Shown in pieces: positions 1 through 64,000 of a stretch of 64,000 nt of DNA. Position 1 is the stretch's first letter, and the number at the start of each line of letters is the position of its first letter. The notes below the pieces were generated by a model, which had not been told where the DNA came from, searched no databases, and was given only the letters and a program-made list of their open reading frames with translations. Both the position numbers and the translations under genes were made by a program. This stretch comes from Pirellulales bacterium. GTDB taxonomy: Bacteria > Planctomycetota > Planctomycetia > Pirellulales > Lacipirellulaceae. The DNA lies in NCBI GenBank assembly GCA_022448265.1, contig JAKVCC010000006.1:124001-188000 (forward strand). The letters run 5' to 3'.

Positions 1-190
1 CTCGTAAGAAGGGGACGCGCGTGCCATCTTTTTTGACAACCTTGATGGCGGATTCTTCAATCCGCTCATAGGTTGTGTAGCGGCGTTTGCACTTCAAGCA
101 TTGCCGCCGCCTTCGAATAGCAAAGCCGTCTTGGCAGGCGCGGGAGTCAATAACGCGGTCGTTGTCCGTACGACAGAATGGGCATTTCAT
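1..190 (-). CDS. nrdR: NrdR transcriptional repressor, 5' part (runs off the window)
   Basis: The first 63 residues are present, with the ATG at 188-190; the rest lies beyond base 1. Seen: an N-terminal zinc ribbon with Cys3, Cys6, Cys31 and Cys34, the VIDSR motif, the arginine-rich IRRRRQC stretch and the [10 protein letters not shown] segment leading into the ATP-cone domain. All are hallmarks of NrdR. In this family the protein binds ATP/dATP and represses ribonucleotide reductase genes at NrdR boxes. No NrdR box can be judged here because the targets are not in the window. The open frame is intact up to the edge. Confidence 0.93.
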
Positions 191-957
191 GAAAACAACT
201 ATACACGAGAGTTCCTATTCGTAAACCATCTTGGAAAATTTGCGGCGATAATCTGGTTTGTGCGGTGAATCCCTGAATGAATCCTGGGCAAAGATCGCTT
301 AGAAAGGATATTTTCAGACGGCAGAATGCGGCCAAACCGGCGCAATGCTCAATTAATATTGGAAATTTCGCCACCTAGTTCTACTGGCCAACTACGGGGG
401 AAGTAAAGCCGATGCGGTGCACGCAATACGAGGTTAAGGTCGTCCCTGGGGGCCGACCATGGGCAGTTCGAGCGAGATCATCTTGCGCAAGAACTGTGGC
501 AGGGGAGAGTCCCAAAACGGGCAATGATTGGTTTCTGGTTGGGCGTAGCAGTGTTTTCTTTGGATGTGTTTGTGTTTTCCGTGGCGGAGAGTTTTGGTGA
601 GAGAGGCTAGCTTGGGATTGATTCTACTGGTGTGACTGGAATTGTTCGGGCCGCTGTTTTATCGACCGATTTACGAGCATTGCTACTGGAGTAATCAGCG
701 TTTCGTCTACGAAAAGGGCCTTCTGTGATGGGGAATCAACTGGGTCGAGGCCATCGGCATCGACTGATCTTTCAGCAGGGGGTGATCGAGCAGATGTTGG
801 GAGTAGGCCCAATTTAGCTGCGCTCAAGCGATGAGTCACATTTCACCATCGAACCGCCAGGCATACAAAATAGTCGGGTTGTTGCCAAGATGATCGACAG
901 ATTTCGTCGCCAAGAACATGTCAGACGGGGCTTGCATGTTGAGGCGGTGTAGCGAGG
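191..957. other. Intergenic stretch with possible decayed coding remnant
   Basis: No intact gene is recognised. Around 640-960 the plus strand reads as broken, protein-like pieces in shifting frames (for example LFGPLFYRPIYEHCYW near 643, then a stop, then HRLIFQQGVIEQML in another frame). This suggests an old gene remnant of unknown identity. Short open frames at 412-600 (+) and 624-839 (-) have no recognisable motif and are not called as genes. The divergent start of nrdR implies a promoter near 190-300, but no clear -35/-10 boxes were identified. Confidence 0.3.
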
Positions 958-2478
958 CTATTTTTTGGCCTCTGTCCAGTCGCGGCGCTGGCGGCTGCTG
1001 GGGATGTTCATGGCTTTGCGGTATTTTGTCACTGTTCGACGGGCTACGGTGATGCCGCTCTTGGCTAGCTCTTCCACCAGCGCATCGTCGCTCAAAGGCT
1101 TGGCCTTATCTTCTTCGTCGACAATTTCTTGCAGTTTCAAACGCACCTTGTCCCACGCAACTTCCTCGCCATCGGCGCTGGTGGTGCCACCGACGAAAAA
1201 ACGTTTGAGCGGAAAGATGCCGCGGGGAGTTGCCATCCATTTGTCGTCAACAGCGCGGCTTACCGTCGTGACGTGGACACCAACCCGGTCTGCGACCTGT
1301 TGCATTTTGAGTGGTTCTATGTGTTCGGGGCCCTCGTCCAAAAACTTGATTTGATGGTCGACGATGGCTTGGGACACGCGCGTGAGTGTGCTGCGGCGCT
1401 GTTCGATCGCTTCGATCAGCCACTGCGCGGCATTGATTTTTTTCTTGATGTACTCACAAGTTTTTTTGTCTCCACTCGACATGGCCTGCTGCAACATCCG
1501 GCGGTGGTTTGGGCTAATGTAAAGTGTTGGTAACTCACCATCTTCCAGACGCACTTTATAGCCGCTTGCTTCCAGACGCTCTACGAAAATGTCTGGTGTG
1601 ACCGAAGGCGCAAAATTGTCGTTGAATTTTGAGCCTGGTTTCGGCTCGAGGGTCCGCAGGTCTTCCCAGGATTCGTTGATGGTTTCGATCGAGAAGCCTG
1701 TTTTTTTGGAAATCTTCGGGAGGCGATTGTTCTCCAGATCTTCCAGGTGGTTTTCGATGAGAACCTGCAATTCTTCATAAAAGAGCAGGCCGGGTGTCAG
1801 TTGCAACAGGAGGCATTCTTTGAGCGTCCGGCCGCCCACACCGGGCGGATCGAGCCGCTGGACAATCGATAACGCTTCGGTAGCCAGTTCCAGCTGCTGT
1901 ACTTGCCAATCCTTGGTATCGCCATTCTGGTCGGGCGGCGGGGAGGCGAGCTCTTCCAGGGGGGATTTGAGATAGCCGTTGCTATCGAGATTGTAGATAA
2001 TCCGCTCGCACATGCGGCGCAATTCATCACTCAAGTCATACCAACTTAGCTGGTGTTGCAGATAATCCAGCAAGGATTCTGGTCGCGACACCATGTTGGC
2101 CATCGCGTCGTGACGGCGGTCTCCTTCAGCTTCAATCTGCCCACGGGAGGGGCGACTTCGCTCTTCGTAGTCGGCGGGCATGTTGTCGGCCATGTTGAGC
2201 AGCCGCTCGAAGTCTTCCTCGTTGTTTGTGTCGTCTTTGACGACCAACTCCCGCTCTGCTTCGCTCGGAGCGTCTGCGTTGACAACCTCCTCGCCTGAAA
2301 ACGGTTCCTCCCCGGTCGGTTCGGCTTGATCGAGTACCGGATTATCTTCCATTTCCTGTTCGATGCGTTCTTGCAGCGCGACGATTGGCAACTGCAAAAT
2401 CTCCATGGACTGGATCATCCGCGGTGCAAGCACCTGCTTCTGAGCCATCTGCATCTGTTGGCCAAATGAGAGTCGCAT
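958..2478 (-). CDS. rpoN: RNA polymerase sigma-54 factor RpoN
   Basis: 506 residues from the ATG at 2476-2478. The open frame extends 48 codons further upstream, but those codons look non-coding and sigma-54 proteins normally begin just before the glutamine-rich region I seen here (FGQQMQMAQKQVL). The order is region I, an acidic region II (about residues 45-120), the core-binding region, a helix-turn-helix, and the RpoN box (ARRTVTKYRKAMNIPSS) close to the C-terminus, which recognises the -24 element. The protein directs core polymerase to -24/-12 promoters and needs an AAA+ activator. It stands alone, 254 bp downstream of ybaB. Its targets are unknown; I found no convincing -24/-12 site in the window. 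Confidence 0.95.
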   Translation of the reverse strand: MRLSFGQQMQMAQKQVLAPRMIQSMEILQLPIVALQERIEQEMEDNPVLDQAEPTGEEPFSGEEVVNADAPSEAERELVVKDDTNNEEDFERLLNMADNMPADYEERSRPSRGQIEAEGDRRHDAMANMVSRPESLLDYLQHQLSWYDLSDELRRMCERIIYNLDSNGYLKSPLEELASPPPDQNGDTKDWQVQQLELATEALSIVQRLDPPGVGGRTLKECLLLQLTPGLLFYEELQVLIENHLEDLENNRLPKISKKTGFSIETINESWEDLRTLEPKPGSKFNDNFAPSVTPDIFVERLEASGYKVRLEDGELPTLYISPNHRRMLQQAMSSGDKKTCEYIKKKINAAQWLIEAIEQRRSTLTRVSQAIVDHQIKFLDEGPEHIEPLKMQQVADRVGVHVTTVSRAVDDKWMATPRGIFPLKRFFVGGTTSADGEEVAWDKVRLKLQEIVDEEDKAKPLSDDALVEELAKSGITVARRTVTKYRKAMNIPSSRQRRDWTEAKK

Positions 2479-2659
2479 GGAAACTGCTAACTGGAATCTA
2501 AGGCAAAGGAACGCTGAAACATCCGAGCGGCATCTGTAGCATAATGTCATCTCTTGCCGAAGGTCAAACTTGGGGAGATGGGCAGTCTGGGTCCCTGGCG
2601 AAAGGGCTGGGGAATTAGACACAGCTTACCCCGCGCTTGGCACTGCGACGCAAGCTTTC

Positions 2660-2709
2660 CCAAGAGCTCAGGCACCCCAAGAGCTCAGGCACCCCAAGAG
2701 CTCAGGCAC
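2660..2709. repeat. Three tandem copies of a 17-bp unit
   Basis: The unit CCAAGAGCTCAGGCACC occurs at 2660-2676 and 2677-2693, and 16 of its 17 bases occur at 2694-2709, with no mismatches. Each copy has a SacI-like GAGCTC palindrome. It lies in the spacer between ybaB and rpoN. It is direct and head-to-tail without spacers, so it is not CRISPR. It is a simple minisatellite, most likely produced by slippage. Confidence 0.9.
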
Positions 2710-2732
2710 TTAGTTGAGAGAAGGCCAGGTTT

Positions 2733-3086
2733 TTAATCGGGAGGAGGAACGTTTCCCAGCTGGCCCAGTGCATCGCTCAGGCCGGGGATGCTCAGTCCGC
2801 CGGTCAGCGATTGCATATGCTGGGCATGAATTTGTTTGGCCTTGTCCTGGGCAGCATTGAATGCGGCGGGCAGCAAATCTTCCAACAACTCGCGATCTTG
2901 TTTTTCCATCAGTGTGGGGTCAATGCGGACCGCCAAGACTTCGCCCAGGCCATTTGCCTCCACCTCCACCATGCCCGCACCCGAGCTGCCCAGTACCCGT
3001 TTGGTCTTCAGTTCGGCAGACAACTCTTGCATCTTGCCGCCCATCTCCTGGGCTTGCTTCATGAGGTTTCCTAAGCCTTTTAGCAT
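2733..3086 (-). CDS. ybaB: YbaB/EbfC family nucleoid-associated protein
   Basis: 117 residues with a family-typical layout: an N-terminal helix rich in Met and Gln (LGNLMKQAQEMGGKMQEL), then the conserved core with GAGMVEVEANGLGEV and a second amphipathic helix ending in AAFNAAQDKAKQ. Members form dimers that bind DNA and influence nucleoid structure. It starts 11 bp after the dnaX stop, so the two genes are almost certainly cotranscribed. A dnaX-ybaB order is widespread in bacteria. The usual third partner, recR, is not next to it; rpoN follows instead. Confidence 0.93.
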   Translation of the reverse strand: MLKGLGNLMKQAQEMGGKMQELSAELKTKRVLGSSGAGMVEVEANGLGEVLAVRIDPTLMEKQDRELLEDLLPAAFNAAQDKAKQIHAQHMQSLTGGLSIPGLSDALGQLGNVPPPD

Positions 3087-3097
3087 GGTAGGGTCTC

Positions 3098-5008
3098 CTA
3101 GTCGTCTTGTTCAGGTGGTACGTAGCGGAGTTGTGATGGATCGCCGTCGAACATTTCTATGGCCTTTTTAACGAAAGGCTCTGCTGCCACGTCGGCCTGT
3201 TGCTGTCGACGGGACTTCGGTCGTTTTTTGGCCTGGTCGGCGGCGTCGACTCGACTGCGGACTTGCATCACTAAAGAGACTTCTGCCCCGCTAGCTTCTT
3301 GCAGGGCGCATTCCAACCGGGTTTGGTTATTAGCCCTCTGGCAATAATCGTGATGGAAAGCGTCGGCAAAACTGAGCATCACGCGACTCTGCGAATCGAT
3401 GGCGACTTCGTCGGCCTGCGAGGCATGGTCCAGAAGCATGCCCGTTAGCGAGTCGAGCGCCTGTTTCCAAACGGCTTCGATATTGTCGGTAGTCAGGGCG
3501 CCGGCGGCGCCCGGTGGCTGCGATGGAGGCTTGGGGGCCGACCGCCCAGGGCTATCCAGTGTGGCCTTGCCTGCCTCCAGGTCCTGCACCTCGGCAGGGC
3601 TGTCTCCTTTGGCAATGGCCGTTGTATCGCCAGGCGTGTCACTGCCTAAAACGGTTGCTGGTCCGGGGCTACCGGAGGATCCCGCTGGTGGCAGTTGGGC
3701 GCTCGTATCAGCGTTGCGCGGTGCGCGGATAGGAACTACAGCCGTGCGACTAGCAATCGCGTTTTTTTTTACGGTATCCGCTGTCGCGCCGGCGTCAGGG
3801 GTCTCCTGCAAGTGGCGGATCAGTGCTGCGACTTCCTCAAGATCTTCCAGGTGACACACACGCACCAGCGCCATCTCGGCCAGCGTACGGGCGTGAGAAC
3901 TTACCCGTAGCCGAGCTGATGTTTGATCGAGGATCTGCACGATTGCCAGCACGGTGGCCACGCCTAATTTTTCAGCCACTGCATGGATCTGTGCATGCTG
4001 GCCCGGCAGAGCGTACAACATCCGCGCCGGATCGCACCCGACCGCTTGGGTCATCACGTCTCGAAAATACCCGAGCAGTTGATCCAAAATCTGACTCACC
4101 TCAGCTCCTTCGTGGATCGCGGCTTCCAGCTCTTGAAGGGCCGCTGCCGCATTGCGCTCCACCAGTGGCGCCACTAATTGACTGAGTCGGGCCGCCGGGG
4201 CAATCCCGAGCATGCCCGTCACGTCCGCCGATGTGATCTTGTCGGCGCCGGTGGAAAGAAGCTGTTCCAGGAGCGATTGGCTATCGCGCATTGATCCGGC
4301 GGCGCGCATGGCAAGAATCTGCACGGCCTCGTCGTCGATCGAAACCCCTTCGCACCTGGCAATCTCGGTGAGCCGGGTTCGAATGTCGTCTGCTTCGATG
4401 CCTGCAAAATCATAACGTTGGCAGCGCGACAAGATGGTAATTGGAATCTTGTTCGGCTCGGTCGTTGCAAAAATGAATTTGACGTGTTCGGGCGGCTCCT
4501 CAAGCGTCTTGAGCAGAGCGTTGAAAGCCTCCTTCGTGAGCATGTGGACTTCGTCAATGATGTAGATCTTAAAGCGGGACCGGCTAGGACGCACGGCCAC
4601 GTTTTGCCGTAGCTGGCGGATCTCGTCGATACCCCGATTGCTGGCGCCGTCGATTTCCAGCACGTCGATGTCGTCGCCCGAGTTGATGCTCTGGCACGGT
4701 TCGCATTGATTGCAGGGCGTTGGAGAGGTGCCTTGGCCGCAGTTGAGCGCCTTGGCCAGAATGCGTGCTGCAGACGTTTTGCCGACCCCGCGGGCTCCAG
4801 TAAACAGATAGGCGTGACCCACCCGTTCGCTGGCGATGGCCCGAGTAAGGGCTTGCCAGACGTGCGTTTGGCCGATCAACTCGTCAAATGTTTGCGGCCG
4901 ATAGCGGCGGGCGACGACAACATAGTTTCCGGAAACATCATCGCCAGCGATTCGTTCGTCCGTGACTGGGTCGCCACCGGTTGGACAGGCATCATTTGGG
5001 AGGGCCAT
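3098..5008 (-). CDS. dnaX: DNA polymerase III subunit tau/gamma
   Basis: 636 residues from ATG 5008; an in-frame GTG at 5020 is the alternative start. Seen: a Walker A motif (GARGVGKTSAARILAKALNC), a zinc-binding cysteine group just after it (CNQCEPC), the Walker B/DEVH region (YIIDEVHML), sensor 1 (FIFATTEPNKIPITILSRCQRYDF), domain III, then a Pro/Ala-rich linker and a C-terminal tau domain. This is the clamp-loader ATPase. A run of nine A residues in the linker (3762-3770, about codon 413) reads in frame as V-K-K-N. One extra A or a -1 shift would lead to CGC GAT TGC TAG and stop after four codons, giving a gamma-like product of about 419 residues. The gene lies between the SRP RNA gene and ybaB. 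Confidence 0.96.
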   Translation of the reverse strand: MALPNDACPTGGDPVTDERIAGDDVSGNYVVVARRYRPQTFDELIGQTHVWQALTRAIASERVGHAYLFTGARGVGKTSAARILAKALNCGQGTSPTPCNQCEPCQSINSGDDIDVLEIDGASNRGIDEIRQLRQNVAVRPSRSRFKIYIIDEVHMLTKEAFNALLKTLEEPPEHVKFIFATTEPNKIPITILSRCQRYDFAGIEADDIRTRLTEIARCEGVSIDDEAVQILAMRAAGSMRDSQSLLEQLLSTGADKITSADVTGMLGIAPAARLSQLVAPLVERNAAAALQELEAAIHEGAEVSQILDQLLGYFRDVMTQAVGCDPARMLYALPGQHAQIHAVAEKLGVATVLAIVQILDQTSARLRVSSHARTLAEMALVRVCHLEDLEEVAALIRHLQETPDAGATADTVKKNAIASRTAVVPIRAPRNADTSAQLPPAGSSGSPGPATVLGSDTPGDTTAIAKGDSPAEVQDLEAGKATLDSPGRSAPKPPSQPPGAAGALTTDNIEAVWKQALDSLTGMLLDHASQADEVAIDSQSRVMLSFADAFHHDYCQRANNQTRLECALQEASGAEVSLVMQVRSRVDAADQAKKRPKSRRQQQADVAAEPFVKKAIEMFDGDPSQLRYVPPEQDD

Positions 5009-5071
5009 CGTGGGCAGCACCCGGGGTAGGTTGGGTCATTGCATGGGGCGAACCATTTCGACTACCAACGA

Positions 5072-5160
5072 GAGGCCCCCACACAAAGAAGCACAAGCTT
5101 ATGGCTGCAGTGTTTCCACCCTGACCAGGTTCGCAAGACTCCCATTGCAGAGGCCCCTCG
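5072..5160 (-). ncRNA. ffs: Small bacterial signal recognition particle RNA (4.5S type)
   Basis: Read on the minus strand, the conserved domain IV is plain: GCGAACCTGGTCAGG, then the GGAAAC tetraloop region, then GCAGCCATAAG. These are the Ffh-binding symmetric and asymmetric loops. The 5' GAGGGGCC and the 3' GGGGGCCTC pair to close the hairpin; the ends are set from this pairing and may be off by a few bases. The RNA forms the SRP with Ffh for cotranslational targeting. It lies about 60 bp upstream of dnaX on the same strand, an order also known from other bacteria. Confidence 0.9.
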
Positions 5161-5335
5161 TTGGATCGCCGAGGGTTCGGTCTTTTCCCCGATCCTCCTT
5201 TGTACGCTTCTGGAGGCCGCCCGTCAAAGGAGGGCTGGGGTGGTGGACCTGGAGATCCAGGATTTCAGATTGCGGATTGCAGATTTGCCCAGGCGGGTTA
5301 TTGTAATGTTGGGTCTTGGCGTGGTGGGCTGGTAG

Positions 5336-6298
5336 ATGTGTTCGATGGTCGATTTGCAATCATCTTTGTGGCGGGATCTTTATCCTTTCAAGTCCCACTT
5401 CTATGATCTGGGTGGATGCCGCTACCATTACCTGGATGAATTTGCGGCCGATGGGGCTGCGGCGCCCGGCTCCACCGGCGCCTCTTGGCAACCGCCCACA
5501 CTGCTGATGGTCCATGGAAATCCTACCTGGTCATTCCACTGGCGCAATCTGATACTAGCCCAGCGCGGCCACTACCGGTGCGTCGCTCCTGACCACCTGG
5601 GATGCGGGGCCAGCGATCTGCAGCGCCGTCCGCTGCGGTTGGTGGACCACATAGATCATTTAGTGCGATTGGTCGAAGGGCTCGATCTGCAGCGCGTAAC
5701 ACTGGTTGCTCAGGACTGGGGCGGGGCGATCGGTTTGGGAGCGCTGCTGCGTATGGAGAAGCGGTTTGAGCGGATCGTTTTGCTCAATACGGGTGCGTTT
5801 CCGCCGTGGTTTATCCCGTGGAGGATCCGCGTTTGCCGCTGGCCCGTGGTGGGCCGCCTGGCGGTGCAAGGGCTCAACGCGTTTTCGTTGGCTGCGCAAA
5901 CCATGACGCTCTCCCGCTCAGCCGGCCTGGATCCACGGGTAGCCAAGGCCTACCTGGCGCCGTATCACAACTGGCGCAGCCGCGCAGCCGTTTACCAATT
6001 TGTGCAAGATATTCCGCTGTCGCGGCGGCATCCGACTTGGCAAACCCTGGCCGAAATCGAGTCGCGACTCCCGGCGCTAGCCCAGTTACCGATCCAGTTG
6101 ATCTGGGGGATGCAAGATTGGTGCTTTAGGCCTGATTGCCTGGAGCGGTTTCGCCGCATCTGGCCAGAGGCTAAATGTCACCCCTTGGAAGACGTTGGGC
6201 ATTGGGTTCTGGAAGATGCCGCTGACGAGGCCATTGGATTAATCGGTGGTTGGCTGGACGCGACCCTCTCGGTTGGGCAGGGAAACGGCTTGCGATGA
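5336..6298 (+). CDS. Alpha/beta hydrolase, haloalkane dehalogenase/OleB-like
   Basis: 320 residues. Seen: the oxyanion-hole motif HGNPTW (His60), the nucleophile elbow VAQDWGG with an aspartate (Asp127) in place of the usual serine, a cap domain, the late acid segment IWGMQDWCF and a C-terminal catalytic His in DVGHWVLED. An Asp nucleophile in this family means haloalkane dehalogenase chemistry or OleB, the beta-lactone decarboxylase of long-chain olefin synthesis. OleD-like and OleC-like genes lie 8-12 kb away in this window, which favours OleB; OleA is not here. ATG 5345 is an alternative start. Its TGA overlaps the next start codon (ATGA). Confidence 0.8.
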   Translation: MCSMVDLQSSLWRDLYPFKSHFYDLGGCRYHYLDEFAADGAAAPGSTGASWQPPTLLMVHGNPTWSFHWRNLILAQRGHYRCVAPDHLGCGASDLQRRPLRLVDHIDHLVRLVEGLDLQRVTLVAQDWGGAIGLGALLRMEKRFERIVLLNTGAFPPWFIPWRIRVCRWPVVGRLAVQGLNAFSLAAQTMTLSRSAGLDPRVAKAYLAPYHNWRSRAAVYQFVQDIPLSRRHPTWQTLAEIESRLPALAQLPIQLIWGMQDWCFRPDCLERFRRIWPEAKCHPLEDVGHWVLEDAADEAIGLIGGWLDATLSVGQGNGLR

Positions 6299-7239
6299 CT
6301 GATCCCGTTCGTAGCACGCCGCCGCTGCCGCACCCTTCCTGTGGTGCCTGCGCAACGCTGGCGTGCATTTGGGAGGTGTCGGCTTTCAAACCAGGCAATG
6401 TGTACCCTGGTGCCGACTTCGAAAACGCGACCTGCGCCGATTTTTTCACGAGCGCCGCAGTCATCGGCCCGGTGATGGAGCAAGTGCCGGTGTTGGGTGT
6501 CGGTAAAGCCGTGCGCAACGCTGTCGAGGCTACGCAGTTGGCGGTAGGTGCCAATACCAATCTGGGCACGTTGCTACTGCTGGCGCCTCTGGCTGCGGTG
6601 CCCGCGTCGCGGCCACTTGTGCAAGGCGTTGCCGGCGTACTTGGGGCACTGGGCATTGTCGACACGCAGAATATCTACGAGGCCATTCGGCTGGCCGCGC
6701 CGGGTGCCCTCGGAACGGTTGCCAGCGCAGATGTCAACGCGCCCCAATCGCCTCCATTGACGCCGGTGGAAGTCATGAGGCTGGCCGCCCAGCGTGATCT
6801 GGTAGCCAGGCAATATGTCAACCAGTTCGAGCAAGTCTTTGAGGTTGCCGACCAGATCGAGTGCGGCATGCGAGAAGGCTTGGCACTTGGCGACTCGATC
6901 GTGCGTGCTTTTCTTGTCTTGTTGGCGGCCTTCCCCGACAGCCTGATCGCCCGCAAATGTGGCGCCCCCGTGGCCGAAGAGGCGACGCGGCGTGCTGCCG
7001 GGGTACTGGCCGCTGGCAGGCTGGGCGAGAGTGTCGTGGACAACGCGATTCGAGACTTCGACTCCTGGCTCCGCAGCGACGGCCACCGCCGCAATCCGGG
7101 AACCTCTGCCGATTTGGTCGCGGCCGGCCTCTTCACGCTTTTGCGAGAACAGCGAATAAACTGGCCAGTGAGGTTTTATCGTGAGGCGCGAGGAGTTAGG
7201 ATCGAGGAGTCAGAAGATTGCGACTTAGGTTTTTGTTGA
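6295..7239 (+). CDS. CitG-like (triphosphoribosyl-dephospho-CoA synthase family) protein
   Basis: 314 residues from ATG 6295, which overlaps the stop of the hydrolase gene as ATGA, so translation is probably coupled. An upstream TTG at 6250 is not favoured. Seen: the N-terminal ACATLACIWEVSAFKPGNVYPG segment (KPGNV is the family signature) and TNLGTLLLLAPL, both typical of CitG/MdcB proteins. Classical CitG makes the prosthetic-group precursor of citrate lyase, but no citrate lyase genes are here. CitG-like proteins are known next to methanopterin-dependent C1 genes in methylotrophs and planctomycetes; with the PTPS-like gene next and mch nearby, that role is the better inference. The exact reaction is unknown. 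Confidence 0.75.
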   Translation: MTDPVRSTPPLPHPSCGACATLACIWEVSAFKPGNVYPGADFENATCADFFTSAAVIGPVMEQVPVLGVGKAVRNAVEATQLAVGANTNLGTLLLLAPLAAVPASRPLVQGVAGVLGALGIVDTQNIYEAIRLAAPGALGTVASADVNAPQSPPLTPVEVMRLAAQRDLVARQYVNQFEQVFEVADQIECGMREGLALGDSIVRAFLVLLAAFPDSLIARKCGAPVAEEATRRAAGVLAAGRLGESVVDNAIRDFDSWLRSDGHRRNPGTSADLVAAGLFTLLREQRINWPVRFYREARGVRIEESEDCDLGFC

Positions 7240-7291
7240 ACTGACGTGTTTCTAGCTTTCCGGTCCTCGCTCCTCGCTCCTCGCTTCGCCC

Positions 7292-7783
7292 ATGTCCTCC
7301 AACTACCGCGTCCGCATCGAAAAAGAGCGACTGGTATTTAGTGCTGCCCATTTTATCACCTATGACGGTGATGTTTGTGAGCCGCTGCACGGTCACAATT
7401 ACCATGTGGCGGCAGAAGTACGGGGGCCATTGGATGAAAATCAGTACGTGATTGACTTCATTGTCTTGCGTGATGCCTTGCAGGTGATTGTCGATTCTTT
7501 GGATCACCGCATGCTCTTGCCCACCGGCCACCCGACGATCTCAGTGATTCAGCAGGCCGGCGAGGTCGAAGTGACGCACGGGCAGCGGCGGTGGGTCTTT
7601 CCGCAGCAAGACTGCGTGCTGCTGCCCGTCCCCAACACGACTGCCGAGGTCCTCGCACGTCATATTGGCGGGGAGTTGCTTCGCAAGCTCCAGGAGCAAG
7701 TGGGCACCCGACCCACCTATCTCAGCATCGCGGTGGACGAGTGCGACGGGCAGTGGGGAATTTGGGAGTCGACGGACGAGTAA
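7292..7783 (+). CDS. 6-pyruvoyltetrahydropterin synthase / QueD family protein
   Basis: 163 residues. Seen: the zinc ligands of the PTPS fold, one His in FSAAHF and two in HGHNY, with the catalytic Cys just before the latter (CEPLHGHNY). The C-terminal part holds TTAEVLARHI and a conserved VDECDGQWG segment. Family members act on 7,8-dihydroneopterin triphosphate in pterin, queuosine or methanopterin synthesis. Neighbourhood with a CitG-like gene, and mch 11 kb away, suggests a methanopterin-type cofactor, but queuosine synthesis cannot be excluded. About 50 bp separate it from the preceding gene; that gap holds a short CTCGCTCCT repeat. Confidence 0.82.
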   Translation: MSSNYRVRIEKERLVFSAAHFITYDGDVCEPLHGHNYHVAAEVRGPLDENQYVIDFIVLRDALQVIVDSLDHRMLLPTGHPTISVIQQAGEVEVTHGQRRWVFPQQDCVLLPVPNTTAEVLARHIGGELLRKLQEQVGTRPTYLSIAVDECDGQWGIWESTDE

Positions 7784-7958
7784 CCGTGTGCCAGTTTCTA
7801 GAGGCGGAAACATCTTCTGAAGCGTTAAAGTCGATTTATGTTGACTAGTCAGATGCGCCGATCCCTCCAGGAAAGATGTGGGTCGTCTTTTGCGAGCGTT
7901 TACCCCACGAGTTGGGCGCACCCGCCTGCCTCCTGTTTTTGGCTATTTGTGAGCTGCC

Positions 7959-8494
7959 ATGCCGGATATCCACAAAGCGGCTGTGTTGCTTACTTCGCTG
8001 CCGGTGGCATTGACCAAGCAAAAAACTTAGTGCAGAAATCGCTCAAAAAAACGCAAATGACACGCTCAATAGTATTGGGCAGTCGTTCAGATCTGTGCCG
8101 TTTTCCTTCTTGCGGCAGGTGGATAGCCAGAACGTCCTGGCTTGTATCATTGACGAACATCCCCAGACGATTGTCCTGATTTCTTTAGCATATCCCCGCG
8201 GCGGCGGGGCGGAGATTCTGGCCGGCCTTGCTCCAGATCAGCAGTTGCAAGTTGTGCAGCCCATATCCTCGTTGGGTTAAACCAGTCCAGAGATCATCGA
8301 ACAAGTTGAGCAGGGCCTGGAAAGACGTATGTCGAGCGTCATGAGTTAGAGCTTCGGAAATGCCGGGGCGTGGGCGCCGTTGCCAAGATGCTCAAAGAAG
8401 AGATGGAATTCTCTGCGCAGTCAAGTTTTTGGTCGGCGAGGGCAAGCAACAGGAGATTGTTGATATTGCTTGTCTCCTGGAAGATTCGGGTTAG
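7959..8494 (+). pseudogene. fliG: Degraded fliG (flagellar motor switch protein)
   Basis: Starts with an ATG giving MPDIHKAAVLLTSLPVALTK, the FliG N-terminal signature, then hits a TAG. From about 8098 another frame reads PFSFLRQVDSQNVLACIIDE followed by HPQTIVLISL and AEILAGLAPDQQLQ, a close match to the FliG middle domain, and stops at TAA (8278). In that frame it resumes as TSPEIIEQVEQGLERRMSSV and stops at TAG. Further pieces of the C-terminal half run to about 8494 in shifted frames. Several stops and frameshifts, plus loss of most of the N-terminal domain, make it non-functional. No other flagellar switch or export gene is in the window. Confidence 0.85.
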
Positions 8495-8702
8495 TTAGAA
8501 CTTGACACGGGTGGTAAGTAAGAGGAATTGGTGCAGTAGGGGTTGCCAGGTGCCCCTTTCGAGTTGCCGTTGCGGGTTGCAATTCTGGGTTAAAAGTCGC
8601 TATCTCCTTTCTGGCTTTCCTTCCGGACTCACGCTCCCCCTTCCACCCTCCCCCCCCTGTCGATTAGCATAATCTGCTGTTACGTCTTGACAGCGGAGAT
8701 GC

Positions 8703-11438
8703 ATGCCGATGGTCGCCGAGCCTGCCACCTTGACGCCGATGATGCGCCAGTATCATGATGCCAAAGTGGCGGCGGGCGACGCTCTGTTACTGTTTCGGAT
8801 GGGCGACTTTTACGAGTTGTTTTTAGATGACGCCAAGGTGGCTGCGCGGGTGCTGGGCTTGTCGCTCACCAGTCGCGATAAGGGCGAAAACCCGATCGCC
8901 ATGGCCGGCTTTCCCCACCACCAGCTGGATAGCTATCTCGCCAAAATTATTGCTGCGGGCATGCGCGCGGCCGTCTGCGAGCAAGTAGAAGATCCGCGGC
9001 AAGCTAAGGGCCTCGTCCAGCGCGACATCACCCGCGTGGTCAGTCGCGGCACCGTCCTTGACGATGGATTGCTCGATCCACGCGCCAGCAATTTCCTGGC
9101 TGCTATCTGGTCGCCAAAGTCACGGGAAGCGGATTGGGGCATGGCGTGGATCGATATTTCCACGGGCCTGTTTGAAGCTGCGCTGGTGTCAGGTGCCAAG
9201 TTGGGTGACGAATTGGCCCGTGTGGCCCCGGTTGAAATATTGCTAGCCGAAGATGCTGAGGATTTGCCATGTGAGTGGACCGAAGGGCGTCTGGTCACCC
9301 GCCGCGCAGATTGGGCATTTGGCCAGCAAGCCACGACCTCGGCACTGACTAGGCATTTTGGAACGCATTCGCTGGAAGGCTTTGGATTTTCGAGTAGCGA
9401 TGGATCGGCGCTCGCGGCGGCCGGAGCCATACTCGAGTACCTTCACGAGACGCAAAAAACGTCGCTGGCTCACGTGGACCGGTTGGTGCGCTACGGCGCT
9501 GGAACCCGTTTGGAAATTGACGAGGCGACGCGCCGCAGTCTGGAGATATCGCAAACACTGCGTGATGGGCGCCGCGAAGGGTCGCTCTTAGGCGTGATGG
9601 ACCGTACGGTGACCTCCACTGGTGCACGACTCCTGAATGAATGGTTGGCAAACCCGCTCACAGATGTGGACGCGATCGCTGCCCGGCTTGAGGCAGTTGC
9701 GGAGTTTTTTGCAGACGTCGCTCTCACCACGCAACTGCGCGAATCGCTGCGATCGACGTATGATGTGCAGCGACTACTGGCACGGGTTACCACTGGGCGA
9801 GCCACGCCTCGAGATCTTAGTTTTGTAGCAAGAACGCTGGCGTGTCTTCCCAAAGTTAGAGCCAAATTGTCTGGCCGTGGCGCCGCTCGTCTCCAGTTTT
9901 TGGAAACACGTGTGGATCTTTGTGTTGACTTGCGCGAGCAGTTGGAAGCGGCCCTCGATGACGAATGTCCGCTCGCGTGTCGCGAGGGCGGCTACATTCG
10001 TTCTGGATTTCATGAGGAACTCGACCGGCAACGTGCGCTGTTGAAGGGTGGCAAGCAGTGGATGGCCGAGTACCAGGCCCAGGCTGTAGAGACGACGGGC
10101 ATTCCCAATATCAAAGTCGGTTTTAACAAAGTGTTTGGTTATTACCTCGAGGTCACCCATGCCCAGCGCGACAAGGTGCCTACCGAGTTTATTCGCAAGC
10201 AGACCTTAAAGAACGCGGAGCGCTATATTACGCCTGAGCTGAAAGAATACGAAGAAAAAGTCCTTGCCGCCGAGGGGCGGTGCCTGGAATTGGAGTACGA
10301 ATTATTCGTTCAACTTCGAGAGTGCGTGGCGGCGGTAGCTAACCGGCTTCAGCAAACGGCCCAGGCGCTTGCGGAGGTGGATGTGCTGGCCGCACTTGCC
10401 GAACTGGCCCGAGCGAGGAACTACGTTCGCCCCCACGTCGTAGCTGAGTCGGTCCTGGAGATCGTTGAGGGCCGCCACCCAGTGCTTGATATTACTGAGC
10501 CGGAGGGGACGTTTGTCCCAAATAGTGTGAGTTGCGAGGCACAAGCCACGGGGCGTGAGAAAGTAGCGGAGAACGCCAGCTCAAAACTCGAAACAGGCCC
10601 CCCACAACTCCTGCTGATTACGGGCCCCAACATGGCCGGCAAGAGTACCTATATTCGTCAGGTTGCATTGATCACGCTGATGGGCCAAGTGGGAAGTTTT
10701 GTACCTGCTCGGAGCGCAACGATTGGCGTGGCAGACCGTATTTTTGCGAGGGTGGGGGCCAGTGATGATTTGGCACGGGGACGCAGCACCTTCATGGTGG
10801 AAATGACTGAGACCGCCCGTATTCTCAACACGGCTACCGCGCGGAGTTTGGTGATTCTGGATGAAATTGGTCGCGGTACTAGCACCTACGACGGATTGTC
10901 GCTGGCCTGGGCTGTGGTTGAGCATTTGCACAACCGGCTGGGCTGCCGCACGCTCTTTGCCACGCACTATCACGAACTCACTTGCTTAGAAGGGTCGCTC
11001 CCCGGCGTGGCCAACCACAACGTGGCGGTCCAAGATTGGGAGGGGCAGGTGGTGTTTCTCCACAAAATCGCTGCTGGCGCCGCGGACAAGAGCTATGGGA
11101 TCCACGTCGCTAAGCTGGCGGGTGTGCCGCAGGAGGTCCGTGCCCGAGCCGCCGAAATATTGGCGGGCCTGGAAAACAAGCGTGGAAAGCGGAATTCGGC
11201 GGACCAAACGTTGGCCTCTCAGGCGACTTTGCGGATGGATCCACCCGGAGGAGTTGGCCCGCGGAAGGGCCGGCCACTGCAAATGACGTTATTCGAAACG
11301 GCCGAGCACCCGTTGCTCGAGAAGATCCGCAGCGTCGACTTGAATAGCCTGTCGCCGCTGGAGGTGCAGCAACTCGCATATGGGTGGCAGGAGCAACTGT
11401 CGCAGCATGCACCGAGCGAAAGCGGCAAACCGGGTTAA
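8703..11438 (+). CDS. mutS: DNA mismatch repair protein MutS
   Basis: 911 residues, normal for MutS1. Seen: the N-terminal mismatch-binding domain with the FRMGDFYELF motif (the intercalating Phe-x-Glu has the form DFYELF), the connector, the lever/clamp region, and the C-terminal ATPase with Walker A GPNMAGKSTYIRQ near residue 640, Walker B LVILDEIGRGTSTYDG and TLFATHYHELT. It recognises mispairs and recruits MutL; mutL is not here. The GGAG of a possible ribosome site sits just before ATG 8703; a second ATG at 8709 is possible. It converges on the redoxin gene with only 4 bp between the stops. Confidence 0.97.
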   Translation: MPMVAEPATLTPMMRQYHDAKVAAGDALLLFRMGDFYELFLDDAKVAARVLGLSLTSRDKGENPIAMAGFPHHQLDSYLAKIIAAGMRAAVCEQVEDPRQAKGLVQRDITRVVSRGTVLDDGLLDPRASNFLAAIWSPKSREADWGMAWIDISTGLFEAALVSGAKLGDELARVAPVEILLAEDAEDLPCEWTEGRLVTRRADWAFGQQATTSALTRHFGTHSLEGFGFSSSDGSALAAAGAILEYLHETQKTSLAHVDRLVRYGAGTRLEIDEATRRSLEISQTLRDGRREGSLLGVMDRTVTSTGARLLNEWLANPLTDVDAIAARLEAVAEFFADVALTTQLRESLRSTYDVQRLLARVTTGRATPRDLSFVARTLACLPKVRAKLSGRGAARLQFLETRVDLCVDLREQLEAALDDECPLACREGGYIRSGFHEELDRQRALLKGGKQWMAEYQAQAVETTGIPNIKVGFNKVFGYYLEVTHAQRDKVPTEFIRKQTLKNAERYITPELKEYEEKVLAAEGRCLELEYELFVQLRECVAAVANRLQQTAQALAEVDVLAALAELARARNYVRPHVVAESVLEIVEGRHPVLDITEPEGTFVPNSVSCEAQATGREKVAENASSKLETGPPQLLLITGPNMAGKSTYIRQVALITLMGQVGSFVPARSATIGVADRIFARVGASDDLARGRSTFMVEMTETARILNTATARSLVILDEIGRGTSTYDGLSLAWAVVEHLHNRLGCRTLFATHYHELTCLEGSLPGVANHNVAVQDWEGQVVFLHKIAAGAADKSYGIHVAKLAGVPQEVRARAAEILAGLENKRGKRNSADQTLASQATLRMDPPGGVGPRKGRPLQMTLFETAEHPLLEKIRSVDLNSLSPLEVQQLAYGWQEQLSQHAPSESGKPG

Positions 11439-11442
11439 TCGG

Positions 11443-12171
11443 TCATGGTTGCTTCGAGGTTAGCGCAGCGAGTGTTTGTGCCAAGTCTCGTCGGGTACCT
11501 TGCGTGTACTCAAGGTCAAACCAAGCAATTTTCTGCTGCGAATCGAGCACGTAGACGCGCGGGAGTATGCGTTTGCCAACAGTGGCAAAGAATTTTCCGC
11601 GCAAATCCAGCAACTGCACAAAACGGGATTTGGCCTTATTGAGTGCAGCTTGTGCCGATCGCGACGATTGCTGAACCACAACGCCCACGACGGCAACTTG
11701 CTCCGCAGCAAACTTTTGTGCAATTTCGCGCTCTAGGTCGACAAGCGCCATTTCCGCCATCCAGCGGTCCGGTTGCCAGAAAAGTACGACTGTAGCCTGC
11801 TTGCCGCACAGCGGAGTTAGCTCGGTCGGTGGTCCGTTCAGACGTGGCAGGGACATCGGCGGCAATTTGTCGCCGACTTTGAGTTGGCACAGTCGGGCAT
11901 GGGCCGCGGAGAGGATGACTTTGGGCGGGGTGAGCGGCTCCAGGACCGGGGCGGGTAGTTTCGGCTGCACTTTTCGGACGATGTGTGAATTCCCGTCACG
12001 TTCGCTATTATCCGCCTGCCTAGAGCCTGCATTCGATTCCGCACCGGCTGCAAACGTTGCCACGGGAACCGTGGACTCACCCAGCCCAGGCAGTATAGAT
12101 GTGCTCTCACAACCGGCCCAGCAGCAGGCCAAGATGCCCGGCAAAAACTGGACAACGCGAGGTAGCTTCAA
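11443..12171 (-). CDS. Redoxin/thioredoxin-like lipoprotein
   Basis: The C-terminal half has a peroxiredoxin/TlpA-type thioredoxin fold: LKVGDKLPPMSLPRLNG, then TVVLFWQPDRW where the active-site CxxC would be, then a strand-helix pattern with LPRVYVLDSQQKIAWFDLEY. The redox cysteines are absent, so it is probably not a classical thiol oxidoreductase. There is no ATG at the front. A TTG at 12171 gives KLPRVVQFLPGILACCWAGC, a good lipoprotein signal with a lipobox, so I place the start there (242 residues); the frame is open to 12276. A linker of about 80 residues follows. It sits downstream of aspS on the same strand. Confidence 0.6.
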   Translation of the reverse strand: MKLPRVVQFLPGILACCWAGCESTSILPGLGESTVPVATFAAGAESNAGSRQADNSERDGNSHIVRKVQPKLPAPVLEPLTPPKVILSAAHARLCQLKVGDKLPPMSLPRLNGPPTELTPLCGKQATVVLFWQPDRWMAEMALVDLEREIAQKFAAEQVAVVGVVVQQSSRSAQAALNKAKSRFVQLLDLRGKFFATVGKRILPRVYVLDSQQKIAWFDLEYTQGTRRDLAQTLAALTSKQP

Positions 12172-12287
12172 TCCGTTGCATTGCGATGCAAACAAGAGGG
12201 CCTCATCAATCCGGCAGCAGGGAGAACAGGTTCCCAAACGGCCATCTATTGTGTTGGCGATTGCCAACAACGTCAACCATGGGGCAA

Positions 12288-14135
12288 CTATTCGTCACGG
12301 CGGATGCCCAATTCTCTGAGTTGCCTGGTATCCACTTCTCCAGGCGCTTCGGTCATCATATCCGTCGCCTTTTGCGTCTTCGGAAAAGCAATACAGTCGC
12401 GAATGTTATCTAGCTTGCCGAATAGCATCACGAGGCGGTCAATTCCCAGTGCGATGCCCCCATGGGGAGGTGCTCCGTATCGCAATGCGTCGAGGAGAAA
12501 TCCAAAGCGCTCTTTAGCGACTGTTTCGTCAATACCGAGTAGGTCGAATACCTGCTGTTGCACATGTGCGTCATGAATTCGGATGGTTCCGCCACCTGCC
12601 TCGTTGCCGTTGATTACCAGATCGTAAGCCTGCGCCCGGCATTTGCCCGGATCGCTGGCCAATAGTTCGACGTGCTTGGCTAGTGGGGCTGTAAATGGGT
12701 GATGCATGGCCTGCCAGCGTTCCGCTCCGCCCACAGGCTCCGTTTCTCCAGCAAGTTTCGCTTCTCCCGCGTAATGGTGCCCTTCGTCGCACTCAAACAT
12801 TGGAAACTCCACCACCCAGGAAAAATGCATTGCCTGAGAGTCGTAGAGTTGCATTTCACGTCCGATTTTTGTCCGTAGCGCATGGAGTACCTTGCAGGTT
12901 GCTCCAAAATTGTCGGCCGAAAAAAGAATCAAATCGCCCGGTTCGGCATCGACCCGGGCCGCAAATTCGGCCAGCAGTTCTTCGCCGAAAAATTTGGTAA
13001 TTGTTCCGCCGAGGGAGCCATCCTCTTCGACGCGAAACCAAGCCAGGCCCTTGGCTCCAAATTCCTTGGCGTAGTCCGTCAGGGTGTCGATGCCGCGACG
13101 GCTGTATTGACTTTTTCCGTTCTTGGCATTGATCGCGCGAACGCGTCCGCCACTGCCGACGACGCTTTTGAATACACTGAAGTCACTCTTCGCCGCGAGA
13201 TCGGAGCAATCGATGATTTCCATCGCAAACCGCAAGTCGGGTGCGTCGTGGCCAAATCGTTCCATGGCCTCATCGTAAGTCATCTTGGGAAAAGGTGTGG
13301 CCACCTCGAGTCCCAAATGTTCTTTGGCCAGGTTGGAGACTAGGCCGTCGATGACGCCCATTACATCGTCTTGATCTACGAAGGCCATTTCCAGATCGAG
13401 CTGGGTAAACTCCGGTTGCCGGTCGGCTCGCAAATCCTCGTCGCGAAAACAGCGGGCCACCTGCACGTAACGGTCGTAGCCGCCGATCATGAGGATCTGC
13501 TTGTAGAGTTGCGGCGACTGCGGCAAGGCGTAAAACGCGCCTTGGTGTACGCGGCTCGGGACGAGATAATCCCGCGCGCCTTCGGGCGTGCTGCGGCCCA
13601 AGATGGGCGTTTCGATGTCGACAAAGTCTTGCGCGGCCAAGTAATCCCGCATCGACTTGATCATGGCGCTGCGCAAAAACAGCGTGCGCTGCATTTCTGG
13701 CCGGCGCAGGTCGAGATACCGATGTTTGAGCCGCAGATCTTCGCCGGGAGCTTCCTTCGCACTTGGCGACACGGGTGGCGTGAGGCTTTCATTGAGCAGT
13801 TCAAACTCGACCGCCCGCACCTCAATTTTCCCGGTAGTCATTTTAGGATTGGCCATGCCTTCCGGTCGTGGCGCGACCTTGCCTGTAACCTTGATAACGT
13901 ATTCAGCCCGCAACGTCTTGCTCGTTTCGATTACCGCTGGCGGGCTGTCAGGCGGATTGAAGACAACTTGAGTGAGTCCGTACCGGTCGCGGAGATCGAC
14001 AAACAGCCCGCCGCCGTGATCGCGGTAGCTATCGACCCATCCACACAGGGTGACCGTTTCGCCAAAATTAGCTTCGTCCAGTTGACCGCACGTATGTGTT
14101 CTGAGCACGTGATTCCTCGGCAGGTTCGATTGCAT
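12288..14135 (-). CDS. aspS: Aspartyl-tRNA synthetase, bacterial type
   Basis: 615 residues. An N-terminal OB-fold anticodon domain (VTLCGWVDSYRDHGGGLFVD) is followed by the class II catalytic core: motif 1 region FVDIETPILGRSTPEGARDYLVP, motif 2 ARCFRDEDLRADRQPEFTQLD, an inserted bacterial GAD domain around residues 300-410, and motif 3 GGIALGIDRLVML. It charges tRNA-Asp. Whether it is also non-discriminating (tRNA-Asn) cannot be told here; gatCAB genes are not in the window. Downstream on the same strand is the redoxin lipoprotein. Confidence 0.97.
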   Translation of the reverse strand: MQSNLPRNHVLRTHTCGQLDEANFGETVTLCGWVDSYRDHGGGLFVDLRDRYGLTQVVFNPPDSPPAVIETSKTLRAEYVIKVTGKVAPRPEGMANPKMTTGKIEVRAVEFELLNESLTPPVSPSAKEAPGEDLRLKHRYLDLRRPEMQRTLFLRSAMIKSMRDYLAAQDFVDIETPILGRSTPEGARDYLVPSRVHQGAFYALPQSPQLYKQILMIGGYDRYVQVARCFRDEDLRADRQPEFTQLDLEMAFVDQDDVMGVIDGLVSNLAKEHLGLEVATPFPKMTYDEAMERFGHDAPDLRFAMEIIDCSDLAAKSDFSVFKSVVGSGGRVRAINAKNGKSQYSRRGIDTLTDYAKEFGAKGLAWFRVEEDGSLGGTITKFFGEELLAEFAARVDAEPGDLILFSADNFGATCKVLHALRTKIGREMQLYDSQAMHFSWVVEFPMFECDEGHHYAGEAKLAGETEPVGGAERWQAMHHPFTAPLAKHVELLASDPGKCRAQAYDLVINGNEAGGGTIRIHDAHVQQQVFDLLGIDETVAKERFGFLLDALRYGAPPHGGIALGIDRLVMLFGKLDNIRDCIAFPKTQKATDMMTEAPGEVDTRQLRELGIRRDE

Positions 14136-14216
14136 CTATCCCATATAGCACCGTGGGAAACGAAGCAACGGGATCAGCGCGAAACCGCATATTGTAGTTG
14201 GATGCTCCGGAGTCGC

Positions 14217-15263
14217 CTAGGCTTGCTTGCTCAGCCAGCAGCCGAGTCGCCGCATGCCGTCTTCGCTGGATATCGCGGGACGGTAGCCGAAGTCGTGAAC
14301 CGCAGCAGATAGGTCAAACCAGTGCGAAGTGGCCAGTTGGGCTGCGACAAAGCGTGTCATCGGCGGTTCTTGCTGGATCCGCAGGAGCCGATAACCGGCC
14401 TCGCACGCCGCCCCTAGGCGCCATGCGGCCTGCGGCGAGATCGATTTTTTTACCGGGGGCAGGTTTGCCAGTGCCAGGAGCTGGTCGATCCATTCCCAAC
14501 AATTCACCGGCTCACCTTGGCTGAGGAAATAAGCATTGCCCGCAACGGGCGAGTTTTCCCGGGCCAAGGCATCGGCGGCCAGCAGGTGCGCGTCCGCCGC
14601 GTTTTCCACGTAGATACTATCGACCCGGTTTTGGCCGTTGCCGACCCGCCGCAGGCGCCCCGCCTTCGCGCGGGCGATCAGCCGTGGGAGCAGGTGCGCA
14701 TCGCGTGGGCCCCAGATGAGATGTGGCCGAAGCGCACAGGTGCGCAGCGGCCCATCGTTGGCGGACAGAACCGCTTGTTCTCCGAGCGCTTTGCTGTGCG
14801 AATAGTAGCTCTGATGCCTTGCCAGCCAATCAAGGGCCAGCGGCGCAGTTTCATCAATATTCGTCTGGTCGACGCCGGAAAACACAACGCTGGGACTACT
14901 CGTATAAACTAAGCGTGGTACACCATGGCGCCGGCATCCAGCGAGCACATGCTGGGTACCCAGCGTGTTGGCCTGATAGTAGGGACGCGGCAGGACCGAG
15001 GTGCCAGGCCGAGCCGCCACATGAAATACGCAATCGATGTCTGCACACGCCGCAGCGATTTGCTGCTGGTCGCTAATATCACCGCGAACGACTTCCACTC
15101 CGAGCGCCGCCAGGTCCCGGTAGTCTCGCCGCCCAAAACTTCGCACGCGATCCCCCCGGGCAACCAGTTTCTCCACGATATAGCGACCAAGAAAGCCGCC
15201 GCCGCCGGTAACGAGTGTGTGCATGGGTGGGGGTGGGGCTGGGGCGGGCTGTCTGGAACCCAT
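14217..15263 (-). CDS. NAD(P)-dependent epimerase/dehydratase, OleD-like
   Basis: 348 residues, or 335 if ATG 15224 is used, which begins right before the Rossmann motif VTGGGGFLGRYIVEKL. The extended short-chain dehydrogenase catalytic Tyr and Lys are seen in the YSHSKALGEQ segment, with the upstream serines in YTSSPSVVF. The stretches LRPHLIWGPRDAHLLPRL, DSIYVENAADAHLLAADAL and YFLSQGEPVNCWEW are characteristic of OleD and 3-beta-HSD relatives. OleD reduces the 2-alkyl-3-ketoacid made by OleA. It follows the OleC-like gene on the same strand (about 100 bp), which supports the OleD reading. Confidence 0.82.
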   Translation of the reverse strand: MGSRQPAPAPPPPMHTLVTGGGGFLGRYIVEKLVARGDRVRSFGRRDYRDLAALGVEVVRGDISDQQQIAAACADIDCVFHVAARPGTSVLPRPYYQANTLGTQHVLAGCRRHGVPRLVYTSSPSVVFSGVDQTNIDETAPLALDWLARHQSYYSHSKALGEQAVLSANDGPLRTCALRPHLIWGPRDAHLLPRLIARAKAGRLRRVGNGQNRVDSIYVENAADAHLLAADALARENSPVAGNAYFLSQGEPVNCWEWIDQLLALANLPPVKKSISPQAAWRLGAACEAGYRLLRIQQEPPMTRFVAAQLATSHWFDLSAAVHDFGYRPAISSEDGMRRLGCWLSKQA

Positions 15264-15365
15264 GGCATACTACCAGGCGGTGCTACGTTGTGCGCGTGTT
15301 GCTGGCCAAAGGCTGGATTTCTTTGGGCCTGCTAACAGCGCTGCAGCATCGGTTTAGGTGGGAGG

Positions 15366-17135
15366 TTAAGTTGTGATTTGCCGCGCGGCCCACTTGCTGA
15401 GCTGCTCGCGATTGATTTTGGCGTTGTGGCGAACATCCACCGGTAGTCCTGCATGGAATAGGATTTTTTTGATCGGGCGGGTGTGTGGGTGGTCTTGAGC
15501 TAATTGCAACAGGTCAGCTTGCAGTTTTTTAGCACGAATCTCTTCCCCAATACCGGGTTCGACAATCGCCAGGGGCATCTTGTTGCCATCCGGTCCGATA
15601 CCAACAAGGGCCGAGCGGGATACCCAGGGATGGGTATTCAATATAGCTTCACATGGAATTGTAAATAACGTTCCGTCCTGCGTTTCCACGCGATGCGACT
15701 TGCGCCCGCAGTACCAGAAACGCTGCTCTTGATCGAAATAGCCCACGTCACCCATACGGTGCCAGGTGGAGGGTTCGTCAATGATCTTTGCAAAAGAATT
15801 ATGAGTTGCGAGGCGCGACGCGCGCGAACGAACTCCCTCGATCGGCGCCTCACCAATATACTCCGGCGATACTTGGGGACCGCAAACCACCAACTCGCCA
15901 ATTTCGCCGCTGGGCAATTCATCCCAGTCGTCGACCGATGCAATAGGATCGTCGGTGATCCGAATCACCTTCCACTGAATGGTGCCAAATTTTCGGCCCA
16001 CGCACACGCCGGCTCCCGCATCGGTTTGCGGGGCGGTCTCTCTAAGTATTTCGGCCGCTTCGATTGTGGCGACGGGCAAGCTCTCAGTCGCGCCATATGG
16101 GGTGTGCATTTCGGCACCTGCCGGCAGGCAAGCGAGCGAGCGCCGCAACACGTTTGCGGGTACTGGCGCGCCGCATGAAAAGGCTTTACGTAGCGTCGGG
16201 ATTTGCTCGCCTCGCTGCTCGCAAGCCATGCTGAGCCTATTCCATACGGCTGGCGACGCAAATGCCTGGGTTACCCGCCAGTCGTTGGCAGCGGCCAGCA
16301 GCCTAGCAGGATCGGCAGACGCCGGCCGTGAAAAATCCATGTTGGGGAAGATCGTGGTTACGCCCATCGCAGAATTGAACAGGCCAAATAGCGCAAAGCA
16401 TGCCAAATCGAATCCACCGGGGTTGAGCTGGTAATACGCTTCAATTTCGGCAACTTGCGTGTCAAACATCTGGTGCGTATAGGCAACGCCCTTGGGAGGA
16501 CCGGTGCTGCCGCTGGTATAAATGATTGCGGCGAGATCCCCGGCAACTGTGTTGGGCAGGGCAGGGGCTACTGACTTTTTCAACTGGTGGCCGCGGTAGA
16601 GTAGCTGAGCATAGCTGGACCCGCCCCAAAACCAGCGGCGACCCACGGTCACATTGAGTAGGGCCTTGGGAAAGCGTCCCCGCAGTGCGCTGCGCATGGC
16701 TTGGACCCGACTGATGGCAATGAACCCTTCCGGTTCAGCTTGGGCCAGACAGCGCACTAGATGCCGGCGTCCCATCCCGGGATCGATCAGCATGGTCGTC
16801 GCGCCGCAGCGCAACAGTGCAAAGACCAGCTTGACGAATTCGCAACCTGGTCGGACCAAGAGCGCTATGCGCGTGCCTGGCCGCACGCCCAGGGACACAA
16901 GGCCTCGCGCCAAGGCGGTAGCATCTGCATCGAGTTCGGAAAACGTGCAAGTGTGATAGGTGTTTTGCCCGACAAGGTCGCCCTTTCCGGGAGCTGCCAC
17001 CGCGATCACCTCAGGCTGCAATTTGGCGATCGCTGCCAGCCGATCGGCCACATTGACGCGCAGTGAATCTTTGCGCAATGAAGCAGCGCTTAACGAATCG
17101 TCTGTCGCCGACGTCAGGGATCGCGCGCTGGTCAT
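15366..17135 (-). CDS. AMP-dependent synthetase, OleC-like beta-lactone synthetase
   Basis: 589 residues of the ANL superfamily. Seen: the P-loop IIYTSGSTGPPKG, the A5-like PYGATESLP motif, the TWHRMGDVGYFD motif, YCGRKSHRVET and a late Lys in RHNAKINREQL. GRKSHRV and ATESLP are usual in OleC. In the ole pathway OleC converts the beta-hydroxy acid to a beta-lactone. The OleD-like gene follows. Between the VSPEYIGEA and SFAKI segments there are about 15 extra residues (the region around 15800-15850) that look like an inserted short repeat kept in frame. Gene order here is oleC-like then oleD-like; the OleB-like gene is 9 kb away. Confidence 0.83.
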   Translation of the reverse strand: MTSARSLTSATDDSLSAASLRKDSLRVNVADRLAAIAKLQPEVIAVAAPGKGDLVGQNTYHTCTFSELDADATALARGLVSLGVRPGTRIALLVRPGCEFVKLVFALLRCGATTMLIDPGMGRRHLVRCLAQAEPEGFIAISRVQAMRSALRGRFPKALLNVTVGRRWFWGGSSYAQLLYRGHQLKKSVAPALPNTVAGDLAAIIYTSGSTGPPKGVAYTHQMFDTQVAEIEAYYQLNPGGFDLACFALFGLFNSAMGVTTIFPNMDFSRPASADPARLLAAANDWRVTQAFASPAVWNRLSMACEQRGEQIPTLRKAFSCGAPVPANVLRRSLACLPAGAEMHTPYGATESLPVATIEAAEILRETAPQTDAGAGVCVGRKFGTIQWKVIRITDDPIASVDDWDELPSGEIGELVVCGPQVSPEYIGEAPIEGVRSRASRLATHNSFAKIIDEPSTWHRMGDVGYFDQEQRFWYCGRKSHRVETQDGTLFTIPCEAILNTHPWVSRSALVGIGPDGNKMPLAIVEPGIGEEIRAKKLQADLLQLAQDHPHTRPIKKILFHAGLPVDVRHNAKINREQLSKWAARQITT

Positions 17136-17189
17136 TAACCTATTGTGCCGCTGCTCGGAGCGGCACGCCAGGGGGCCGGCGTTTCTTGC

Positions 17190-17384
17190 TCAAGTGCCCA
17201 AAGTGGGATTCGCCAGTTTAGGGACTGCCGCTTCCTGATGCTGTGCCGGGCTGTCCGCCCGCCCGTTGGCATCGATTTGCTCGGACAACTCTTCTGTGCC
17301 GGATGACTTGAAAAATCTCTCGGGAACCTTCACGCCACCGATGTCGCGCATCACCTGCATTATTGGCAGGAGGGTGCCGGCCAT
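17190..17384 (-). CDS. Small uncertain open frame, possibly the tail of a lost gene
   Basis: 64 codons in the 310-bp space between the OleC-like and ATP-grasp genes. The product contains LPIMQVMRDIGGVKVPERFF, which has a protein-like pattern that I vaguely associate with the C-terminal tail of planctomycete flotillin-like proteins. That match is from memory and weak. The upstream sequence is not open far enough to make a full gene, so if it is real it is a remnant. No ribosome site is evident. Confidence 0.22.
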   Translation of the reverse strand: MAGTLLPIMQVMRDIGGVKVPERFFKSSGTEELSEQIDANGRADSPAQHQEAAVPKLANPTLGT

Positions 17385-17447
17385 ATTGTGGCGAAAATCG
17401 GCCGTCTTAGAGCGGTATTTTGAATGTCATTCTCCCAGACGACCATC

Positions 17448-18350
17448 TTATCGAGCTTGATGCTCGAAATGGCTTTGGTCGGCGCCGCGGGCGCTAAGGG
17501 TTTGCAGGACAAGTTGGCCCACGTCGATTTGGGTCAGCTTGGCTAGAGCCTTCCAGCCCGGAACGCCGTTGACCTCAATCGTATAGAGTTGGCCATCTTT
17601 GCCGGGCAAGAAATCTACGCCTGCGATTTCCGTCCCCACTGCGGCACAGGCGCGCCGCGCGAACGTGGCCAGTTCCGCGGTCACTTCCAGGGGCTCGGCG
17701 GTCGCGCCGCGGCTGATGTTTGTTCGCCAGTCAGTGGGGTGGCGCCGGCGCATGCCCAGCACGTGCTCTCCAACGACCATCACCCGTAGGTCGGCGCCCT
17801 CGTGAGGAATGAATTCTTGCAGGTAAATGACTGCGCCAATCTGCTCAAGGGCTTTGAATACGCGTAAGGCGACTGACTCGTCGCTTACCCGCGTAATGCC
17901 GCGCCCTTCGCCACCAAAAAGGGGTTTGACCACCACGTCGCCCGCGAACGCGACAAAGGCTTCCATCGCCTGATCGCTCGTCTGGCAGGCCACTGTCTGC
18001 GGCACCCGCAAGCCGGCGTCACGCAGTTTCATGGTCGCCAAAAACTTATCCACCGCAATCTCGATGGACCGGGGCGAATTCACTACTTGGACTCCGGAAG
18101 CGGCCAGACGGGCCAGCGCGTTCATGCGGAGAACCACCTGTTCTAGACTCCCGGGCGGCATCGAGCGCACCAGCAGCGCGTCGCAGCTGGCGAGGTCTAA
18201 GTTGGCGGAGTAGAACGTCGCACCGGCACAGTCGACTCGTGCGCTGAGGTGGCGATAGGTTATCGGCAATATCGTGTGGGCGCAACCGGCCGCCCGACGC
18301 AGGTCGCCCACATACCAACTCGTCGCTGAACCTAGTACGGCAATTTGCAT
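17448..18350 (-). CDS. ATP-grasp ligase, RimK family (methanopterin-linked)
   Basis: 300 residues from ATG 18350, where the fold begins (MQIAVLGSATSWYVGDLRRA); a longer frame from 18389 runs into non-coding sequence. Seen: an N-terminal pre-ATP-grasp domain, then the ATP-grasp pattern VVKPLFGGEGRGITRV, the strand YLQEFIPHEGADLRVMVVG, an arginine-rich stretch WRTNISRGATAEP and the metal-binding GVDFLPGK...YTIEVNGVPGW. RimK/MptN-like enzymes add glutamate or similar amines to carboxylates. The gene lies 64 bp after mch on the same strand, and related ATP-grasp genes accompany mch in methylotrophs. A role in making the methanopterin cofactor or its side chain is inferred. Confidence 0.78.
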   Translation of the reverse strand: MQIAVLGSATSWYVGDLRRAAGCAHTILPITYRHLSARVDCAGATFYSANLDLASCDALLVRSMPPGSLEQVVLRMNALARLAASGVQVVNSPRSIEIAVDKFLATMKLRDAGLRVPQTVACQTSDQAMEAFVAFAGDVVVKPLFGGEGRGITRVSDESVALRVFKALEQIGAVIYLQEFIPHEGADLRVMVVGEHVLGMRRRHPTDWRTNISRGATAEPLEVTAELATFARRACAAVGTEIAGVDFLPGKDGQLYTIEVNGVPGWKALAKLTQIDVGQLVLQTLSARGADQSHFEHQAR

Positions 18351-18414
18351 CACGGACCTTTTCTGTATTTTCCGCGTGGAGCCGAGCAACGGGGTAAATT
18401 CATTCTGACCATGT

Positions 18415-19356
18415 CTAACCGTTTGCGAATGATCGCGTTAGGACCTCGTGGTTCAACTGGCCGAACCGAAACGAGCGCCCCGAGTCTAGGTTTTCTAGCG
18501 TGATGACCGCTGCGCTGAACAGCAGCGGATCGACCTGATAAAAATCGTTGTTGTAACTTCGCAAAATATCAGCAAATGGCCGGCCATATTCGCTGGAAGC
18601 CGAGCTGGGTAGTTGGGGGCCGATGGCTTGTAAGGAGTCATCGTCGCCATGTACTTGGAGCGTGACCTCCCCGCCGTAGAGGATAGAATCGTTGGTTTGT
18701 CCGATGGCAGCCAGTGTGTCGTCGGCAACAGGGGGGAGCGGGGCGGAACCGTTGCCATTTTTTATGCGCGCTAGGTCAAATCCGAGTTCGTGGAGTTTGT
18801 GCAGCGACGTCTCGATACTGCGAGCGACGACTTGCAGCGAGCCTGCGACCGAGTGGGTGGGGGCAAATAGGAGCGTGAGCCGAGCGGGCGCAACACCACA
18901 TTTGGTGGCAATCTTTCGACAGAGGTTGTCGGGGGGCAGCTCGGCCGTCTCCAGCACGCCAACGCAGTGGTCTGCCCGTTCTACGAAGCCGATATCCTCG
19001 AAGAGTGGCTCGCTGCCCACCGCTGCCCGCATGGGGCCTGAGCCCATGGCAAAGTATTTCCCCTCTTTGATTTCCCAGCCTGCGTACTGGGAAGCCATAC
19101 AGGCGGCAATCGGATGTTTGGTGGTCACGTGAACTTGTGGCCAAGGATGGCCTTCGCGGACCGATACCTCCGCCAAATCAGCCGCACACACGCGGGCGAG
19201 CATTTGGCCAGCCGAAAGTCCTCCTCGGCTAAAATCAAAGGCGATCGTCCCACTTGGTAGCACGTGCCGTTCCACTTGAAGAGTGTCTGCGCGGGCAGAG
19301 ATTTTGTCACAGAGCGCGACAGCGCGGCGGTTGAGCCCGATGCTAGTTGCAGCCAT
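18415..19356 (-). CDS. mch: Methenyltetrahydromethanopterin cyclohydrolase
   Basis: 313 residues from ATG 19356 (MAATSIGLNRRAVALCDKI); the frame is open to 19431, but the extra codons do not fit the family. Conserved Mch stretches seen are VTTKHPIAACMASQYAGWEI, AMGSGPMRAAVGSEPLFEDIGF, APTHSVAGSLQVVARSIET and KLHELGFDL. The enzyme interconverts methenyl- and formyl-tetrahydromethanopterin in the cytoplasm, in formaldehyde oxidation or detoxification. In planctomycetes it marks the archaeal-type C1 pathway. Partner genes fae, mtdB and fhcABCD are not in the window. It is followed by the ATP-grasp ligase. Confidence 0.93.
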   Translation of the reverse strand: MAATSIGLNRRAVALCDKISARADTLQVERHVLPSGTIAFDFSRGGLSAGQMLARVCAADLAEVSVREGHPWPQVHVTTKHPIAACMASQYAGWEIKEGKYFAMGSGPMRAAVGSEPLFEDIGFVERADHCVGVLETAELPPDNLCRKIATKCGVAPARLTLLFAPTHSVAGSLQVVARSIETSLHKLHELGFDLARIKNGNGSAPLPPVADDTLAAIGQTNDSILYGGEVTLQVHGDDDSLQAIGPQLPSSASSEYGRPFADILRSYNNDFYQVDPLLFSAAVITLENLDSGRSFRFGQLNHEVLTRSFANG

Positions 19357-19999
19357 GAAAGCCCCAGGGCCAGGAAAACGAGTGGAGAGGAAGAAGTGAG
19401 ACATAGCATAGCACTGTTGGCGACTCAGCATAAACGACTCGGGCAGCTAAAAACAACCGGGGCAGCGCGTCGTGAATACGCAGAGCACGAATAAATGAGC
19501 GAATGACCGAATGTCCGAACAGCAACGACTGAGGGCTAAGCGTCAGGCGCCAATTATGCCTCGGCCGTGTTTCGTACTCCCCTGCAGCCCAGTACCAAGC
19601 GGATCGGTTCCTTTCGCATCGTCGGCATGCGCAGCGACTTGCTGAGTTGGGAATGGGTAGGCCTTTTTGGACGCTACCTAAGAGAGCATTCATTTGGCCA
19701 AAAAGTTGTTCTGCTGCGCCCAATTAGACGATCAAATCCCGCTCGGTCGCGGCCCGCAACTCTTGAAGTTGTTGAAGTCGGAATTCAATCAGATGTTGCG
19801 AGCGAGCAGGGTACTAGCGCGCTTGTCGAGCAGTTGTTGGCAGGTAGTTTACAGTCCCTGAGCCACTTGCGCGCCTAGGTCGGATTAGAGTTCAATTTGA
19901 GGCTTCTTGATTTTGTACCAGGGTGTTCCACTGCTGGATTCCGCCCGTGGCAACTGCAAGGCAAAGCGTGCTTCACAGCGGCGTCGATGCCAGCTGTAT
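19357..19999. other. Intergenic region, possible minus-strand gene remnant
   Basis: No intact gene. On the minus strand between about 19850 and 19640 one frame reads IEFRLQQLQELRAATERDLI, a stop, then LGAAEQLFGQMNALLGSVQ. This has a helical, protein-like pattern but I do not recognise it. Plus-strand frames over the same bases lack any motif. The promoter of mch should lie between about 19357 and 19560; no clear boxes were identified. Confidence 0.25.
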
Positions 20000-22237
20000 T
20001 TATTGCGTGTTGTCGTCTTGATTGTTTTCCTGTGCCTTCCGCTCCACCTCAGCAGCTTGGCGCAACTTTTGAAACATCGCTCCAACAACGGGATCGTTGG
20101 GCCGTAGCCGATGCATATTCTGGATGGCGTCGGTGGCGATGTTCCAGCGCTGCGCTTTTTCGCACAGAAGTGCTAGCGCCAACCAGTTGTCGAAAGAATT
20201 GGGTCCCAAGCGACAGGCTTCCGCCAAGGCTTCAATGGCTTCCTTCTCCCGTTTAAGCAAATAGAGCAGCATGCCCCGCTGGTAGTGAGGCTGGGCGTTG
20301 TTGGGTAGCAAGCGGCTGTCGCGCTCCATGAGATCGATTTCATGTTCGCGAAGTTGACGGATTTCGTCCGGATTGCCTCCGGTTCGTTCCATCATAATGG
20401 CCAACTCGCCGCGAACTGCGGACAGATACGGTTCGAGACGGATGGCCGTGCGGAGCGACCGCTGGGCCGCTTCGTATTTGCCCAGGGCTTTGCTAAGGGC
20501 TGCCATGTTAATGTGGGTCCGGCCTCGTTCTAGTGTCAATTGTTGCCCAGCTAGGTACTCCGCGATGGCCCGTTCGAGGGTTTCGGTGACCGGGACGCCG
20601 CCGGGCTGTCCAGCTAGGCTCACCAGACGCAGGGCCGCGGCTGAGCGGACCACTCGGACCGGATCTTCTAGGCGATCGGCAATTTCTTGGACGAACCCTT
20701 CCAGGGAACGATTGGAAATGGCTCGCACCCCAGCCGCGCGGACCAGCGGGCTGGGATCGCGGAAGGCTTGGCGGCAGAGCCGGTCGGACTCGGCAGTGCT
20801 GTAATTGGCCAACAGATCGACGGCTGTGGCGCGGACAATGGCTGGCGACTCTCGGTGATCGAGCAGCCTACGGACAAGATCGAGTCCTTCCGCTTTACCC
20901 TGTTGCGCTGCATGCAGGGCGAGCGCATAATGAGGATCGTCAGGCCGCTTGTCACCATACCATGCGCGGATTTTTTCGGTGGCCCACTCGGGAGTTTCTT
21001 GTGGATCCTTGTGGCAGTCGTTGCAAACATTTGGCGTGCCCAGCTTGACCGTCAAGTCAGGACGGGGCACGCGCAAGCTATGATCGCGGCGATCGTCGAT
21101 GTTCATATAGGTACGGGTCGGCATGTGGCAGGTCACGCACTGCGTGGCGACAGGATCGCTATGATGGTGGTGAGTGGGCGAATCGTACTTGCCCGGCTGG
21201 TGGCACTGGGCACAAAGTCGATTGCCTTCGTATTTCAGTGTCAGTGAATGTGGGTTGTGACAATCGGTGCAGCGAACGCCTTTGTTGAACATTTTGCTTT
21301 GCAGGAATGAGCCGTAGACATAGACTTCGTCTAGGATTTGGCCATCGGCGTGATACAAACCAGAGTGGATCAAAGACGGATCGTAGTGATTGAGAAAATG
21401 GTTGCCCGCTTCAAAGCCAGGATGGACCGGTGATCGACGCGAATGGCAGGGTGCGCAGGTGTCGATCTGCACTTCGGTGGACGCTCCTTTTAGTTTAGCC
21501 AGGCCATAGCCGTGTACCCGATCCCAAAACAGAGAGCGGCTTTCGGCCAGTCCGACGTGTAAGCTCCCTGGGCCGTGACACGTTTCGCAACTGACATCGA
21601 TCTCGGAATAGGTCGTGTGATAGGTGTCGGTATCGAGGTCGTAGTTCTTCTTTACGTTGGTCGAATGGCATTCAGCGCACATCGTGTTCCAATTCTGTCC
21701 GATTCCGGTCCAGTGGAGCGGATCGCCCGGTTCGATCCGCTGATCGGTGACATCGGACGGCGTCACGTAAAACCACTCGCCGGTGCGGGTGTCCCACGAT
21801 ACGCGGAGGACCTGCACGCGGCCATCAGGAAACTCGACCATGTATTGCTGCAGGGGCCGTACGCCGAAGGTGTATTTGATTTCAAAATCCTGGAACTCAC
21901 CGTCCGGGCCTTCCGTGTTGACCCAGTATTTTCCATCTTTGCGAAAGAAGCGTGTGGTTATGCCAAAGCGGGAGAAAGTACCGTTGTCGAAATCGCCTAA
22001 TACCGTTTCAGCGGATGGGATCTCCATGGCCCGATCGTGGTCGGAGCCGGTCCACTGACGCACCTGGTTTTGATGACATTTGGCGCAGGTGGCCCGGCCT
22101 ACAAAATCGGCACGGGCATCGATGGGCAGCGCGACGTACCAGTCCATACTAGCCCAGAGCGAAACTGCCATTATCAGTCCACCCAGAATCATGTAGCAGC
22201 CGCGGGCGGAGCATAAGTGTGAAAACATCGTGAGCAA
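20000..22237 (-). CDS. Eight-haem c-type cytochrome with HEAT and TPR repeats
   Basis: 745 residues. An N-terminal hydrophobic segment (about residues 16-30) should export or anchor it. Eight CxxCH haem sites start at residues 51, 187, 217, 261, 323, 342, 367 and 405. Two of them (CETCH at 217, CAPCH at 261) have the spacing seen in cytochrome c554/octahaem oxidoreductase-like proteins. From about 440 to 570 there are HEAT-like alpha repeats, and from about 590 to 735 TPR-like repeats (ALGKYEAAQRSLRTAIRLEP and similar). A periplasmic electron-transfer or nitrogen/sulfur-oxide enzyme with a protein-docking tail is the likely class; the substrate is unknown. No partner oxidoreductase is adjacent. 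Confidence 0.82.
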   Translation of the reverse strand: MLTMFSHLCSARGCYMILGGLIMAVSLWASMDWYVALPIDARADFVGRATCAKCHQNQVRQWTGSDHDRAMEIPSAETVLGDFDNGTFSRFGITTRFFRKDGKYWVNTEGPDGEFQDFEIKYTFGVRPLQQYMVEFPDGRVQVLRVSWDTRTGEWFYVTPSDVTDQRIEPGDPLHWTGIGQNWNTMCAECHSTNVKKNYDLDTDTYHTTYSEIDVSCETCHGPGSLHVGLAESRSLFWDRVHGYGLAKLKGASTEVQIDTCAPCHSRRSPVHPGFEAGNHFLNHYDPSLIHSGLYHADGQILDEVYVYGSFLQSKMFNKGVRCTDCHNPHSLTLKYEGNRLCAQCHQPGKYDSPTHHHHSDPVATQCVTCHMPTRTYMNIDDRRDHSLRVPRPDLTVKLGTPNVCNDCHKDPQETPEWATEKIRAWYGDKRPDDPHYALALHAAQQGKAEGLDLVRRLLDHRESPAIVRATAVDLLANYSTAESDRLCRQAFRDPSPLVRAAGVRAISNRSLEGFVQEIADRLEDPVRVVRSAAALRLVSLAGQPGGVPVTETLERAIAEYLAGQQLTLERGRTHINMAALSKALGKYEAAQRSLRTAIRLEPYLSAVRGELAIMMERTGGNPDEIRQLREHEIDLMERDSRLLPNNAQPHYQRGMLLYLLKREKEAIEALAEACRLGPNSFDNWLALALLCEKAQRWNIATDAIQNMHRLRPNDPVVGAMFQKLRQAAEVERKAQENNQDDNTQ

Positions 22238-22460
22238 ACCGTAGCGATTCGAGTTTAAATATCGAGAGGCCGCGTGCAGCTACGCACGATCGACCGGCCG
22301 AGTCCCGCCATTGTAACTGTTGGCAGCAGCACGGATACGACATAGTTCCTAGATTCCGCGGCATTTGCTGCGCGCCTGTTGCCAATTTGGCAGAACTAGT
22401 TGACTTGGAACCTCACGACAGATTGCCAAGAGATGAATTCCTGGAGTCGAAGGCTCCAAT

Positions 22461-22503
22461 AGGGTGGAGCGGCTCAGTTGGTTAGGGCAGCGAAACCATA
22501 AGG
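22461..22503 (+). pseudogene. tRNA-Met-like fragment
   Basis: GCTCAGTTGGTTAGGGCAGC followed by GAAACCATAA closely resembles the D arm through anticodon loop of the tRNA-Met gene at 42527-42600 (GCTCAGTTGGTTAGAGCAGC then GGAATCATAA), including CAT at the anticodon place. The acceptor stem has no partner downstream, the anticodon stem does not close and no T arm follows, so it is not a working tRNA. It lies in the 415-bp gap between the cytochrome gene and the minor-pilin genes, which otherwise shows no gene. Confidence 0.45.
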
Positions 22504-22652
22504 TGAAACAGCGATTTCAAAACATCGCCGGGATTCGCAGTAAATGGATGACTTGATGGCATAGGAATGTCTGTCGTCGCCGAGCGTAGCGGTATCTCGC
22601 AGGTGGGACGTTCTGACGCGACATTCACCTTCTCACGATTGCGCGGCTGGGG

Positions 22653-24080
22653 TCATTGCGATACCTCGCGCCGCCAGCTACCGGGAGAGATTGTCATTAC
22701 ATTGCTCGCCTGGAACCCCGGTGGCGGGTTGCCAAGAAACGTAGGGTCATACATCAGTGTGAGGGCCATGTCATCGACAATGGCGTTGCCACCGATTACC
22801 ACAGCCCCTTGCAGGATACACTCGTGGGTGATCGGATCAGTATTGTAGCTAAAGTGGTGTTGAGGAGCGGGCGACTGGTCGATTAGACGGGCGCTTCCGC
22901 GCCAGGCGTTTGAGTGCGACGCGCCATCCGATGACGGATTTTTTCCACCGTCGATCGTCAGCCCCCCGGTGATGTAGACTAGGCCCTTGATGATCGGCGG
23001 GCCTACCTGGTCGGCGTCTTTGCTACTCTGGTGGGGGGGGGCAATGGAGTTGAAGCTCATATTGTTCAAAGACTCATGCAAATTGTGTTCGCCGTGCCAG
23101 CTCATTTTGAGGTCGCCTTGAACCATCAGTGCCGGGTAGTTGGGGACGGCTGCCTCCCAATGAATGTCCATGTTGATGTTTGATCCTGATCCAGCGTTCA
23201 GTAGCACCAGCGTACCGAGAATCTGTGAGTCTTTGATAACGATGTCATTCCCTTCGCAATCGATCACATAGATTCCCAGCGTATTGGTAGAAGTGCCGAA
23301 TGGATTGCTGACGGGGCTGATCAATTGCTTGTCGATCGTCAGCATGGGAATGTTGCTGGCGGCGATTTGTGTGCCATTGGTGACGTAGTAGTCAAACACG
23401 GTTGTCGGGTCAGGCATCTCTTTGGCTGGGCTTTGCAAGTTGGCTATGGCGCCGGTTACGTTGCCATCGATATCCTCCACAGCCCAGGTGTTGCCAATGA
23501 TACCTCCGGGACCACTTGAATTGTTAATATTGCCGTTGGCGCTCACCATTTGGTTTGTCGTGATATCAAAGTCTCCGCTTCGATTTAAATTGCCGCCAGA
23601 GTGGAGCGATGTTTCAAGCGAAGTCAAGCCGCTGCTAATTGGTTCTAATAGCACACTCTTAGTGTAGACAGAGTGTCCCACCCGCCCGATTCCGTAGAGA
23701 CGTACGGTGTCTGTGTTGTCATCGGACAGGTCCCCGTCGGGGTCGTCCAGCCTCCACGCGATGGTACCGCTGCCCATGGGCAGCGGCGTTGAGGGATATT
23801 CTTGGCCATTCAGTAAACTGGTCCGCCAGTTGGCAGCTTGCGCCACGATCGCTGTGCCGAGTTCAACTGCCCCATCGGCCAGGAGCCGAGCCTCTCGGCG
23901 GTCCTGCCGCCAGCCGACGCTGCGGAGATTCAGCCGAGCCACCACCATGGCTGACATGCCGATCGCAGAGATAATCATTGCCGCGCTCATGACGGACAAG
24001 TACAGCGAACCGCGACGATTCGACGGGCGGTGCCGACGCAGGAGAAAGGACACGTTTGTGCAGCTGTTAGTCGTGGGCAT
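22653..24080 (-). CDS. PilX-like minor pilus protein with large surface domain
   Basis: 475 residues. A basic N-terminus is followed by one hydrophobic helix (SLYLSVMSAAMIISAIGMSAMVV, residues about 25-48) without a full prepilin glycine-glutamate site, as in PilX-type proteins. The rest is a beta-rich, Asn/Gly/Ser-rich exported domain with many short strands, resembling repetitive surface proteins. Its ATG lies 14 bp inside the preceding PilV-like gene, so translation is probably coupled. It is the last gene of the minus-strand pilin group. It is probably a pilus-tip or pseudopilus component; the binding target is unknown. Confidence 0.65.
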   Translation of the reverse strand: MPTTNSCTNVSFLLRRHRPSNRRGSLYLSVMSAAMIISAIGMSAMVVARLNLRSVGWRQDRREARLLADGAVELGTAIVAQAANWRTSLLNGQEYPSTPLPMGSGTIAWRLDDPDGDLSDDNTDTVRLYGIGRVGHSVYTKSVLLEPISSGLTSLETSLHSGGNLNRSGDFDITTNQMVSANGNINNSSGPGGIIGNTWAVEDIDGNVTGAIANLQSPAKEMPDPTTVFDYYVTNGTQIAASNIPMLTIDKQLISPVSNPFGTSTNTLGIYVIDCEGNDIVIKDSQILGTLVLLNAGSGSNINMDIHWEAAVPNYPALMVQGDLKMSWHGEHNLHESLNNMSFNSIAPPHQSSKDADQVGPPIIKGLVYITGGLTIDGGKNPSSDGASHSNAWRGSARLIDQSPAPQHHFSYNTDPITHECILQGAVVIGGNAIVDDMALTLMYDPTFLGNPPPGFQASNVMTISPGSWRREVSQ

Positions 24081-24693
24081 GGTTTTTCAAATGGGTACTG
24101 GAGAGGATGGGCGCGGAGGTGCTGCCGATCTGTAACTCGACGTCAATGGAGGTCACCACCGTGGTATCGACCGCCGGCGGCTGCTGGAGCGAGCCCCAGT
24201 TGGATCGCAGCGCGCGGAACACGATGTTGCCTCCGCCTGGCGGGAACAGCTTGATTTCGATGCTTTTGATACCAGTAGCCGTAGGAGTCGTGATGCCTGT
24301 GGAAGGATCTAAATATTTAATGTCCACCATACGCCTCCAGCCACTAGCTCCGGCAACAGGTTTCCCGTCCTTGGTCTCCGGGGGGGTCCGGTCCCAACCT
24401 TCGTAGTCATCCAGGTCGTCAAAATTGGCCCGCGTGGTGTTCGTTTCGCCGGTGTCCAGCCCGATTGGCCCGCCTGGCTCTTCCGGGTCTTCGTAGGGCA
24501 TCGCGAGGATCTCTCCCATCAACTGGTGTGCTAAGCCCGGAGCATCAAGCTGGTCTGTGGCGACCCGGTTGGTCCGCAAGGCCCCGCCGAGCACGTTGAG
24601 AGAACCGACGAGGATCACACCCACGATCAGCGAGGAGACGACGACCTCGACCAGCGAGTTTCCTCGGCAGTTATTTGACAATTGACGTTTCAT
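24067..24693 (-). CDS. Type IV prepilin-like protein, PilV/GspI type
   Basis: 208 residues. Seen: a short basic leader, then the prepilin peptidase site at RG/NSLVEVVVSSLIVG, with Glu at position +5 of the mature protein and a 20-residue hydrophobic helix. A soluble domain follows (GWRRMVDIKYLDPSTG and similar). It overlaps the next gene by 14 bp and lies about 160 bp after the PulJ-like gene. A minor pilin or pseudopilin of the plus-strand machine is the natural inference. The prepilin peptidase gene is not in the window. Confidence 0.8.
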   Translation of the reverse strand: MKRQLSNNCRGNSLVEVVVSSLIVGVILVGSLNVLGGALRTNRVATDQLDAPGLAHQLMGEILAMPYEDPEEPGGPIGLDTGETNTTRANFDDLDDYEGWDRTPPETKDGKPVAGASGWRRMVDIKYLDPSTGITTPTATGIKSIEIKLFPPGGGNIVFRALRSNWGSLQQPPAVDTTVVTSIDVELQIGSTSAPILSSTHLKNHAHD

Positions 24694-24711
24694 ATCGTTT
24701 GATCCGCCAGA

Positions 24712-24855
24712 CTAATTCGGGTCGGGTGGGATCGTAATCGTGGTCGCAATGGTCGGTTCCATGACTGTGAGCGTGAAAGTGGATGTCTTACTGTCTCCGG
24801 ACGCTGGTTGCATCACGTAGCCCACACCGCCTGAGGTCGACCCGCTACGGGTATT
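24712..24855 (-). other. Open reading frame beyond an in-frame TAA, continuing the PulJ-like gene
   Basis: After the TAA at 24856-24858 the same frame stays open for 47 codons to a TAG at 24712. It reads as sensible exported-protein sequence (GGVGYVMQPASGDSK, then TFTLTVMEPTIATTITIPP). No start codon with a ribosome site opens it. Either the stop is a recent nonsense mutation that shortened the minor pilin, or the stop is read through, or the tail is vestigial. Confidence 0.5.
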
Positions 24856-25386
24856 TTATTCATCCATGGTGACTTCCGCATGCTCCGATAGGTCCGGATC
24901 GGCAACGACAAACAACGAATTGCTGCCGCTGGTGTCTGTACTGCTCACGACTAGTGGCGGCGCCGTCATGGTCCGCGTCATCGCGACCAGGTTAAAATTT
25001 TGCACATCGTCGGCGATTGTCTCCGCGGCCGATCCGTTGTACTCATAGGTCAAGGGATCGCCCGGAGAGCCCGACCAGGCGTAGCGGATGGTATCGGGTT
25101 GACCGTTGCCGTCGCGGTCGGGCACAGTGAATGTCACCGTATTGGGCTGCCGATCCAAAAAAACGAGCGCGTGCTCCACGTCTGCTACGAAGCGGTCGAG
25201 TACCTTGTCGGCCTCCGCCCGCTGGGTGGTACCGCTCTGGTTCAAAGCTTGGCCGCCGACGTAGAGACTGGAAGAGAGGCCACCCAAAATGAACGTGGCG
25301 GTGGCCATGCTCACGATCAGTTCCATCAGCGTGTGACCAGCTCGAGTGCGGATGCCGCGTCTTGGTTGGGTTCGTGTCATTGTCAT
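24856..25386 (-). CDS. Type IV prepilin-like protein, PulJ/GspJ type
   Basis: 176 residues to the TAA. A basic leader (MTMTRTQPRRGIRTRAG) precedes HTLMELIVSMATATFILGGL, the prepilin cleavage site and helix, with Glu at +5. The soluble part (DADVEHALVFLDRQ-like, RYAWSGSPGDPLTYEYNG) matches the GspJ/PilW layout. Its start overlaps the stop of the upstream GspH-like gene. The frame continues after the stop (see 24712-24855), so the original gene was probably about 47 residues longer. Confidence 0.78.
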   Translation of the reverse strand: MTMTRTQPRRGIRTRAGHTLMELIVSMATATFILGGLSSSLYVGGQALNQSGTTQRAEADKVLDRFVADVEHALVFLDRQPNTVTFTVPDRDGNGQPDTIRYAWSGSPGDPLTYEYNGSAAETIADDVQNFNLVAMTRTMTAPPLVVSSTDTSGSNSLFVVADPDLSEHAEVTMDE

Positions 25387-25907
25387 GGCACGCTCGCTTT
25401 GCCTGTTACCGGACTGATGACGACGATCTGTTGCTCAGCACCGGATTGCACGACGATTTGTCCGGTCACCAGAGGCGCATCGGGAATAAAAGGGGGCGCG
25501 CCCGACTTGGCGGTGCCATACATGTCGTACTTGATGGTGTCATTGCTCGTGTAGCCGTTTTGGTTGGTAAAGGTTGCCAAAACTAGGTCGACTGGATAGG
25601 CCGTCTGCTGGAGATGGACCCAGTATTCGCTGCCGGGACGATCGATGTTGGCGTAGTTCCACAGCCGGTAGTTGTCCGACGTCTCATAGAAGCTCACCCA
25701 CTCGGTCTGCACGCCAGCCCCTTTGCTATTGGCATTTGCGCGGACATGGTTGAGGTCGGCGGCAATCCGTTTGGCGGCGGCTTTTACGCGAAAGCGTGCC
25801 GTCGCTTCCAGGTAGCGCGGCGCGGCCACCGCAGCTAAGATGCTCATGACCAATAGCACGATGGTAAGTTCCACAATCGTAAAACCAGATTGCCGAGAGA
25901 GTTTCAT
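25383..25907 (-). CDS. Type IV prepilin-like protein, GspH type
   Basis: 174 residues from ATG 25907 (MKLSRQSGFTIVELTIVLLV); the frame is open six codons further. Clear class III signal: basic leader, G/FTIVE with Glu at +5, hydrophobic helix to about residue 30, then AAPRYLEATARFRVKAAAKR, typical of the GspH/FimT N-terminal helix. Cleavage by a prepilin peptidase and N-methylation are expected. It starts 24 bp after the HD-GYP gene and overlaps the next pilin gene by 4 bp, so the HD-GYP gene and the four pilin genes form one run. Confidence 0.85.
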   Translation of the reverse strand: MKLSRQSGFTIVELTIVLLVMSILAAVAAPRYLEATARFRVKAAAKRIAADLNHVRANANSKGAGVQTEWVSFYETSDNYRLWNYANIDRPGSEYWVHLQQTAYPVDLVLATFTNQNGYTSNDTIKYDMYGTAKSGAPPFIPDAPLVTGQIVVQSGAEQQIVVISPVTGKASVP

Positions 25908-25930
25908 CGTTGTGTTTTCTGGCAAAGTCG

Positions 25931-27553
25931 TTAGGCGGGGGTAGCGCTCACAGCAAATGTGCCGTCAGCATTTGAGAGCTGGCCGGAGACTCTTCTGGGT
26001 ATGGGCGGACGTTGGTAGTTGTCTTTGATGCTCAGAATGTCGGGAAGAATGCTTATAAACGTCTCAACTAGCTGAGGGTCCCACTGCTGTCCGGCGCCGT
26101 CCGCAAGAATACCGACTGCTTTCTCCAGGGGCATTCCCTGACGATATGGCCGGTCGGAAGTCATCGCGTCGAAGGCGTCGACCACTGCCAATAACCGACC
26201 GTCGAGGGGAGTATCGGTGCCAGTGAGTCCGTCGGGATACCCCTTGCCGTCAAACCGCTCATGATGATGGAGCACTCCGGGCAGCATGTACTCAAGCTGC
26301 TCCAGATCGCGGAGAATTTCCCAGCCCAGGTCGGGATGACGCTTTATCTCGGAAAATTCCTCGTCGGTAAGGGTGCCGGTTTTGTTCAGCACCGCATCGC
26401 TGACGCCAATCTTGCCGATATCATGCAGCAAACCCGTGAGGTAAATTTTTTCTCTAGCATCGGCGCTAAAACCAAGCGCTTCGGCCAATCGTTTGCCATA
26501 GCGGGCCACGCGTTCGCTATGGCCACAAGTATAGGGATCCCGCGAATCGATGGCCGAGACCAAAGTGCGGACCATGCTGAGCATCTGGCTCTCTCGCGCT
26601 TCGAGCAAGGCCAGGTTATGGGCATGGGAAGCCAACATGGCCGCCGCGGTGTTGATTAGCGACGCCTCATTGGTTCCCAGTTCGTTTTGACTCAACCTGC
26701 AAATCGGCTCGTGCATTTTCTCCTGGGATAGGTTGTTTCGATTCACGGCCAAGAGCCAGCCATGTTGCCCAGAGATGCTAGAGAGTCCGACCAGGATAAA
26801 TTCACCAATTCCTGGCAATTGCGTGGCGTATTGACCAGTTTGCAGGTGATTTTTGACCACCGGCATCGAGTTGGCTACCTCGCCAAACAATTTGATAATG
26901 ATTTCTAGATCGCGATGGGAAACCAGAGAGTTCGCGCCTTCGTCACAATGCCACTCCTGGTTGACGGAAGCATTGTCTCTATCCTTCCTGGTAAGGAAAT
27001 AAATACCTTTTACCCCAGCAGCTGCGCCTAGCAGTGGCAACGTATGCTGGACGAGATGTGCAAGATTTTTCGAACAATCACCTAAGACAAGTCGTTCGGC
27101 CATGGAGCGCAAGAATGCCAGTTCTTCAAAGTCTTCGCTGACTTGGTGCAGAAAGATGTCGTTCTCCTGGCAGAGCTGATCGATTTGCTCCTGGTGCCGG
27201 AGGCTATGAAGGATTTCTTCTGCCAGGGGGCACAAAAAGTCCGGCGCGATGGTTTCTATCGCGGCGAGAGCCACCCGTTTGATGTTTTGGATATCCCCAT
27301 TGGGAAGCGGAACTGCCAACCAATGCTTGCCGGGTTCGATTTCCTGGGTAATCGGCTTTTTCTCGTCAATAGCCTGGGCAAGAAGCTGTGCATCGTGACC
27401 CGAAAAAACTTCCGGTGCTGATCGGTTCTCCCAGGCGTCTGCTGTTTTTTCCCAGAGTGCGAACGAAGTACTAAACACCGTCTGGAGTTTGACGACGTTT
27501 TTATCGGTACATCTGTACTGGGTATCTGCCACCGGTGTGACGCTAACGTCCAT
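25931..27553 (-). CDS. HD-GYP domain cyclic-di-GMP phosphodiesterase
   Basis: 540 residues. The N-terminal half (about 1-310) looks like a GAF-type sensory region without transmembrane segments. The HD-GYP domain follows: HSERVARYGKRLAEAL, the metal pair HDIGKIG (His377, Asp378), KRHPDLGWEIL, HHERFDGKGYPDGL (with HHE and GYP) and DAFDAMTSDRPYR. All residues needed for catalysis are present. Such enzymes cut c-di-GMP to GMP or pGpG. It heads the minus-strand pilin run and is divergent from the major pilin gene, so control of pilus output by c-di-GMP is a natural inference. Confidence 0.9.
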   Translation of the reverse strand: MDVSVTPVADTQYRCTDKNVVKLQTVFSTSFALWEKTADAWENRSAPEVFSGHDAQLLAQAIDEKKPITQEIEPGKHWLAVPLPNGDIQNIKRVALAAIETIAPDFLCPLAEEILHSLRHQEQIDQLCQENDIFLHQVSEDFEELAFLRSMAERLVLGDCSKNLAHLVQHTLPLLGAAAGVKGIYFLTRKDRDNASVNQEWHCDEGANSLVSHRDLEIIIKLFGEVANSMPVVKNHLQTGQYATQLPGIGEFILVGLSSISGQHGWLLAVNRNNLSQEKMHEPICRLSQNELGTNEASLINTAAAMLASHAHNLALLEARESQMLSMVRTLVSAIDSRDPYTCGHSERVARYGKRLAEALGFSADAREKIYLTGLLHDIGKIGVSDAVLNKTGTLTDEEFSEIKRHPDLGWEILRDLEQLEYMLPGVLHHHERFDGKGYPDGLTGTDTPLDGRLLAVVDAFDAMTSDRPYRQGMPLEKAVGILADGAGQQWDPQLVETFISILPDILSIKDNYQRPPIPRRVSGQLSNADGTFAVSATPA

Positions 27554-27932
27554 GGCTGCTGCTTTCTCGTTGCCGCAAGTAACTGCAGGTGGCTAAATAC
27601 AAGTTTAGGGAGCAATTGCTTTCTTGGGATTCTTGGCGCACCTACTCTCCCTGCTTCTTCTAGAAATCTAGCTCACGTTCGCCCCGGTGGGCCGAAACAG
27701 TTCCAGAAGTACCGGCATTGCTGGTCGTGCCAATTGCATTGGTGAGCGAAACACGGTCGAGATGGCATGTCGCAACCCATGGTCGAAAACAGGTGCTAGG
27801 TTTGCGTTGTATGGGTTGCACAAACTTCGAGGACAAATAGCTTGCACAGGTAAGGATGCCGTCGGAAGAGACCCCATAGTTCGAAGCAAACGTCAATACC
27901 TCTGTCTAGGTTGAACTTAATTGGAGCTAGTA
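27554..27932. promoter_or_regulatory. Divergent control region between HD-GYP gene and major pilin gene
   Basis: 379 bp separate the two divergent gene runs, so promoters for both should lie here. I saw no confident -35/-10 pair. A TTGGCACG on the minus strand near 27727-27734 resembles the -24 half of a sigma-54 site, but the -12 TTGC half is not at the right spacing. A GGAG six bases before the ATG at 27933 is a good ribosome site. No gene is evident. Confidence 0.35.
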
Positions 27933-28367
27933 ATGAATAACCGCCGCAATGCATTTACACTGATTGAATTGGTCGTCGTCATCATGATTCTGGGAATTCT
28001 CGCGGGAGTTGCCGCGCCGAAGTTCTTGAGCGTATCGGCTGATGCTACGGACAACGGTCTGAAGCAATCGTTGTCGATTATTCGCGATGCGATCGAGTTG
28101 CATGCTGCCGATAACGGGGGTGCGTTGCCTCCCTGTGCCAATCCGACGACCAGCTTCCAGGACGCAGTGAAAGATCACATCCGAGGATTTTTTCCCAGTA
28201 GCCCAGTAGGTATGAAAAATAACCTGGTGAAGGTCTCTGCAGCCGACCCCTTGGTTGCCGACGATACGGTTACAGGTTGGATGTACAACACAACTACGGG
28301 AGAATTCATTTGTAATTCTTCTGCGAAAACAACGAGCGATGCCACGATCACATACGAAGAATTGTAG
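27933..28367 (+). CDS. Type IV pilin, GspG/PilA-like (probable major pilin)
   Basis: 144 residues from ATG 27933, chosen for the GGAG at 27923-27926. Very short basic leader MNNRRNA/FTLIELVVVIMILGIL: a prepilin site with Ala at -1 rather than Gly, which is less usual but tolerated in some pilins. Then AAPKFLSVSADATDNGLK and a globular domain ending in TYEEL. Two cysteines (about residues 68 and 124) could form a disulfide. It is the first gene of the plus-strand run. The class fits a major pilin or pseudopilin. Confidence 0.85.
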   Translation: MNNRRNAFTLIELVVVIMILGILAGVAAPKFLSVSADATDNGLKQSLSIIRDAIELHAADNGGALPPCANPTTSFQDAVKDHIRGFFPSSPVGMKNNLVKVSAADPLVADDTVTGWMYNTTTGEFICNSSAKTTSDATITYEEL

Positions 28368-28442
28368 TGATCGAAAGTTCTTGGTGTCACACCGACGGTT
28401 GCCGTAAAAATGCCGCGGCAGCCGACTATCTCCGGAGAGACC

Positions 28443-28829
28443 ATGGAAGCAGGAAACCACCGAGCACTGATTGTCGAGGACAACATTGCGCTGGCACGTG
28501 TTACCCAGTTTGCCTTGGACAACGCCGGTTATGAGACGCAAACGGCGACCAACGGCAAGATAGCAATTGAGCTTGCCAAAGAGGCGCATTTCGACATTGT
28601 GATCACGGATCAACAAATGCCCCATTTAACTGGCATCGAGTTGTGTCGTGCTTTGCGGAAGCTTCCTGAGTACGCCGCTTGCCCGATCGTTTTGTTGACA
28701 GCGAAAGGTTTGGAATTGGAATTGCCTCGCTTGCGCGACGAATTGGGCATCGATGCGACCTTTGCCAAACCTTTTAGTCCGTCAGCCATTGTGAAAACAG
28801 TCAACGAGTTACTGGCCGTTCCGGCCTAG
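28443..28829 (+). CDS. Single-domain response regulator (CheY-like)
   Basis: 128 residues from ATG 28443, preceded by GGAGAGACC; the frame begins further upstream at 28410. A complete receiver domain: acidic pocket IVEDN, phosphoacceptor Asp in DIVITDQQMPHLTGIEL, Thr/Ser in VLLTAKG and the conserved Lys in FAKPFSP. No output domain, so it works by protein contact, as in the PilG/PilH or CheY class. The histidine kinase gene follows 52 bp later, making it the likely phosphate donor. It sits between the pilin gene and the assembly genes. Confidence 0.9.
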   Translation: MEAGNHRALIVEDNIALARVTQFALDNAGYETQTATNGKIAIELAKEAHFDIVITDQQMPHLTGIELCRALRKLPEYAACPIVLLTAKGLELELPRLRDELGIDATFAKPFSPSAIVKTVNELLAVPA

Positions 28830-28881
28830 TCCCCCATCCCCACAAGGTCTGTCGCTGCCGTGCCAGTGATGCAGGAAAACC

Positions 28882-30708
28882 ATGTTTCGCATACGTCGCA
28901 AGGTGGGATTTCCGCGAAAGGTAGTCGCCTATTATTTGCTGTTCTGCTTGGTAGCGGTCTGCTGGCTTGCCGTCGGTGTGCTGGTGACATCGCACATCCT
29001 GCTCAGCTCGCGCACGACGGACACTAGCCTTTCCCGCTTGGGAAAAACGGCCGCAGCCGTTGAAATCGCGTATTTGCGTGGTGGCGAGAAAACGCTCGGA
29101 AAAGTTCTCCATCGCTCCAAATCGGAAGCCAATTTGGCTTACGCCTCTATCATTTCTTCTGGTGGCAAGTACCTAGCTCACACCAATTCCGACCTCGAGG
29201 GAAAGCCTGCGGTCAGGCCGACTGGCAGCCTTCTGAAATGGGGAAACGTCACCGGGATTCGGCATGTCGATGAGCATGGAAAAATTCTGCAAGAATACCA
29301 AGTGCCACTGGTTGCCGATGGGGAATTGCTAGGCACACTCAACCTTGCGTTGGCAGAGCCCAGTATGTTGAGCACCTTTCTGGACACAGCCCATCTGGCA
29401 CCGCTCGCGGTGCTGGTTCCTTTGCTATTGGTGGGGTCTGGTGCAGTGGTATTGTTGCGTATTACTACTTCTGTGGCAGATGCGAATGCCCGGCTCGAAC
29501 AGATTGGCCGGCAATCGCCAGGCAGTGCTTTGGAAATGCAGCCGGTGGCTGCGCAAGACGCTGCGGCTCTGGGCTGGAATCGCGTGGCCGACTTGATACA
29601 GCGTCTCCAAAGCGACACCGGCGGCGAGAGCCTCAATGATCGACTCGTCGAGGCAATCGCTGTTCGCAAGCAAAATGAACATGCTGATATTCTTCAGAAC
29701 CTTTCCGACGGCATCGCCGTCACCGACATGGAAGGACGGATCACATTTGCCAACCGTGCCATTGCCACGCTTTTGGACGCCGATGTGGTGGAAGATGGAT
29801 TAGAGGGCAACAACATCAGCGACTACCTTGCGGCTGACAAGCTCACCGATGAGATCCAAGTACTGTTTGATCCCAAGTCGTCTGGGCGCCCTGCAGTCGT
29901 GCAGTTGCAATCTCCGAGCGAGCAATCTAATCGTGTGCTTCGAATTGCTCGGCAGCCGCTTCAGGGCCAGCGGCGGCAGGGCCAAGTTTGGTCTCTGCGT
30001 GACGTCACGCAACAAAAACTTGCCGACTCGATGCGCGACCAGTTCATTGACACGGCCACACACGAATTGCGCACGCCGCTTTCAAATATCAAAGCCTACG
30101 CCGAAACACTGGCGACCTGTGAGTCGATCGACGTTGAGCAGCAAAAAGAATTCTGCAACATCATCAACAGCGAAGTGACCCGTTTAGCCCGTTTTGTGGA
30201 CGACTTGCTGAGCATCAGCAGTATGGAAGTCGGTTCGTTGTCGGCAGAACGTCTAAAAGTGGATACGGCTCGGCTGTTTGAAGAGGTCATCGCAAAAGTC
30301 CAGCCGCTAATGCTGCAGAAAGACATTGATTTTGAGGTCCGTCTACCTGCGAAAATGGCTGCGCTCCACTTAGACAAGGACAAGATGGTGGCGGTGTTGG
30401 TGAATCTGCTTGGCAACGCTGCCAAGTACACCCCTGAGGGTGGTCACGTCGCCTTGAAGGTCACGCTTGACGAAACTCGTCTGCAAATCGCCGTGGAAGA
30501 CACGGGCATGGGTATCGCGGCCGCAGAACTACCCCGAGTCTTTGACAAGTTCTTCCGGTCGAGCGACCCTCGCGTGCAGCAAGAAACGGGCACAGGCTTG
30601 GGTCTTGCGCTCGCTCAAGAAGTTGTTCATATGCATGGCGGTGAACTCACCGTAGAAAGCGACGTCGATCAAGGCAGCACATTCCTGTTAACTATCCCCT
30701 TGGCATAG
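28882..30708 (+). CDS. Membrane sensor histidine kinase with PAS domain
   Basis: 608 residues. Two membrane helices (about 15-38 and 170-193) enclose a periplasmic sensor region of roughly 130 residues. A PAS domain (about 265-370, ILQNLSDGIAVTDMEGRITF) precedes the HisKA segment DTATHELRTPLSNIKAYAE, with His394 as phosphoacceptor. The HATPase follows with N box LVNLLGNAAKYTPEGG, G1 DTGMGIA and G2 GTGLGLALAQE. An AGGA stands just before the ATG. It lies between a receiver gene and a STAS gene, all within the pilus run, and probably phosphorylates the receiver. Confidence 0.93.
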   Translation: MFRIRRKVGFPRKVVAYYLLFCLVAVCWLAVGVLVTSHILLSSRTTDTSLSRLGKTAAAVEIAYLRGGEKTLGKVLHRSKSEANLAYASIISSGGKYLAHTNSDLEGKPAVRPTGSLLKWGNVTGIRHVDEHGKILQEYQVPLVADGELLGTLNLALAEPSMLSTFLDTAHLAPLAVLVPLLLVGSGAVVLLRITTSVADANARLEQIGRQSPGSALEMQPVAAQDAAALGWNRVADLIQRLQSDTGGESLNDRLVEAIAVRKQNEHADILQNLSDGIAVTDMEGRITFANRAIATLLDADVVEDGLEGNNISDYLAADKLTDEIQVLFDPKSSGRPAVVQLQSPSEQSNRVLRIARQPLQGQRRQGQVWSLRDVTQQKLADSMRDQFIDTATHELRTPLSNIKAYAETLATCESIDVEQQKEFCNIINSEVTRLARFVDDLLSISSMEVGSLSAERLKVDTARLFEEVIAKVQPLMLQKDIDFEVRLPAKMAALHLDKDKMVAVLVNLLGNAAKYTPEGGHVALKVTLDETRLQIAVEDTGMGIAAAELPRVFDKFFRSSDPRVQQETGTGLGLALAQEVVHMHGGELTVESDVDQGSTFLLTIPLA

Positions 30709-30714
30709 GACATC

Positions 30715-31050
30715 ATGTTTAGCGTTGAATCACAAGGGGCTGTCGATGTCGTCCGCGCAGCGGGGCCGCTGACCCATGAGAATGCCCACGAGCTTAGCGA
30801 TACGATTTTTGGCGGTCTCCCTGGCGGACAGCCGATGGTTGTGCTGGACATGCACGAGATTCCGCTGGTGGATAGCGCCGGACTCGAGGCGCTGTTGGAT
30901 GTCCAGCAAGCCGTGCAATCAATGGGCGGCAGCATGAAACTGGCAACCCTGAGTCCGCTATGCCAGGAAATACTCCGTATTACTGAGGTGGAGCAGCATG
31001 TTGAAGCATACCATGATGTAAAAACTGCGGTGGGGAGCTTCGTAAAATGA
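30715..31050 (+). CDS. STAS domain protein (anti-sigma factor antagonist type)
   Basis: 111 residues, one STAS domain. The motif PMVVLDMHEIPLVDSAGLEALL carries the conserved DSAG serine that is phosphorylated by partner-switch kinases in SpoIIAA/RsbV proteins. Strand-helix alternation is otherwise as expected. It starts 6 bp after the kinase gene and overlaps pilB by 4 bp (ATGA). No RsbW-type kinase or phosphatase is adjacent, so its partner is unknown; the kinase gene before it is of the ordinary HisKA type. Confidence 0.88.
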   Translation: MFSVESQGAVDVVRAAGPLTHENAHELSDTIFGGLPGGQPMVVLDMHEIPLVDSAGLEALLDVQQAVQSMGGSMKLATLSPLCQEILRITEVEQHVEAYHDVKTAVGSFVK

Positions 31051-32825
31051 GTGTTGCCGTCGATCCCAATTCGTTCGCAGAATTACCAGATCATCTTACA
31101 CTGCCACTGGAGATGGATCCCAATGCGTCGATCGTGGAGAGCAAAGGCCCCCTTGGCCAGCGCCTGTTGAGCGCCGATTTGATAGGCCAGGAAGATCTTG
31201 AGGCCGCTCTCAACCATCAATCCGAAAAGGGACAAAAGCTTGGCGAATCGATGCTTGAACTGGGCTTTGCCAGTGAAGAGCAACTATTGCCATTCATTGA
31301 ATCACAGCTGGGCGTGCCAGGCGTGAAGCTTCGCGAAGGGCTCCTGGATCCGCTGGCCGTGCAACTTTTGCCCAGATCATTCGCCGAGGCACATAAAGTC
31401 CTGGCGCTTTTTAGAGTGCATGGGCGGCTGGTGGTGGCAACTGATGATCCTCAAGACCTGGACAAAATCGACCGTATCGAGCGCCTCACCGGATTAGACG
31501 TATTGCCGGTCTTTGCCTTCTTGGCATCGATTGAGCGTATCCAACAACGCGCCTATGAGGACGGATTCCGTGTCGACGCGGTGACCGCCGATCTGGACGG
31601 CTCGGCGGTAGAATTGCAACTTGACAGAGAAGACATAGACGTTGCTTCCGTGCACGACCTTGTCGATGGCAGCCCGGTCATCAACTTGGTCAACTATCTG
31701 GTTTTGCAAGCGATCCGCAAGCAGGCCAGCGATATCCACATCGAGCCCAGCCGCAAGTTCAGCACCGTGCGATTTCGTATCGATGGGCATCTTGTTGAAA
31801 TGCTTCGTCCACGTCGCGACATTTTTCCGGCAATCGTCTCGCGTATCAAAGTCATGGCCAAGCTCGATATTGCTGAGCAGCGCGTTCCACAAGACGGGCG
31901 CTGCCAGGTCGTCGCCGACGGTAAGGAAGTCGACTTAAGAATCTCCACACTCCCGACAGTTCTGGGTGAGAAAGTTGTGATTCGCGTACTCGACAAGCAG
32001 CGGCTCACCTTCGATCTCCACAAGCTGGGCATTCCCGATCCAACGTTGTCAATTATCACCGACCTTCTGAAGAAGCCTTACGGATTGGTACTGGTCTCGG
32101 GCCCCACGGGTAGTGGAAAAACGACGACGCTTTACTCGGCATTGGAACTGATCAAATCGGTAAGTCGTAATATTGTCACCGTGGAAGACCCAGTTGAATA
32201 TCAAATTGAGTTGGTGAACCAGGTGCAGGTTGATTCTGCGCGCAAGCTACAGTTTGCGACCGCCTTGCGATCGATACTCCGCCAAGACCCCGACGTAATC
32301 ATGGTGGGTGAAATTCGCGATGCTGAAACCGCCCAAGTCGCGGTCCAAGCTGCGCTCACCGGCCACCTTGTCCTTAGTACATTGCACACCAACGACAGCG
32401 TTAGCGCCATTACTCGGATGATGGACATGGGCATCGAAAGCTACAAACTCGCGGCAGCGTTGGTTGGCGTGGTTGCCCAGCGTTTGGTCCGCACGAACTG
32501 TCCGCACTGCAAAACCACTTACTTTCCCAGTGCTGAATTTCTCGAAGCGGTGCACTACGAAGGGGATACACATCGCAGTTTCTCCAAGGGGGCCGGTTGC
32601 CGGGAATGTTTCGATACCGGCTTTAAGGGGCGGACGGGCATTTACGAAGTTTTGCCCAGTAACTCCCAACTTCGCCAACTCATCGCCGAGGAAGCTCCCC
32701 TGGAAACAGTGCGCAAGTGGTTTGACGAACAAGGATTTCCTTCGCTCTTGGGCAGTGGACTTGAGCTTGCCGAGAATGAAGCCACTAGCCTGGATGAAAT
32801 CGCTCGGATTGTATTTATCGACTGA
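31047..32825 (+). CDS. pilB: Type IV pilus/type II secretion assembly ATPase, PilB/GspE
   Basis: 592 residues. An N-terminal MshE/GspE N domain (about 30-170) is followed by the ATPase core: Walker A GPTGSGKTTT (residues 352-361), Asp box, Walker B DPDVIMVGEIRDAETA (414 on) and His box GHLVLSTLHTND. The zinc motif has Cys485, Cys488, Cys518 and Cys521. These are features of extension ATPases (PilB/GspE/MshE) and not of PilT, which is absent from this window. It powers pilin assembly from the inner membrane. Its start overlaps the STAS gene and its stop overlaps pilC. Confidence 0.95.
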   Translation: MSVAVDPNSFAELPDHLTLPLEMDPNASIVESKGPLGQRLLSADLIGQEDLEAALNHQSEKGQKLGESMLELGFASEEQLLPFIESQLGVPGVKLREGLLDPLAVQLLPRSFAEAHKVLALFRVHGRLVVATDDPQDLDKIDRIERLTGLDVLPVFAFLASIERIQQRAYEDGFRVDAVTADLDGSAVELQLDREDIDVASVHDLVDGSPVINLVNYLVLQAIRKQASDIHIEPSRKFSTVRFRIDGHLVEMLRPRRDIFPAIVSRIKVMAKLDIAEQRVPQDGRCQVVADGKEVDLRISTLPTVLGEKVVIRVLDKQRLTFDLHKLGIPDPTLSIITDLLKKPYGLVLVSGPTGSGKTTTLYSALELIKSVSRNIVTVEDPVEYQIELVNQVQVDSARKLQFATALRSILRQDPDVIMVGEIRDAETAQVAVQAALTGHLVLSTLHTNDSVSAITRMMDMGIESYKLAAALVGVVAQRLVRTNCPHCKTTYFPSAEFLEAVHYEGDTHRSFSKGAGCRECFDTGFKGRTGIYEVLPSNSQLRQLIAEEAPLETVRKWFDEQGFPSLLGSGLELAENEATSLDEIARIVFID

Positions 32826-34093
32826 TGGAGCCTGTCGGTGGTCGGTTGTCGTCCGCCGGTTGGCATGAGAAAGTTTTTGCGAGAAGCACCAACGTTATGC
32901 CAGCCATCACCACTTTTAATAAACTGTTGCCTTCCGATGCAGCCCATGCGGGAGTTGCCGACCCGACTTTAGCTGCCATGACAGAGGAAGAGCTTACCTG
33001 GAATTCGCGCCAGGTATCAGGCCATAGCAGTAAGGAAGTTCGCCGGGGATCCGTACGCCCCCAGGACATTGCGGAATTCACTTCGCAACTGGCAATCATG
33101 ACTCGCTCGGGCATCGATGTCGCCTCAGCGTTGGGTTCGCTTGCCTCGCAATGCCAGCGCCCGGCGCTCGCGCAGGTTCTGCGCAGGACCCACGAATTGG
33201 TATTGGCCGGCAGTACGCTTTCCGAAGCGCTCGCTGAACAAACCCACGTGTTCGGCCACAGTTTTGTCGCCACGGTCGCCGCCGGTGAAGCATCCGGAAA
33301 AATGGCGGAGGTGCTGCGTCAGCTCGCGCAGATTCGGCAAACGGAAATGCGTTCCAGCCGCGCAATGCGGTCAATGATGACCTATCCCATACTGCTGATG
33401 ACGGTTTCCTCTTCGGTGGTTGTAGCGTTAGTGCTATTTGTTTTGCCTCGATTTGCCGAAGTCTTCTCGCAATACGAACTGGTGCTACCGGCGATCACAC
33501 AAATGCTGATCTCGCTTGCGGATGAGTTGCGCGGAAGATGGTGGCTCTGGGCCCCCATGCTCGTCTCGATGATAGCCGGCCTGGCTGTCTGGAGGAAAAC
33601 AGACCATGGACGCCGCTGCTTGGATGTCCTGTGGATGCATACCCCAATCATCGATCGCGTATGCCGCACGCATGCTGTCGGACGGACTTGCCAGTTGCTC
33701 GGCTTGATGCTCGAGAGCGGTGTGCCGCTGTTAGACAGTCTACGGCTGACGCGACAAGCTGTGAGTAGCTCGCTTTACAAGTCACTGCTTGCCGAATCAG
33801 AAGAAGCTGTCATCAACGGTCGCAGTTTGGCAAGCGCCTGGCAAAGCACCGAGATTATCCCGCAATCCGCGCGCGAAATGATGATCACTGCAGAGGCCAC
33901 CGGCAACTTGGGCGAAGTCTCACGGTTACTGGGAGAATTTTACGACGAAGAAGCTCAAACGCGGATGCGTCAGCTGGTCGGTCTCTTGGAGCCTATTATC
34001 ACAGTAGGTATGGGAGTTATCGTGGCGTGCGTCGTGTTGGCTGTCATGCTACCGGTGTTCGATCTGTCCACACTGTCACAGGGTGGCCATTAG
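32825..34093 (+). CDS. pilC: Inner-membrane platform protein PilC/GspF
   Basis: 422 residues. Two T2SSF domains in tandem (about 75-200 and 280-400), each led by a signature such as DIAEFTSQLAIMTRSGIDVASAL and GLMLESGVPLLDSLRLTR, with membrane helices near 185-215, 235-255 and 390-415. GEASGKMAEVL and AEATGNLGEV match the conserved GE(x)GNL sites. The ATG sits inside the pilB stop (TGATG), suggesting coupling; ATG 32897 is a later alternative. Confidence 0.94.
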   Translation: MEPVGGRLSSAGWHEKVFARSTNVMPAITTFNKLLPSDAAHAGVADPTLAAMTEEELTWNSRQVSGHSSKEVRRGSVRPQDIAEFTSQLAIMTRSGIDVASALGSLASQCQRPALAQVLRRTHELVLAGSTLSEALAEQTHVFGHSFVATVAAGEASGKMAEVLRQLAQIRQTEMRSSRAMRSMMTYPILLMTVSSSVVVALVLFVLPRFAEVFSQYELVLPAITQMLISLADELRGRWWLWAPMLVSMIAGLAVWRKTDHGRRCLDVLWMHTPIIDRVCRTHAVGRTCQLLGLMLESGVPLLDSLRLTRQAVSSSLYKSLLAESEEAVINGRSLASAWQSTEIIPQSAREMMITAEATGNLGEVSRLLGEFYDEEAQTRMRQLVGLLEPIITVGMGVIVACVVLAVMLPVFDLSTLSQGGH

Positions 34094-34167
34094 TACGATG
34101 AGAACATCCTGCGTCTCTGCGGGGAGACACACTCTAAAGGCAACCCAAGTTCACACCATGCAACATC

Positions 34168-35235
34168 ATGTTTAATTCTCGAAAAACCGGCTGGATAGGC
34201 ATTGATATTGGCACAAGTTCTGTCAAGGTTGTGCAACTCGTGCGCCGTCACAATCGGCTGCAGATCGCCGCCCAGGCAATTGTGCCGCGCCGCGAGCCGT
34301 GGCCCATAGAGGAGCTGTCGAGCGCTCAGCCAGAGTCCTCGGGTGATCAGCTTCAAGCAGCAGCTTCCCTGCTGGGAGATTTCCAGGGCCGCATGGCGGC
34401 TGCGACGTTGTCTATGGCCCTTTGTGACTTTCATCGCACCGACCAGCCAGTTGGCACGGGGCCTAGTCGAGAAGCTACGCTTCGCCAGTCAGTCCAAATG
34501 GCAACCCAAAGCTCAGTGGAGCATTGGCAATACGATTGCTGGTCTGCCAGCCCAGAGCAAGACGCCCCGGGCGACACCAACGTGCTGACCGCCCTTCGCA
34601 CTTGGACTGATATGCTGTGCACCGATATAGCCCAGCTCGGTTGGTCGTGCCAGTTGATCGATGGCTTACCTCTCGCCATGGCCAGAGCGGTACAGCTCGT
34701 CCAGCCCAACGCCTCTGGCGCTGCGGTTGCCGCCTTAGACTTGGGTTATAGTGAAGCCACACTTTGTACGGTGATGGATGGACGAGCCGACTATGTGCGG
34801 AGCCTCAAGGACTGCGGATTCCAGCGGCTCCTTGGCGCAGTTTCCACAGAACTCAACGTCACCTACGAGGAAGCACAACGTTTGCTTCAAGAACATGGCA
34901 TCACTGCCGAGCAAGGTAGCAAGCTCAGCGATACAGGAGAAATCCTGCAAGAGTTGTCCGAAGAATTCCTTCGCAGTTTAGTCGCGGAAATCAGTCGCAC
35001 GCTTGCGCATCTTAAAGGTCATCGGAAATCTGTTGTACCAGATTGCATTTACCTGCTGGGAGGTGGCGCAACCGTAAAAGGGCTGGCAGCTGATCTCAGC
35101 CGCATCCTAAAAACTAATTTTCTTGTATGGCAATTTGGCAAGGATATTTCCACCAACTCGCACGTCGACACGCTACCGGCATGCCTGCTGGCGCCCGCCA
35201 TTGCACTCTCTGCGCTGGCTTGGGAGAGATCATGA
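34168..35235 (+). CDS. pilM: Actin-like pilus assembly protein PilM
   Basis: 355 residues. Begins WIGIDIGTSSVKVVQLVRR, the actin-fold phosphate-1 motif, with a second motif at AAVAALDLGYSEATLC and the adenosine-binding region near IYLLGGGATVKGLAADLS. PilM is a cytoplasmic ring protein that binds the PilN N-terminus. It is followed by the pilN- and pilO-like genes in the standard order, with an ATGA overlap. A 74-bp gap separates it from pilC. Confidence 0.9.
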   Translation: MFNSRKTGWIGIDIGTSSVKVVQLVRRHNRLQIAAQAIVPRREPWPIEELSSAQPESSGDQLQAAASLLGDFQGRMAAATLSMALCDFHRTDQPVGTGPSREATLRQSVQMATQSSVEHWQYDCWSASPEQDAPGDTNVLTALRTWTDMLCTDIAQLGWSCQLIDGLPLAMARAVQLVQPNASGAAVAALDLGYSEATLCTVMDGRADYVRSLKDCGFQRLLGAVSTELNVTYEEAQRLLQEHGITAEQGSKLSDTGEILQELSEEFLRSLVAEISRTLAHLKGHRKSVVPDCIYLLGGGATVKGLAADLSRILKTNFLVWQFGKDISTNSHVDTLPACLLAPAIALSALAWERS

Positions 35236-35804
35236 AAAATCATCTGAACCTAATGTCGGAACAAGCCCGAGTGCGTGAATGCGTGCGCACCCGATTGCGA
35301 CAATGGTCCTACAGTATGGTGGCGGTATTTTCGGTGCTGGGTGTTGCCGGACTGCTCACTTGGTGGCCTGCTTACCGCGAAAGCCAGCACCGTATGCGTT
35401 TGGAAGCTCAGTATGAACCGATTTGTCTGATGAAAGCAGAGAATGAATCTTTGAAAAAAAAGATTCAGCAACTCCATCAGGATGAGAAGTTCATTTTGGA
35501 GCTGTCCGATAAGTTTCCGACCCTGACCATGCTGGGATGTGTCAGCCGGTCAGTGGGCAATACGGGCGGACAGGTGTTTGTCGAAGAGCTCGCCTTTGAG
35601 ATGCAAAGGCGCCAGGCCAACTCACAAGACTCCCTGGCTACGCTCACCCTCGAGGGTCTGGGCGTCGACCGCGACGCAATCCTCCAGTTGACTGATTTGC
35701 TCCAAGAGGCTGTTCCCTTTGCTTCGGTTCAGCTGGAAGGAGCATCTGCCACAGAAGTTAATAAACATCCCATGCACACGTTTACGATCGAGTGCTCGTT
35801 TTGA
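35232..35804 (+). CDS. Pilus assembly protein, PilN-like
   Basis: 190 residues from ATG 35232, which overlaps the pilM stop as ATGA. Bitopic: a short cytoplasmic N-terminus (MKNHLNLMSEQARV), one membrane helix (about 28-46), a coiled-coil stretch (ESLKKKIQQLHQDEKF) and a periplasmic ferredoxin-like domain. Sequence identity to classical PilN cannot be judged by eye; the assignment rests on topology and on the pilM-N-O-P-Q order. Confidence 0.78.
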   Translation: MKNHLNLMSEQARVRECVRTRLRQWSYSMVAVFSVLGVAGLLTWWPAYRESQHRMRLEAQYEPICLMKAENESLKKKIQQLHQDEKFILELSDKFPTLTMLGCVSRSVGNTGGQVFVEELAFEMQRRQANSQDSLATLTLEGLGVDRDAILQLTDLLQEAVPFASVQLEGASATEVNKHPMHTFTIECSF

Positions 35805-35824
35805 ACGACAACGCAAGACTTACT

Positions 35825-36412
35825 ATGAATCCCGAAAAAACAAGACGCATCACAATGATTGGATGGGCTCTGCACGCAGCTGGGATCGCGGTCGTTGTTA
35901 TTTCAGCCTTCACGTTTTACCGTTTGACGATTTGCGGGCTACACGACCGAAAAGTCGCTGACCTAAACCGGTCCGCACAGTTGCAAATACTTCAGGCTTC
36001 GGCGACTGAGGTCCAGCGCGAACAACGTCTGCTGCGCGAGCAGCTGGACAAGCTGCTGGAAACAACGGCACAAGTACGCAAGAGCCTACCCCAGAAGCTC
36101 GATGTCAACGGCTTTGTAAAGCAGGTTCGACAGGTGGCAGAACGGACAGGGGTGCGCATGCTCGACTACACAATTGGACGCACCGAAACGGGGCCCAGCT
36201 TCTCGTCCAGCGAGATTCGCATGCACTGCAGCGGTAGCTTTGCCAGCGTCTGTCAACTCCTCAAAGAGATCAACCAGTTTGCCAGGGCTACGGATGTTGC
36301 CACCCTCGCGTTGGAGTCGAAAAAAAATATTGGGGAGTATCCGTTTCAGGTAACTTTTGTCTTGTATTACGGGGCCAAGTCCCACGATAGAGAGAAGGGG
36401 GAGATTCTATGA
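35825..36412 (+). CDS. Pilus assembly protein, PilO-like
   Basis: 195 residues from ATG 35825; earlier GTG/TTG codons at 35792-35801 are possible. One membrane helix (residues about 13-36), then a coiled-coil segment (EVQREQRLLREQLDKLLETT) and a periplasmic domain with VNGFVKQVRQVAERTGVRML and FASVCQLLKEINQFARA, both PilO-like. PilO pairs with PilN to link the inner-membrane platform to the secretin. It is followed by the PilP-like gene with an ATGA overlap. Confidence 0.8.
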   Translation: MNPEKTRRITMIGWALHAAGIAVVVISAFTFYRLTICGLHDRKVADLNRSAQLQILQASATEVQREQRLLREQLDKLLETTAQVRKSLPQKLDVNGFVKQVRQVAERTGVRMLDYTIGRTETGPSFSSSEIRMHCSGSFASVCQLLKEINQFARATDVATLALESKKNIGEYPFQVTFVLYYGAKSHDREKGEIL

Positions 36413-36945
36413 ATCAACCTGGCACCTTTAAAAAAAACGGAGCTACACCTGCGAAGCTGGCACTTGTTGGAGTCCTGGGCGTCGTATTTTTGGCAGTCGT
36501 AGTACCTCAGATGCGCGGCAAGCCATCCGGCATGGCACCTGCTGATTCCCCGCGCACAAAGAAAGTAAAGGGCAAAGAGCAGGTGGGGCAGCAATCGGAG
36601 GCAGGTGTCCGACTTGAGGCGGATGCAAGCCCCAACCTGCGCGAATGGAGCAAGATTCTCTTGGAACAAGTCGTGAGCTATGACCCTCTGGCGGCGCCTG
36701 ACTGGTACGTTAAAGCCGCGGCGGTTCCAGAAGCAGCGCAGCTTAAAGACGACAGGGATGAAGCCAATGCACTGGCACTTGCCGAACTGGAAAAGCAGGG
36801 GGCAAGCATCGTGGTCATCGCGAACCAACAACGAATGGCAACGATTGGGACTCAGAGAGTAAAAGTTGGCGATCTCATTAAGGGGTACCAGGTCAGCAGT
36901 ATTACTACTGAAGGCATCGTGTTAACCGACATCAGCTCGGACTAA
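36409..36945 (+). CDS. PilP-like periplasmic linker protein
   Basis: 178 residues. One membrane helix near the N-terminus (about residues 16-32, LALVGVLGVVFLAVVV), a charged low-complexity linker, then a small beta domain ending in QRMATIGTQRVKVGDLIKGY, then QVSSITTEGIVLTDI. That last stretch has the GspC homology-region/PilP pattern of a short beta-sandwich that contacts the secretin. Classical PilP is a lipoprotein; this one is instead membrane-anchored, nearer to GspC. Position between the PilO-like gene and the secretin supports the call. Confidence 0.7.
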   Translation: MNQPGTFKKNGATPAKLALVGVLGVVFLAVVVPQMRGKPSGMAPADSPRTKKVKGKEQVGQQSEAGVRLEADASPNLREWSKILLEQVVSYDPLAAPDWYVKAAAVPEAAQLKDDRDEANALALAELEKQGASIVVIANQQRMATIGTQRVKVGDLIKGYQVSSITTEGIVLTDISSD

Positions 36946-36965
36946 TCCAACCAGAGATTACCACC

Positions 36966-38720
36966 ATGCTCAGGAGAGCAGCAGCGCACACAACGGGATG
37001 GATTTCGCGACAGGCGCTACGTCTGCCAGCACTAGCGCTGGCAGTGGTTGCTCTGCCGCTTTGCGCGATGGAAAAAGAGACAACGCTCTTCGAAAAACTG
37101 GCTGCTTCGCCGTCGACATTGTCGGGCGGCGTGCCGCCCGACGGTTCAGAGCAGTTGCCCTCTCCGAACTCCGGCCGCCAGCATCTTATTCCCTTCGCTC
37201 AACCGGAAGCACATGATGACATCGTCGTGCATGAGCACGACGGATTGATTTCGCTCATGGTTCGCGAAGCGCCACTTTATCAAGTTGTCGCGTTAGTGGC
37301 CGAAACACAGAAAATCAATATCGTTCTGGCCACCCCCACGACAACCAACATTACTGCGTCCTTCGAGCAATTGCCCTGGCAACAGGTACTTGACTCGCTA
37401 CTCTCCGCCTCTGGACATACCTGGACTAATAATAACGGCATTATTCTGGTGACGAGTATGGCCGACGCTGAAAACGTTCCACCGGGGGCGGGAGGCCGTC
37501 ATACCGAAGTTTTTGAATTGGACTTTGCTTCGGCTGCGGATGTCGACCAGACTGTCCAGGGCTTGTTGTCGCCCGCCGGTAAGTCTTGGATTTTAGAAGG
37601 AAGCTCAGAAGACAATCGCCGCACCAGAGAAATTGTAGCGGTGGCCGACTATCCGGCTCATCTCGAGCAGATTGCCGACTATATTTCCCGCATCGACCAA
37701 CCCCCGCGGCAGGTTTTGATCGAGGCCCACATTTTGCAGGTCGATCTGAATGACGAGTGCCGTAATGGCATCAATTTCGAACAGATTACTAGTTTTCGCG
37801 GGAATAAAGTGACTCTCTCGTCAGTAGGTTTCGCCAACCCGGCCGCGGCGGCAGCCTCGTTTCTCGAAGTTGATGGCGCCGGGCTAACCAGCTTGCTGGA
37901 AATCTTGCAGACAACCACCGACGCAAAGACCTTGGCCTCGCCGCGCCTGATGGTTGTTAATGGGCAACACGCACGTATTCAGATCGGCGACCAACTCGGC
38001 TACCGCATCACCACCACGACCCAAACCAGCTCGTTGGAGAGTGTCGAGTTTCTGGACGTAGGCGTTGTACTCACCGTCACTCCACGCATCACGCGCGATG
38101 GCCGGGTCTTGATGCGGATCAAGCCGGAAGTCTCTAAAGGCCAGATCGATCCCAATACCGGATTGCCCGCAGAAGAGACCACCGAAGTTGAAACCGACGT
38201 GTTGCTGAGTAACGGCCAAGGTATGGTAATCGGTGGTCTCATCCAGGAGACCGACAGCATCGTTCAAAGCAAAGTTCCCTGGCTGGGCGACCTGCCCTAC
38301 GCGGGCCTCCTGTTCCAAAAACGTAACAACGTCAAGTCGCGTTCAGAAATCATTGTGACATTGCTACCGCGCGTGCAGCCCTACTCGCCCGTTACTGCAG
38401 CATGTGAGCAAGGCAAACTATTTCGCACGCAGCAGCCACTGATCACTGGTCCGCTCAATGTTTATCCGCGTCCTTACGAAGCACAATTGCTCGACGCCAT
38501 TCGCAATCCCCGCAGACTGTTCCTAGCAGCAAGAGCCCGGCACAATGGATCTAGGGCCGGCAGCAGCGAGATGCTGATGTCGCTTCCAGCGGTGGAAGAA
38601 GAAAATCAGATCCCTGCCGACGTAGGGGAATCGACGATTCTATCGCAGGAAGCTGATCCACTCGGGCCCACCGTGTTTGGGCCGCCCGTAATTAGGTTGC
38701 CGGCAACTCCCGCTCAGTAA
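36966..38720 (+). CDS. pilQ: Outer-membrane secretin PilQ/GspD
   Basis: 584 residues. An N-terminal signal (about 15-35), an N0/STN-like domain (SLMVREAPLYQVVALVAET), an N1-type domain around residues 180-240 and the secretin domain (about 245-480): RQVLIEAHILQVDLNDECRN, TLASPRLMVVNGQHARIQIG, VLTVTPRITRDGRVLMRI, then VIGGLIQETDSIVQSKVPWL with GDLPYAGLLF as the C-terminal signature. About 100 residues of Pro/Gln-rich tail follow the pore domain and may bind a pilotin or cell-wall structure. No AMIN domains are seen. This forms the outer-membrane gate for the pilus. Confidence 0.93.
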   Translation: MLRRAAAHTTGWISRQALRLPALALAVVALPLCAMEKETTLFEKLAASPSTLSGGVPPDGSEQLPSPNSGRQHLIPFAQPEAHDDIVVHEHDGLISLMVREAPLYQVVALVAETQKINIVLATPTTTNITASFEQLPWQQVLDSLLSASGHTWTNNNGIILVTSMADAENVPPGAGGRHTEVFELDFASAADVDQTVQGLLSPAGKSWILEGSSEDNRRTREIVAVADYPAHLEQIADYISRIDQPPRQVLIEAHILQVDLNDECRNGINFEQITSFRGNKVTLSSVGFANPAAAAASFLEVDGAGLTSLLEILQTTTDAKTLASPRLMVVNGQHARIQIGDQLGYRITTTTQTSSLESVEFLDVGVVLTVTPRITRDGRVLMRIKPEVSKGQIDPNTGLPAEETTEVETDVLLSNGQGMVIGGLIQETDSIVQSKVPWLGDLPYAGLLFQKRNNVKSRSEIIVTLLPRVQPYSPVTAACEQGKLFRTQQPLITGPLNVYPRPYEAQLLDAIRNPRRLFLAARARHNGSRAGSSEMLMSLPAVEEENQIPADVGESTILSQEADPLGPTVFGPPVIRLPATPAQ

Positions 38721-38746
38721 TTTCTACCCGCGCAGGTACTTCAATC

Positions 38747-38926
38747 ATGGCCAATCGACTTAACGTTCCGGATGACCTGGAATCGCTTATCGAGAAGCGA
38801 AATGAAATAGATCGCCGTCAAAGCAAGGACAATATCGACTCGATCACGGAAGATGCTGTGAGCCAAGAGCAACGTGTGTCTTGCGAAAAGCGCAAGGGCA
38901 AAGATCGGCGCAAGGTGGGCGGTTGA
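38747..38926 (+). CDS. Small charged protein of unknown function
   Basis: A 59-codon frame, ATG to TGA, 26 bp after the secretin stop. The product is highly charged (MANRLNVPDDLESLIEKRNE, then IDRRQSKDNID, ending in KRKGKDRRKVGG), mostly predicted helical, with no signal peptide and one Cys. It may be the last gene of the pilus run or an independent small gene. It ends 10 bp before the stop of the convergent hypothetical gene. I do not recognise a family. Confidence 0.5.
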   Translation: MANRLNVPDDLESLIEKRNEIDRRQSKDNIDSITEDAVSQEQRVSCEKRKGKDRRKVGG

Positions 38927-38936
38927 GTCGACGAAT

Positions 38937-39854
38937 CTAGCGTGACCGCATTTCACGGCCTGGACGTATCTCTCGCCGTACATTTTCTGAAAGTTCGCCG
39001 AAAAAAAAACGGCTTCCTTCGTATTGCTGGAGATAATCACGAACCGGGTTGAAGTAGCGAACGGCGACCGGGACGCTTGCCTCAAAGTTCCCCTGGCCAT
39101 GGATACTCAACCTTGCATTGAGCAGCGCATAGGGACGAAGTTCAAAATCAAACTCGGGGCGTACGGTGCGAAAGCGGAGGGCATATATTGCCTCGCTCTC
39201 CGCGAAATCGTCGCGATGCACGCTTTGGGTCCAGCGCTGCAACTCCTCCGATTTCAGTGGCCAACCATAACTCTTGCTGCGCTGACCCCACAATCGCAGG
39301 GAAAGGCTTCCTCGCACTGGAAGCGGTAAGCCTTGCGTGTTGAGCGCTACCACGGCCACCTCAAGTCCATCGGGTTCCACATCGCGGTCGAGATTCACCG
39401 CTTGGGCGCGAACGCGGATACTGGCAATTCGAGACGACAAGACCGGGTGTTGACTTGCTTGGCGTCCGTGGGATGCCAGGTCCTTCGTCGCATTCTGGAT
39501 GACAGGCATAGGTCTGGCAACGTATTCTTTGAAAAGCATACTGGGGCCGTCCGAAGTATGTTGTTTTAGGTCCTGCCGTAGTTCGCGTGCTTCAAACGTT
39601 TTTCCGTCGTACTTGGCCGAGCTGACGTTAGACCACAAGACCGAGGTTGCTAAGACAATATGGTCATCCGTTTTCCGTATCCAAAGCAGTCGTTGATTAC
39701 TTCGACTATCGACCTCGCCATGGAGCACCCGGCCATCGATGGTCTGTACTTCAACCGTGGTAGCGTGCAGCGGAAACGCGATTCCGCCCTGTACCAGGGT
39801 GATCAGCAGGGAAATAAATACGGGCCAAGATATGGCTGATAACAAGTTTTTCAT
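38937..39854 (-). CDS. Hypothetical exported protein
   Basis: 305 residues from ATG 39854, chosen because a clean signal peptide follows (SAISWPVFISLLITLVQGGI, cleavage near FPLHA/TT); the frame runs 53 codons further back but that part is not convincing. The start of the mature protein, VEVQTIDGRVLHGEVDSRSN, is a short SH3-like or LSm-like beta segment seen in many planctomycete exported proteins. The C-terminal two-thirds is beta-rich with no motif known to me. It converges on the pilus run. Confidence 0.6.
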   Translation of the reverse strand: MKNLLSAISWPVFISLLITLVQGGIAFPLHATTVEVQTIDGRVLHGEVDSRSNQRLLWIRKTDDHIVLATSVLWSNVSSAKYDGKTFEARELRQDLKQHTSDGPSMLFKEYVARPMPVIQNATKDLASHGRQASQHPVLSSRIASIRVRAQAVNLDRDVEPDGLEVAVVALNTQGLPLPVRGSLSLRLWGQRSKSYGWPLKSEELQRWTQSVHRDDFAESEAIYALRFRTVRPEFDFELRPYALLNARLSIHGQGNFEASVPVAVRYFNPVRDYLQQYEGSRFFFGELSENVRREIRPGREMRSR

Positions 39855-40206
39855 GGATGGCTGACGGAAGAGAGAAGGGCAGGCACCACCTTCAATTATC
39901 TTTGGCACCCACTCGACATGCCAGGAAATTCTAGGCAATCGAGGGCGTGTCTGCGAAAGACTATGGCAGATGGCGAGGTGCATGCCTGGTTTTTTCTTCC
40001 AGGGCGGTGGCAAAAGCGATCAAATGGTCAGCACCTCAGATGCTCACCTTGCACAAGCGGCACATTTAACGTGCCCTTTAAGCCGAGAGGGACCGTATTG
40101 GTTGTACGGTTTTTTCTGGCAGACTTCGTTTCCGGCGACGTGGCGGCGAAATTCAAGCAAGGTCTCAGGATCTGGCTACCTCAGAGGTGCCCACTACCCT
40201 CTCCAC

Positions 40207-40241
40207 AAAAAAACGCCCCTGGATCAAAAGATCCAGGGGCG
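40207..40241 (-). terminator. Rho-independent terminator downstream of the cold shock gene
   Basis: Perfect 12-bp stem CGCCCCTGGATC / GATCCAGGGGCG with a 4-base loop. On the minus strand it is followed by seven T residues (the plus strand has A7 at 40207-40213). It lies 64 bp past the csp stop, so it ends that transcript. Confidence 0.92.
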
Positions 40242-40304
40242 CGTGTGATTTTAAATCACTTGTTTAGGCCGCCTCTCGCTGAGACGGTGTGCCTCCATGG
40301 CAGC

Positions 40305-40505
40305 CTATTGAGCCACGCGGACGGAAACGGCGCAAGGCCCTTTTTTTCCTTGACCCACTTCGTACTCCACCATTTGGCCTTCAGTCAATTGTTCGATCGT
40401 AGTGCCCTGTACTTCGGAGTGATGGAAGAACAAATCGTCCCGATCGCCTTCGATGAAACCAAAACCCTTGTCGGACAACACTTTCTTAATCTTACCTTCT
40501 GGCAT
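40305..40505 (-). CDS. Cold shock protein, CspA family
   Basis: 66 residues from ATG 40505, preceded by a strong GGAGG; the GTG at 40517 is not needed. One cold shock OB-fold with RNP1 KGFGFIEG and RNP2 DLFFHHS, both intact. Such proteins bind single-stranded RNA/DNA and melt mRNA structure. There is no other gene in the transcript. A long 5' leader is possible in the gene-free 500 bp upstream, as is known for csp mRNAs, but no cold box was identified. A strong terminator follows. Confidence 0.94.
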   Translation of the reverse strand: MPEGKIKKVLSDKGFGFIEGDRDDLFFHHSEVQGTTIEQLTEGQMVEYEVGQGKKGPCAVSVRVAQ

Positions 40506-41035
40506 TACTGCCTCCACAAAAACTTGAAACTTGGGCAGTAAGCGCGACTTCCAATGAAGAAGAGCTTCGACCCGAAAAAACTAGAAGCAGAATACCACGA
40601 GGTGAGTTGGGCACTTGCAAGAAGGGCACAGCTACGCGGAGTGCGGTGTGACGGAAAGAACTTTAGAAGGCCGTAGACCTGCTTCTTTTTCTCTTCATCT
40701 CTCTGCTTGTCGCGATTCATCGCAACACACTCGAATATAGAAAGTCATCGATCGAAAGGCAAGTGAAGGCGCAAAACAGCGGAAAAACACCACTGGAAGA
40801 CTATCTGCCTGCCCTTTTGTAGTTGACGTGTGGTAGAACCAGTTTAGATAAGATAGGGCATGAAGAGGGGGCGTATGTGGCCACCGCTTGTTATTAGAGA
40901 GGACACTTTGAGACTGGATTGGGTCCAATCTCAACCCAAACGGTATAGATCCTTCCAACCAATGCAGGATCGACTCGGCGCGTATCTCGGCCTGCGAATC
41001 GTGATGGACTGCAAGGCGAAGAAAGGTAAGTGACG
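40506..41035. other. Intergenic region between divergent csp and lipoprotein genes
   Basis: 530 bp with no gene. It should hold the promoters of both divergent genes; no clear boxes were found. Open frames crossing it on the minus strand (40505-40720, 40695-41162) lack motifs and a ribosome site. Confidence 0.4.
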
Positions 41036-41752
41036 ATGGCAGCCAAGAAAGACATACGCATACGATCCGCAATTGCAGCGGCCACAGCCTGCTTTCTCGT
41101 GCTATCTGCCGTCGGCTGTGGAACGAACCACAACGCAACTGTAACCCAATTGCCCGATGCATTCCGAAGGCTCGAAATGCTGGGATACCGCCAGAGCAAG
41201 GACAGCCAGAACTTAGGGCAGCGGTCCGTATCTTACAATCGCAGCACCAGCGATGCTGACTTCTCGGTTGAACTGGTGAAGTGGGTCAACGGCGATCGCA
41301 TCAAGGAAGTGGTTGTATCGTGTCACACCGACGAAGCTGGTTTTCGAGACAAGGACGCGAGGCTCGCTTTCTGGGGTGAAATGCAACACGACTTTTGCTC
41401 TCTGGTGAGCGCCCGGGAGGACTACTTGCGCGCCGCTTCAAGCTTAGAGCCGGTCGAGGAAGATGGGGCACACATACTTCGACATGAGGGATGCGCTACC
41501 ACGGCGGACGGGTGGCAGATTCTCGTTATCGAAGATGTTGGTCCCTATAAGCCGCAGTACGAAAACCCCTATAAGCCGCAGTACGAAAACCCCGATAAGC
41601 CGCAGTACGAAAACCCCGAAAAGAACTGGGTGCGAGTTGGTTCGATTTGGGCCACTCACCTAGAAACCGACGAGAGCATCCCCGCAGAGGCAATCCGGAA
41701 GATCAATCAGCAATTGGAATCTGCCAAGGCTGCGCAAGGATCACAGGACTAA
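41036..41752 (+). CDS. Hypothetical lipoprotein with a triplicated eight-residue repeat
   Basis: 238 residues from ATG 41036. A lipoprotein signal ends at LSAVGC. The body (about 30-165) is alpha/beta and unrecognised. Residues near 170-193 consist of three tandem PYKPQYEN-type units, the third with Asp for Tyr, encoded by 24-bp DNA repeats that are almost identical, so they are recent. The C-terminal part ends in KINQQLESAKAAQGSQD. It ends 16 bp before the core-deleted integrase gene, suggesting it may be cargo or a border gene of an old insertion. Confidence 0.6.
   Translation: MAAKKDIRIRSAIAAATACFLVLSAVGCGTNHNATVTQLPDAFRRLEMLGYRQSKDSQNLGQRSVSYNRSTSDADFSVELVKWVNGDRIKEVVVSCHTDEAGFRDKDARLAFWGEMQHDFCSLVSAREDYLRAASSLEPVEEDGAHILRHEGCATTADGWQILVIEDVGPYKPQYENPYKPQYENPDKPQYENPEKNWVRVGSIWATHLETDESIPAEAIRKINQQLESAKAAQGSQD
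41543..41614. repeat. Three tandem 24-bp repeats inside the lipoprotein gene
   Basis: CCCTATAAGCCGCAGTACGA with AAAC following, copies at 41543-41566, 41567-41590 and 41591-41614. The first two are identical and the third differs by one base (TAT to GAT). The unit is a multiple of three, so the frame is kept. Confidence 0.93.
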
Positions 41753-41768
41753 GAAAGGCAAGTAAACA

Positions 41769-42581
41769 ATGGCGACGGTATTCAAACGCGGCGGCGCGAG
41801 GGCGAAAGGCCCGTGGTATATCCAGTGGATCGACCACACGGGCAAGCGACGTTCCAAGTGCGCGCGGACAACCGACAAGGCGACGGCCGAGCGGATCGCC
41901 CGCAAGCATGAAGCCGACGCGGCCCTGCGGCGCGATGGCGTGATTGACCCCACGCTAGACGCGATCAGCAAGGAATCGCAGCGGACCATTGAAGCCCACC
42001 TGGCCGACTACGAAAGCAAGCTGCGCACGGCCGGGCGAACCGAGAAGCATATCACCAGCACGCGACGATTTATCGAGTGGGTTGCCGATCATGCTGAGTT
42101 CACCACGCTGGCCGACATTACGGCCGATGGCGTGAACCGCTACGCGGGTAAGCTGCGCGACGAAGGCCGGGCCGTGCGAACGATCCAAGCCCACCTGAAC
42201 GCAATCAAGGCGTTTACCAAGTGGCTGACCGATCACCACAAGCTGCCGCGCGATCCGCTGTCATCGGTCAAGAAACCGAACCCCAAGGCCGACCGACGCC
42301 GCGAACGCCGGATGCTGCCACCCGAGGCCCTGCGAGCAACCGGAACCGATGGCCTGCCAACAGACGACCCCAAGGGCGCGCAGCACTCGCAACGCGAAAG
42401 GGGGCAATCTGCTGCGAGCCCGTGCGATGATCAAAAGCGGCGCGACGCGCAAAAGAAAACGCCCAAGCCCTTACAGATTGCGGACTTGGGCGATGGGTTG
42501 CGAGACTGTGCGTCACTAGACGCAAGTAGCGGAGGAGGGATTCGAACCCCCGACACGCGGATTATGATTCCGCTGCTCTAA
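41769..42581 (+). CDS. Tyrosine recombinase/integrase with catalytic core deleted
   Basis: 270 residues. Residues 1-180 are a normal integrase front: an Arm-type start (MATVFKRGGARAKGPWYIQW), then the core-binding SAM-like domain (LADYESKLRTAGRTEKHI, LNAIKAFTKWLTDH). After RRERRMLPPEAL the sequence jumps to a C-terminal tail (RATGTDGLPTDDPKG and SSGGGIRTPDTRIMI) without any catalytic R...HxxR...Y residues. I recall planctomycete integrases of about 400-450 residues ending in a very similar tail, so about 150-200 residues seem lost by an in-frame deletion. The last codons read through the 3' part of the tRNA-Met gene on the other strand, as expected for an integrase at its own attachment site. 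It is almost certainly inactive. Confidence 0.7.
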   Translation: MATVFKRGGARAKGPWYIQWIDHTGKRRSKCARTTDKATAERIARKHEADAALRRDGVIDPTLDAISKESQRTIEAHLADYESKLRTAGRTEKHITSTRRFIEWVADHAEFTTLADITADGVNRYAGKLRDEGRAVRTIQAHLNAIKAFTKWLTDHHKLPRDPLSSVKKPNPKADRRRERRMLPPEALRATGTDGLPTDDPKGAQHSQRERGQSAASPCDDQKRRDAQKKTPKPLQIADLGDGLRDCASLDASSGGGIRTPDTRIMIPLL

Positions 42582-42600
42582 CCAACTGAGCTACTCCGCC
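42527..42600 (-). tRNA. tRNA-Met (CAT anticodon)
   Basis: A 74-nt cloverleaf read on the minus strand: GGCGGAG acceptor pairing with CTCCGCT (terminal G-U), D arm GCTCAGTTGGTTAGAGC, anticodon arm GCGGA-ATCATAA-TCCGC with CAT, and T arm with GGTTCGAATCC. No CCA is encoded. CAT could mean elongator Met, initiator or Ile2; the lack of initiator features favours elongator Met. Its 3' half overlaps the end of the integrase frame and so marks the attachment site. Confidence 0.93.
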
Positions 42601-42759
42601 AAGTCACTGCTTTTAGCCATGCGCGGCACTTCTGCAAACGCTTAACAGTACCTCATTGACATTCGTTTTGACACCTGTCATTGCCTCAATAAGGTGAAAC
42701 TCGGTGGTGGCTACCGCCGGGTGACTGACATATCTGGCCATTAGTACCAAGGTGATGCC

Positions 42760-43116
42760 GTGGCATATTCTAGCATCGTCAACAAGCTAAAGAAACCGTA
42801 TTCCGAGTTCCCGATGTTTTCACATGCTACCAAGCGATGGCCAAATAAGATCAGGGGCAAGTTGCACTACTTTGGCCCATGGAGTGACTCTGATGGCGCG
42901 CTTCAGCGGTGCCTCGATCAGAGGGATAATCTTCAAGCTGGCCGGACTCCGAGGCTGAACGGATATGGATTCACAGCTAGAGGCAAAGGTGTTGATCAAG
43001 CACTGGCGATGGCACGACAGCACGGTGAGGCCGCATGGGTCACCGGGGTACCGGCCCTCGGCTCCCGAGGAGATCCAGTCACTTTACTTTTTTCCAGCTG
43101 CGCCTCCACTACGTGA
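42760..43116 (+). pseudogene. Fragment of a second integrase (N-terminal part)
   Basis: The first 68 or so codons (to about 42963) read KKPYSEFPMFSHATKRWPNK, then KIRGKLHYFGPW, then LQRCLDQRDNLQAGRTPR. This is the distinctive N-terminal segment of a second class of planctomycete tyrosine recombinases. After that the frame stays open to 43116 but no longer resembles an integrase, and no core or catalytic domain follows. It is the stump of a deleted gene, 160 bp past the tRNA-Met gene. Confidence 0.7.
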
Positions 43117-43639
43117 AGTGGCTGGCCTAACGGTGATGCAAAGTTTAACTTGACAACTGGTACTGTTCGTCGGGGCAGGTCAGTTCCCTGGTTAGCATGC
43201 CGAGGCTAGCCTCAATGTGTCCCCTCCGGCACCGCCAAGACAACTTTCACCGATCTGGCGTCCACTCAGTGCACGCACAGGCAGGTCATGAGGCCAGTGT
43301 CAGGCGGAACTCCGCTCGAACGGAATGTGACACTTGTAGGACTACCCCGTACGCAAGTGATTGCCTCATAAATGCCCCCGGCTGTCGCAGTGAGACCCGC
43401 AATATAACGGTCGCACCGGTCTAACCAATGACGCGGCCAAGGAAGTGAATTTGTGTTGATACCCCAGAGAAAAAACAGATGATTCGTAGGTTATTCACTG
43501 ATTATGGCACTGCATAAACTAACCTTGGAGAGTGTTAGGATTTCTGAGAGCGAGAGCAACGCAGCCGAGTTGCCAGCTCTTTCTCAGGTAAACCTTAACT
43601 AAATAAAACGCGTCAGGCCCTTTTTTTGTAGTTGAAGTA
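43117..43639. promoter_or_regulatory. Gene-free leader region before the GGDEF gene
   Basis: No intact gene. At 43544-43587 a stem-loop forms from CTGAGAGCGAGAGC and GCTCTTTCTCAG (11 of 12 pairs with a two-base bulge). A T7 run at 43621-43627 lies just before the GTG start. It may be a leader structure or leftover terminator. I compared it by eye with GEMM c-di-GMP riboswitches and saw no match. Confidence 0.3.
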
Positions 43640-45136
43640 GTGAAAAGTTCAGCAGATATAGATCCGAAGGATTTATGGTATCTCGAACCGCTGTTGGTCA
43701 CCGCTGTGTTGGCAGTAACGACGACCATGTGGTCGTACTCGGTCGAGAGTACGGTGCTGCTGCATTTGTTTTACGTGCCGGTGGTGCTTACAGGATTCAT
43801 GTTCGGCCAGTTTCGCGGACGGATGATGTCGCTGTTGTGCATCCTCACGGCAACAATCATTTTCCTGCCCAGTCTTTTTTCCGATTCTGTGGAGCAGATT
43901 CCGCTCGTGACGATCGGCGCCTTCATGGTGTGGGCGATTATGCTGGTGTGCATTAGCACGATGGTCGGAATACTCAGCGACGGCTGGCGATTGGCACTGG
44001 AAGAACTCAAAATAGCGCATGAGAAAGATGTACTCACCGACGGGCTTACCGGTGTCGCCAACCGTCGTGCCTATGAGTACGAACTTGAGCGACGCTTTGC
44101 CCAGTGGGGTCGTACCCAGGAACCCCTCGCCCTGGTGCTCGTAGATATCGATTGCTTCAAGAGTTTTAATGATCGCTATGGGCATCAAGCCGGCGATGCC
44201 GTTCTCAGGGCAGTGGCTGAAAGCTTGCAAGAATCCGTCCGCGACGTGGATCTGGTGGCCCGCTATGGCGGGGAAGAATTTGCCATTATCCTGCCCAATA
44301 CGGGTATTGAGATTGCCAGAGAGATTGCCGAGCGGGTCCGTAGTTTTGTAGAGTCGTCGCGATTTTCCTACAACGGTTTAAAATTGCAGTTAACTGTGAG
44401 TGCCGGCTTGGCTGAGTTGACTTCAGGTGAGGAACTCAGCGACTTCGTCCAGCGCACTGACGCAGCCCTATACTTCTCCAAGGAATCAGGCCGTAACTGT
44501 GTACACTACCATGATGGCACTGATTGCCTATTGGCCGGGAACGGGGTCGCCAGGACCTTGGCGGTTTCGCTGAGCACGGACAAACCGGGCCAGGAGTCGA
44601 CCGACGCCTATACTGACGAGACGACGGGGCTGCCTACCCAAAAAGTCTTTTTGGAAGAACTCCGCCGCCGTTCGGACGAGTCCCGCCGCTATGGCGGCGA
44701 CCTCGCCGTTGCCATCGTCAAAATAGACGACTACGCCGAGACGACCAACGAAGATATTTTGCCACGCAAGAGTTTGTTGACGATAATCGCCCGTCTAGCT
44801 AGCACTGTGTTGCGAGAGACCGACTTGATCGGGAGATACGACGCCAGCAGCTTTTACATCATGTTCCCCGCGACCGCACTCCAGCAGGCCTTGGTGCCAC
44901 TAGAGCGACTAAAATGCAATGCAGCTAAATACGGCGATCCCAAGTATCCTTCGCTTTCTTACGCAGTGAGCACCGGTCTGACAGAAATTGAGCCCGGAGA
45001 AATACCTGGCTCGGCATTGCAGCGACTCGAGCTTTCGATCGCAATGGCGACCGAGGCGGGTGGCAATTGCATTAGCGTACATGACGGGTTTGCCTGTGAA
45101 ATCTCGGGGCAGGCCGAAAACTCTGCGTCTACCTGA
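43640..45136 (+). CDS. Membrane diguanylate cyclase with two GGDEF domains
   Basis: 498 residues from a GTG start. The N-terminal 120 residues hold four hydrophobic helices. The first GGDEF domain (about 135-295) is complete: [34 protein letters not shown] and the active loop RYGGEEF with GGEEF at residues 210-214. A RxxD inhibitory site is not evident. The second domain (about 325-480) keeps the fold ([25 protein letters not shown]-like) but its loop reads RYDASSF, so the catalytic GGDEF signature is lost. The first half should make c-di-GMP; the second may bind ligand or regulate. No pilus gene is adjacent, but the HD-GYP protein at 26 kb could be its counterpart. Confidence 0.9.
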
Positions 45137-45215
45137 TCGGGTAGGCGCCTTTGACCTGGACAGGTTGTTTGCTCTCATCTCGACGAGCCCCGTTTATTTC
45201 ACTACTATAAGCCTC

Positions 45216-45638
45216 GTGAACACTCTTACGAAAGAGCTGTGGATGAGCGTGCCCGAGCGCCGCCAGATCGTCTCGATCCATCGGGAGGTTGAAGCGCTGG
45301 TTGCCGAAAGTGGCGTTCAAGATGGCTTGATTTTAATCAACGCGATGCACATCACAGCCTCGGTGTTTGTCAACGACAACGAGCCGGGGCTCCACCGCGA
45401 CTACGATAAGTGGCTGGAGGAGTTGGCGCCCTTCGACGCGTCGCCCGAGCGCTATCACCACAATCGCACGGGTGAAGACAACGCCGACGCCCACCACAAG
45501 CGCCAGATCATGGGGCGCGAGGTCGTCGTGGCGATTACAGACGGGAAGCTACACCTTGGGCCGTGGGAACATATCTTTTACTATGAGTTTGATGGCAATC
45601 GCAAGAAACGCGTTTTGGTAAAGATCATCGGCGAATAA
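45216..45638 (+). CDS. YjbQ/UPF0047 family protein
   Basis: 140 residues from GTG 45216. Conserved segments: [56 protein letters not shown] and [20 protein letters not shown]. The histidines match the metal-binding set of this family. Some members have weak thiamine-phosphate synthase activity, but the physiological role is unsettled. The GTG is favoured because the family begins near this point; the frame is open further upstream over the end of the GGDEF gene. It converges on the DUF4105 remnant. Confidence 0.85.
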
Positions 45639-45712
45639 CGAGTGTCGATTCCGGGTTTGCGATAAACGCGGAGGAAATGCCTGAAGCGGCTTCTGGTTTG
45701 TTGAGCCGAACC

Positions 45713-46057
45713 CTAGCGACGTATTCTCTCGGAAAAATCCTCCTGCCCGGCATGGAGGATCGCCTGGGGCGAGATATAGGCTTTGGCCTTGGTCTCGGCA
45801 AAGGTGCCCCGGCGCTGGATGAGGCCCTCCTCGTAGGCAAGCTTGTCGGAGTAACCCGGCAGCAGGATGTGATAGTCGTAACGAATGCGGTTTGGAGCGA
45901 TACGGTTGATGTGGCGGGCAATATTTGTCGTGCAGTTGTTGGTGAATGTGTCGTAGAATTCGGGGCGACTTGCCAATTCATTTGCCCGGAGCACCAGGAC
46001 AGGTCCCCGGGTGGCGTGGACGGCCGAAAGTTGAGCGGGGTTCAGTCCGTGAGCCAT
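45713..46057 (-). pseudogene. Truncated DUF4105 (Lnb-type periplasmic) protein gene
   Basis: About 114 codons remain. The stretch VLVLRANELASRPEFYDTFT, then NNCTTNIARHINRIAP and YHILLPGYSDKLAYEEGLI, is the C-terminal half of the DUF4105/Lnb N-terminal domain. The normal N-terminal part (about 150 residues or more) is missing: before RGPVLVL the sequence changes character, and 200 bp upstream a divergent esterase gene begins. The insertion of that gene, or a deletion, probably cut it. An ATG opens the remaining frame, so a short protein could still be made, but it is unlikely to work. Confidence 0.7.
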
Positions 46058-46251
46058 GCTCTGTCCGTTGAGCGTTTTTCAAACGCAACAGGGGTGCGTT
46101 GTTGGATCGGAGTCGCCATCATGGCCTCCGGGATGTCGACAGAGTAGCGGCTCGGGGGGGCGCAGAACAGTGGACCGACTCACATTTGCAACCTGCGACT
46201 CGAGACGACATAGTCGAGACAACCTCATTGGTCCTGTACCTGGAGAATTCG

Positions 46252-47562
46252 ATGCACCGGTTCCCGTTGCGATCTCTCGTTGTCTTGGCCATCCTGGTGT
46301 CGGTCGTGATTCTCGGTCGACCCGACAATGCCAGGGCCCAGAAGTTTGTCGCCAATTACGACGAGACCAAGATTCCGGCCTTCGAACTGCCGGATCCTCT
46401 GAAACGGGTTTCGGGAAAACGGGTCAAGACAGCCAAGCAATGGACGAAAAAGCGGCGGCCTGAAGTTTTGCGATTGTTCCAGGAACATGTCTACGGCAAG
46501 GCTCCCGGTCGTCCGCCTAGGATGGTTTTCCGGTTGATCGAATCGTCCACAGAGGCCCTGGCCGGCAAGGCGATCCGCAAGCAGATTCGAGTCCTGTTTG
46601 CGGGCACCGAAAAGGGTCCACAGATGGACCTGCTGGTCTACCTGCCGGCAAACACCAAGGCCGCTGTGCCGGTGTTCGTCGGGTTGAACTTCAACGGCAA
46701 CCACGCGATCCAGACGGATCCGAAGATTCAACTGGCCCGTAGTTGGCATCGCGACGACGCCGGACAGGGATATGTCAACAACCGGGCGACCGAGAAGTCT
46801 CGAGGCCTCTCGGCGAGTCGCTGGTCGGTCGAGCGGTGCCTGGCCGCCGGGTTCGGCGTGGCGACAATTTACTGCGGTGACATCGATCCGGATTATCACG
46901 ACGAGTTTCAGAACGGTGTGCACCCGTTGTTCTACAAGGACGGTCAAAAGGCACCCTCTGCCAACCAATGGGGAACGATCGCGGCCTGGGCCTGGGGCTT
47001 GAGCCGGGCGGTGGATTACTTCGAGACCGACAAGCAGATCGATCAGAAGCGAGTTGTGCTGCTGGGGCACAGTCGCCTGGGCAAGACCGCGCTGTGGGCA
47101 GGAGCCCGGGACCAGCGATTCGCGATCGTGATCTCTAACAACTCGGGTTGTGGCGGTGCCGCGCTGTCACGTCGTCAGTTTGGTGAGACGGTCTGGCGGA
47201 TCAACAACTCGTTTCCACACTGGTTCTGTGGCAACTTCAAGAAGTACGACAACAGGGAGAACCAGTTGCCGGTCGATCAACACATGCTGGTGGCGTTGAT
47301 GGCGCCGCGACCGGTTTACATCGCCAGTGCCACCGGTGATCGCTGGGCGGATCCACGAGGTGAGTTTCTCTCGGCATTGCATGCCGAGCCGGTCTACAAG
47401 TTGCTCGGCACCGAGGGGCTGGGCACCGACAAGATGCCCAAGGCCGACGCGCCCGTCCACGGACGCATCGGGTATCACCTCAGGACCGGCAAGCACGACG
47501 TGACCGACTACGACTGGCAGCAGTACATCGCTTTTGCCAGGAAGCACTTTGGACAAAAGTAA
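46252..47562 (+). CDS. Exported CE15-like carbohydrate esterase (glucuronoyl esterase family)
   Basis: 436 residues from ATG 46252, with GGAG at a good distance; the frame runs further back without support. A signal peptide (about residues 5-27, LRSLVVLAILVSVVIL) ends near ARA/QK. The body is an alpha/beta hydrolase with the nucleophile in LLGHSRLGKTALWAGARD, then SNNSGCGGAALSRRQFGETV, and a late His in HLRTGKHDVTDYDWQQY, all typical of CE15. These enzymes cleave glucuronate esters linking lignin and xylan or related glycan esters. It stands alone, next to a truncated gene. A newcomer origin is possible. Confidence 0.82.
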   Translation: MHRFPLRSLVVLAILVSVVILGRPDNARAQKFVANYDETKIPAFELPDPLKRVSGKRVKTAKQWTKKRRPEVLRLFQEHVYGKAPGRPPRMVFRLIESSTEALAGKAIRKQIRVLFAGTEKGPQMDLLVYLPANTKAAVPVFVGLNFNGNHAIQTDPKIQLARSWHRDDAGQGYVNNRATEKSRGLSASRWSVERCLAAGFGVATIYCGDIDPDYHDEFQNGVHPLFYKDGQKAPSANQWGTIAAWAWGLSRAVDYFETDKQIDQKRVVLLGHSRLGKTALWAGARDQRFAIVISNNSGCGGAALSRRQFGETVWRINNSFPHWFCGNFKKYDNRENQLPVDQHMLVALMAPRPVYIASATGDRWADPRGEFLSALHAEPVYKLLGTEGLGTDKMPKADAPVHGRIGYHLRTGKHDVTDYDWQQYIAFARKHFGQK

Positions 47563-47668
47563 CGGCGTCGGCCAAATCGGTTTCACTTGGCCAAAACGGA
47601 CCTGCCGCTGAAAAAAGACCGTGATCAGCCTATAATAGTATTGTTCCCGACCAAAAGCCTTGGTTGCC

Positions 47669-48955
47669 ATGCTTATGTTGAACAATCTGCCTCGCATTCG
47701 CCCTTTGGAGTTGGTCCCTCTTGGCGAGGGGGACAACCAGATGTATGCGCTTCGCGATCCTTACGGATTTGCCGAGACGGTCGCGCTACCCATGGGGGCT
47801 GCGATGCTGGTCACCCTCATGAATGGCGAACGGACTTTGGGGGAGTTGCGATACGAATTTGAGCGAAAAGTTGGCAAGCCTATCTCACTACCCGACGTCG
47901 AGCGCGTCCTCAGCCAGCTCGACGAGCGTTACCTGCTTGATAATGAGCGTTTTGCTACCCATCACGCCAAAATGATCGCCGAGTACCGGCAGCTCGATGT
48001 GCGGCCGCCGGCCCATGCTGGTGGAGCCTACGAGGGTGAAGTGGGCGCCCTGCGCAGACAGTTGGGGTGCTTGTTCACTTGTGACGAAGGGCCGGGCTTG
48101 TTGCCCGAAGAGGGAAACACGGCTAGTGATTTTGCCATTTCCGACAAGAGGCTTTGCGCGGTGATGAGCCCGCACATCGATTTGCATCGTGGAGGGCCAG
48201 CCTTTGCCTGGGCATACGATCGTGTAGTTTCGGAGTCAGACGCCGACATTTTCGTCGTCTTGGCTACAGCCCATACGCCGCTGGCCGGCCTGTTTAGTGT
48301 GTCGGGCAAGCATTTCGACACGCCGCTCGGCACCGTGCAGACCGATCGTTCCTTTATCGCATCCTTGGAGGCCCGTCTGTCGATCGACACCGACGCGAAG
48401 GAAGTAGCCAAAATATTCGATGACGAGTTGCCGCACCGAAGCGAGCATTCCATAGAATTTCAGGCACTCATGCTTCAGTATGTGTTGGGTGGGCGCCGCG
48501 ACTTTACCATGGTCCCGATTTTGGTCGATTCATTTCATCCCTTCGTGTTGCACAACCGTTCGCCCAGCGATATGCCTGCAGTCGTTGACTTTGTATCTGC
48601 GCTGCGCGAGACCGTCACCCGATCTGAGAAAAAAGTGTGTTTTATCGCGGGTGTCGATTTGGCCCATATTGGCCGGCATTTTGGCGATGACCAGTTGCTG
48701 AGTGAAGACCGGCTCAAGCAACAGTGGACCGACGATCAACAGCTCATGGCCTGCGCCTGTGAGGGAGATGCCGAAGCCTGGTTTATCCACGTTGCCGCAG
48801 TGGCTGACCGCAACCGCATCTGCGGCCTCGCTCCCACTTATATCATGCTAGAAACAATTCGCCCCTGCCGTGGCGAGCTGTTGAAATATGACCATGCCCT
48901 GGCAGAGGATCTAACCTCCTGCGTCACCTTCGCCAGCGCGGCATTTTATGAGTGA
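47669..48955 (+). CDS. Memo-like protein (AmmeMemoRadiSam system B) with PqqD-like front
   Basis: 428 residues from ATG 47669; ATG 47675 and an earlier TTG are alternatives. The N-terminal 110 residues (LRPLELVPLGEGDNQMYALR, then ELRYEFERKVGKPISLPDVE) look like a PqqD-type winged-helix peptide-binding domain. The rest is a Memo domain: PAHAGGAYEG, MSPHIDLHRGGPAFAWAY, LPHRSEHSIEFQALMLQY, DLAHIGRHFGD. The conserved His, Asp and Cys positions resemble the copper-binding redox site described for human MEMO1. In bacteria the gene usually sits with AmmeMemoRadiSam A and a radical SAM gene; neither is in the window. Confidence 0.85.
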   Translation: MLMLNNLPRIRPLELVPLGEGDNQMYALRDPYGFAETVALPMGAAMLVTLMNGERTLGELRYEFERKVGKPISLPDVERVLSQLDERYLLDNERFATHHAKMIAEYRQLDVRPPAHAGGAYEGEVGALRRQLGCLFTCDEGPGLLPEEGNTASDFAISDKRLCAVMSPHIDLHRGGPAFAWAYDRVVSESDADIFVVLATAHTPLAGLFSVSGKHFDTPLGTVQTDRSFIASLEARLSIDTDAKEVAKIFDDELPHRSEHSIEFQALMLQYVLGGRRDFTMVPILVDSFHPFVLHNRSPSDMPAVVDFVSALRETVTRSEKKVCFIAGVDLAHIGRHFGDDQLLSEDRLKQQWTDDQQLMACACEGDAEAWFIHVAAVADRNRICGLAPTYIMLETIRPCRGELLKYDHALAEDLTSCVTFASAAFYE

Positions 48956-49017
48956 GGCGCGACCCGCAAGTTTCAAATAAGAAAACATTGCGTACTTCGG
49001 GATTCACAACTCGTGAC

Positions 49018-49872
49018 TCACAATCGGCAATTTGCGATCGCCGTTTCCAAAATGGCGGTGGCTCCCAATTCTTCCAGTCTCTCCATGATGTCGATGATTT
49101 CTCCCCGCTTGACCATGGCACGGACGCTGTGCCAAGCGTCGTCTTCCAGGCGGTTGACTGTGGGGGAATTAAATCCGGGAGTGATCTTTTCGGCTTCTGC
49201 CAGTTTCTCAGATGGCACATTATATTCCAAAAGGGAATAAGTGCGGGCGATGACGACACCTTCCACGCGGCGTACAATCCGATCCGCCAGAGCCGTATGG
49301 GGCGTATTCGGGTTTTGCACCAGGACAGTTTCATAGCAGCCAATTTCGTCGAGGATGCGTAAATGGTTGGCTGCCAGCGTGCTACCGGTTTCCACCAAAT
49401 CAACAATTGCATCCGCGACGCCCAGCGCAATCATCACCTCCACCGAACCCGTGAGATCGACGGTGTGGGCCGTCGTCTTGTGTTTGGCCAAATACTCTCT
49501 GGTGACGCGGGGAAAACTGGTGGCGATGCGGCACCCGTCCAGGTCGGCCGGCTTACGGACATCGCCCGAATCGGGTACGCAAACCGCCAGCCGACAATTG
49601 CCAACACCCAGACAAAGCCTTGTGTCCAACTCGGCACCGCTTTCGGCAACTAGGTCGCCACCGGTAATGCCTAAATCGATCGCTCCCTCCGAGCAGAGAA
49701 CCGGGATGTCGTCGGTCCGCAAAAATGTTACATCGATGGGCATATCCTTCACCCGCGCAAACAGGCTGCGATCTTGGCGGCGAAAGCAGAGCCCCCCCTC
49801 CTGCAAAAGTTGTTTGGACAGGTCTGCCAGTCGGCCCTTACTAGGGATGCCAATGCGGAGGTTCTCAGACAT
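49018..49872 (-). CDS. hisG: ATP phosphoribosyltransferase, long form
   Basis: 284 residues, the length of the long, His-regulated HisG. Seen: IPSKGRLADLSKQLLQEGG, the GITGGDLVAESGAEL segment, RIATSFPRVTREYL, the PRPP-binding VMIALGVADAIVDLVETGSTL and a C-terminal ACT-like regulatory domain (about residues 210-284). It catalyses the first step of histidine synthesis. It is 480 bp from hisE on the same strand; the other his genes are elsewhere. Its 3' end overlaps a short AT-rich intergenic repeat. Confidence 0.95.
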   Translation of the reverse strand: MSENLRIGIPSKGRLADLSKQLLQEGGLCFRRQDRSLFARVKDMPIDVTFLRTDDIPVLCSEGAIDLGITGGDLVAESGAELDTRLCLGVGNCRLAVCVPDSGDVRKPADLDGCRIATSFPRVTREYLAKHKTTAHTVDLTGSVEVMIALGVADAIVDLVETGSTLAANHLRILDEIGCYETVLVQNPNTPHTALADRIVRRVEGVVIARTYSLLEYNVPSEKLAEAEKITPGFNSPTVNRLEDDAWHSVRAMVKRGEIIDIMERLEELGATAILETAIANCRL

Positions 49873-50354
49873 AAAAGGATTGGGGTTTGGGGTAAGGAGC
49901 GAGAATCGAGTAAGGACTTAGAAACAGATCAAAAATAATTTTGGTATTTCGGAAATTGCCTGTGGGGAATTTTGAACAGGAGGGGACAGAGGAAATGGAG
50001 AGCAAGTTCTCTGTTTCCTCCGTCCACTCCCTTTACACACTCCAAGTTCGCTTTAGGAAAGATCAACCTCGACAAACTATCGGTCAGCTTGAGACCATTG
50101 AAATGGGCCTAGTCATGTTGGAAATAAGGGCAATTCCAAGCGAACAGCTGTCAGCCTCATACCTCCTGTCCATTCACCTCCATGGTTTTTCTTGTAACCA
50201 CAAATCAAAAAATGATTGCTTCTTGATTCCGGAATTGTGTTGGGACAGGCTGTTATTGAGACTTGCGCTTCGAGTGAACCTCTGCCACCCTTAATAATTT
50301 GCTACGTTGCGTAAAAATACAATTTTGGGGGATACCTCATCGGTTGCGCAAGGG
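49873..50354. repeat. Gene-free hisE-hisG spacer with a 23-bp inverted repeat
   Basis: Left arm 49979-50001 and right arm 50007-50030 pair over about 19 of 23 positions around a 5-base loop (GGAGGGGACAGAGGAAATGG against its complement). The sequence is purine-rich on one side. A plus-strand frame over 49941-50294 (EQEGTEEMESKFSVSSV) is what this kind of intergenic element gives when translated and is not called a gene. The element resembles short dispersed repeats of the type frequent in planctomycetes, but copy number cannot be told from one window. Confidence 0.55.
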
Positions 50355-50714
50355 TCAACAGGATTCGGGTTTCTGTTTCTCGCTCCTCCTCAATTTTTCG
50401 TCTATTCCTGAGACACCGAAGCGTTTTGCGAGTTCGGTCTCGACCTCGGCGAGGCGGATGCCGCGTGCGGCGAGGAGCACGAGCAGATGGTATAAAAGGT
50501 CACCTGCTTCGCCAATAGTGTGCGCACGGCCTGCCTCGCCTGGTTCGCCGGCAGCTTCGACAAACTCGGCGGACTCTTCAATTATTTTTCCGCCGATCTT
50601 TTCCACCCCGCCCGCCAGGAGCTGGGCCGTATAGGATTTTTCGCTTGAAGTCTCCTGCCGATCCAGAATGGTCTGCTCAAGCAGGTCAAGCGGTCTGGGT
50701 ATTTCGTGTGCCAT
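50355..50714 (-). CDS. hisE: Phosphoribosyl-ATP pyrophosphohydrolase
   Basis: 119 residues, an all-alpha MazG-like fold. Seen: LEQTILDRQETSSEKSYTAQ, GGVEKIGGKIIEESAEFVEA with the metal-binding EESAE, and EAGDLLYHLLVLLAARGI with the second acidic set. It hydrolyses PR-ATP in the second step of histidine synthesis. Here it is separate from hisI, as in some bacteria with monofunctional enzymes. hisG follows on the same strand after 480 bp. Confidence 0.94.
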   Translation of the reverse strand: MAHEIPRPLDLLEQTILDRQETSSEKSYTAQLLAGGVEKIGGKIIEESAEFVEAAGEPGEAGRAHTIGEAGDLLYHLLVLLAARGIRLAEVETELAKRFGVSGIDEKLRRSEKQKPESC

Positions 50715-50906
50715 CTTGCTGTCGCCCCATTTCGTTACCGATTGGGAGTTGTCGCTGTGGGAGTTTTTCGGGTGACGCCTTCCCCGTTTGCCGGGAACGC
50801 ATCACAATGAAGTGGAGGTGCCTGTTGATCCCGTAGTCTAAGCGGCAACGGGCTGCGAGGCAATTGGTGTCGCCGTGGGTGTGGGCGGACGGCAACGTTC
50901 CAATTT

Positions 50907-51866
50907 GTGCGAGAAATAATTGTGTCTGAATTGTTACCGGCTTTGAATTGCTGGTTTTTGACGGGGGCGACCGCCGTCGGAAAAACTCGCGTTGGATTGG
51001 CGCTTGCTAGGCGGTTGCAGGCTGAGATTATCTCGCTGGATTCCATGGCCATCTATCGTGGCATGGATATCGGTACAGCAAAGCCGACCCCTGAGCAGCA
51101 GGCCGAGGTGCCACACCACCTGATTGACATTGTCGATCCCGACGAAGAATTCAGCGTTGCCTGCTATCTTGAAGCAGCGCATGCCGCTATCGCAGAGATT
51201 TGCAGCCGAGGCCGCAACGTCTTGTTTGTCGGGGGCACTCCTTTGTATTTGAAGGCGCTACTACGCGGATTGATCCCCGGTCCACCGGCCAATTGGGCGC
51301 TCCGCCAGCAAATCGAAGCAGAAGTGGCCGAGGTGGGCAATCAGGCCCTTTATCAGCGGTTGGAACAGATCGATCCGGTTGCCGCAGCGCAGATTCATCC
51401 TCGCGACACCCGCCGGTTGATTCGGGCGATCGAGGTATTTCGCCTTACCGGCGAGCCCATCAGTCACTCGCAGATGCAATTTGACGAGGCAAACTCTGCT
51501 GAGCATTGCCGCGTGTTTGTGTTGTGCCGCCCGCGCGAGCAGCAATATGAGCGTATCGATCGTCGCGTGGACGAAATGCTGGATCGCGGTTTGGAAGAGG
51601 AAATTCGCAACCTGATTTCGCACGGGAAAACGCTGGGCCGTACTGCCAGACAGGCTGTCGGCTACCAGGAAATGCTTGAGTACTTCGATGAGGGAAGTCG
51701 TGAGGCGATGATCAACAAGATTAAGACCCGCACACGGCGATTTTCCAAACGTCAAGGGACCTGGTTCCGTAGTTTGTCAGAATGCCGGTATTGGGATTTG
51801 GCTCAAGATGCGTCTTCTGAAGACATCGCCGTACAGATCGCACTGGCCGGAGCGAATGCGGGCTAA
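50907..51866 (+). CDS. miaA: tRNA dimethylallyltransferase
   Basis: 319 residues from GTG 50907; GTG 50922 is the alternative, and no ATG lies near. Seen: the P-loop FLTGATAVGKTRVGLALARR, the DSMAIYRGMDIGTAKPTPEQ motif, HHLIDIVDPDEEFSVACY, VGGTPLYLKALLRGL, RDTRRLIRAIEV and GRTARQAVGYQEML. These are the standard MiaA signatures. It adds a dimethylallyl group to A37 of tRNAs reading UNN codons. It diverges from hisE with about 190 bp between. Confidence 0.95.
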   Translation: MREIIVSELLPALNCWFLTGATAVGKTRVGLALARRLQAEIISLDSMAIYRGMDIGTAKPTPEQQAEVPHHLIDIVDPDEEFSVACYLEAAHAAIAEICSRGRNVLFVGGTPLYLKALLRGLIPGPPANWALRQQIEAEVAEVGNQALYQRLEQIDPVAAAQIHPRDTRRLIRAIEVFRLTGEPISHSQMQFDEANSAEHCRVFVLCRPREQQYERIDRRVDEMLDRGLEEEIRNLISHGKTLGRTARQAVGYQEMLEYFDEGSREAMINKIKTRTRRFSKRQGTWFRSLSECRYWDLAQDASSEDIAVQIALAGANAG

Positions 51867-51988
51867 CTATCGCGTTCGACAATTTTGGTTGCAAGTTTCT
51901 TAAGCGTTTCTTTTGCAGCTGTCGGCCGTAGCGACGCTAGGTGATCTGCCGCGCTGCCAGCATGCTCCCGTGGCACATCCTGGGCATG
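51863..51988 (-). pseudogene. C-terminal scrap of a polyprenyl synthetase-like gene
   Basis: Between two stops on the minus strand, 41 codons read HAGSAADHLASLRPTAAKET then LKKLATKIVERDS, ending in TAG that overlaps the end of miaA. The pattern of a helix with L-P-x-x-A-K-x-x-L then a final V-x-R-D matches the C-terminal helix of geranylgeranyl/polyprenyl diphosphate synthases as I know them. No substrate-binding DDxxD part is present nearby. This is a tentative identification. Confidence 0.35.
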
Positions 51989-52072
51989 TTACAGACTTCC
52001 GGAGAGCAAGACGCAGGGAACACGAAGTTATCCCAGAACGGTCCACGGGACTCCCGTAGCCAGCTGTTTTTT

Positions 52073-52576
52073 TTAGCTACCCAGTTTGGGAAGGCTGTCG
52101 TCGTCGCAGCGTAAGTAATGTCCGCTACGGCCACCCAACTTCTCTTCCAGATGGATTTGCTCAATCGACATCGATCGATCCACCGCTTTGCACATGTCGT
52201 ACACCGTGAGCGCAGCGGCGCTCACGGCGGTCATCGCCTCCATTTCGACCCCGGTTTTTGCGGTGATCGTCACAGTGGCCTCAATACAGAGGTGCTGCTT
52301 CCCGCTCGGTTGAAAGTCGATCCGAACCGACTCCAGCGCTAGCGGGTGGCAGAGTGGAATCAGGTCAGCTGTTCGCTTGGTTGCCATGATGCCTGCTAGG
52401 CGAGCTACTTCCAAGACGTCGCCCTTGGCGTGCTGGCGATCCAAGATCCTTTGGCGAGTGGCTGGCAGCATACGTACTCGTCCACTGGCCCGGGCGAGTC
52501 GGGCGGTTGACTTCTTTTGACCGACGTCGACCATACGGCTCGCTCCCTGGTCGTCGAAGTGGCTCAGGTCAGACAT
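52073..52576 (-). CDS. moaC: Cyclic pyranopterin monophosphate synthase
   Basis: 167 residues. Conserved MoaC segments: [40 protein letters not shown] with its key Lys and His, [20 protein letters not shown] and [12 protein letters not shown]. It makes cPMP from the MoaA product in molybdenum cofactor synthesis. Other mo genes are not in the window. Downstream of the stop lies a run of eight A on the coding strand flanked by a GTAGC/GCTAC inverted repeat, not a standard terminator. Confidence 0.95.
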
Positions 52577-52803
52577 GAGGCCCTAGTGGTTGAACGATAG
52601 CGAATTTGAATCACGATCATTGTAGGCGGCAGCTACTGCCAATTGAAGGGACACAGTTACAGGGACCCCATTTGTGGAGACTCATCGTCAGGGATAGTGT
52701 TGTAGGTCCTGACTGTAGGGGTTGGGCGTCTCTCAGGGCACTAACCGGCATGGTTGTGAGGTGTTAACAGTGCAGAACGACGGAGCGGGACCCGCGGCGG
52801 CTC

Positions 52804-53130
52804 CTAAAACACCGAGAGGATGAAGGCGACTCCCACGGTCAGTAGCATGATTACTGCCAGGAGGGAAGCGATGCTCGTTGTTTGCGATTGTAGCGGGGCT
52901 TGCGGTGGGTGCCCCTGCAACTTGGCAAGAGCTTCCCGCGCTCGCCGCAGGTCGCTTTGGCGGACTAAAACCGAGATCTGGCCCGGAGCCTCGGCACGAA
53001 ATCCGGCCGTGAATTCGCCGGTCAGCGTCGCGTCGATCTGCTCGTCCTCCATGGCGCCGACGATCATCGCCGCTTCCATATCGCTGGCTACACGTATCAG
53101 CGTCGCCGGCTGTTTTTCGGGATCAGGCAT
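52804..53130 (-). CDS. DUF2007-like small membrane protein
   Basis: 108 residues from ATG 53130 (MPDPEKQPATLIRVAS); the frame is open 14 codons earlier. The front half has the DUF2007 pattern: a strand, a helix EAAMIVGAMEDEQIDATLTG, and a strand ISVLVRQSDLRRAREALAKL, a ferredoxin-like fold related to PII-type sensors. The C-terminus is one membrane helix (about 85-107). A putative signalling or regulatory role is known only by family name. It stands alone between moaC and the terminator region. Confidence 0.7.
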   Translation of the reverse strand: MPDPEKQPATLIRVASDMEAAMIVGAMEDEQIDATLTGEFTAGFRAEAPGQISVLVRQSDLRRAREALAKLQGHPPQAPLQSQTTSIASLLAVIMLLTVGVAFILSVF

Positions 53131-53401
53131 GTCGAAACACTGTGCGAATATGAGTCCCACCAGCGTCCGCATCGTACGGCCAAGGGGCCCTTAGAGCCAA
53201 CTCAAACGGGACGTGAGAGGTCGATTTGGCGGTGCTAGCGGCCAAAAACCTTTAGGCGTGGCGGACGTCAGACCATTTTACGCCGGCAGTCCCAACAGGG
53301 AAATGGCCGAATAGGGTTCCGTTGTACGAGTGTCTGACGGGGCGGCTGTGGCGGCAGGTTGCTTCCGCTAGACACCCCGGACTTCGGTGCGCCCCTCACA
53401 C

Positions 53402-53440
53402 AAAAAAAGAGCCTCGCCACCTATTCGGTGGCGAGGCTCT
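53402..53440 (-). terminator. Rho-independent terminator downstream of the HTH-receiver gene
   Basis: Perfect 14-bp stem AGAGCCTCGCCACC / GGTGGCGAGGCTCT around a 5-base loop, with seven A residues on the plus strand at 53402-53408 that become a T tract on the minus strand. It lies about 150 bp past the stop of the HTH-receiver gene and should end its transcript. Confidence 0.92.
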
Positions 53441-53588
53441 TTGCGCGGGGAAGTGGCAACCGACCGGGAGAGATCAGTGGCCGCGCAGTTGACTCATTCA
53501 ACAGCCCCTATTTCGCTATGATTATCCGCTGGCAGCAGTTTTGCAAACGGGTTGGTTACTAGTACCTTGCATTGCGAGGCAACGCGAC

Positions 53589-54161
53589 TTAGACCAACTC
53601 TTTTCGTGCACCAATCAGTGTTCGCAGCCTTTCCGCCAACAATGCGGCGTCGAACGGCTTCTTGAACGTCTCGTTGATGCTTGAACGATCGAAACTTGCT
53701 GTCGTGCCATCGTCCGGGAGCAAGGCAATCAGTGTCGTCTCTGCAAAATCGCTGCTGCGTCGCAGGTTTTGGCAAATTTGCAGGGCCTCGACTTGACCGA
53801 TCGAGAAATCGACAATTATGCAGTCGGGGTTGAAGCCTTCGGCCTGGATGCCGGCTTCAAATCCGCTGGCGGCAGTCGATGTGCGGAACGACTTTTCAGT
53901 AGGAAGTTCTCGCTTGAGATTCTCGATTAATACCTGGTCCTGTGCGACAATCAGGACTTTGGCCATTGCCTCGTCCTCAAGATCGCCTAGGGGCATGCCA
54001 TGTTCCTTGAGGAACATGATTAGATATTCTCGAGGGATACGGCGGTCTTGCGAACCGGGGATGCGGTAACCCTTCAAACGTCCAGAGTCAAACCATTTGC
54101 TGACCGTGCGGGGGGCCACTTTGCAAATCTTGGCGACCTGGCCAGTAGTAAAGACCTTCAT
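53589..54161 (-). CDS. N-terminal helix-turn-helix fused to a degenerate receiver domain
   Basis: 190 residues from ATG 54161. Residues 2-55 form an excisionase/MerR-type winged helix (FTTGQVAKICKVAPRTVSKW, GYRIPGSQDRRIPREYLI). Residues 67-188 are a receiver: KVLIVAQDQVLIENL, phosphoacceptor Asp in CIIVDFSIGQ, Lys in FKKPFD. The acidic pocket is reduced (AQD instead of DD/ED) and the switch Thr is absent (LIALLPDD). The order, DNA-binding domain first and receiver last, is the reverse of most response regulators. I recall closely similar proteins in other planctomycetes. The gene is monocistronic, ended by a strong terminator. Confidence 0.82.
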   Translation of the reverse strand: MKVFTTGQVAKICKVAPRTVSKWFDSGRLKGYRIPGSQDRRIPREYLIMFLKEHGMPLGDLEDEAMAKVLIVAQDQVLIENLKRELPTEKSFRTSTAASGFEAGIQAEGFNPDCIIVDFSIGQVEALQICQNLRRSSDFAETTLIALLPDDGTTASFDRSSINETFKKPFDAALLAERLRTLIGARKELV

Positions 54162-54903
54162 CACGGGTACTCCAAATAATGTCGTGCGTTTATGCTAGTC
54201 AAGCTGCGAGTTTCTCAACTCGCAACCTGGACGCCCTTACTTATCTGCTCTTAGCCTGGCGATTGAGTCCTTCCTGCCAGTCGTTTTCTTCCGGGTGGCG
54301 TTGCCCTTTGTCACAGGCCCCGTAAGGGGTGCTGAATGACTCCGAACAATGTTTCCCAGCCCTGTTGCCAAGAGCACTCCTGGGTCGGGGCGCTCCGTAA
54401 TCGCATGTTGGGTTGGCTCAGGTCCTTCTGATCCGCTCCGCCATGCTTGACATATCGGCAATGCAAGCACTGGAAGATTGGCAAAAGTCGTTAGATTGGC
54501 GACTTTAGGAATATGTCGCCCTAATCGTTATTGTCCAAATCTTTCCTCACGCACTGCGCCATCAAAACGGCAATAAAAATAAATACGGCTGCTGGAGAGA
54601 GCATGTGAACAGGGCGCGCGCAAGATGGGAATCAGCCGTTGGGCGTCGGTCGTTGTTCAATAACTACGATCGCCCTACGGATTTTTACCACTTTACGCCA
54701 GACACCCTTGTGTCAGGCAGGCTCCCCCCTTTTTGGACCGGATTTCTATTCCAGCCACCACTGATCGGGCCGGAGAGAATAACCTTTCCGATACATAGTT
54801 TCGATTAAACCGGGGCTCCAACTTTAGAAACTTTCGCATGTTGCGGTGAGATGACCGGTTGTAGCGGCTATGCGTGCAGTGCTGCCGGTGCTGGTGGAGA
54901 CTT
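54162..54903. other. Long intergenic region with one doubtful open frame
   Basis: About 740 bp. The minus-strand frame 54237-54470 (HAITERPDPGVLLATGLGNI, then KGNATRKKTTGRKDSIARL) is protein-like at its end but has no recognisable motif or ribosome site, so it is only a possible remnant. The plus-strand frame 54605-54808 has nothing to support it. The promoter of the HTH-receiver gene should lie near 54170-54260. Confidence 0.3.
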
Positions 54904-57900
54904 CTACGCTGCTTTGGCGCTACTGTCGGGTTGCCGGATGTGCCCATCGGCTGTCACGTCTTCAAACCGAACTGAGACGCGCTTCGAGATTCCGGACTCT
55001 TGCATCGTGATCCCGTAGAGCGTGTCGGCACACGACATGGTCCGTTTCGAGTGAGTGACCACAATAAACTGAGTTGAGCTCATGAACTCTTTGAGCACAT
55101 CCACAAAGCGGGCGATATTGGCTTCGTCGAGTGCCGCATCCACCTCATCAAGTACGCAAAAAGGGCTTGGGCGACTACGAAAAATAGCCAATAGGAGTGC
55201 TACGCAGGTAAGCGTGCGTTCGCCGCCAGATAGTAGTGAAATACTGCGTGGTTGATTGCCCGGCGGACGTGCGATGATCTCGATCCCGCATTCTAGAACG
55301 TCTTCGACCTCACTATTGTCAATGATGATGTCTGCCTCGCCACCCCCAAATAGATTGCGGTAAAGTTCTTGGAAGTGTCCGCGAATTACATCCAGGGCGC
55401 TGACAAACAGTTCACGGCTTTCCGCGTTGATCTGCGCGACCAGTCGTTCCAGTCGTAGCTTGGCACTCCGCAAGTCCTCGTATTGTTGCGAAAGATTTGT
55501 GTGGCGCTCCTCCACGGCCTCCAACTCCGAAAGTGCCTCAATATTCACGGGCCCGATCGTTTGAAGTTTTTGGCGCAAGGACCCGATTTCTTGATCAATT
55601 TGATCGCGAGGGCCAAGTTCCACGATTGGCTCTGTCGTGGCGAGCAGCGGTAGGTCGAAGTCAAATTCTTCTGAGAGGCGGGTCGTCAGCTCAGAACGCC
55701 TCTGCTTCACTTGCTGTAAGTGAAGCTCGGATTGCTGGAGCGCGCTTTGACTGTGGAGTAGCTGTTCGCGGATTTGATCAGAGGTCCGCAGAAGCTCCGC
55801 GCGTTGTTTTCGCTGTTCACCGTGGGCATTCGCCAGAGATTCCGATTTGGCAGCTAAGGTTTCTTTGGTCCGAAATAACTCGGCCAACTCACTACCAAAG
55901 TCAAGGACCGACCGCTTCAGTTCCTGCTGTTGTTGATGGCATTGGGTATCACGGTGCTGGGTCTCGGCCAGCGCTCGATCGTGTTCGGCGTGGTCGCGCT
56001 GGAGTTGTTCCATTTGGAGCCGCAATCCATCGCGACGTTGCTCACTGCGGGCTAGGGCCACGCGATAGTCGGTTACCGTCTTTTGCAATTCGGTAACTTG
56101 TTCCTCTAATTCCTTGCCCGTTTCCGACCACTGCTGCAAAGATGCCTCAAGTTTTTGCAATTGGTCTTGTTGGATCGTCACCTGCTGTCGGCGGGTTTCC
56201 AAATCCTTTGCAGCTGAGTTAGCCTGGTTGCCAGAAGTCGCGTGTTCTTCCGCCGCGATCGCATGTTGCTGGTTGGCCTGATCGGCCCGCTCGCGCAGTG
56301 CAGCCGCCTGGAGCTGGACTTTGTTCAGTTTCCCAGAAAGCTGCTTGTGGCGAGCTGCCAGTTGCTGCTGCTCTTGTTCCTCCTCGCGGACAGAGGATTC
56401 CAGTCTCTCGCAAACAACTTGTTTTTGTTCGGCAAGTGTTTCCATGTTACGGATTTCATCGACTAGCGCGCGCAGTTCGCTACGGCGCGAGAGCAATCCC
56501 GTGGTTGATTGCCGGGGTCCAACAATCAGTGTTCCGTCGGCCGCTACGACTTCGCCTACGACGGTGACATAATTCAATCCGCGACCGATGCCGCCGGCAA
56601 GTCGCATGGCAGTGGGTAGAGAATCAACAAACCACCAACGCCCCAAGAGCCTCCGGGCCAGACTCCCCAGGTCGATGGTCGTTTCCACGAATCGGTCGGC
56701 TCTCCCCATCACGCCGGGCTCGCTGCTCAAATCGATACGATCTACGGCACTGGCTGGCAGCGGGACATCGAGCCGCAAAAAGCTCGTTCGTCCAGCCCAG
56801 TCGGTCTCGGCCATCGTAAAGAAGGAGGGGTCCGCCTGATCGATAAGTAGGTGATTGGACCGGTCGCCTAGCGCAGTTTCCACAAGTGCTGCGGTGTCCG
56901 CGTCAACGCAGAGTAGATCGGCAACCACTCCGCGCACGCATCCAAAAGGGCCTTGGGGCTCATCGCGAGATAGCCGGAGGACTTCTTTTGTCCCGGCACT
57001 GAGTCCGTCGAGTCGCCGCTCCAGTTCTTCTAGTACGATGGCTCTTTCCCGTGCCCCGGTTAAACGCCCTCGCAAATCGGCCAGCTCAGCCTGTGACTGC
57101 GCAAGAAGTTGCCGATTTTCTTCCAATTGTCTTTGGACGCGTGTCAATTGTTGGTGCGCAGTTTGGGTGGCATCCTCCATGCGTTGCAACGTGCCTTCGA
57201 CCTCGGCAATTTGCCGGTCTAGCTCTGCCCGAGCCGTTTCGGCATACTGCAATTGCTCTCGGTAGCGCTCGCACGTTGCCATGGCATGGGTGCGCTGCGA
57301 CTCGAGTGCCTGAATTTGGTTTTCGAGCTGAGATGCCTCGCGAAACTTTGTCGCATGCTCTTCGCGCCACGTGTCGAGATTGCCACGACACTCGGCGAGA
57401 TCTTTTTGCGCAACGTCGAGCCGGCTCTGGTCGGACTGGACTTGGCCATCAATGTCACTGTATTGAGATTCGGCTGCTTGTAGCTGGCCCGTAGTTTCAG
57501 CAACGAGTTGCTCCGCGTCTCCGGCCCGGGATGTCATCGCCAGCAATTGTCGCTTGAGCCGGACAGATTCTTGCTGCAGTTCGTCACAACGGGCCAATTG
57601 ACTTCGCCGGGTCGATTCGCATTGAGCGATTCGCTCACGCACGGTGGCCAGGGAATCGCTGGTTTGATTGAGCTGGGTTTGCAGTTGGTCGGACTCAGTT
57701 TCTGAAGCAGCAATCCGTGTTTGGCTCTCAGTCGTTTGTTGTTGGAGTTGATCGCTCACGCCTTTGTTTTTTTCGACGGCCGCCTCCAGCTTCTTCCATT
57801 CGGCCGATAGATCACGCCAGTCCGCCAATGCGACCTGGGTGCGAAGTTGCTTTAGTCGATCGGATTGCTCCTTGTACTTGCGAGCCCGGCCAGCCTGGGA

Positions 57901-58515
57901 ACGTACAGTATGAAGCCGCGAATCGAGTTCGTCGACGATGTCGGAAAGCCGCAGAAGATTTTGCTCAACGCGCTCCAGACGCCGCGTGGCTTCTTGTCGT
58001 TTGATTTTAAACCGGCTAACCCCGGCGGCTTCTTCAAAAATTAGGCGTCGATCGCGGGGCGACGACTGAAGTAAGGCATCGACCTTCCCCTGCTCAATAA
58101 TGCTGTAGGCACCGCTGGAGACTCCCGTGCCGGCAAATACTTCGCGGATATCGCGGAGGCGTACCTGCTGCTGGTTGATCAAATACTCGCCTTCGCCGCT
58201 GTGGTACACCCGGCGCGTGACTTGTACTTCATCAGCGTCGAAATCGAGGATTCCGGTCGTGTTGTCGAAGACGAGTGTGACTTCTGCCGCATTGGATTGC
58301 TTGCGGCCCCTCGTGCCGCTAAAAATGACATCCGTCATTTCCTTGCCGCGCAATGCCTTAGCGCTTTGCGAACCAAGTACCCATTTGATGGCATCGACGA
58401 CATTCGATTTCCCCGAGCCATTCGGGCCTACAACCGACGTTATGCCCGACGAGAACTCAAACCGAGTACGGTCGGAAAAACTTTTGAAGCCATAGAGTTC
58501 CAGCGCTTTGAACAT
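54904..58515 (-). CDS. smc: Chromosome segregation protein SMC
   Basis: 1203 residues, normal for bacterial SMC. Seen: an N-terminal ATPase half with Walker A GPNGSGKSNVVDAIKWVLGS (near residues 32-39), two long coiled coils (about 170-490 and 670-1010), the hinge between them (about 510-655, with GVVADLLCVDADTAALVETA and LRLAGGIGRGLNYVTVVG), and the C-terminal half with signature SLLSGGERTLTCVALLLAIF and Walker B PFCVLDEVDAALDEANIARF. It compacts and segregates DNA together with ScpA and ScpB, which are not here. It starts 6 bp after the FlgI-like gene, so the two are cotranscribed. Confidence 0.97.
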   Translation of the reverse strand: MFKALELYGFKSFSDRTRFEFSSGITSVVGPNGSGKSNVVDAIKWVLGSQSAKALRGKEMTDVIFSGTRGRKQSNAAEVTLVFDNTTGILDFDADEVQVTRRVYHSGEGEYLINQQQVRLRDIREVFAGTGVSSGAYSIIEQGKVDALLQSSPRDRRLIFEEAAGVSRFKIKRQEATRRLERVEQNLLRLSDIVDELDSRLHTVRSQAGRARKYKEQSDRLKQLRTQVALADWRDLSAEWKKLEAAVEKNKGVSDQLQQQTTESQTRIAASETESDQLQTQLNQTSDSLATVRERIAQCESTRRSQLARCDELQQESVRLKRQLLAMTSRAGDAEQLVAETTGQLQAAESQYSDIDGQVQSDQSRLDVAQKDLAECRGNLDTWREEHATKFREASQLENQIQALESQRTHAMATCERYREQLQYAETARAELDRQIAEVEGTLQRMEDATQTAHQQLTRVQRQLEENRQLLAQSQAELADLRGRLTGARERAIVLEELERRLDGLSAGTKEVLRLSRDEPQGPFGCVRGVVADLLCVDADTAALVETALGDRSNHLLIDQADPSFFTMAETDWAGRTSFLRLDVPLPASAVDRIDLSSEPGVMGRADRFVETTIDLGSLARRLLGRWWFVDSLPTAMRLAGGIGRGLNYVTVVGEVVAADGTLIVGPRQSTTGLLSRRSELRALVDEIRNMETLAEQKQVVCERLESSVREEEQEQQQLAARHKQLSGKLNKVQLQAAALRERADQANQQHAIAAEEHATSGNQANSAAKDLETRRQQVTIQQDQLQKLEASLQQWSETGKELEEQVTELQKTVTDYRVALARSEQRRDGLRLQMEQLQRDHAEHDRALAETQHRDTQCHQQQQELKRSVLDFGSELAELFRTKETLAAKSESLANAHGEQRKQRAELLRTSDQIREQLLHSQSALQQSELHLQQVKQRRSELTTRLSEEFDFDLPLLATTEPIVELGPRDQIDQEIGSLRQKLQTIGPVNIEALSELEAVEERHTNLSQQYEDLRSAKLRLERLVAQINAESRELFVSALDVIRGHFQELYRNLFGGGEADIIIDNSEVEDVLECGIEIIARPPGNQPRSISLLSGGERTLTCVALLLAIFRSRPSPFCVLDEVDAALDEANIARFVDVLKEFMSSTQFIVVTHSKRTMSCADTLYGITMQESGISKRVSVRFEDVTADGHIRQPDSSAKAA

Positions 58516-58521
58516 GGGTTT

Positions 58522-60231
58522 TTAGCTCTTGCGGCCAAATAGCTCCGGCTGGGGCGTCTGGATTTGGTAGGAATCAGCCTCAGGAGTTGGGGAGCCTTGA
58601 TTTGATTTCAGCAACTCTTCCGCGGCTCCGGGCAAGGCATCTACTCGGAAACGACTGGTGAGAGAGCCGGTGTCCTTAGCTTGTTGCAGCATTTGCACGA
58701 CATCTGGATAATCCCCACCCAGTTCGACCACGGTTGCAATCACTTCGCGGAGGTTGTTGGTAATGACGCGCTGTTCGGTTGTTTTACCGAAGCGGCTAAT
58801 TTTGACTTCTGCTCCACTTAGACCATTGACGAGAATTCTCGGTCCTGCGTCGAGTACCAGCGGTAATTTTAGTTGTTGGTTATTGCCGAACAGAACGATT
58901 TCGGGCTTGTGGCTGCGAGTGACGTGGACCAAGGGTTCGCCCGGAATATCCAGCAGATGGAAGGTAAATTTTCCGTTCATGTCTTTTCCCCGAACAAACG
59001 GATCATTGGGCGACATCGCCGATAACGAACGGAAAGCCCCATAGCGGGTCTGCGCGCTCTTGACTTCCAGCAGGGAGCGCAACTCGTCGTAGGCGGCGCC
59101 ATCGTCCATCGCGCTGAGCGCCACCAGAGCATGGGCGCGGAAGGCAGGTTCTTCGCGGGCAATATTAGCCAGCGAAACGACCGCTTCGGTGATGTCGAGA
59201 TAGGCAAGGGCTTCCGCGGCATAAAAACGGACTTCAGGATCCTCGGCATTGAGTCCTTGCATGAGAACGTCGACGGCCGACTCGTTGCCAATCGCTTCCA
59301 GCCGCAGGGCCGCCGAGGCAGAGGTGATGGGATCGAGTAACTGGTTCCGCAAGAGATTCAACCGCGTTTCGATCTGCTTATGAGATTCCGACAGCGCAAT
59401 GCTGCGCACAATTCGCATGTATCTGCCTACGTTGTCTTTGTAGCGAGGATGGAGTTGGATTTCGATAAATTCATCCGTCTTGGGGGTGGCAACTCCCTCC
59501 CTTTGCCCGTCATAGTAGCTGAAGAAACGCTTGTTGATGGCTTTGCCGACGGACTGGCTCATGCGAACTGACTGGCGCTCGTGATCGAGAATGAGTCCTA
59601 AACCCCGCGATTTGATCGCCCGCCCACCGCCCAGCACGCGGCCGGTTCGGGCGAACGCTGCGTCTTCCTGCGAGTTCATAGCGGGATCAACGAGCACGGC
59701 ACCACGGGCGCGTGCCATCGGGTGTCCCTGGCGAATCTGACCGCCCAATACGGCCATTTCTTTGAGTCGCGTATCCAGGAGTTGCCCGCCCCGTAAACTC
59801 GTGGTGGCGCTTCGCGATGGGGCCCGAACCTCGACATCGAATTTCTCACCGGTTTGGATACCGGGCCGTAGGAAAGCTCGCACCAGCACCAAAGCTGTAT
59901 TGGGCGATGCTAAGACTTGATTGGGATTCTCCACATCCCGACGATTCATTTCAGCCAAAAGGGCCGCACGTTGGGGCGAAGGAGGAGGATCTTCGCCCGT
60001 CCCGGACAATCCGGTCAACAAGGCAACGGATTCCAGCTTGATATAGCCTAGCCCGTGGGGATGCGCTACCTCGCCGACGAGCAGGGTTTTGGGTGATTCA
60101 TCACAATCAACTTGCGCTTCGGGGCTTTGAGGTCGGAAGATGGGATTCATGCAGCCAGAGGCCGACAGACATAAGCCTATCGCCAGACAGCCGGAAGTGC
60201 GCAACGTTTTCTTGGACCCGTTGAGTCTCAC
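58522..60231 (-). CDS. FlgI-like (flagellar P-ring) lipoprotein with HEAT repeats
   Basis: 569 residues from GTG 60231. A lipoprotein signal ends in LCLSASGC. Residues about 45-290 resemble FlgI: GLGYIKLESVALLTGLSGTG, PNQVLASPNTALVLVRAFLR, PGIQTGEKFDVEVRAPSRSA and TSLRGGQLLDTRLKEMAVLG. Residues about 300-430 are HEAT-like (ALRLEAIGNESAVDVLMQGL, YAAEALAYLDITEAVVSLAN). A further domain (430-560) is unrecognised. True FlgI is an unlipidated periplasmic ring of about 350 residues. No flagellar operon is present; the only other trace is the dead fliG at 8 kb. It forms a run with smc. Confidence 0.75.
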   Translation of the reverse strand: MRLNGSKKTLRTSGCLAIGLCLSASGCMNPIFRPQSPEAQVDCDESPKTLLVGEVAHPHGLGYIKLESVALLTGLSGTGEDPPPSPQRAALLAEMNRRDVENPNQVLASPNTALVLVRAFLRPGIQTGEKFDVEVRAPSRSATTSLRGGQLLDTRLKEMAVLGGQIRQGHPMARARGAVLVDPAMNSQEDAAFARTGRVLGGGRAIKSRGLGLILDHERQSVRMSQSVGKAINKRFFSYYDGQREGVATPKTDEFIEIQLHPRYKDNVGRYMRIVRSIALSESHKQIETRLNLLRNQLLDPITSASAALRLEAIGNESAVDVLMQGLNAEDPEVRFYAAEALAYLDITEAVVSLANIAREEPAFRAHALVALSAMDDGAAYDELRSLLEVKSAQTRYGAFRSLSAMSPNDPFVRGKDMNGKFTFHLLDIPGEPLVHVTRSHKPEIVLFGNNQQLKLPLVLDAGPRILVNGLSGAEVKISRFGKTTEQRVITNNLREVIATVVELGGDYPDVVQMLQQAKDTGSLTSRFRVDALPGAAEELLKSNQGSPTPEADSYQIQTPQPELFGRKS

Positions 60232-60648
60232 TTAGATGCTCCTCCATCATCGAGCCCGCGCGCATCGCTCGCGGTCGGGGTGAAAATGGGACAGAAGCTT
60301 ATGAGCCAGGCCCGATGAGGTCAATACAGAGAGGATCGCGACCTAGCTAGCACACAGACACCCGAAAGAGCACGTGGGCTGGTCTTTGTGCAATTTTTGA
60401 GAAAAATGGCTTATTTGTTTGCGTAAACCACCGGATTTTCCGGTGAAAATCCATGAAGCTCTGCCGTTTTTGCGGAACAGCAACGTGGTCCCACAATTCA
60501 GCCTGGGATGACGCTCGCGGCAGCGCCACTTGCTGCCCCTAGGCGAAGATGTTTGTTCCTTGCCGGGGACTTTCTCAAGCTACCGGATTTGCCAGTGGTT
60601 CTTACTGAGAGCCCTAAGACGTGCAATCCAAAAACATGGACCCGATTG
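60232..60648. other. Intergenic region with a short inverted repeat
   Basis: No gene. CACCGGA and TCCGGTG pair perfectly around a 3-base loop at 60429-60445; flanking A/T runs are too weak for a standard terminator, so an operator or a weak transcript end for rnpA-yidD is possible. The promoter of the FlgI-like/smc run should lie near 60240-60420. Confidence 0.35.
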
Positions 60649-60909
60649 CTAGGGCGGGTCGTATCCTCCCGCTGTCCAGGGATGGCAGCGGCTGATGCGG
60701 AGCAGCCCCCGCAGGCTTCCGCGAATAGCTCCATACTTTTGCAGGCAACCTATAAAATACATGCTGCAAGTTGGCTGAAATCGGCAGCGGGGGCCTAGCC
60801 ACGGACTAATCAGCCACTGGTAGGCTTTGACCGCGCCAATCAGGCTCCAGCGAGGCAGGTCCAGAAAAAAGCGAGGCAAACGCCGAAAAATACGCCAGAC
60901 CCAATTCAT
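60649..60909 (-). CDS. yidD: Membrane protein insertion efficiency factor YidD
   Basis: 86 residues. The family core is clear: LIGAVKAYQWLISPWLGPRC, FQPTCSMYFIGCLQKYGAI and ISRCHPWTAGGYDPP, with the three conserved cysteines. It aids YidC-dependent insertion at the inner membrane. It overlaps rnpA by 4 bp, the usual rnpA-yidD arrangement. Confidence 0.95.
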   Translation of the reverse strand: MNWVWRIFRRLPRFFLDLPRWSLIGAVKAYQWLISPWLGPRCRFQPTCSMYFIGCLQKYGAIRGSLRGLLRISRCHPWTAGGYDPP

Positions 60910-61286
60910 AAGTGGTCCTCAGGTTTCGTTTCGCGGGCAGGCAGTTTGGCAGCATTTTTTAATGCGAGGTCCTTTAGCGAATTCTGCAATCGTCGCACGT
61001 TGGGCGCTGCGCCCCGACAGGGCAATACAACCAGATCGAGCTGCCTTGGCAACTTGTGCTGTGTTAGGCGAAACGCTTCCCGCAAGGAGCGCTTCCACTG
61101 ATTGCGGAATACTGCGTTGCCGCACTTGCGAGAAACTACCATTCCCAGCCGTGGTCCGGAAAATGAACTGCGGGCGGCATACACGATGATCATGTCGTCA
61201 GCTGCCGAGCAACGTTGCGAAAAGACGCGGTCAAATTCTTCAGATTTGACAAGACGGGACGATTTTGGAAAGCGGCGTTGTGTCAT
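60906..61286 (-). CDS. rnpA: Ribonuclease P protein component
   Basis: 126 residues. Seen: RLVKSEEFDRVFSQR, LGMVVSRKCGNAVFRNQWKR and LREAFRLTQHKLPRQLDLVV, the RNR-type signature of RnpA (here RNQWKRSLRE). It assists the RNA subunit in 5' maturation of tRNAs. rpmH, normally just upstream in most bacteria, is not here; a small membrane protein and dnaJ-type genes precede it instead. Confidence 0.93.
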   Translation of the reverse strand: MTQRRFPKSSRLVKSEEFDRVFSQRCSAADDMIIVYAARSSFSGPRLGMVVSRKCGNAVFRNQWKRSLREAFRLTQHKLPRQLDLVVLPCRGAAPNVRRLQNSLKDLALKNAAKLPARETKPEDHL

Positions 61287-61291
61287 GACTT

Positions 61292-61618
61292 TTAAGATGT
61301 CGTCGTTTCATCGGTACCCAAGGTATCGCCAAGATCGCAGCCCTTGGGTGGCTCTTGGGGGCGAAGCAGAGGTGGTTGCTTGGCGGACGACCGGGACGAC
61401 AACACGTCGGGAGGTACGGCCGGACCCCGGCGGTGTTCGCCCAAGCGTCTAACCCAATGCCCGCCCAATAACGTGCCAACGATCATCAGCAATCCCAATA
61501 AGGCTATTGCCAGCAGCGCCATCAAGCCGATCGTGCGGGTCGTCTCGGGAATGTGATCCGGCGTGGGCGACCGCTGCGCTAGGAGTGTCGCGTAGTCGAT
61601 CAGCATCACTCCTACCAT
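61292..61618 (-). CDS. Small hypothetical membrane protein
   Basis: 108 residues from ATG 61618, which overlaps the stop of the DnaJ-family gene; ATG 61606 is an alternative. One membrane helix (IGLMALLAIALLGLLMIVGT, about residues 29-49) followed by a basic, proline-rich, probably cytoplasmic tail (WVRRLGEHRRGPAVPPDVLS). It is not a family I know. It sits between the dnaJ-type gene and rnpA with a 5-bp gap to rnpA, so it is part of that run. Confidence 0.6.
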   Translation of the reverse strand: MVGVMLIDYATLLAQRSPTPDHIPETTRTIGLMALLAIALLGLLMIVGTLLGGHWVRRLGEHRRGPAVPPDVLSSRSSAKQPPLLRPQEPPKGCDLGDTLGTDETTTS

Positions 61619-62568
61619 TGCAAGTCTGCCCGCGGGTCTTCCCGATAGTTTTCGCAAATTGAGCGCAGCTGTTGGCGATCTTCGTCGTCGAGATTCGCAG
61701 GCAGCACGATCTGCAATTCAGCGAACAGATCTCCCGACGAGCCATCGGTTTTTTTGATGCCGTGACCCTTGACGCGAAGTTTGCTACCGCTGGACGCGCC
61801 GGCCGGTACTATCAGCGAAATAGTGCCGTGCGGAGTCGGAACATCAATCTTGGCCCCCGCCAGGGCCTCGGTCAAAGCAATGGGCACGCGGACATCGAGC
61901 CGATTACCGTGGCGGCGAAAATGCGGATGGGGCGCCACCAAGACTTGGATGAGAATATCGCCGGTGGCACCGCCATTGGAACTTGGGTTTCCCTGATCGC
62001 GGAGTCGAATCTTCTTGCCCGATTCTATCCCTGCGGGGATTTTAACCTGAATATTCTCCACGTGGCCGTCGGGCCGCCGCACGGCGATCTGTGCTTCTCC
62101 GCCAAGCACCGCTGTGGTAAAGGGGACGGTCAGTTCTTGCTCGATATGTGTGCCGCGTGTTGGGGCCGGGCGTTGCGGATTTTTTTTCCCCCGCTGGCTG
62201 AAGTTTTTGAACAGGTCAGCGAATCCGCCCCCGCCCCCGCCCAACAAGTCTTCAATGTTAATATCCATGTGGGGGCCGCGTGGGCCTCCTCCGCCAGGCC
62301 ATCCTTGCGGGGCCCCGCCGCCACCATAGGACTCGCTGCCTCCAAAAGACTCATAGTCACTGCCGTAACGATCGTACAGCTCTCGTTTCTTGGAGTCATT
62401 CAGTACATCGAACGCAGTTTGCACGGCCTGAAATTTCGCCTTCGATCCAGCATCATCCGGATTGAGGTCCGGATGATGTTGACGAGCCAGTTGGCGATAG
62501 GCCCTTTGGATCTCGTCGGGAGACGCGTTGCGGCCAACGCCCAGTGTTGCGTAGTAGTCTTCTGCCAT
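61612..62568 (-). CDS. DnaJ-family co-chaperone, CbpA-like (no zinc finger)
   Basis: 318 residues from ATG 62568; the frame is open upstream without support. A J domain (EDYYATLGVGRNASPDEIQR with the HPD motif in RQHHPDLNPDD), a Gly-rich linker (about 85-135), then two C-terminal beta domains (EQELTVPFTTAVLGGEAQIA, then KIPAGIESGKKIRLRDQGNP and RRHGNRLDVRVPIALTEALA). The four CxxCxGxG zinc motifs of DnaJ are missing, so it is the CbpA/type B kind. It stimulates DnaK; dnaK is not in the window. Confidence 0.9.
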   Translation of the reverse strand: MAEDYYATLGVGRNASPDEIQRAYRQLARQHHPDLNPDDAGSKAKFQAVQTAFDVLNDSKKRELYDRYGSDYESFGGSESYGGGGAPQGWPGGGGPRGPHMDINIEDLLGGGGGGFADLFKNFSQRGKKNPQRPAPTRGTHIEQELTVPFTTAVLGGEAQIAVRRPDGHVENIQVKIPAGIESGKKIRLRDQGNPSSNGGATGDILIQVLVAPHPHFRRHGNRLDVRVPIALTEALAGAKIDVPTPHGTISLIVPAGASSGSKLRVKGHGIKKTDGSSGDLFAELQIVLPANLDDEDRQQLRSICENYREDPRADLQW

Positions 62569-62761
62569 GTGAGCTGCGAACGAAAGGGCACAGTTGAGGG
62601 GGGGGACTCTGGTCCCCATTCTACCGGTGTCCACCGGGGATGGTAAGCCGCTCGAAGCGGGCTCATCGCCAGGATGTGTTTCCCCAGTCGCCTTAGTATT
62701 TTCGCTTGGAAAGCGTCGTATATTCTGCAGCAAGCACCGCCACTCGCCCCACCGTGGCACA

Positions 62762-64000
62762 CTATTTCTGGCTTTTCTTCTTCGTCTTTGTTTGGCTGTT
62801 CAAGGTCCCATCGCCAGAATCTGGACGCAAGATGTTTTTTTCGGGCGAACTTTCCAATAATTCGACCTGTGAGCGATGGGAGTCTTCGCCGTGCCAGGTA
62901 GTGCAGCGGACGTAGGTTCCGTCCGGCATCAGGCGGCGAGTACGCGTGTTGTCTCGCAGATAGATAGGCAACACTTTTTGACAAAGGTGATTTTTGAGTT
63001 GCGGCGCATCGATCGGAAACATCACTTCCACCCGCCTCCCAAAGTTTCGTGGCATCCAGTCGGCACTCGAGAGAAATACTTGCGCTTTGGAACCCTCGCC
63101 AAACACGAAGATGCGGCTGTGTTCCAGGAACCGGTCGACGATACTACGCACCTGTATATTTTCAGAGATTCCTGCCAGTCCCGGACGCAAACAGCAAATG
63201 CCGCGCACAAGCAATTCAATTGGTACGCCAGCCTGACTGGCCCGGTAAAGAGCTTCGATTGTCGTGCGATCTACGAGCGAATTCAATTTGGCAAATATGC
63301 ACGACTTTTTCCCCTGCCGCGCTCGTTCCGATTGCTCGTCAATCAGCTCTAGCGTGCGGCGGTGCATGTCTTGAGGTGCCACAATCAACTTCCGCCATTT
63401 GTGACCTTGGGAGTAGCCGGTGAGAAAGTTAAACAGTGCCGAAGCGTCGTCGGCAATCAGCTTGTTGGATGTAAACAATCCCATATCAGTGTAGAGTCGT
63501 GCCGTGCTGGGATTGTAATTGCCCGTGCCGAGGTGGACGTAGCGCCTGACTTTCTTCCCCTCCTGACGGACAACCATCGCCAACTTGCAGTGTGTCTTCA
63601 GGTCCATGAATCCATAGACGACGTGAACACCGGCCCGCTCCATTTGCCGGGCCCAGTCTATGTTTTTCGCCTCGTCAAAACGGGCCTTTAACTCCACCAG
63701 CGCTGTGACTTGCTTGCCGTTTTCGGCTGCCTGGATAAGGGCGCGGACGATGGGACTGTCGCCGCTGGTGCGGTACAGCGTCTGTTTGATCGCTAATACG
63801 CGGCTGTCCTCTGCCGCGGTTTCAATAAAATTGACGACCGGATCGAAAGAGTCAAACGGATGATGCAGCAAAATATCGCGGTTGGCGATCTCGGCAAACA
63901 AATCGTCCTTGCGGCTAAGACCCAACGGAATTCGAGGCGTTACCGCGGGTTGTTGTAGATCAGCTCGGCCCCGAAGCCCCACGATTTCTCCAAGGCTTGT
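62762..64000 (-). CDS. ppk1: Polyphosphate kinase 1, C-terminal part (runs off the window)
   Basis: About 413 residues of the 3' part; the start lies beyond base 64000. Seen: DILLHHPFDSFDPVVNFIE, AIKQTLYRTSGDSPIVRALI, KARFDEAKNIDWARQMERAG, VVYGFMDLKTHCKLAMVVRQ with the catalytic His, YVHLGTGNYNPSTARLYTD, LVRGICCLRPGLAGISENI and FGRRVEVMFPI. The order and spacing match the two PLD-like C-terminal domains of PPK1. It builds polyphosphate from ATP. It ends 190 bp before the DnaJ-family gene on the same strand. Confidence 0.95.
   Translation of the reverse strand, partial: TSLGEIVGLRGRADLQQPAVTPRIPLGLSRKDDLFAEIANRDILLHHPFDSFDPVVNFIETAAEDSRVLAIKQTLYRTSGDSPIVRALIQAAENGKQVTALVELKARFDEAKNIDWARQMERAGVHVVYGFMDLKTHCKLAMVVRQEGKKVRRYVHLGTGNYNPSTARLYTDMGLFTSNKLIADDASALFNFLTGYSQGHKWRKLIVAPQDMHRRTLELIDEQSERARQGKKSCIFAKLNSLVDRTTIEALYRASQAGVPIELLVRGICCLRPGLAGISENIQVRSIVDRFLEHSRIFVFGEGSKAQVFLSSADWMPRNFGRRVEVMFPIDAPQLKNHLCQKVLPIYLRDNTRTRRLMPDGTYVRCTTWHGEDSHRSQVELLESSPEKNILRPDSGDGTLNSQTKTKKKSQK

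Follow-up and report, generated by a model that had tools for sequence, protein, structure and literature searches.

The window analysed here is a 64,000-nucleotide stretch of a contig from a Pirellulales bacterium, and it carries a dnaX gene on its minus strand. The identity of this gene is clear from a search with Pfam and NCBIfam models: TIGR02397 is matched with E=4.6e-134 and 447 bits, against a cutoff of 250, and matches to PF13177, PF22608 and PF12169, corresponding to the AAA+ ATPase, the lid and domain III, place the product in the DnaX family. A bacterial small SRP RNA (Rfam RF00169, 48.1 bits) is located directly upstream, at 5066-5160 on the minus strand, and dnaX is followed downstream by ybaB (2733-3086) and then rpoN (958-2622). 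The features of the gene are as follows.

3098..5020, minus strand: dnaX, DNA polymerase III tau; 640 residues from GTG 5020, 636 residues from ATG 5008
4400..4873, minus strand: ATPase region (PF13177 match, residues 50-207)
3812..4237, minus strand: domain III (PF12169 match, residues 262-403), the last folded part common to gamma and tau
3762..3770, minus strand: A9 candidate slippery run, codons GTA AAA AAA AAC; kept in relatives
3750..3752, minus strand: TAG in the -1 (extra-A) frame; predicted gamma end, 419 residues from ATG 5008
3736..3738, minus strand: TAG in the +1 (lost-A) frame; predicted alternative gamma end, 423 residues from ATG 5008
3101..3761, minus strand: tau-only linker and C-terminal domain, not in the predicted gamma; the C-terminal domain is kept in relatives

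An initial annotation of this DNA had drawn attention to nine A residues on the coding strand of dnaX, and the run lies exactly at the position given, 3762-3770, in the sense-strand context GAT ACC GTA AAA AAA AAC GCG ATT GCT AGT. Its assignment to codons 413-416 is right if translation starts at ATG 5008; counted from GTG 5020, these are codons 417-420. The run had also been placed beyond the ATPase and domain III, in agreement with the PF12169 match, which stops at residue 403 (GTG numbering). The tau reading frame of the window's dnaX thus holds an A/T homopolymer of at least nine nucleotides past domain III, as does a site of the Thermus type. What would be made from transcripts with other numbers of A residues? 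Computed from ATG 5008, A9 yields the 636-residue tau, A10 a product of 419 residues ending VKKKRDC, A8 one of 423 residues and A11 one of 424 residues, and stops are therefore near in both non-zero frames. These products bear out two further expectations of the annotation, namely that an added A or a -1 shift would lead to a nearby TAG and a protein of about 419 residues, and that the loss of one A would also bring an early TAG.

Three known systems provide a comparison. In Thermus thermophilus, dnaX undergoes programmed transcriptional slippage on an A9 run (PMC1088944, PMC5009743), and the gene has been described with stops in both non-zero frames (PMC5009743). Like it, the window's gene has a single tau ORF, its A9 is in sense and falls in the later part of the gene, a stop is near in each non-zero frame, and the short product would be without the tau C-terminus. 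It differs in belonging to another phylum and in the position of the run, about two thirds along tau rather than about seven-eighths as in Thermus; moreover, run length (A9-A11) and phase vary within the class Planctomycetia, and slippage is here a prediction from sequence. In E. coli, dnaX is recoded by a -1 ribosomal frameshift at A_AAA_AAG, together with a Shine-Dalgarno (SD) element and a hairpin (PMC3711429, PMC5009743). The predicted end products are the same, with gamma closed by a stop in the -1 frame, but the planctomycete slip codons are without AAG, the SD element is not enriched, the hairpin is absent and +1 stops are also selected. Finally, Chlorobi and some other bacteria have a two-ORF dnaX in which tau is made by recoding (GeneTack study, PMC3711429). 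A poly-A run at the gamma/tau junction is shared with this group, where it measures 7-10; by contrast, tau is the in-frame product in the window and in almost all Planctomycetia, and two relatives (L124 and L146, considered below) share the reversed Chlorobi layout.

Is an A9 run exceptional in this genome? The window contains two, against 0.98 expected, and 28 of 100 shuffles reach that number; genome-wide there are 59 matches in 3.64 Mb, which is about chance. In a rough ORF check, approximately 10 of 28 sampled runs were sense-oriented inside likely genes. That the genome does not obviously avoid A9 speaks weakly against very efficient slippage on such runs in general. Because the count in this single genome is ordinary, the case for a function of the dnaX run rests wholly on relatives. 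The second A9 of the window, at 39001-39009, reads as T9 on the sense strand of a 358-residue ORF (38937-40013, minus strand), close to its 3' end, and no sign of function was found for it.

The dnaX genes of relatives were sampled at the level of genus, family, order, class and phylum. The order is Pirellulales and the class Planctomycetia, placed through named records: Aporhodopirellula groups with family f15, Gemmata with f23 (99% identity) and Schlesneria with f22. The class sample of 168 genes is made up of 38 from the family, 90 from the rest of the order and 40 from the rest of the class. A linker run of A9-A11 is present in 136 of them, and runs of at least nine occur at each of the three levels (30/38, 73/90 and 33/40, respectively); counted by genus, the run is found in 90 of 114. 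Two further genes from the window's own genus (L003 and L004) also have A9, but are absent from these counts, having been overlooked by the gene finder used. Elsewhere in the phylum, outside the class, the figure is 3/53. The run is kept even where gene GC reaches 73%. An alignment of related planctomycetes had been proposed as a check on the original reading, and a run unconserved in relatives as its failure; the run and its off-frame stops proved to be kept in genus, family, order and class.

In a FastTree phylogeny of DnaX itself, the class forms one clade and the run occurs in its early branches (f25, f21, f23/f24 and f22), and we take it most simply as probably ancestral to the class and repeatedly lost. 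Its presence or absence changed at least 23 times within the class, a minimum on a tree that has many weak forks and does not distinguish gain from loss. Since 32 of the 168 class genes do not have the run, the production of gamma by this route would not be universal. Runs of A9 or A10 at the same place in dnaX are also found outside Planctomycetia, in L247 (f81), L210 (f72), L330 and L334 (Phycisphaerae) and L307 (Verrucomicrobia), some of them in GC-rich genes; these either predate the class or arose independently. Two relatives from one genus, L165 and L175, have two adjacent runs in dnaX (A9 TTG A9/A10), and this pairing could raise the rate of slippage.

Has selection kept the nucleotides of the run or the lysines that they encode? 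All three codon phases are represented among the runs, the tree requires 21 or more changes of phase, and because the phase varies, so do the residues beside the run (VKKN, EKKN, QKKT, KKK). In the remainder of these genes, lysine is encoded by AAG 1461 times and by AAA 893 times; AAG is nonetheless excluded from the run. When synonymous codons were resampled with the protein fixed and per-gene codon usage, 8.3 runs were expected, compared with 133 seen. Furthermore, 26 of the 32 class genes without the run have no KK in the linker. As at a site of the Thermus type, purifying selection acts on the run at the nucleotide level. A protein-level need for Lys-Lys is rejected on the codon choice, the three phases and the fact that KK has mostly gone with the run; a chance origin is rejected on conservation, and not on the single genome.

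Off-frame stops also lie closer to the run than expected. Past the run, 100 of 136 genes have a -1 frame stop within 15 nt and 88 of 136 a +1 frame stop within 21 nt, whereas the expectations from linker positions elsewhere, matched for phase, are 13.8 and 19.9, respectively. If synonymous codons are resampled without changing the downstream protein, expectations rise to 30.3 for the -1 stop and 30.2 for the +1 stop, against 99 and 86 seen. The pattern holds with one gene per genus (64/87 for the -1 stop and 57/87 for the +1 stop, within the same distances). The site and its two stops are conserved at the nucleotide level across Planctomycetia. A 2005 survey of slippage in bacteria noted that truncating sites, such as that of Thermus dnaX, are hard to assess comparatively, new coding sequence being absent (PMC1088944). 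Enrichment of stops in both frames is a test that can be used for such sites, and it can tell polymerase slippage from ribosomal frameshifting: a -1 ribosomal shift would select the -1 stop alone, whereas a polymerase that gains or loses A residues requires the two of them, as described for Thermus (PMC5009743), and paired off-frame stops therefore favour the polymerase.

We consider the A9 run likely to be a site of programmed transcriptional slippage that gives both gamma and tau. RNA polymerase would slip on the run while transcribing dnaX, generating mRNAs with nine or some other number of A residues. Those with 9 or 9+3n would be translated into full-length tau of 636 residues. The others would reach a TAG: that of the -1 frame ends 12 nt beyond the run and that of the +1 frame 26 nt beyond it. 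The truncated products would be gamma, 419-424 residues long, with the ATPase and domain III kept and the tau-only C-terminus missing, and gamma would then join the clamp loader. The comparative data strongly suggest that Planctomycetia make two versions of a clamp-loader protein from one gene via RNA polymerase slippage. The initial annotation had proposed tau and gamma through slippage at A9, and this reading is supported, with gamma as a predicted product. We infer three things here: slippage takes place, the slipping enzyme is RNA polymerase and not the ribosome, and gamma enters the clamp loader.

Could the ribosome make gamma instead? According to this alternative, -1 frameshifting at A_AAA_AAA, of the E. 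coli dnaX type, would be responsible, with no slippage by RNA polymerase. The sequence of gamma cannot tell the mechanisms apart, because a ribosome shifting by -1 and a polymerase adding a single A lead to the same product. An in-frame A_AAA_AAA is available inside each A9 run whatever its phase, so that ribosomal slippage could contribute, and the -1 stop is both the nearer and the more strongly enriched of the two. However, seven A residues would be enough for the ribosome, yet runs of 7-8 are almost missing and 9-11 is usual. In the class the linker run measures 2-7 or 9-11, and A8 is found in 0 of 168 genes; such a threshold fits transcriptional slippage, since avoidance of A/T runs is evident from length 9 in many bacteria (PMC1088944). 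Nor is the E. coli slip codon AAG used: the heptamer A_AAA_AAG is not present, the run being uninterrupted A that holds A_AAA_AAA instead, a less shifty sequence than A_AAA_AAG in E. coli (PMC5009743). The enrichment of +1 stops also speaks against the ribosome, as do the missing stimulators. SD-like 4-mers upstream of the run show no enrichment (4/87 compared with 8.0 expected), and the sequence downstream folds less strongly than control linker positions do, for three sizes of folding window (p 0.0004 to 0.015). At the site studied here, downstream folding has z=+0.84, with no stable hairpin. Taken with the strong hairpin that a ribosomal-looking family of the same phylum has in 17/17 genes, these observations make a purely ribosomal origin of gamma unlikely.

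This family, f35 (L358-L374), belongs to another class of the phylum. In all 17 of its genes dnaX ends in frame shortly past domain III, and the tau tail, read in the -1 frame, carries on across the stop. Each gene has an in-frame C_CCN (Pro) no more than four codons before the stop, and there is no poly-A. The hairpin starts 3-10 nt after the stop, with dG from -11 to -34, and its pairs show compensated variation. Homology links the tail in the -1 frame to the C-terminal domain of planctomycetial tau (hhalign probability 98, E 2.5e-13), and the site looks like one of -1 ribosomal frameshifting that produces tau. It provides a contrast, indicating how a ribosomal signal appears in this phylum, and it supports a need for both products.

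A second alternative is that there is no recoding at all, the run being a Lys-Lys linker or a chance occurrence and tau the sole product. A single A9 is not rare in this genome and the linker is a variable, poorly conserved segment, but the run is kept against codon usage and in three phases, it is accompanied by paired off-frame stops, and its loss usually brings the loss of KK; we regard this explanation as very unlikely. The least probable explanation, scarcely credible in our view, is a contingency locus, in which DNA-level mutation of the run (phase variation) would leave some cells with dnaX out of frame: homopolymers do mutate, and two relatives have out-of-frame lengths, but tau is in frame in 134 of 136 runs, dnaX belongs to the core replication genes, and switching from cell to cell would leave the stops within a few codons in both wrong frames unexplained.

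These two relatives are L124 (A11) and L146 (A10). In both, the zero frame stops just past the run and encodes gamma, and reading into the tau tail requires A10/A13 in L124 and A8/A11 in L146. If the assemblies are right, tau would be made through slippage alone in these species; the layout then counts in favour of slippage, as it is tolerable only where slippage is real. Alternatively, the run lengths could be homopolymer errors of assembly.

Returning to RNA polymerase slippage as the preferred reading, how much of it is new? Programmed slippage in dnaX is already known, from Thermus and, reversed, from Chlorobi, and we rate the class-wide conservation as the new part. No earlier report of dnaX slippage in planctomycetes was found in the literature searched, which covers a minority of subscription papers. 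Where planctomycetes, dnaX and slippage occur together in that literature, the phylum is merely tabulated, and papers on Pirellula, Rhodopirellula and Gemmata have no mention of dnaX among the matches listed. The importance of gamma has long been disputed, even for E. coli (PMC5009743). That a normally avoided run is kept by selection across a class, even where gene GC is as high as 73%, argues that gamma is worth making. On balance, we favour the view that Planctomycetia set the ratio of gamma to tau by RNA polymerase slippage and that another lineage of the phylum makes the same two proteins by an unrelated ribosomal route, in which a -1 shift gives tau. If this is true, slippage by RNA polymerase and slippage by the ribosome would have been exchanged for a single replication gene within one phylum. 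Planctomycetia include cultured species (Gemmata, Aporhodopirellula), in which the predicted slippage can be tested directly.

Other arrangements of dnaX are encountered in the sample. Four further genes (L230, L236, L239 and L252) resemble those of f35 in their split-dnaX layout. In L237, L242, L233 and L244 (f48) and in L212 (f37), DnaX stops soon past domain III, immediately before a ybaB-like ORF; the f48 species and L212 may be without the tau C-terminal domain. L235 (f75) has a dnaX of gamma length and, approximately 10 nt later, a separate ATG-started ORF (MNTNDTLPPL...) that is perhaps a gene for the tau tail. Finally, dnaX of L240 and L241 (f28) ends TCG GGA AAA GCC TGA, in which G_GGA_AAA is a possible -1 heptamer; a proline-rich extension in the -1 frame is present in both genomes, which makes this a candidate recoding site.

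Follow-up and report, generated by a model that had tools for sequence, protein, structure and literature searches.

Buchnera builds flagellar basal bodies that have no filaments and keep their rod and hook parts, and Borrelia carries two fliG genes (FliG1/FliG2) with unequal roles. There are also bacteria in which flagellar export genes exist without a flagellum. For example, the non-flagellated Lysobacter enzymogenes OH11 keeps homologues of FlhA, FlhB, FliP, FliQ, FliR and FliI, and flhB and fliI are reported to be needed there to export a foreign flagellin, some of the export genes also affecting twitching (PMC7277350). Similarly, a non-flagellar type III secretion system (T3SS) of Myxococcales is described as having no secretin and as lacking FlgBCDEK, FliE, FliG, FlgH and MotAB, and in the view of Abby and Rocha injectisomes arose from flagella (PMC3459982). 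Furthermore, a hat-shaped membrane structure has been linked to fT3SS genes (PMC9380563), and convergent loss of flagella-related genes has been reported in Pseudomonadota (PMC13063649) and in Lysobacter (PMC9927559). Inferences about how flagella gave rise to secretion systems usually rest on deep trees.

The locus compared here lies in the window (the whole stretch of 64,000 nucleotides analysed), which belongs to contig C56 of G000, the Pirellulales draft genome under study; C7 and C14 are further contigs of G000, G001 and so on are other genomes, and L-numbers denote loci. An initial annotation had placed a dead fliG, broken by stops and frameshifts, between a PTPS-like gene and mutS, and this is borne out. 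The FliG middle-domain model matches C56:132128-132346 (window 8128-8346) with 58.8 bits (E 2e-15) across one internal TAA, and the intact FliG proteins of relatives match successive pieces in differing frames by tblastn, at up to 67% identity over 107 residues. When the remnant is read piecewise (a whole-length DNA alignment misplaced the half beyond the second deletion), it extends on the forward strand from the original start codon to the original stop, at 7959-8539. The annotation had ended it at 8494, 45 bases short of the native stop, and had correctly recognised the N-terminal and middle domains while overlooking a C-terminal tail. Its neighbours, both identified by family match and used as synteny markers, are the PTPS-like gene on the left (7292-7783, forward strand; PF01242, 70.7 bits) and mutS on the right (8703-11438, forward strand), which also serves as a rate control.

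The first piece of the forward-strand remnant (7959-8003) covers FliG residues 1-15 and ends at a deletion of about 50 residues, after which the linker ahead of the middle domain continues in a different frame (8000-8050). The middle domain follows at 8047-8367 with tblastn E values down to 3e-45, and carries stops at 8278 (TAA) and 8347 (TAG). At 8367-8420 a second deletion joins residues ~193-202 directly to residues ~281-290, and the C-terminal tail (8417-8539) has stops at 8492 (TAG) and 8519 (TAA) ahead of the native stop at 8537-8539. The remnant measures 581 bp versus 990-993 bp in the eight relatives measured, with ~50 residues missing past residue 15 and ~80 ahead of the C-terminal tail according to the residue numbers of the tblastn matches. 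Its reading frame is disabled by two large internal deletions, four premature stops and several frameshifts. In relatives, a similar short motif (EMLN and EMLKEE) occurs at both ends of the second deletion site, which suggests that the deletion took place between short repeats; it took away the sites of the lysine and the first arginine that contact the stator, and the acidic pair is readable just past the junction. The N-terminal, middle and C-terminal pieces all align with relatives, and the score, the ordering of these pieces and their conserved location rule out a chance resemblance. The sequence at 7959-8539 is a pseudogene of the canonical, torque-type fliG (fliG1). A short-peptide search of plasmids, which carries little weight, gave no match.

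Synteny in relatives, which the annotation had proposed as a check, places an intact fliG at the same spot between the PTPS-like gene and mutS in 11 of 13 same-genus relatives, with open frames of 330-381 residues. The PTPS-like gene adjoins it in all 11 same-genus loci read, and in 7 of these 11 relatives a CheX gene (PF13690, 95.4 bits in G009; L041:4592-5080) stands between the two. A tie between the loss of cheX and that of the flagellum or fliG was considered and rejected, since no cheX was found at this position in four of the 11 relatives (G003, G004, G006 and G010) and the window holds no trace of it. The fliG1 locus was not found in the two remaining relatives, drafts G002 and G005. 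They were rejected as further losers of fliG1, since each has flagellin, rod genes and MotB; with these flagellar genes in place and a close PTPS-like match, present in 12 of the 14 same-genus genomes (G000 included), absent from both, a gap in the drafts is the likelier reason for not finding the locus.

The annotation had also judged the loss recent enough to be readable, which agrees with the intact genes of relatives and with the divergence of the remnant. Compared with eight relatives over the middle part of fliG1, the remnant shows differences at 27%, 17% and 58% of codon positions 1, 2 and 3; among the intact genes the figures are 18%, 7% and 57%. The excess therefore falls on positions 1 and 2, with hardly any at the near-saturated position 3, as expected from release from selection, and a rough estimate gives ~0.1 neutral changes per site since inactivation.

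The same annotation had interpreted the remnant as the loss of the switch gene, which holds for the torque-type fliG1 but not for the genome, where a second, divergent fliG is intact. This gene, fliG2, is an open frame of 400 codons matching FliG_N (54.5 bits), FliG_M (75.3 bits) and FliG_C (54.5 bits), and it sits in a fliE-fliF-fliG2-fliH-fliI-fliJ ... fliN-fliO-fliP-fliQ-fliR-flhB operon on contig C7, away from the contig of fliG1. In E. coli FliG, contact with the stator is attributed primarily to R281, D288 and D289, with K264 and R297 of secondary importance (PMC6079164). Thermotoga chain 1lkv, the FliG1 of six relatives and the FliG2 of seven species (G000 and six relatives) were aligned for comparison. 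At the alignment positions that we take to correspond to these E. coli residues, the FliG1 of all six relatives has the lysine, the arginine and the acidic pair of the first four contacts. FliG2 does not carry charged residues at all five positions: in all seven species A or V replaces the lysine and the acidic pair is lost, so that three of the five contacts are absent, with basic residues retained where R281 and R297 would fall. Both proteins have the EHPQT motif in their middle domain. Because FliG2 is without three contacts that the intact relatives of the dead gene keep, it was the torque or motor-type paralogue that died, and FliG2 is, to judge from these residues, already unlike a torque FliG in the flagellated relatives.

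Losses in G000 go well beyond fliG1. In a profile search of the genome, MotB_plug, Flagellin_N and Flg_bb_rod had no match; among the 13 same-genus relatives they were matched in 12, 13 and 13, respectively. The heading of the annotation had offered a lost flagellum or a lost paralogue, and both hold. In the operon of G001, the interval between fliJ and fliN contains a 231-residue gene, FliK, FlgD, FlgE, FlbD, MotA, MotB and a FliL-like gene, the last being a weak match (17.3 bits, under its cut-off). The FliK-FlgD-FlgE-FlbD-MotA-MotB block is absent inside one G000 contig, where MotA and FlgE were sought by similarity in the operon region. At the edges of the missing block lie fragments of two broken genes, the fliL-like one (L034:7559-8191) and the 231-residue one (L034:8083-8367), and next to the open fliE is a piece of flgC containing a stop (L034:14412-14576). 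The 231-residue gene, which had no Pfam match in relatives, is intact in one of them between fliJ and fliK (L089:11531-12223) and goes together with the motor genes. A complete flagellum, with filament, rod/hook and stator genes, was thus not found in G000, MotA and the hook having been checked against the operon region. The swimming flagellum has apparently been lost from this lineage, the decay of fliG1 in place being part of that loss.

It is very improbable that a normal flagellum is present and that its missing genes simply lie outside the 87 contigs. The assembly is indeed a draft (97.28% complete, 3.16% contaminated), but the operon block is gone from within one contig that has both flanks and the gene scraps, the rod and flagellin genes of relatives lie at several loci and none was matched in G000, and relatives that are 76-87% complete still show flagellin and rod genes (G012 having no MotB match). 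Even less credible, to the point of being negligible, is the loss of a redundant paralogue alone, with FliG2 now driving a working flagellum: the intactness of FliG2 and its matches to all three FliG domains would suit this, but G000 has no match for flagellin, rod or MotB, and the three stator contacts are absent from FliG2 in flagellated relatives as well.

The window also contains, at 58522-60231 on the reverse strand, an intact frame of 569 residues with a FlgI (P-ring) match of 67.7 bits followed by HEAT repeats. This gene adjoins an SMC gene (54904-58515), in a genome with no rod-protein match. The annotation had connected the fliG remnant with a FlgI-like relic, a connection that is at most putative.

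The search of the whole genome that the annotation had called for also revealed what is kept. Fourteen genes are open in G000, namely those for FliE, FliF, FliG2, FliH, FliI, FliJ, FliM, FliN, FliO, FliP, FliQ, FliR, FlhA and FlhB, among which FliM (C14) and FlhA (C7) are full-length frames. Pfam matches over the cut-off were obtained for each member of the export apparatus set (FlhA, FlhB, FliP, FliQ and FliR, with FliH, FliI and FliJ), and the retained genes add up to ~13.6 kb of open frames (summed lengths, FlhA approximate). The annotation was confirmed in its observation and partly supported in its interpretation, which is right in outline but too narrow.

Rates of change were expressed as the mean distance between G000 and its relatives divided by the mean distance among the relatives (two relatives for FlhB, four for FliR, five for FliP and six for the others, FliQ being left out), with MutS, PTPS, CitG and an alpha/beta hydrolase as four controls. 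The controls gave 0.94-1.22, and the core gave 1.10 for FliP, 1.03 for FliR, 1.03 for FliO, 1.19 for FliI, 1.12 for FliH, 1.20 for FlhB, 1.19 for FlhA and 1.18 for FliG2. Higher ratios were found for FliE (1.47), FliF (1.40), FliJ (1.49), FliM (1.49) and FliN (1.73), and the middle part of the dead fliG was fastest at 2.38. Together with the open frames, these rates favour the view that the export core is under selection and that certain ring and accessory parts experience altered or relaxed selection, although the entire machine may be decaying slowly, because FliE, FliF, FliJ, FliM and FliN are faster than the controls.

Ordinary decay, meaning a recent loss of the flagellum after which unselected export genes have just not broken yet, is an unlikely account of this pattern. 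It would account for the visible breakage of fliG1, flgC, the fliL-like gene and the 231-residue gene and for the acceleration of FliE, FliF, FliJ, FliM and FliN. However, the 581 bases of fliG1 have collected four stops and several frameshifts against ~13.6 kb of retained open frames, the export core evolves at the rate of control genes, and about a hundred other species of the order have FliP and no flagellin among the matches listed.

We consider it likely that the flagellum has been lost and that the export apparatus and the inner-membrane and cytoplasmic ring genes have been kept, most probably as a protein exporter without a filament. The canonical motor gene fliG1 would have decayed in place as the filament, rod/hook and MotB genes went, leaving the export apparatus (FlhA, FlhB, FliP, FliQ, FliR and FliO, with FliH, FliI and FliJ) and the ring genes (FliE, FliF, FliM and FliN, with a FliG2 that is without most stator contacts). 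The two FliG proteins could have divided the work between them, so that FliG1 would serve the motor and go with it, and FliG2, encoded in the fliF operon, would serve the ring that bears the exporter and stay. The kept machine would still be assembled and would export a protein substrate in the absence of a filament. A somewhat unlikely alternative is that the core is kept for a role other than export, such as membrane nanotubes, a hat-shaped inner-membrane structure or the regulation of pili as in Lysobacter. Such roles have been reported or proposed for flagellar export genes elsewhere (PMC7277350, PMC9380563), and the nanotube CORE complex genes FliOPQR-FlhAB are present in G000; but the genome has retained the whole FliH-FliI-FliJ ATPase complex together with the FlhA-FlhB gate, as would suit an exporter.

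The combination of FliP with no flagellin recurs across the order holding Lacipirellulaceae and Pirellulaceae, sampled here as 246 species. Among the matches listed, FliP was found in 231 of the 246 and flagellin in 133, and 104 had FliP without detected flagellin; some of these 104 may not be flagellar remnants, because the FliP model also matches non-flagellar type III systems. A strong FliG match (E up to 1e-22) was listed for 118 of the 133 flagellin-bearing species and for 14 of the 104 with FliP only, giving a Fisher p of 9e-34 that is overstated because the species are related. The threshold is arbitrary, and at 1e-24 the counts among the matches listed become 113 of 133 and 8 of 104. 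Fifteen flagellin-bearing species had no strong FliG match, and any match at all to the FliG middle domain was seen in only 53 of the 104 flagellin-less FliP species, again among the matches listed. A family group, f7, comprises dozens of species with lower-scoring FliP and neither flagellin nor FliG among the matches listed, and could reflect a reduction of far greater age or else a different type III system.

The spacing between FliG and FliP was taken from 35 genomes chosen by eye in which both matches listed are on one contig, using the FliG match judged to be in the operon where there were several. Of the 27 flagellin-bearing genomes, 25 have a spacing of 12.9-16.9 kb (G111 with 6.4 kb and G027 with 533 kb being the exceptions), and of the eight flagellin-less genomes among these matches seven have 1.7-6.5 kb. 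The exception among the latter, G046 (13.2 kb), combines the long operon spacing and a strong FliG with no flagellin match, and its filament protein is perhaps divergent.

Six further loci, on named public contigs, have a shortened operon, L145 and L167 (Planctomycetaceae), L147 (listed as bacterium), L148 (Blastopirellula), L169 (Pirellulales) and L190 (Pirellulaceae), with the locus alone having been seen, so that missing genes may lie elsewhere in those genomes. FliG2-, FliH- and FliI-like matches are present in all six, FliN in five of the six, and FliF in all five whose contig reaches it; L145, counted as shortened, retains a rod-type gene. At L169:4192-5976 a single open frame of 595 residues matches YscJ_FliF, FliG_M and FliG_C, and would seem to be a FliF-FliG fusion in a shortened operon. 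A 634-residue open frame with FliG_M near FliP in G037 may be similar.

On a FliP tree, 26 of 81 rows could be labelled by operon state, 19 as long and seven as shortened (G000 included). The other 55 were left unlabelled owing to short flanks, unrecognised neighbours (for instance in the Rhodopirellula group) or a block that is partly seen; L125, L133 and L138, which have a FlgE match and no MotA or MotB match, are among them. Five changes of operon state are needed, three of them forced by well-supported branches, and although their direction is unoriented they are read as losses because regain of the whole block is unlikely. The operon label shows no clustering beyond chance over the 26 rows. 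G000 falls within a well-supported FliP group of eleven, ten of which have the long operon.

It is possible, though we put it forward tentatively and at something short of an even chance, that the flagellum of this order is built from a pair of diverged FliG proteins, the first serving torque and the second the export ring, and that this lets lineages repeatedly shed the same block and keep a working exporter. The order would then offer many independent replays of how a flagellum becomes a secretion system, and in some of them, as in G000, the fossils would still be visible in position. Within one genus there are species with the full organ and one with the wreckage of motor genes beside a seemingly constrained exporter, and a similar change seems to recur in the wider order. 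If this is true, the order of loss, its timing and the selection acting on it become measurable, and there would be a simple reason why one FliG can die while the other is kept. Among the literature matches listed, judged by titles and abstract openings, no kept exporter without a flagellum is treated for this planctomycete order.

To compare this locus with the systems described at the outset, it resembles Buchnera in that export parts outlive the swimming organ, and differs in that no rod or hook part was detected. Compared with Borrelia, it is here the canonical FliG copy that disappears along with the flagellum, leaving the one that lacks most stator contacts. As in the Pseudomonadota and Lysobacter losses, a partial loss of the flagellar gene set is repeated, here in a different phylum. 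The likeness to Lysobacter enzymogenes lies in flagellar export genes without a flagellum; the Lysobacter export genes form no operon (PMC7277350), whereas here most of them share a single shortened operon with genes of the MS-ring and C-ring, and such shortened operons recur across an order. Similarly, the T3SS of Myxococcales is a flagellum-derived export system without rod, hook, stator and other motility genes, like the one proposed here, but it is without FliE and FliG (PMC3459982), and in this planctomycete FliE and a divergent FliG are kept.
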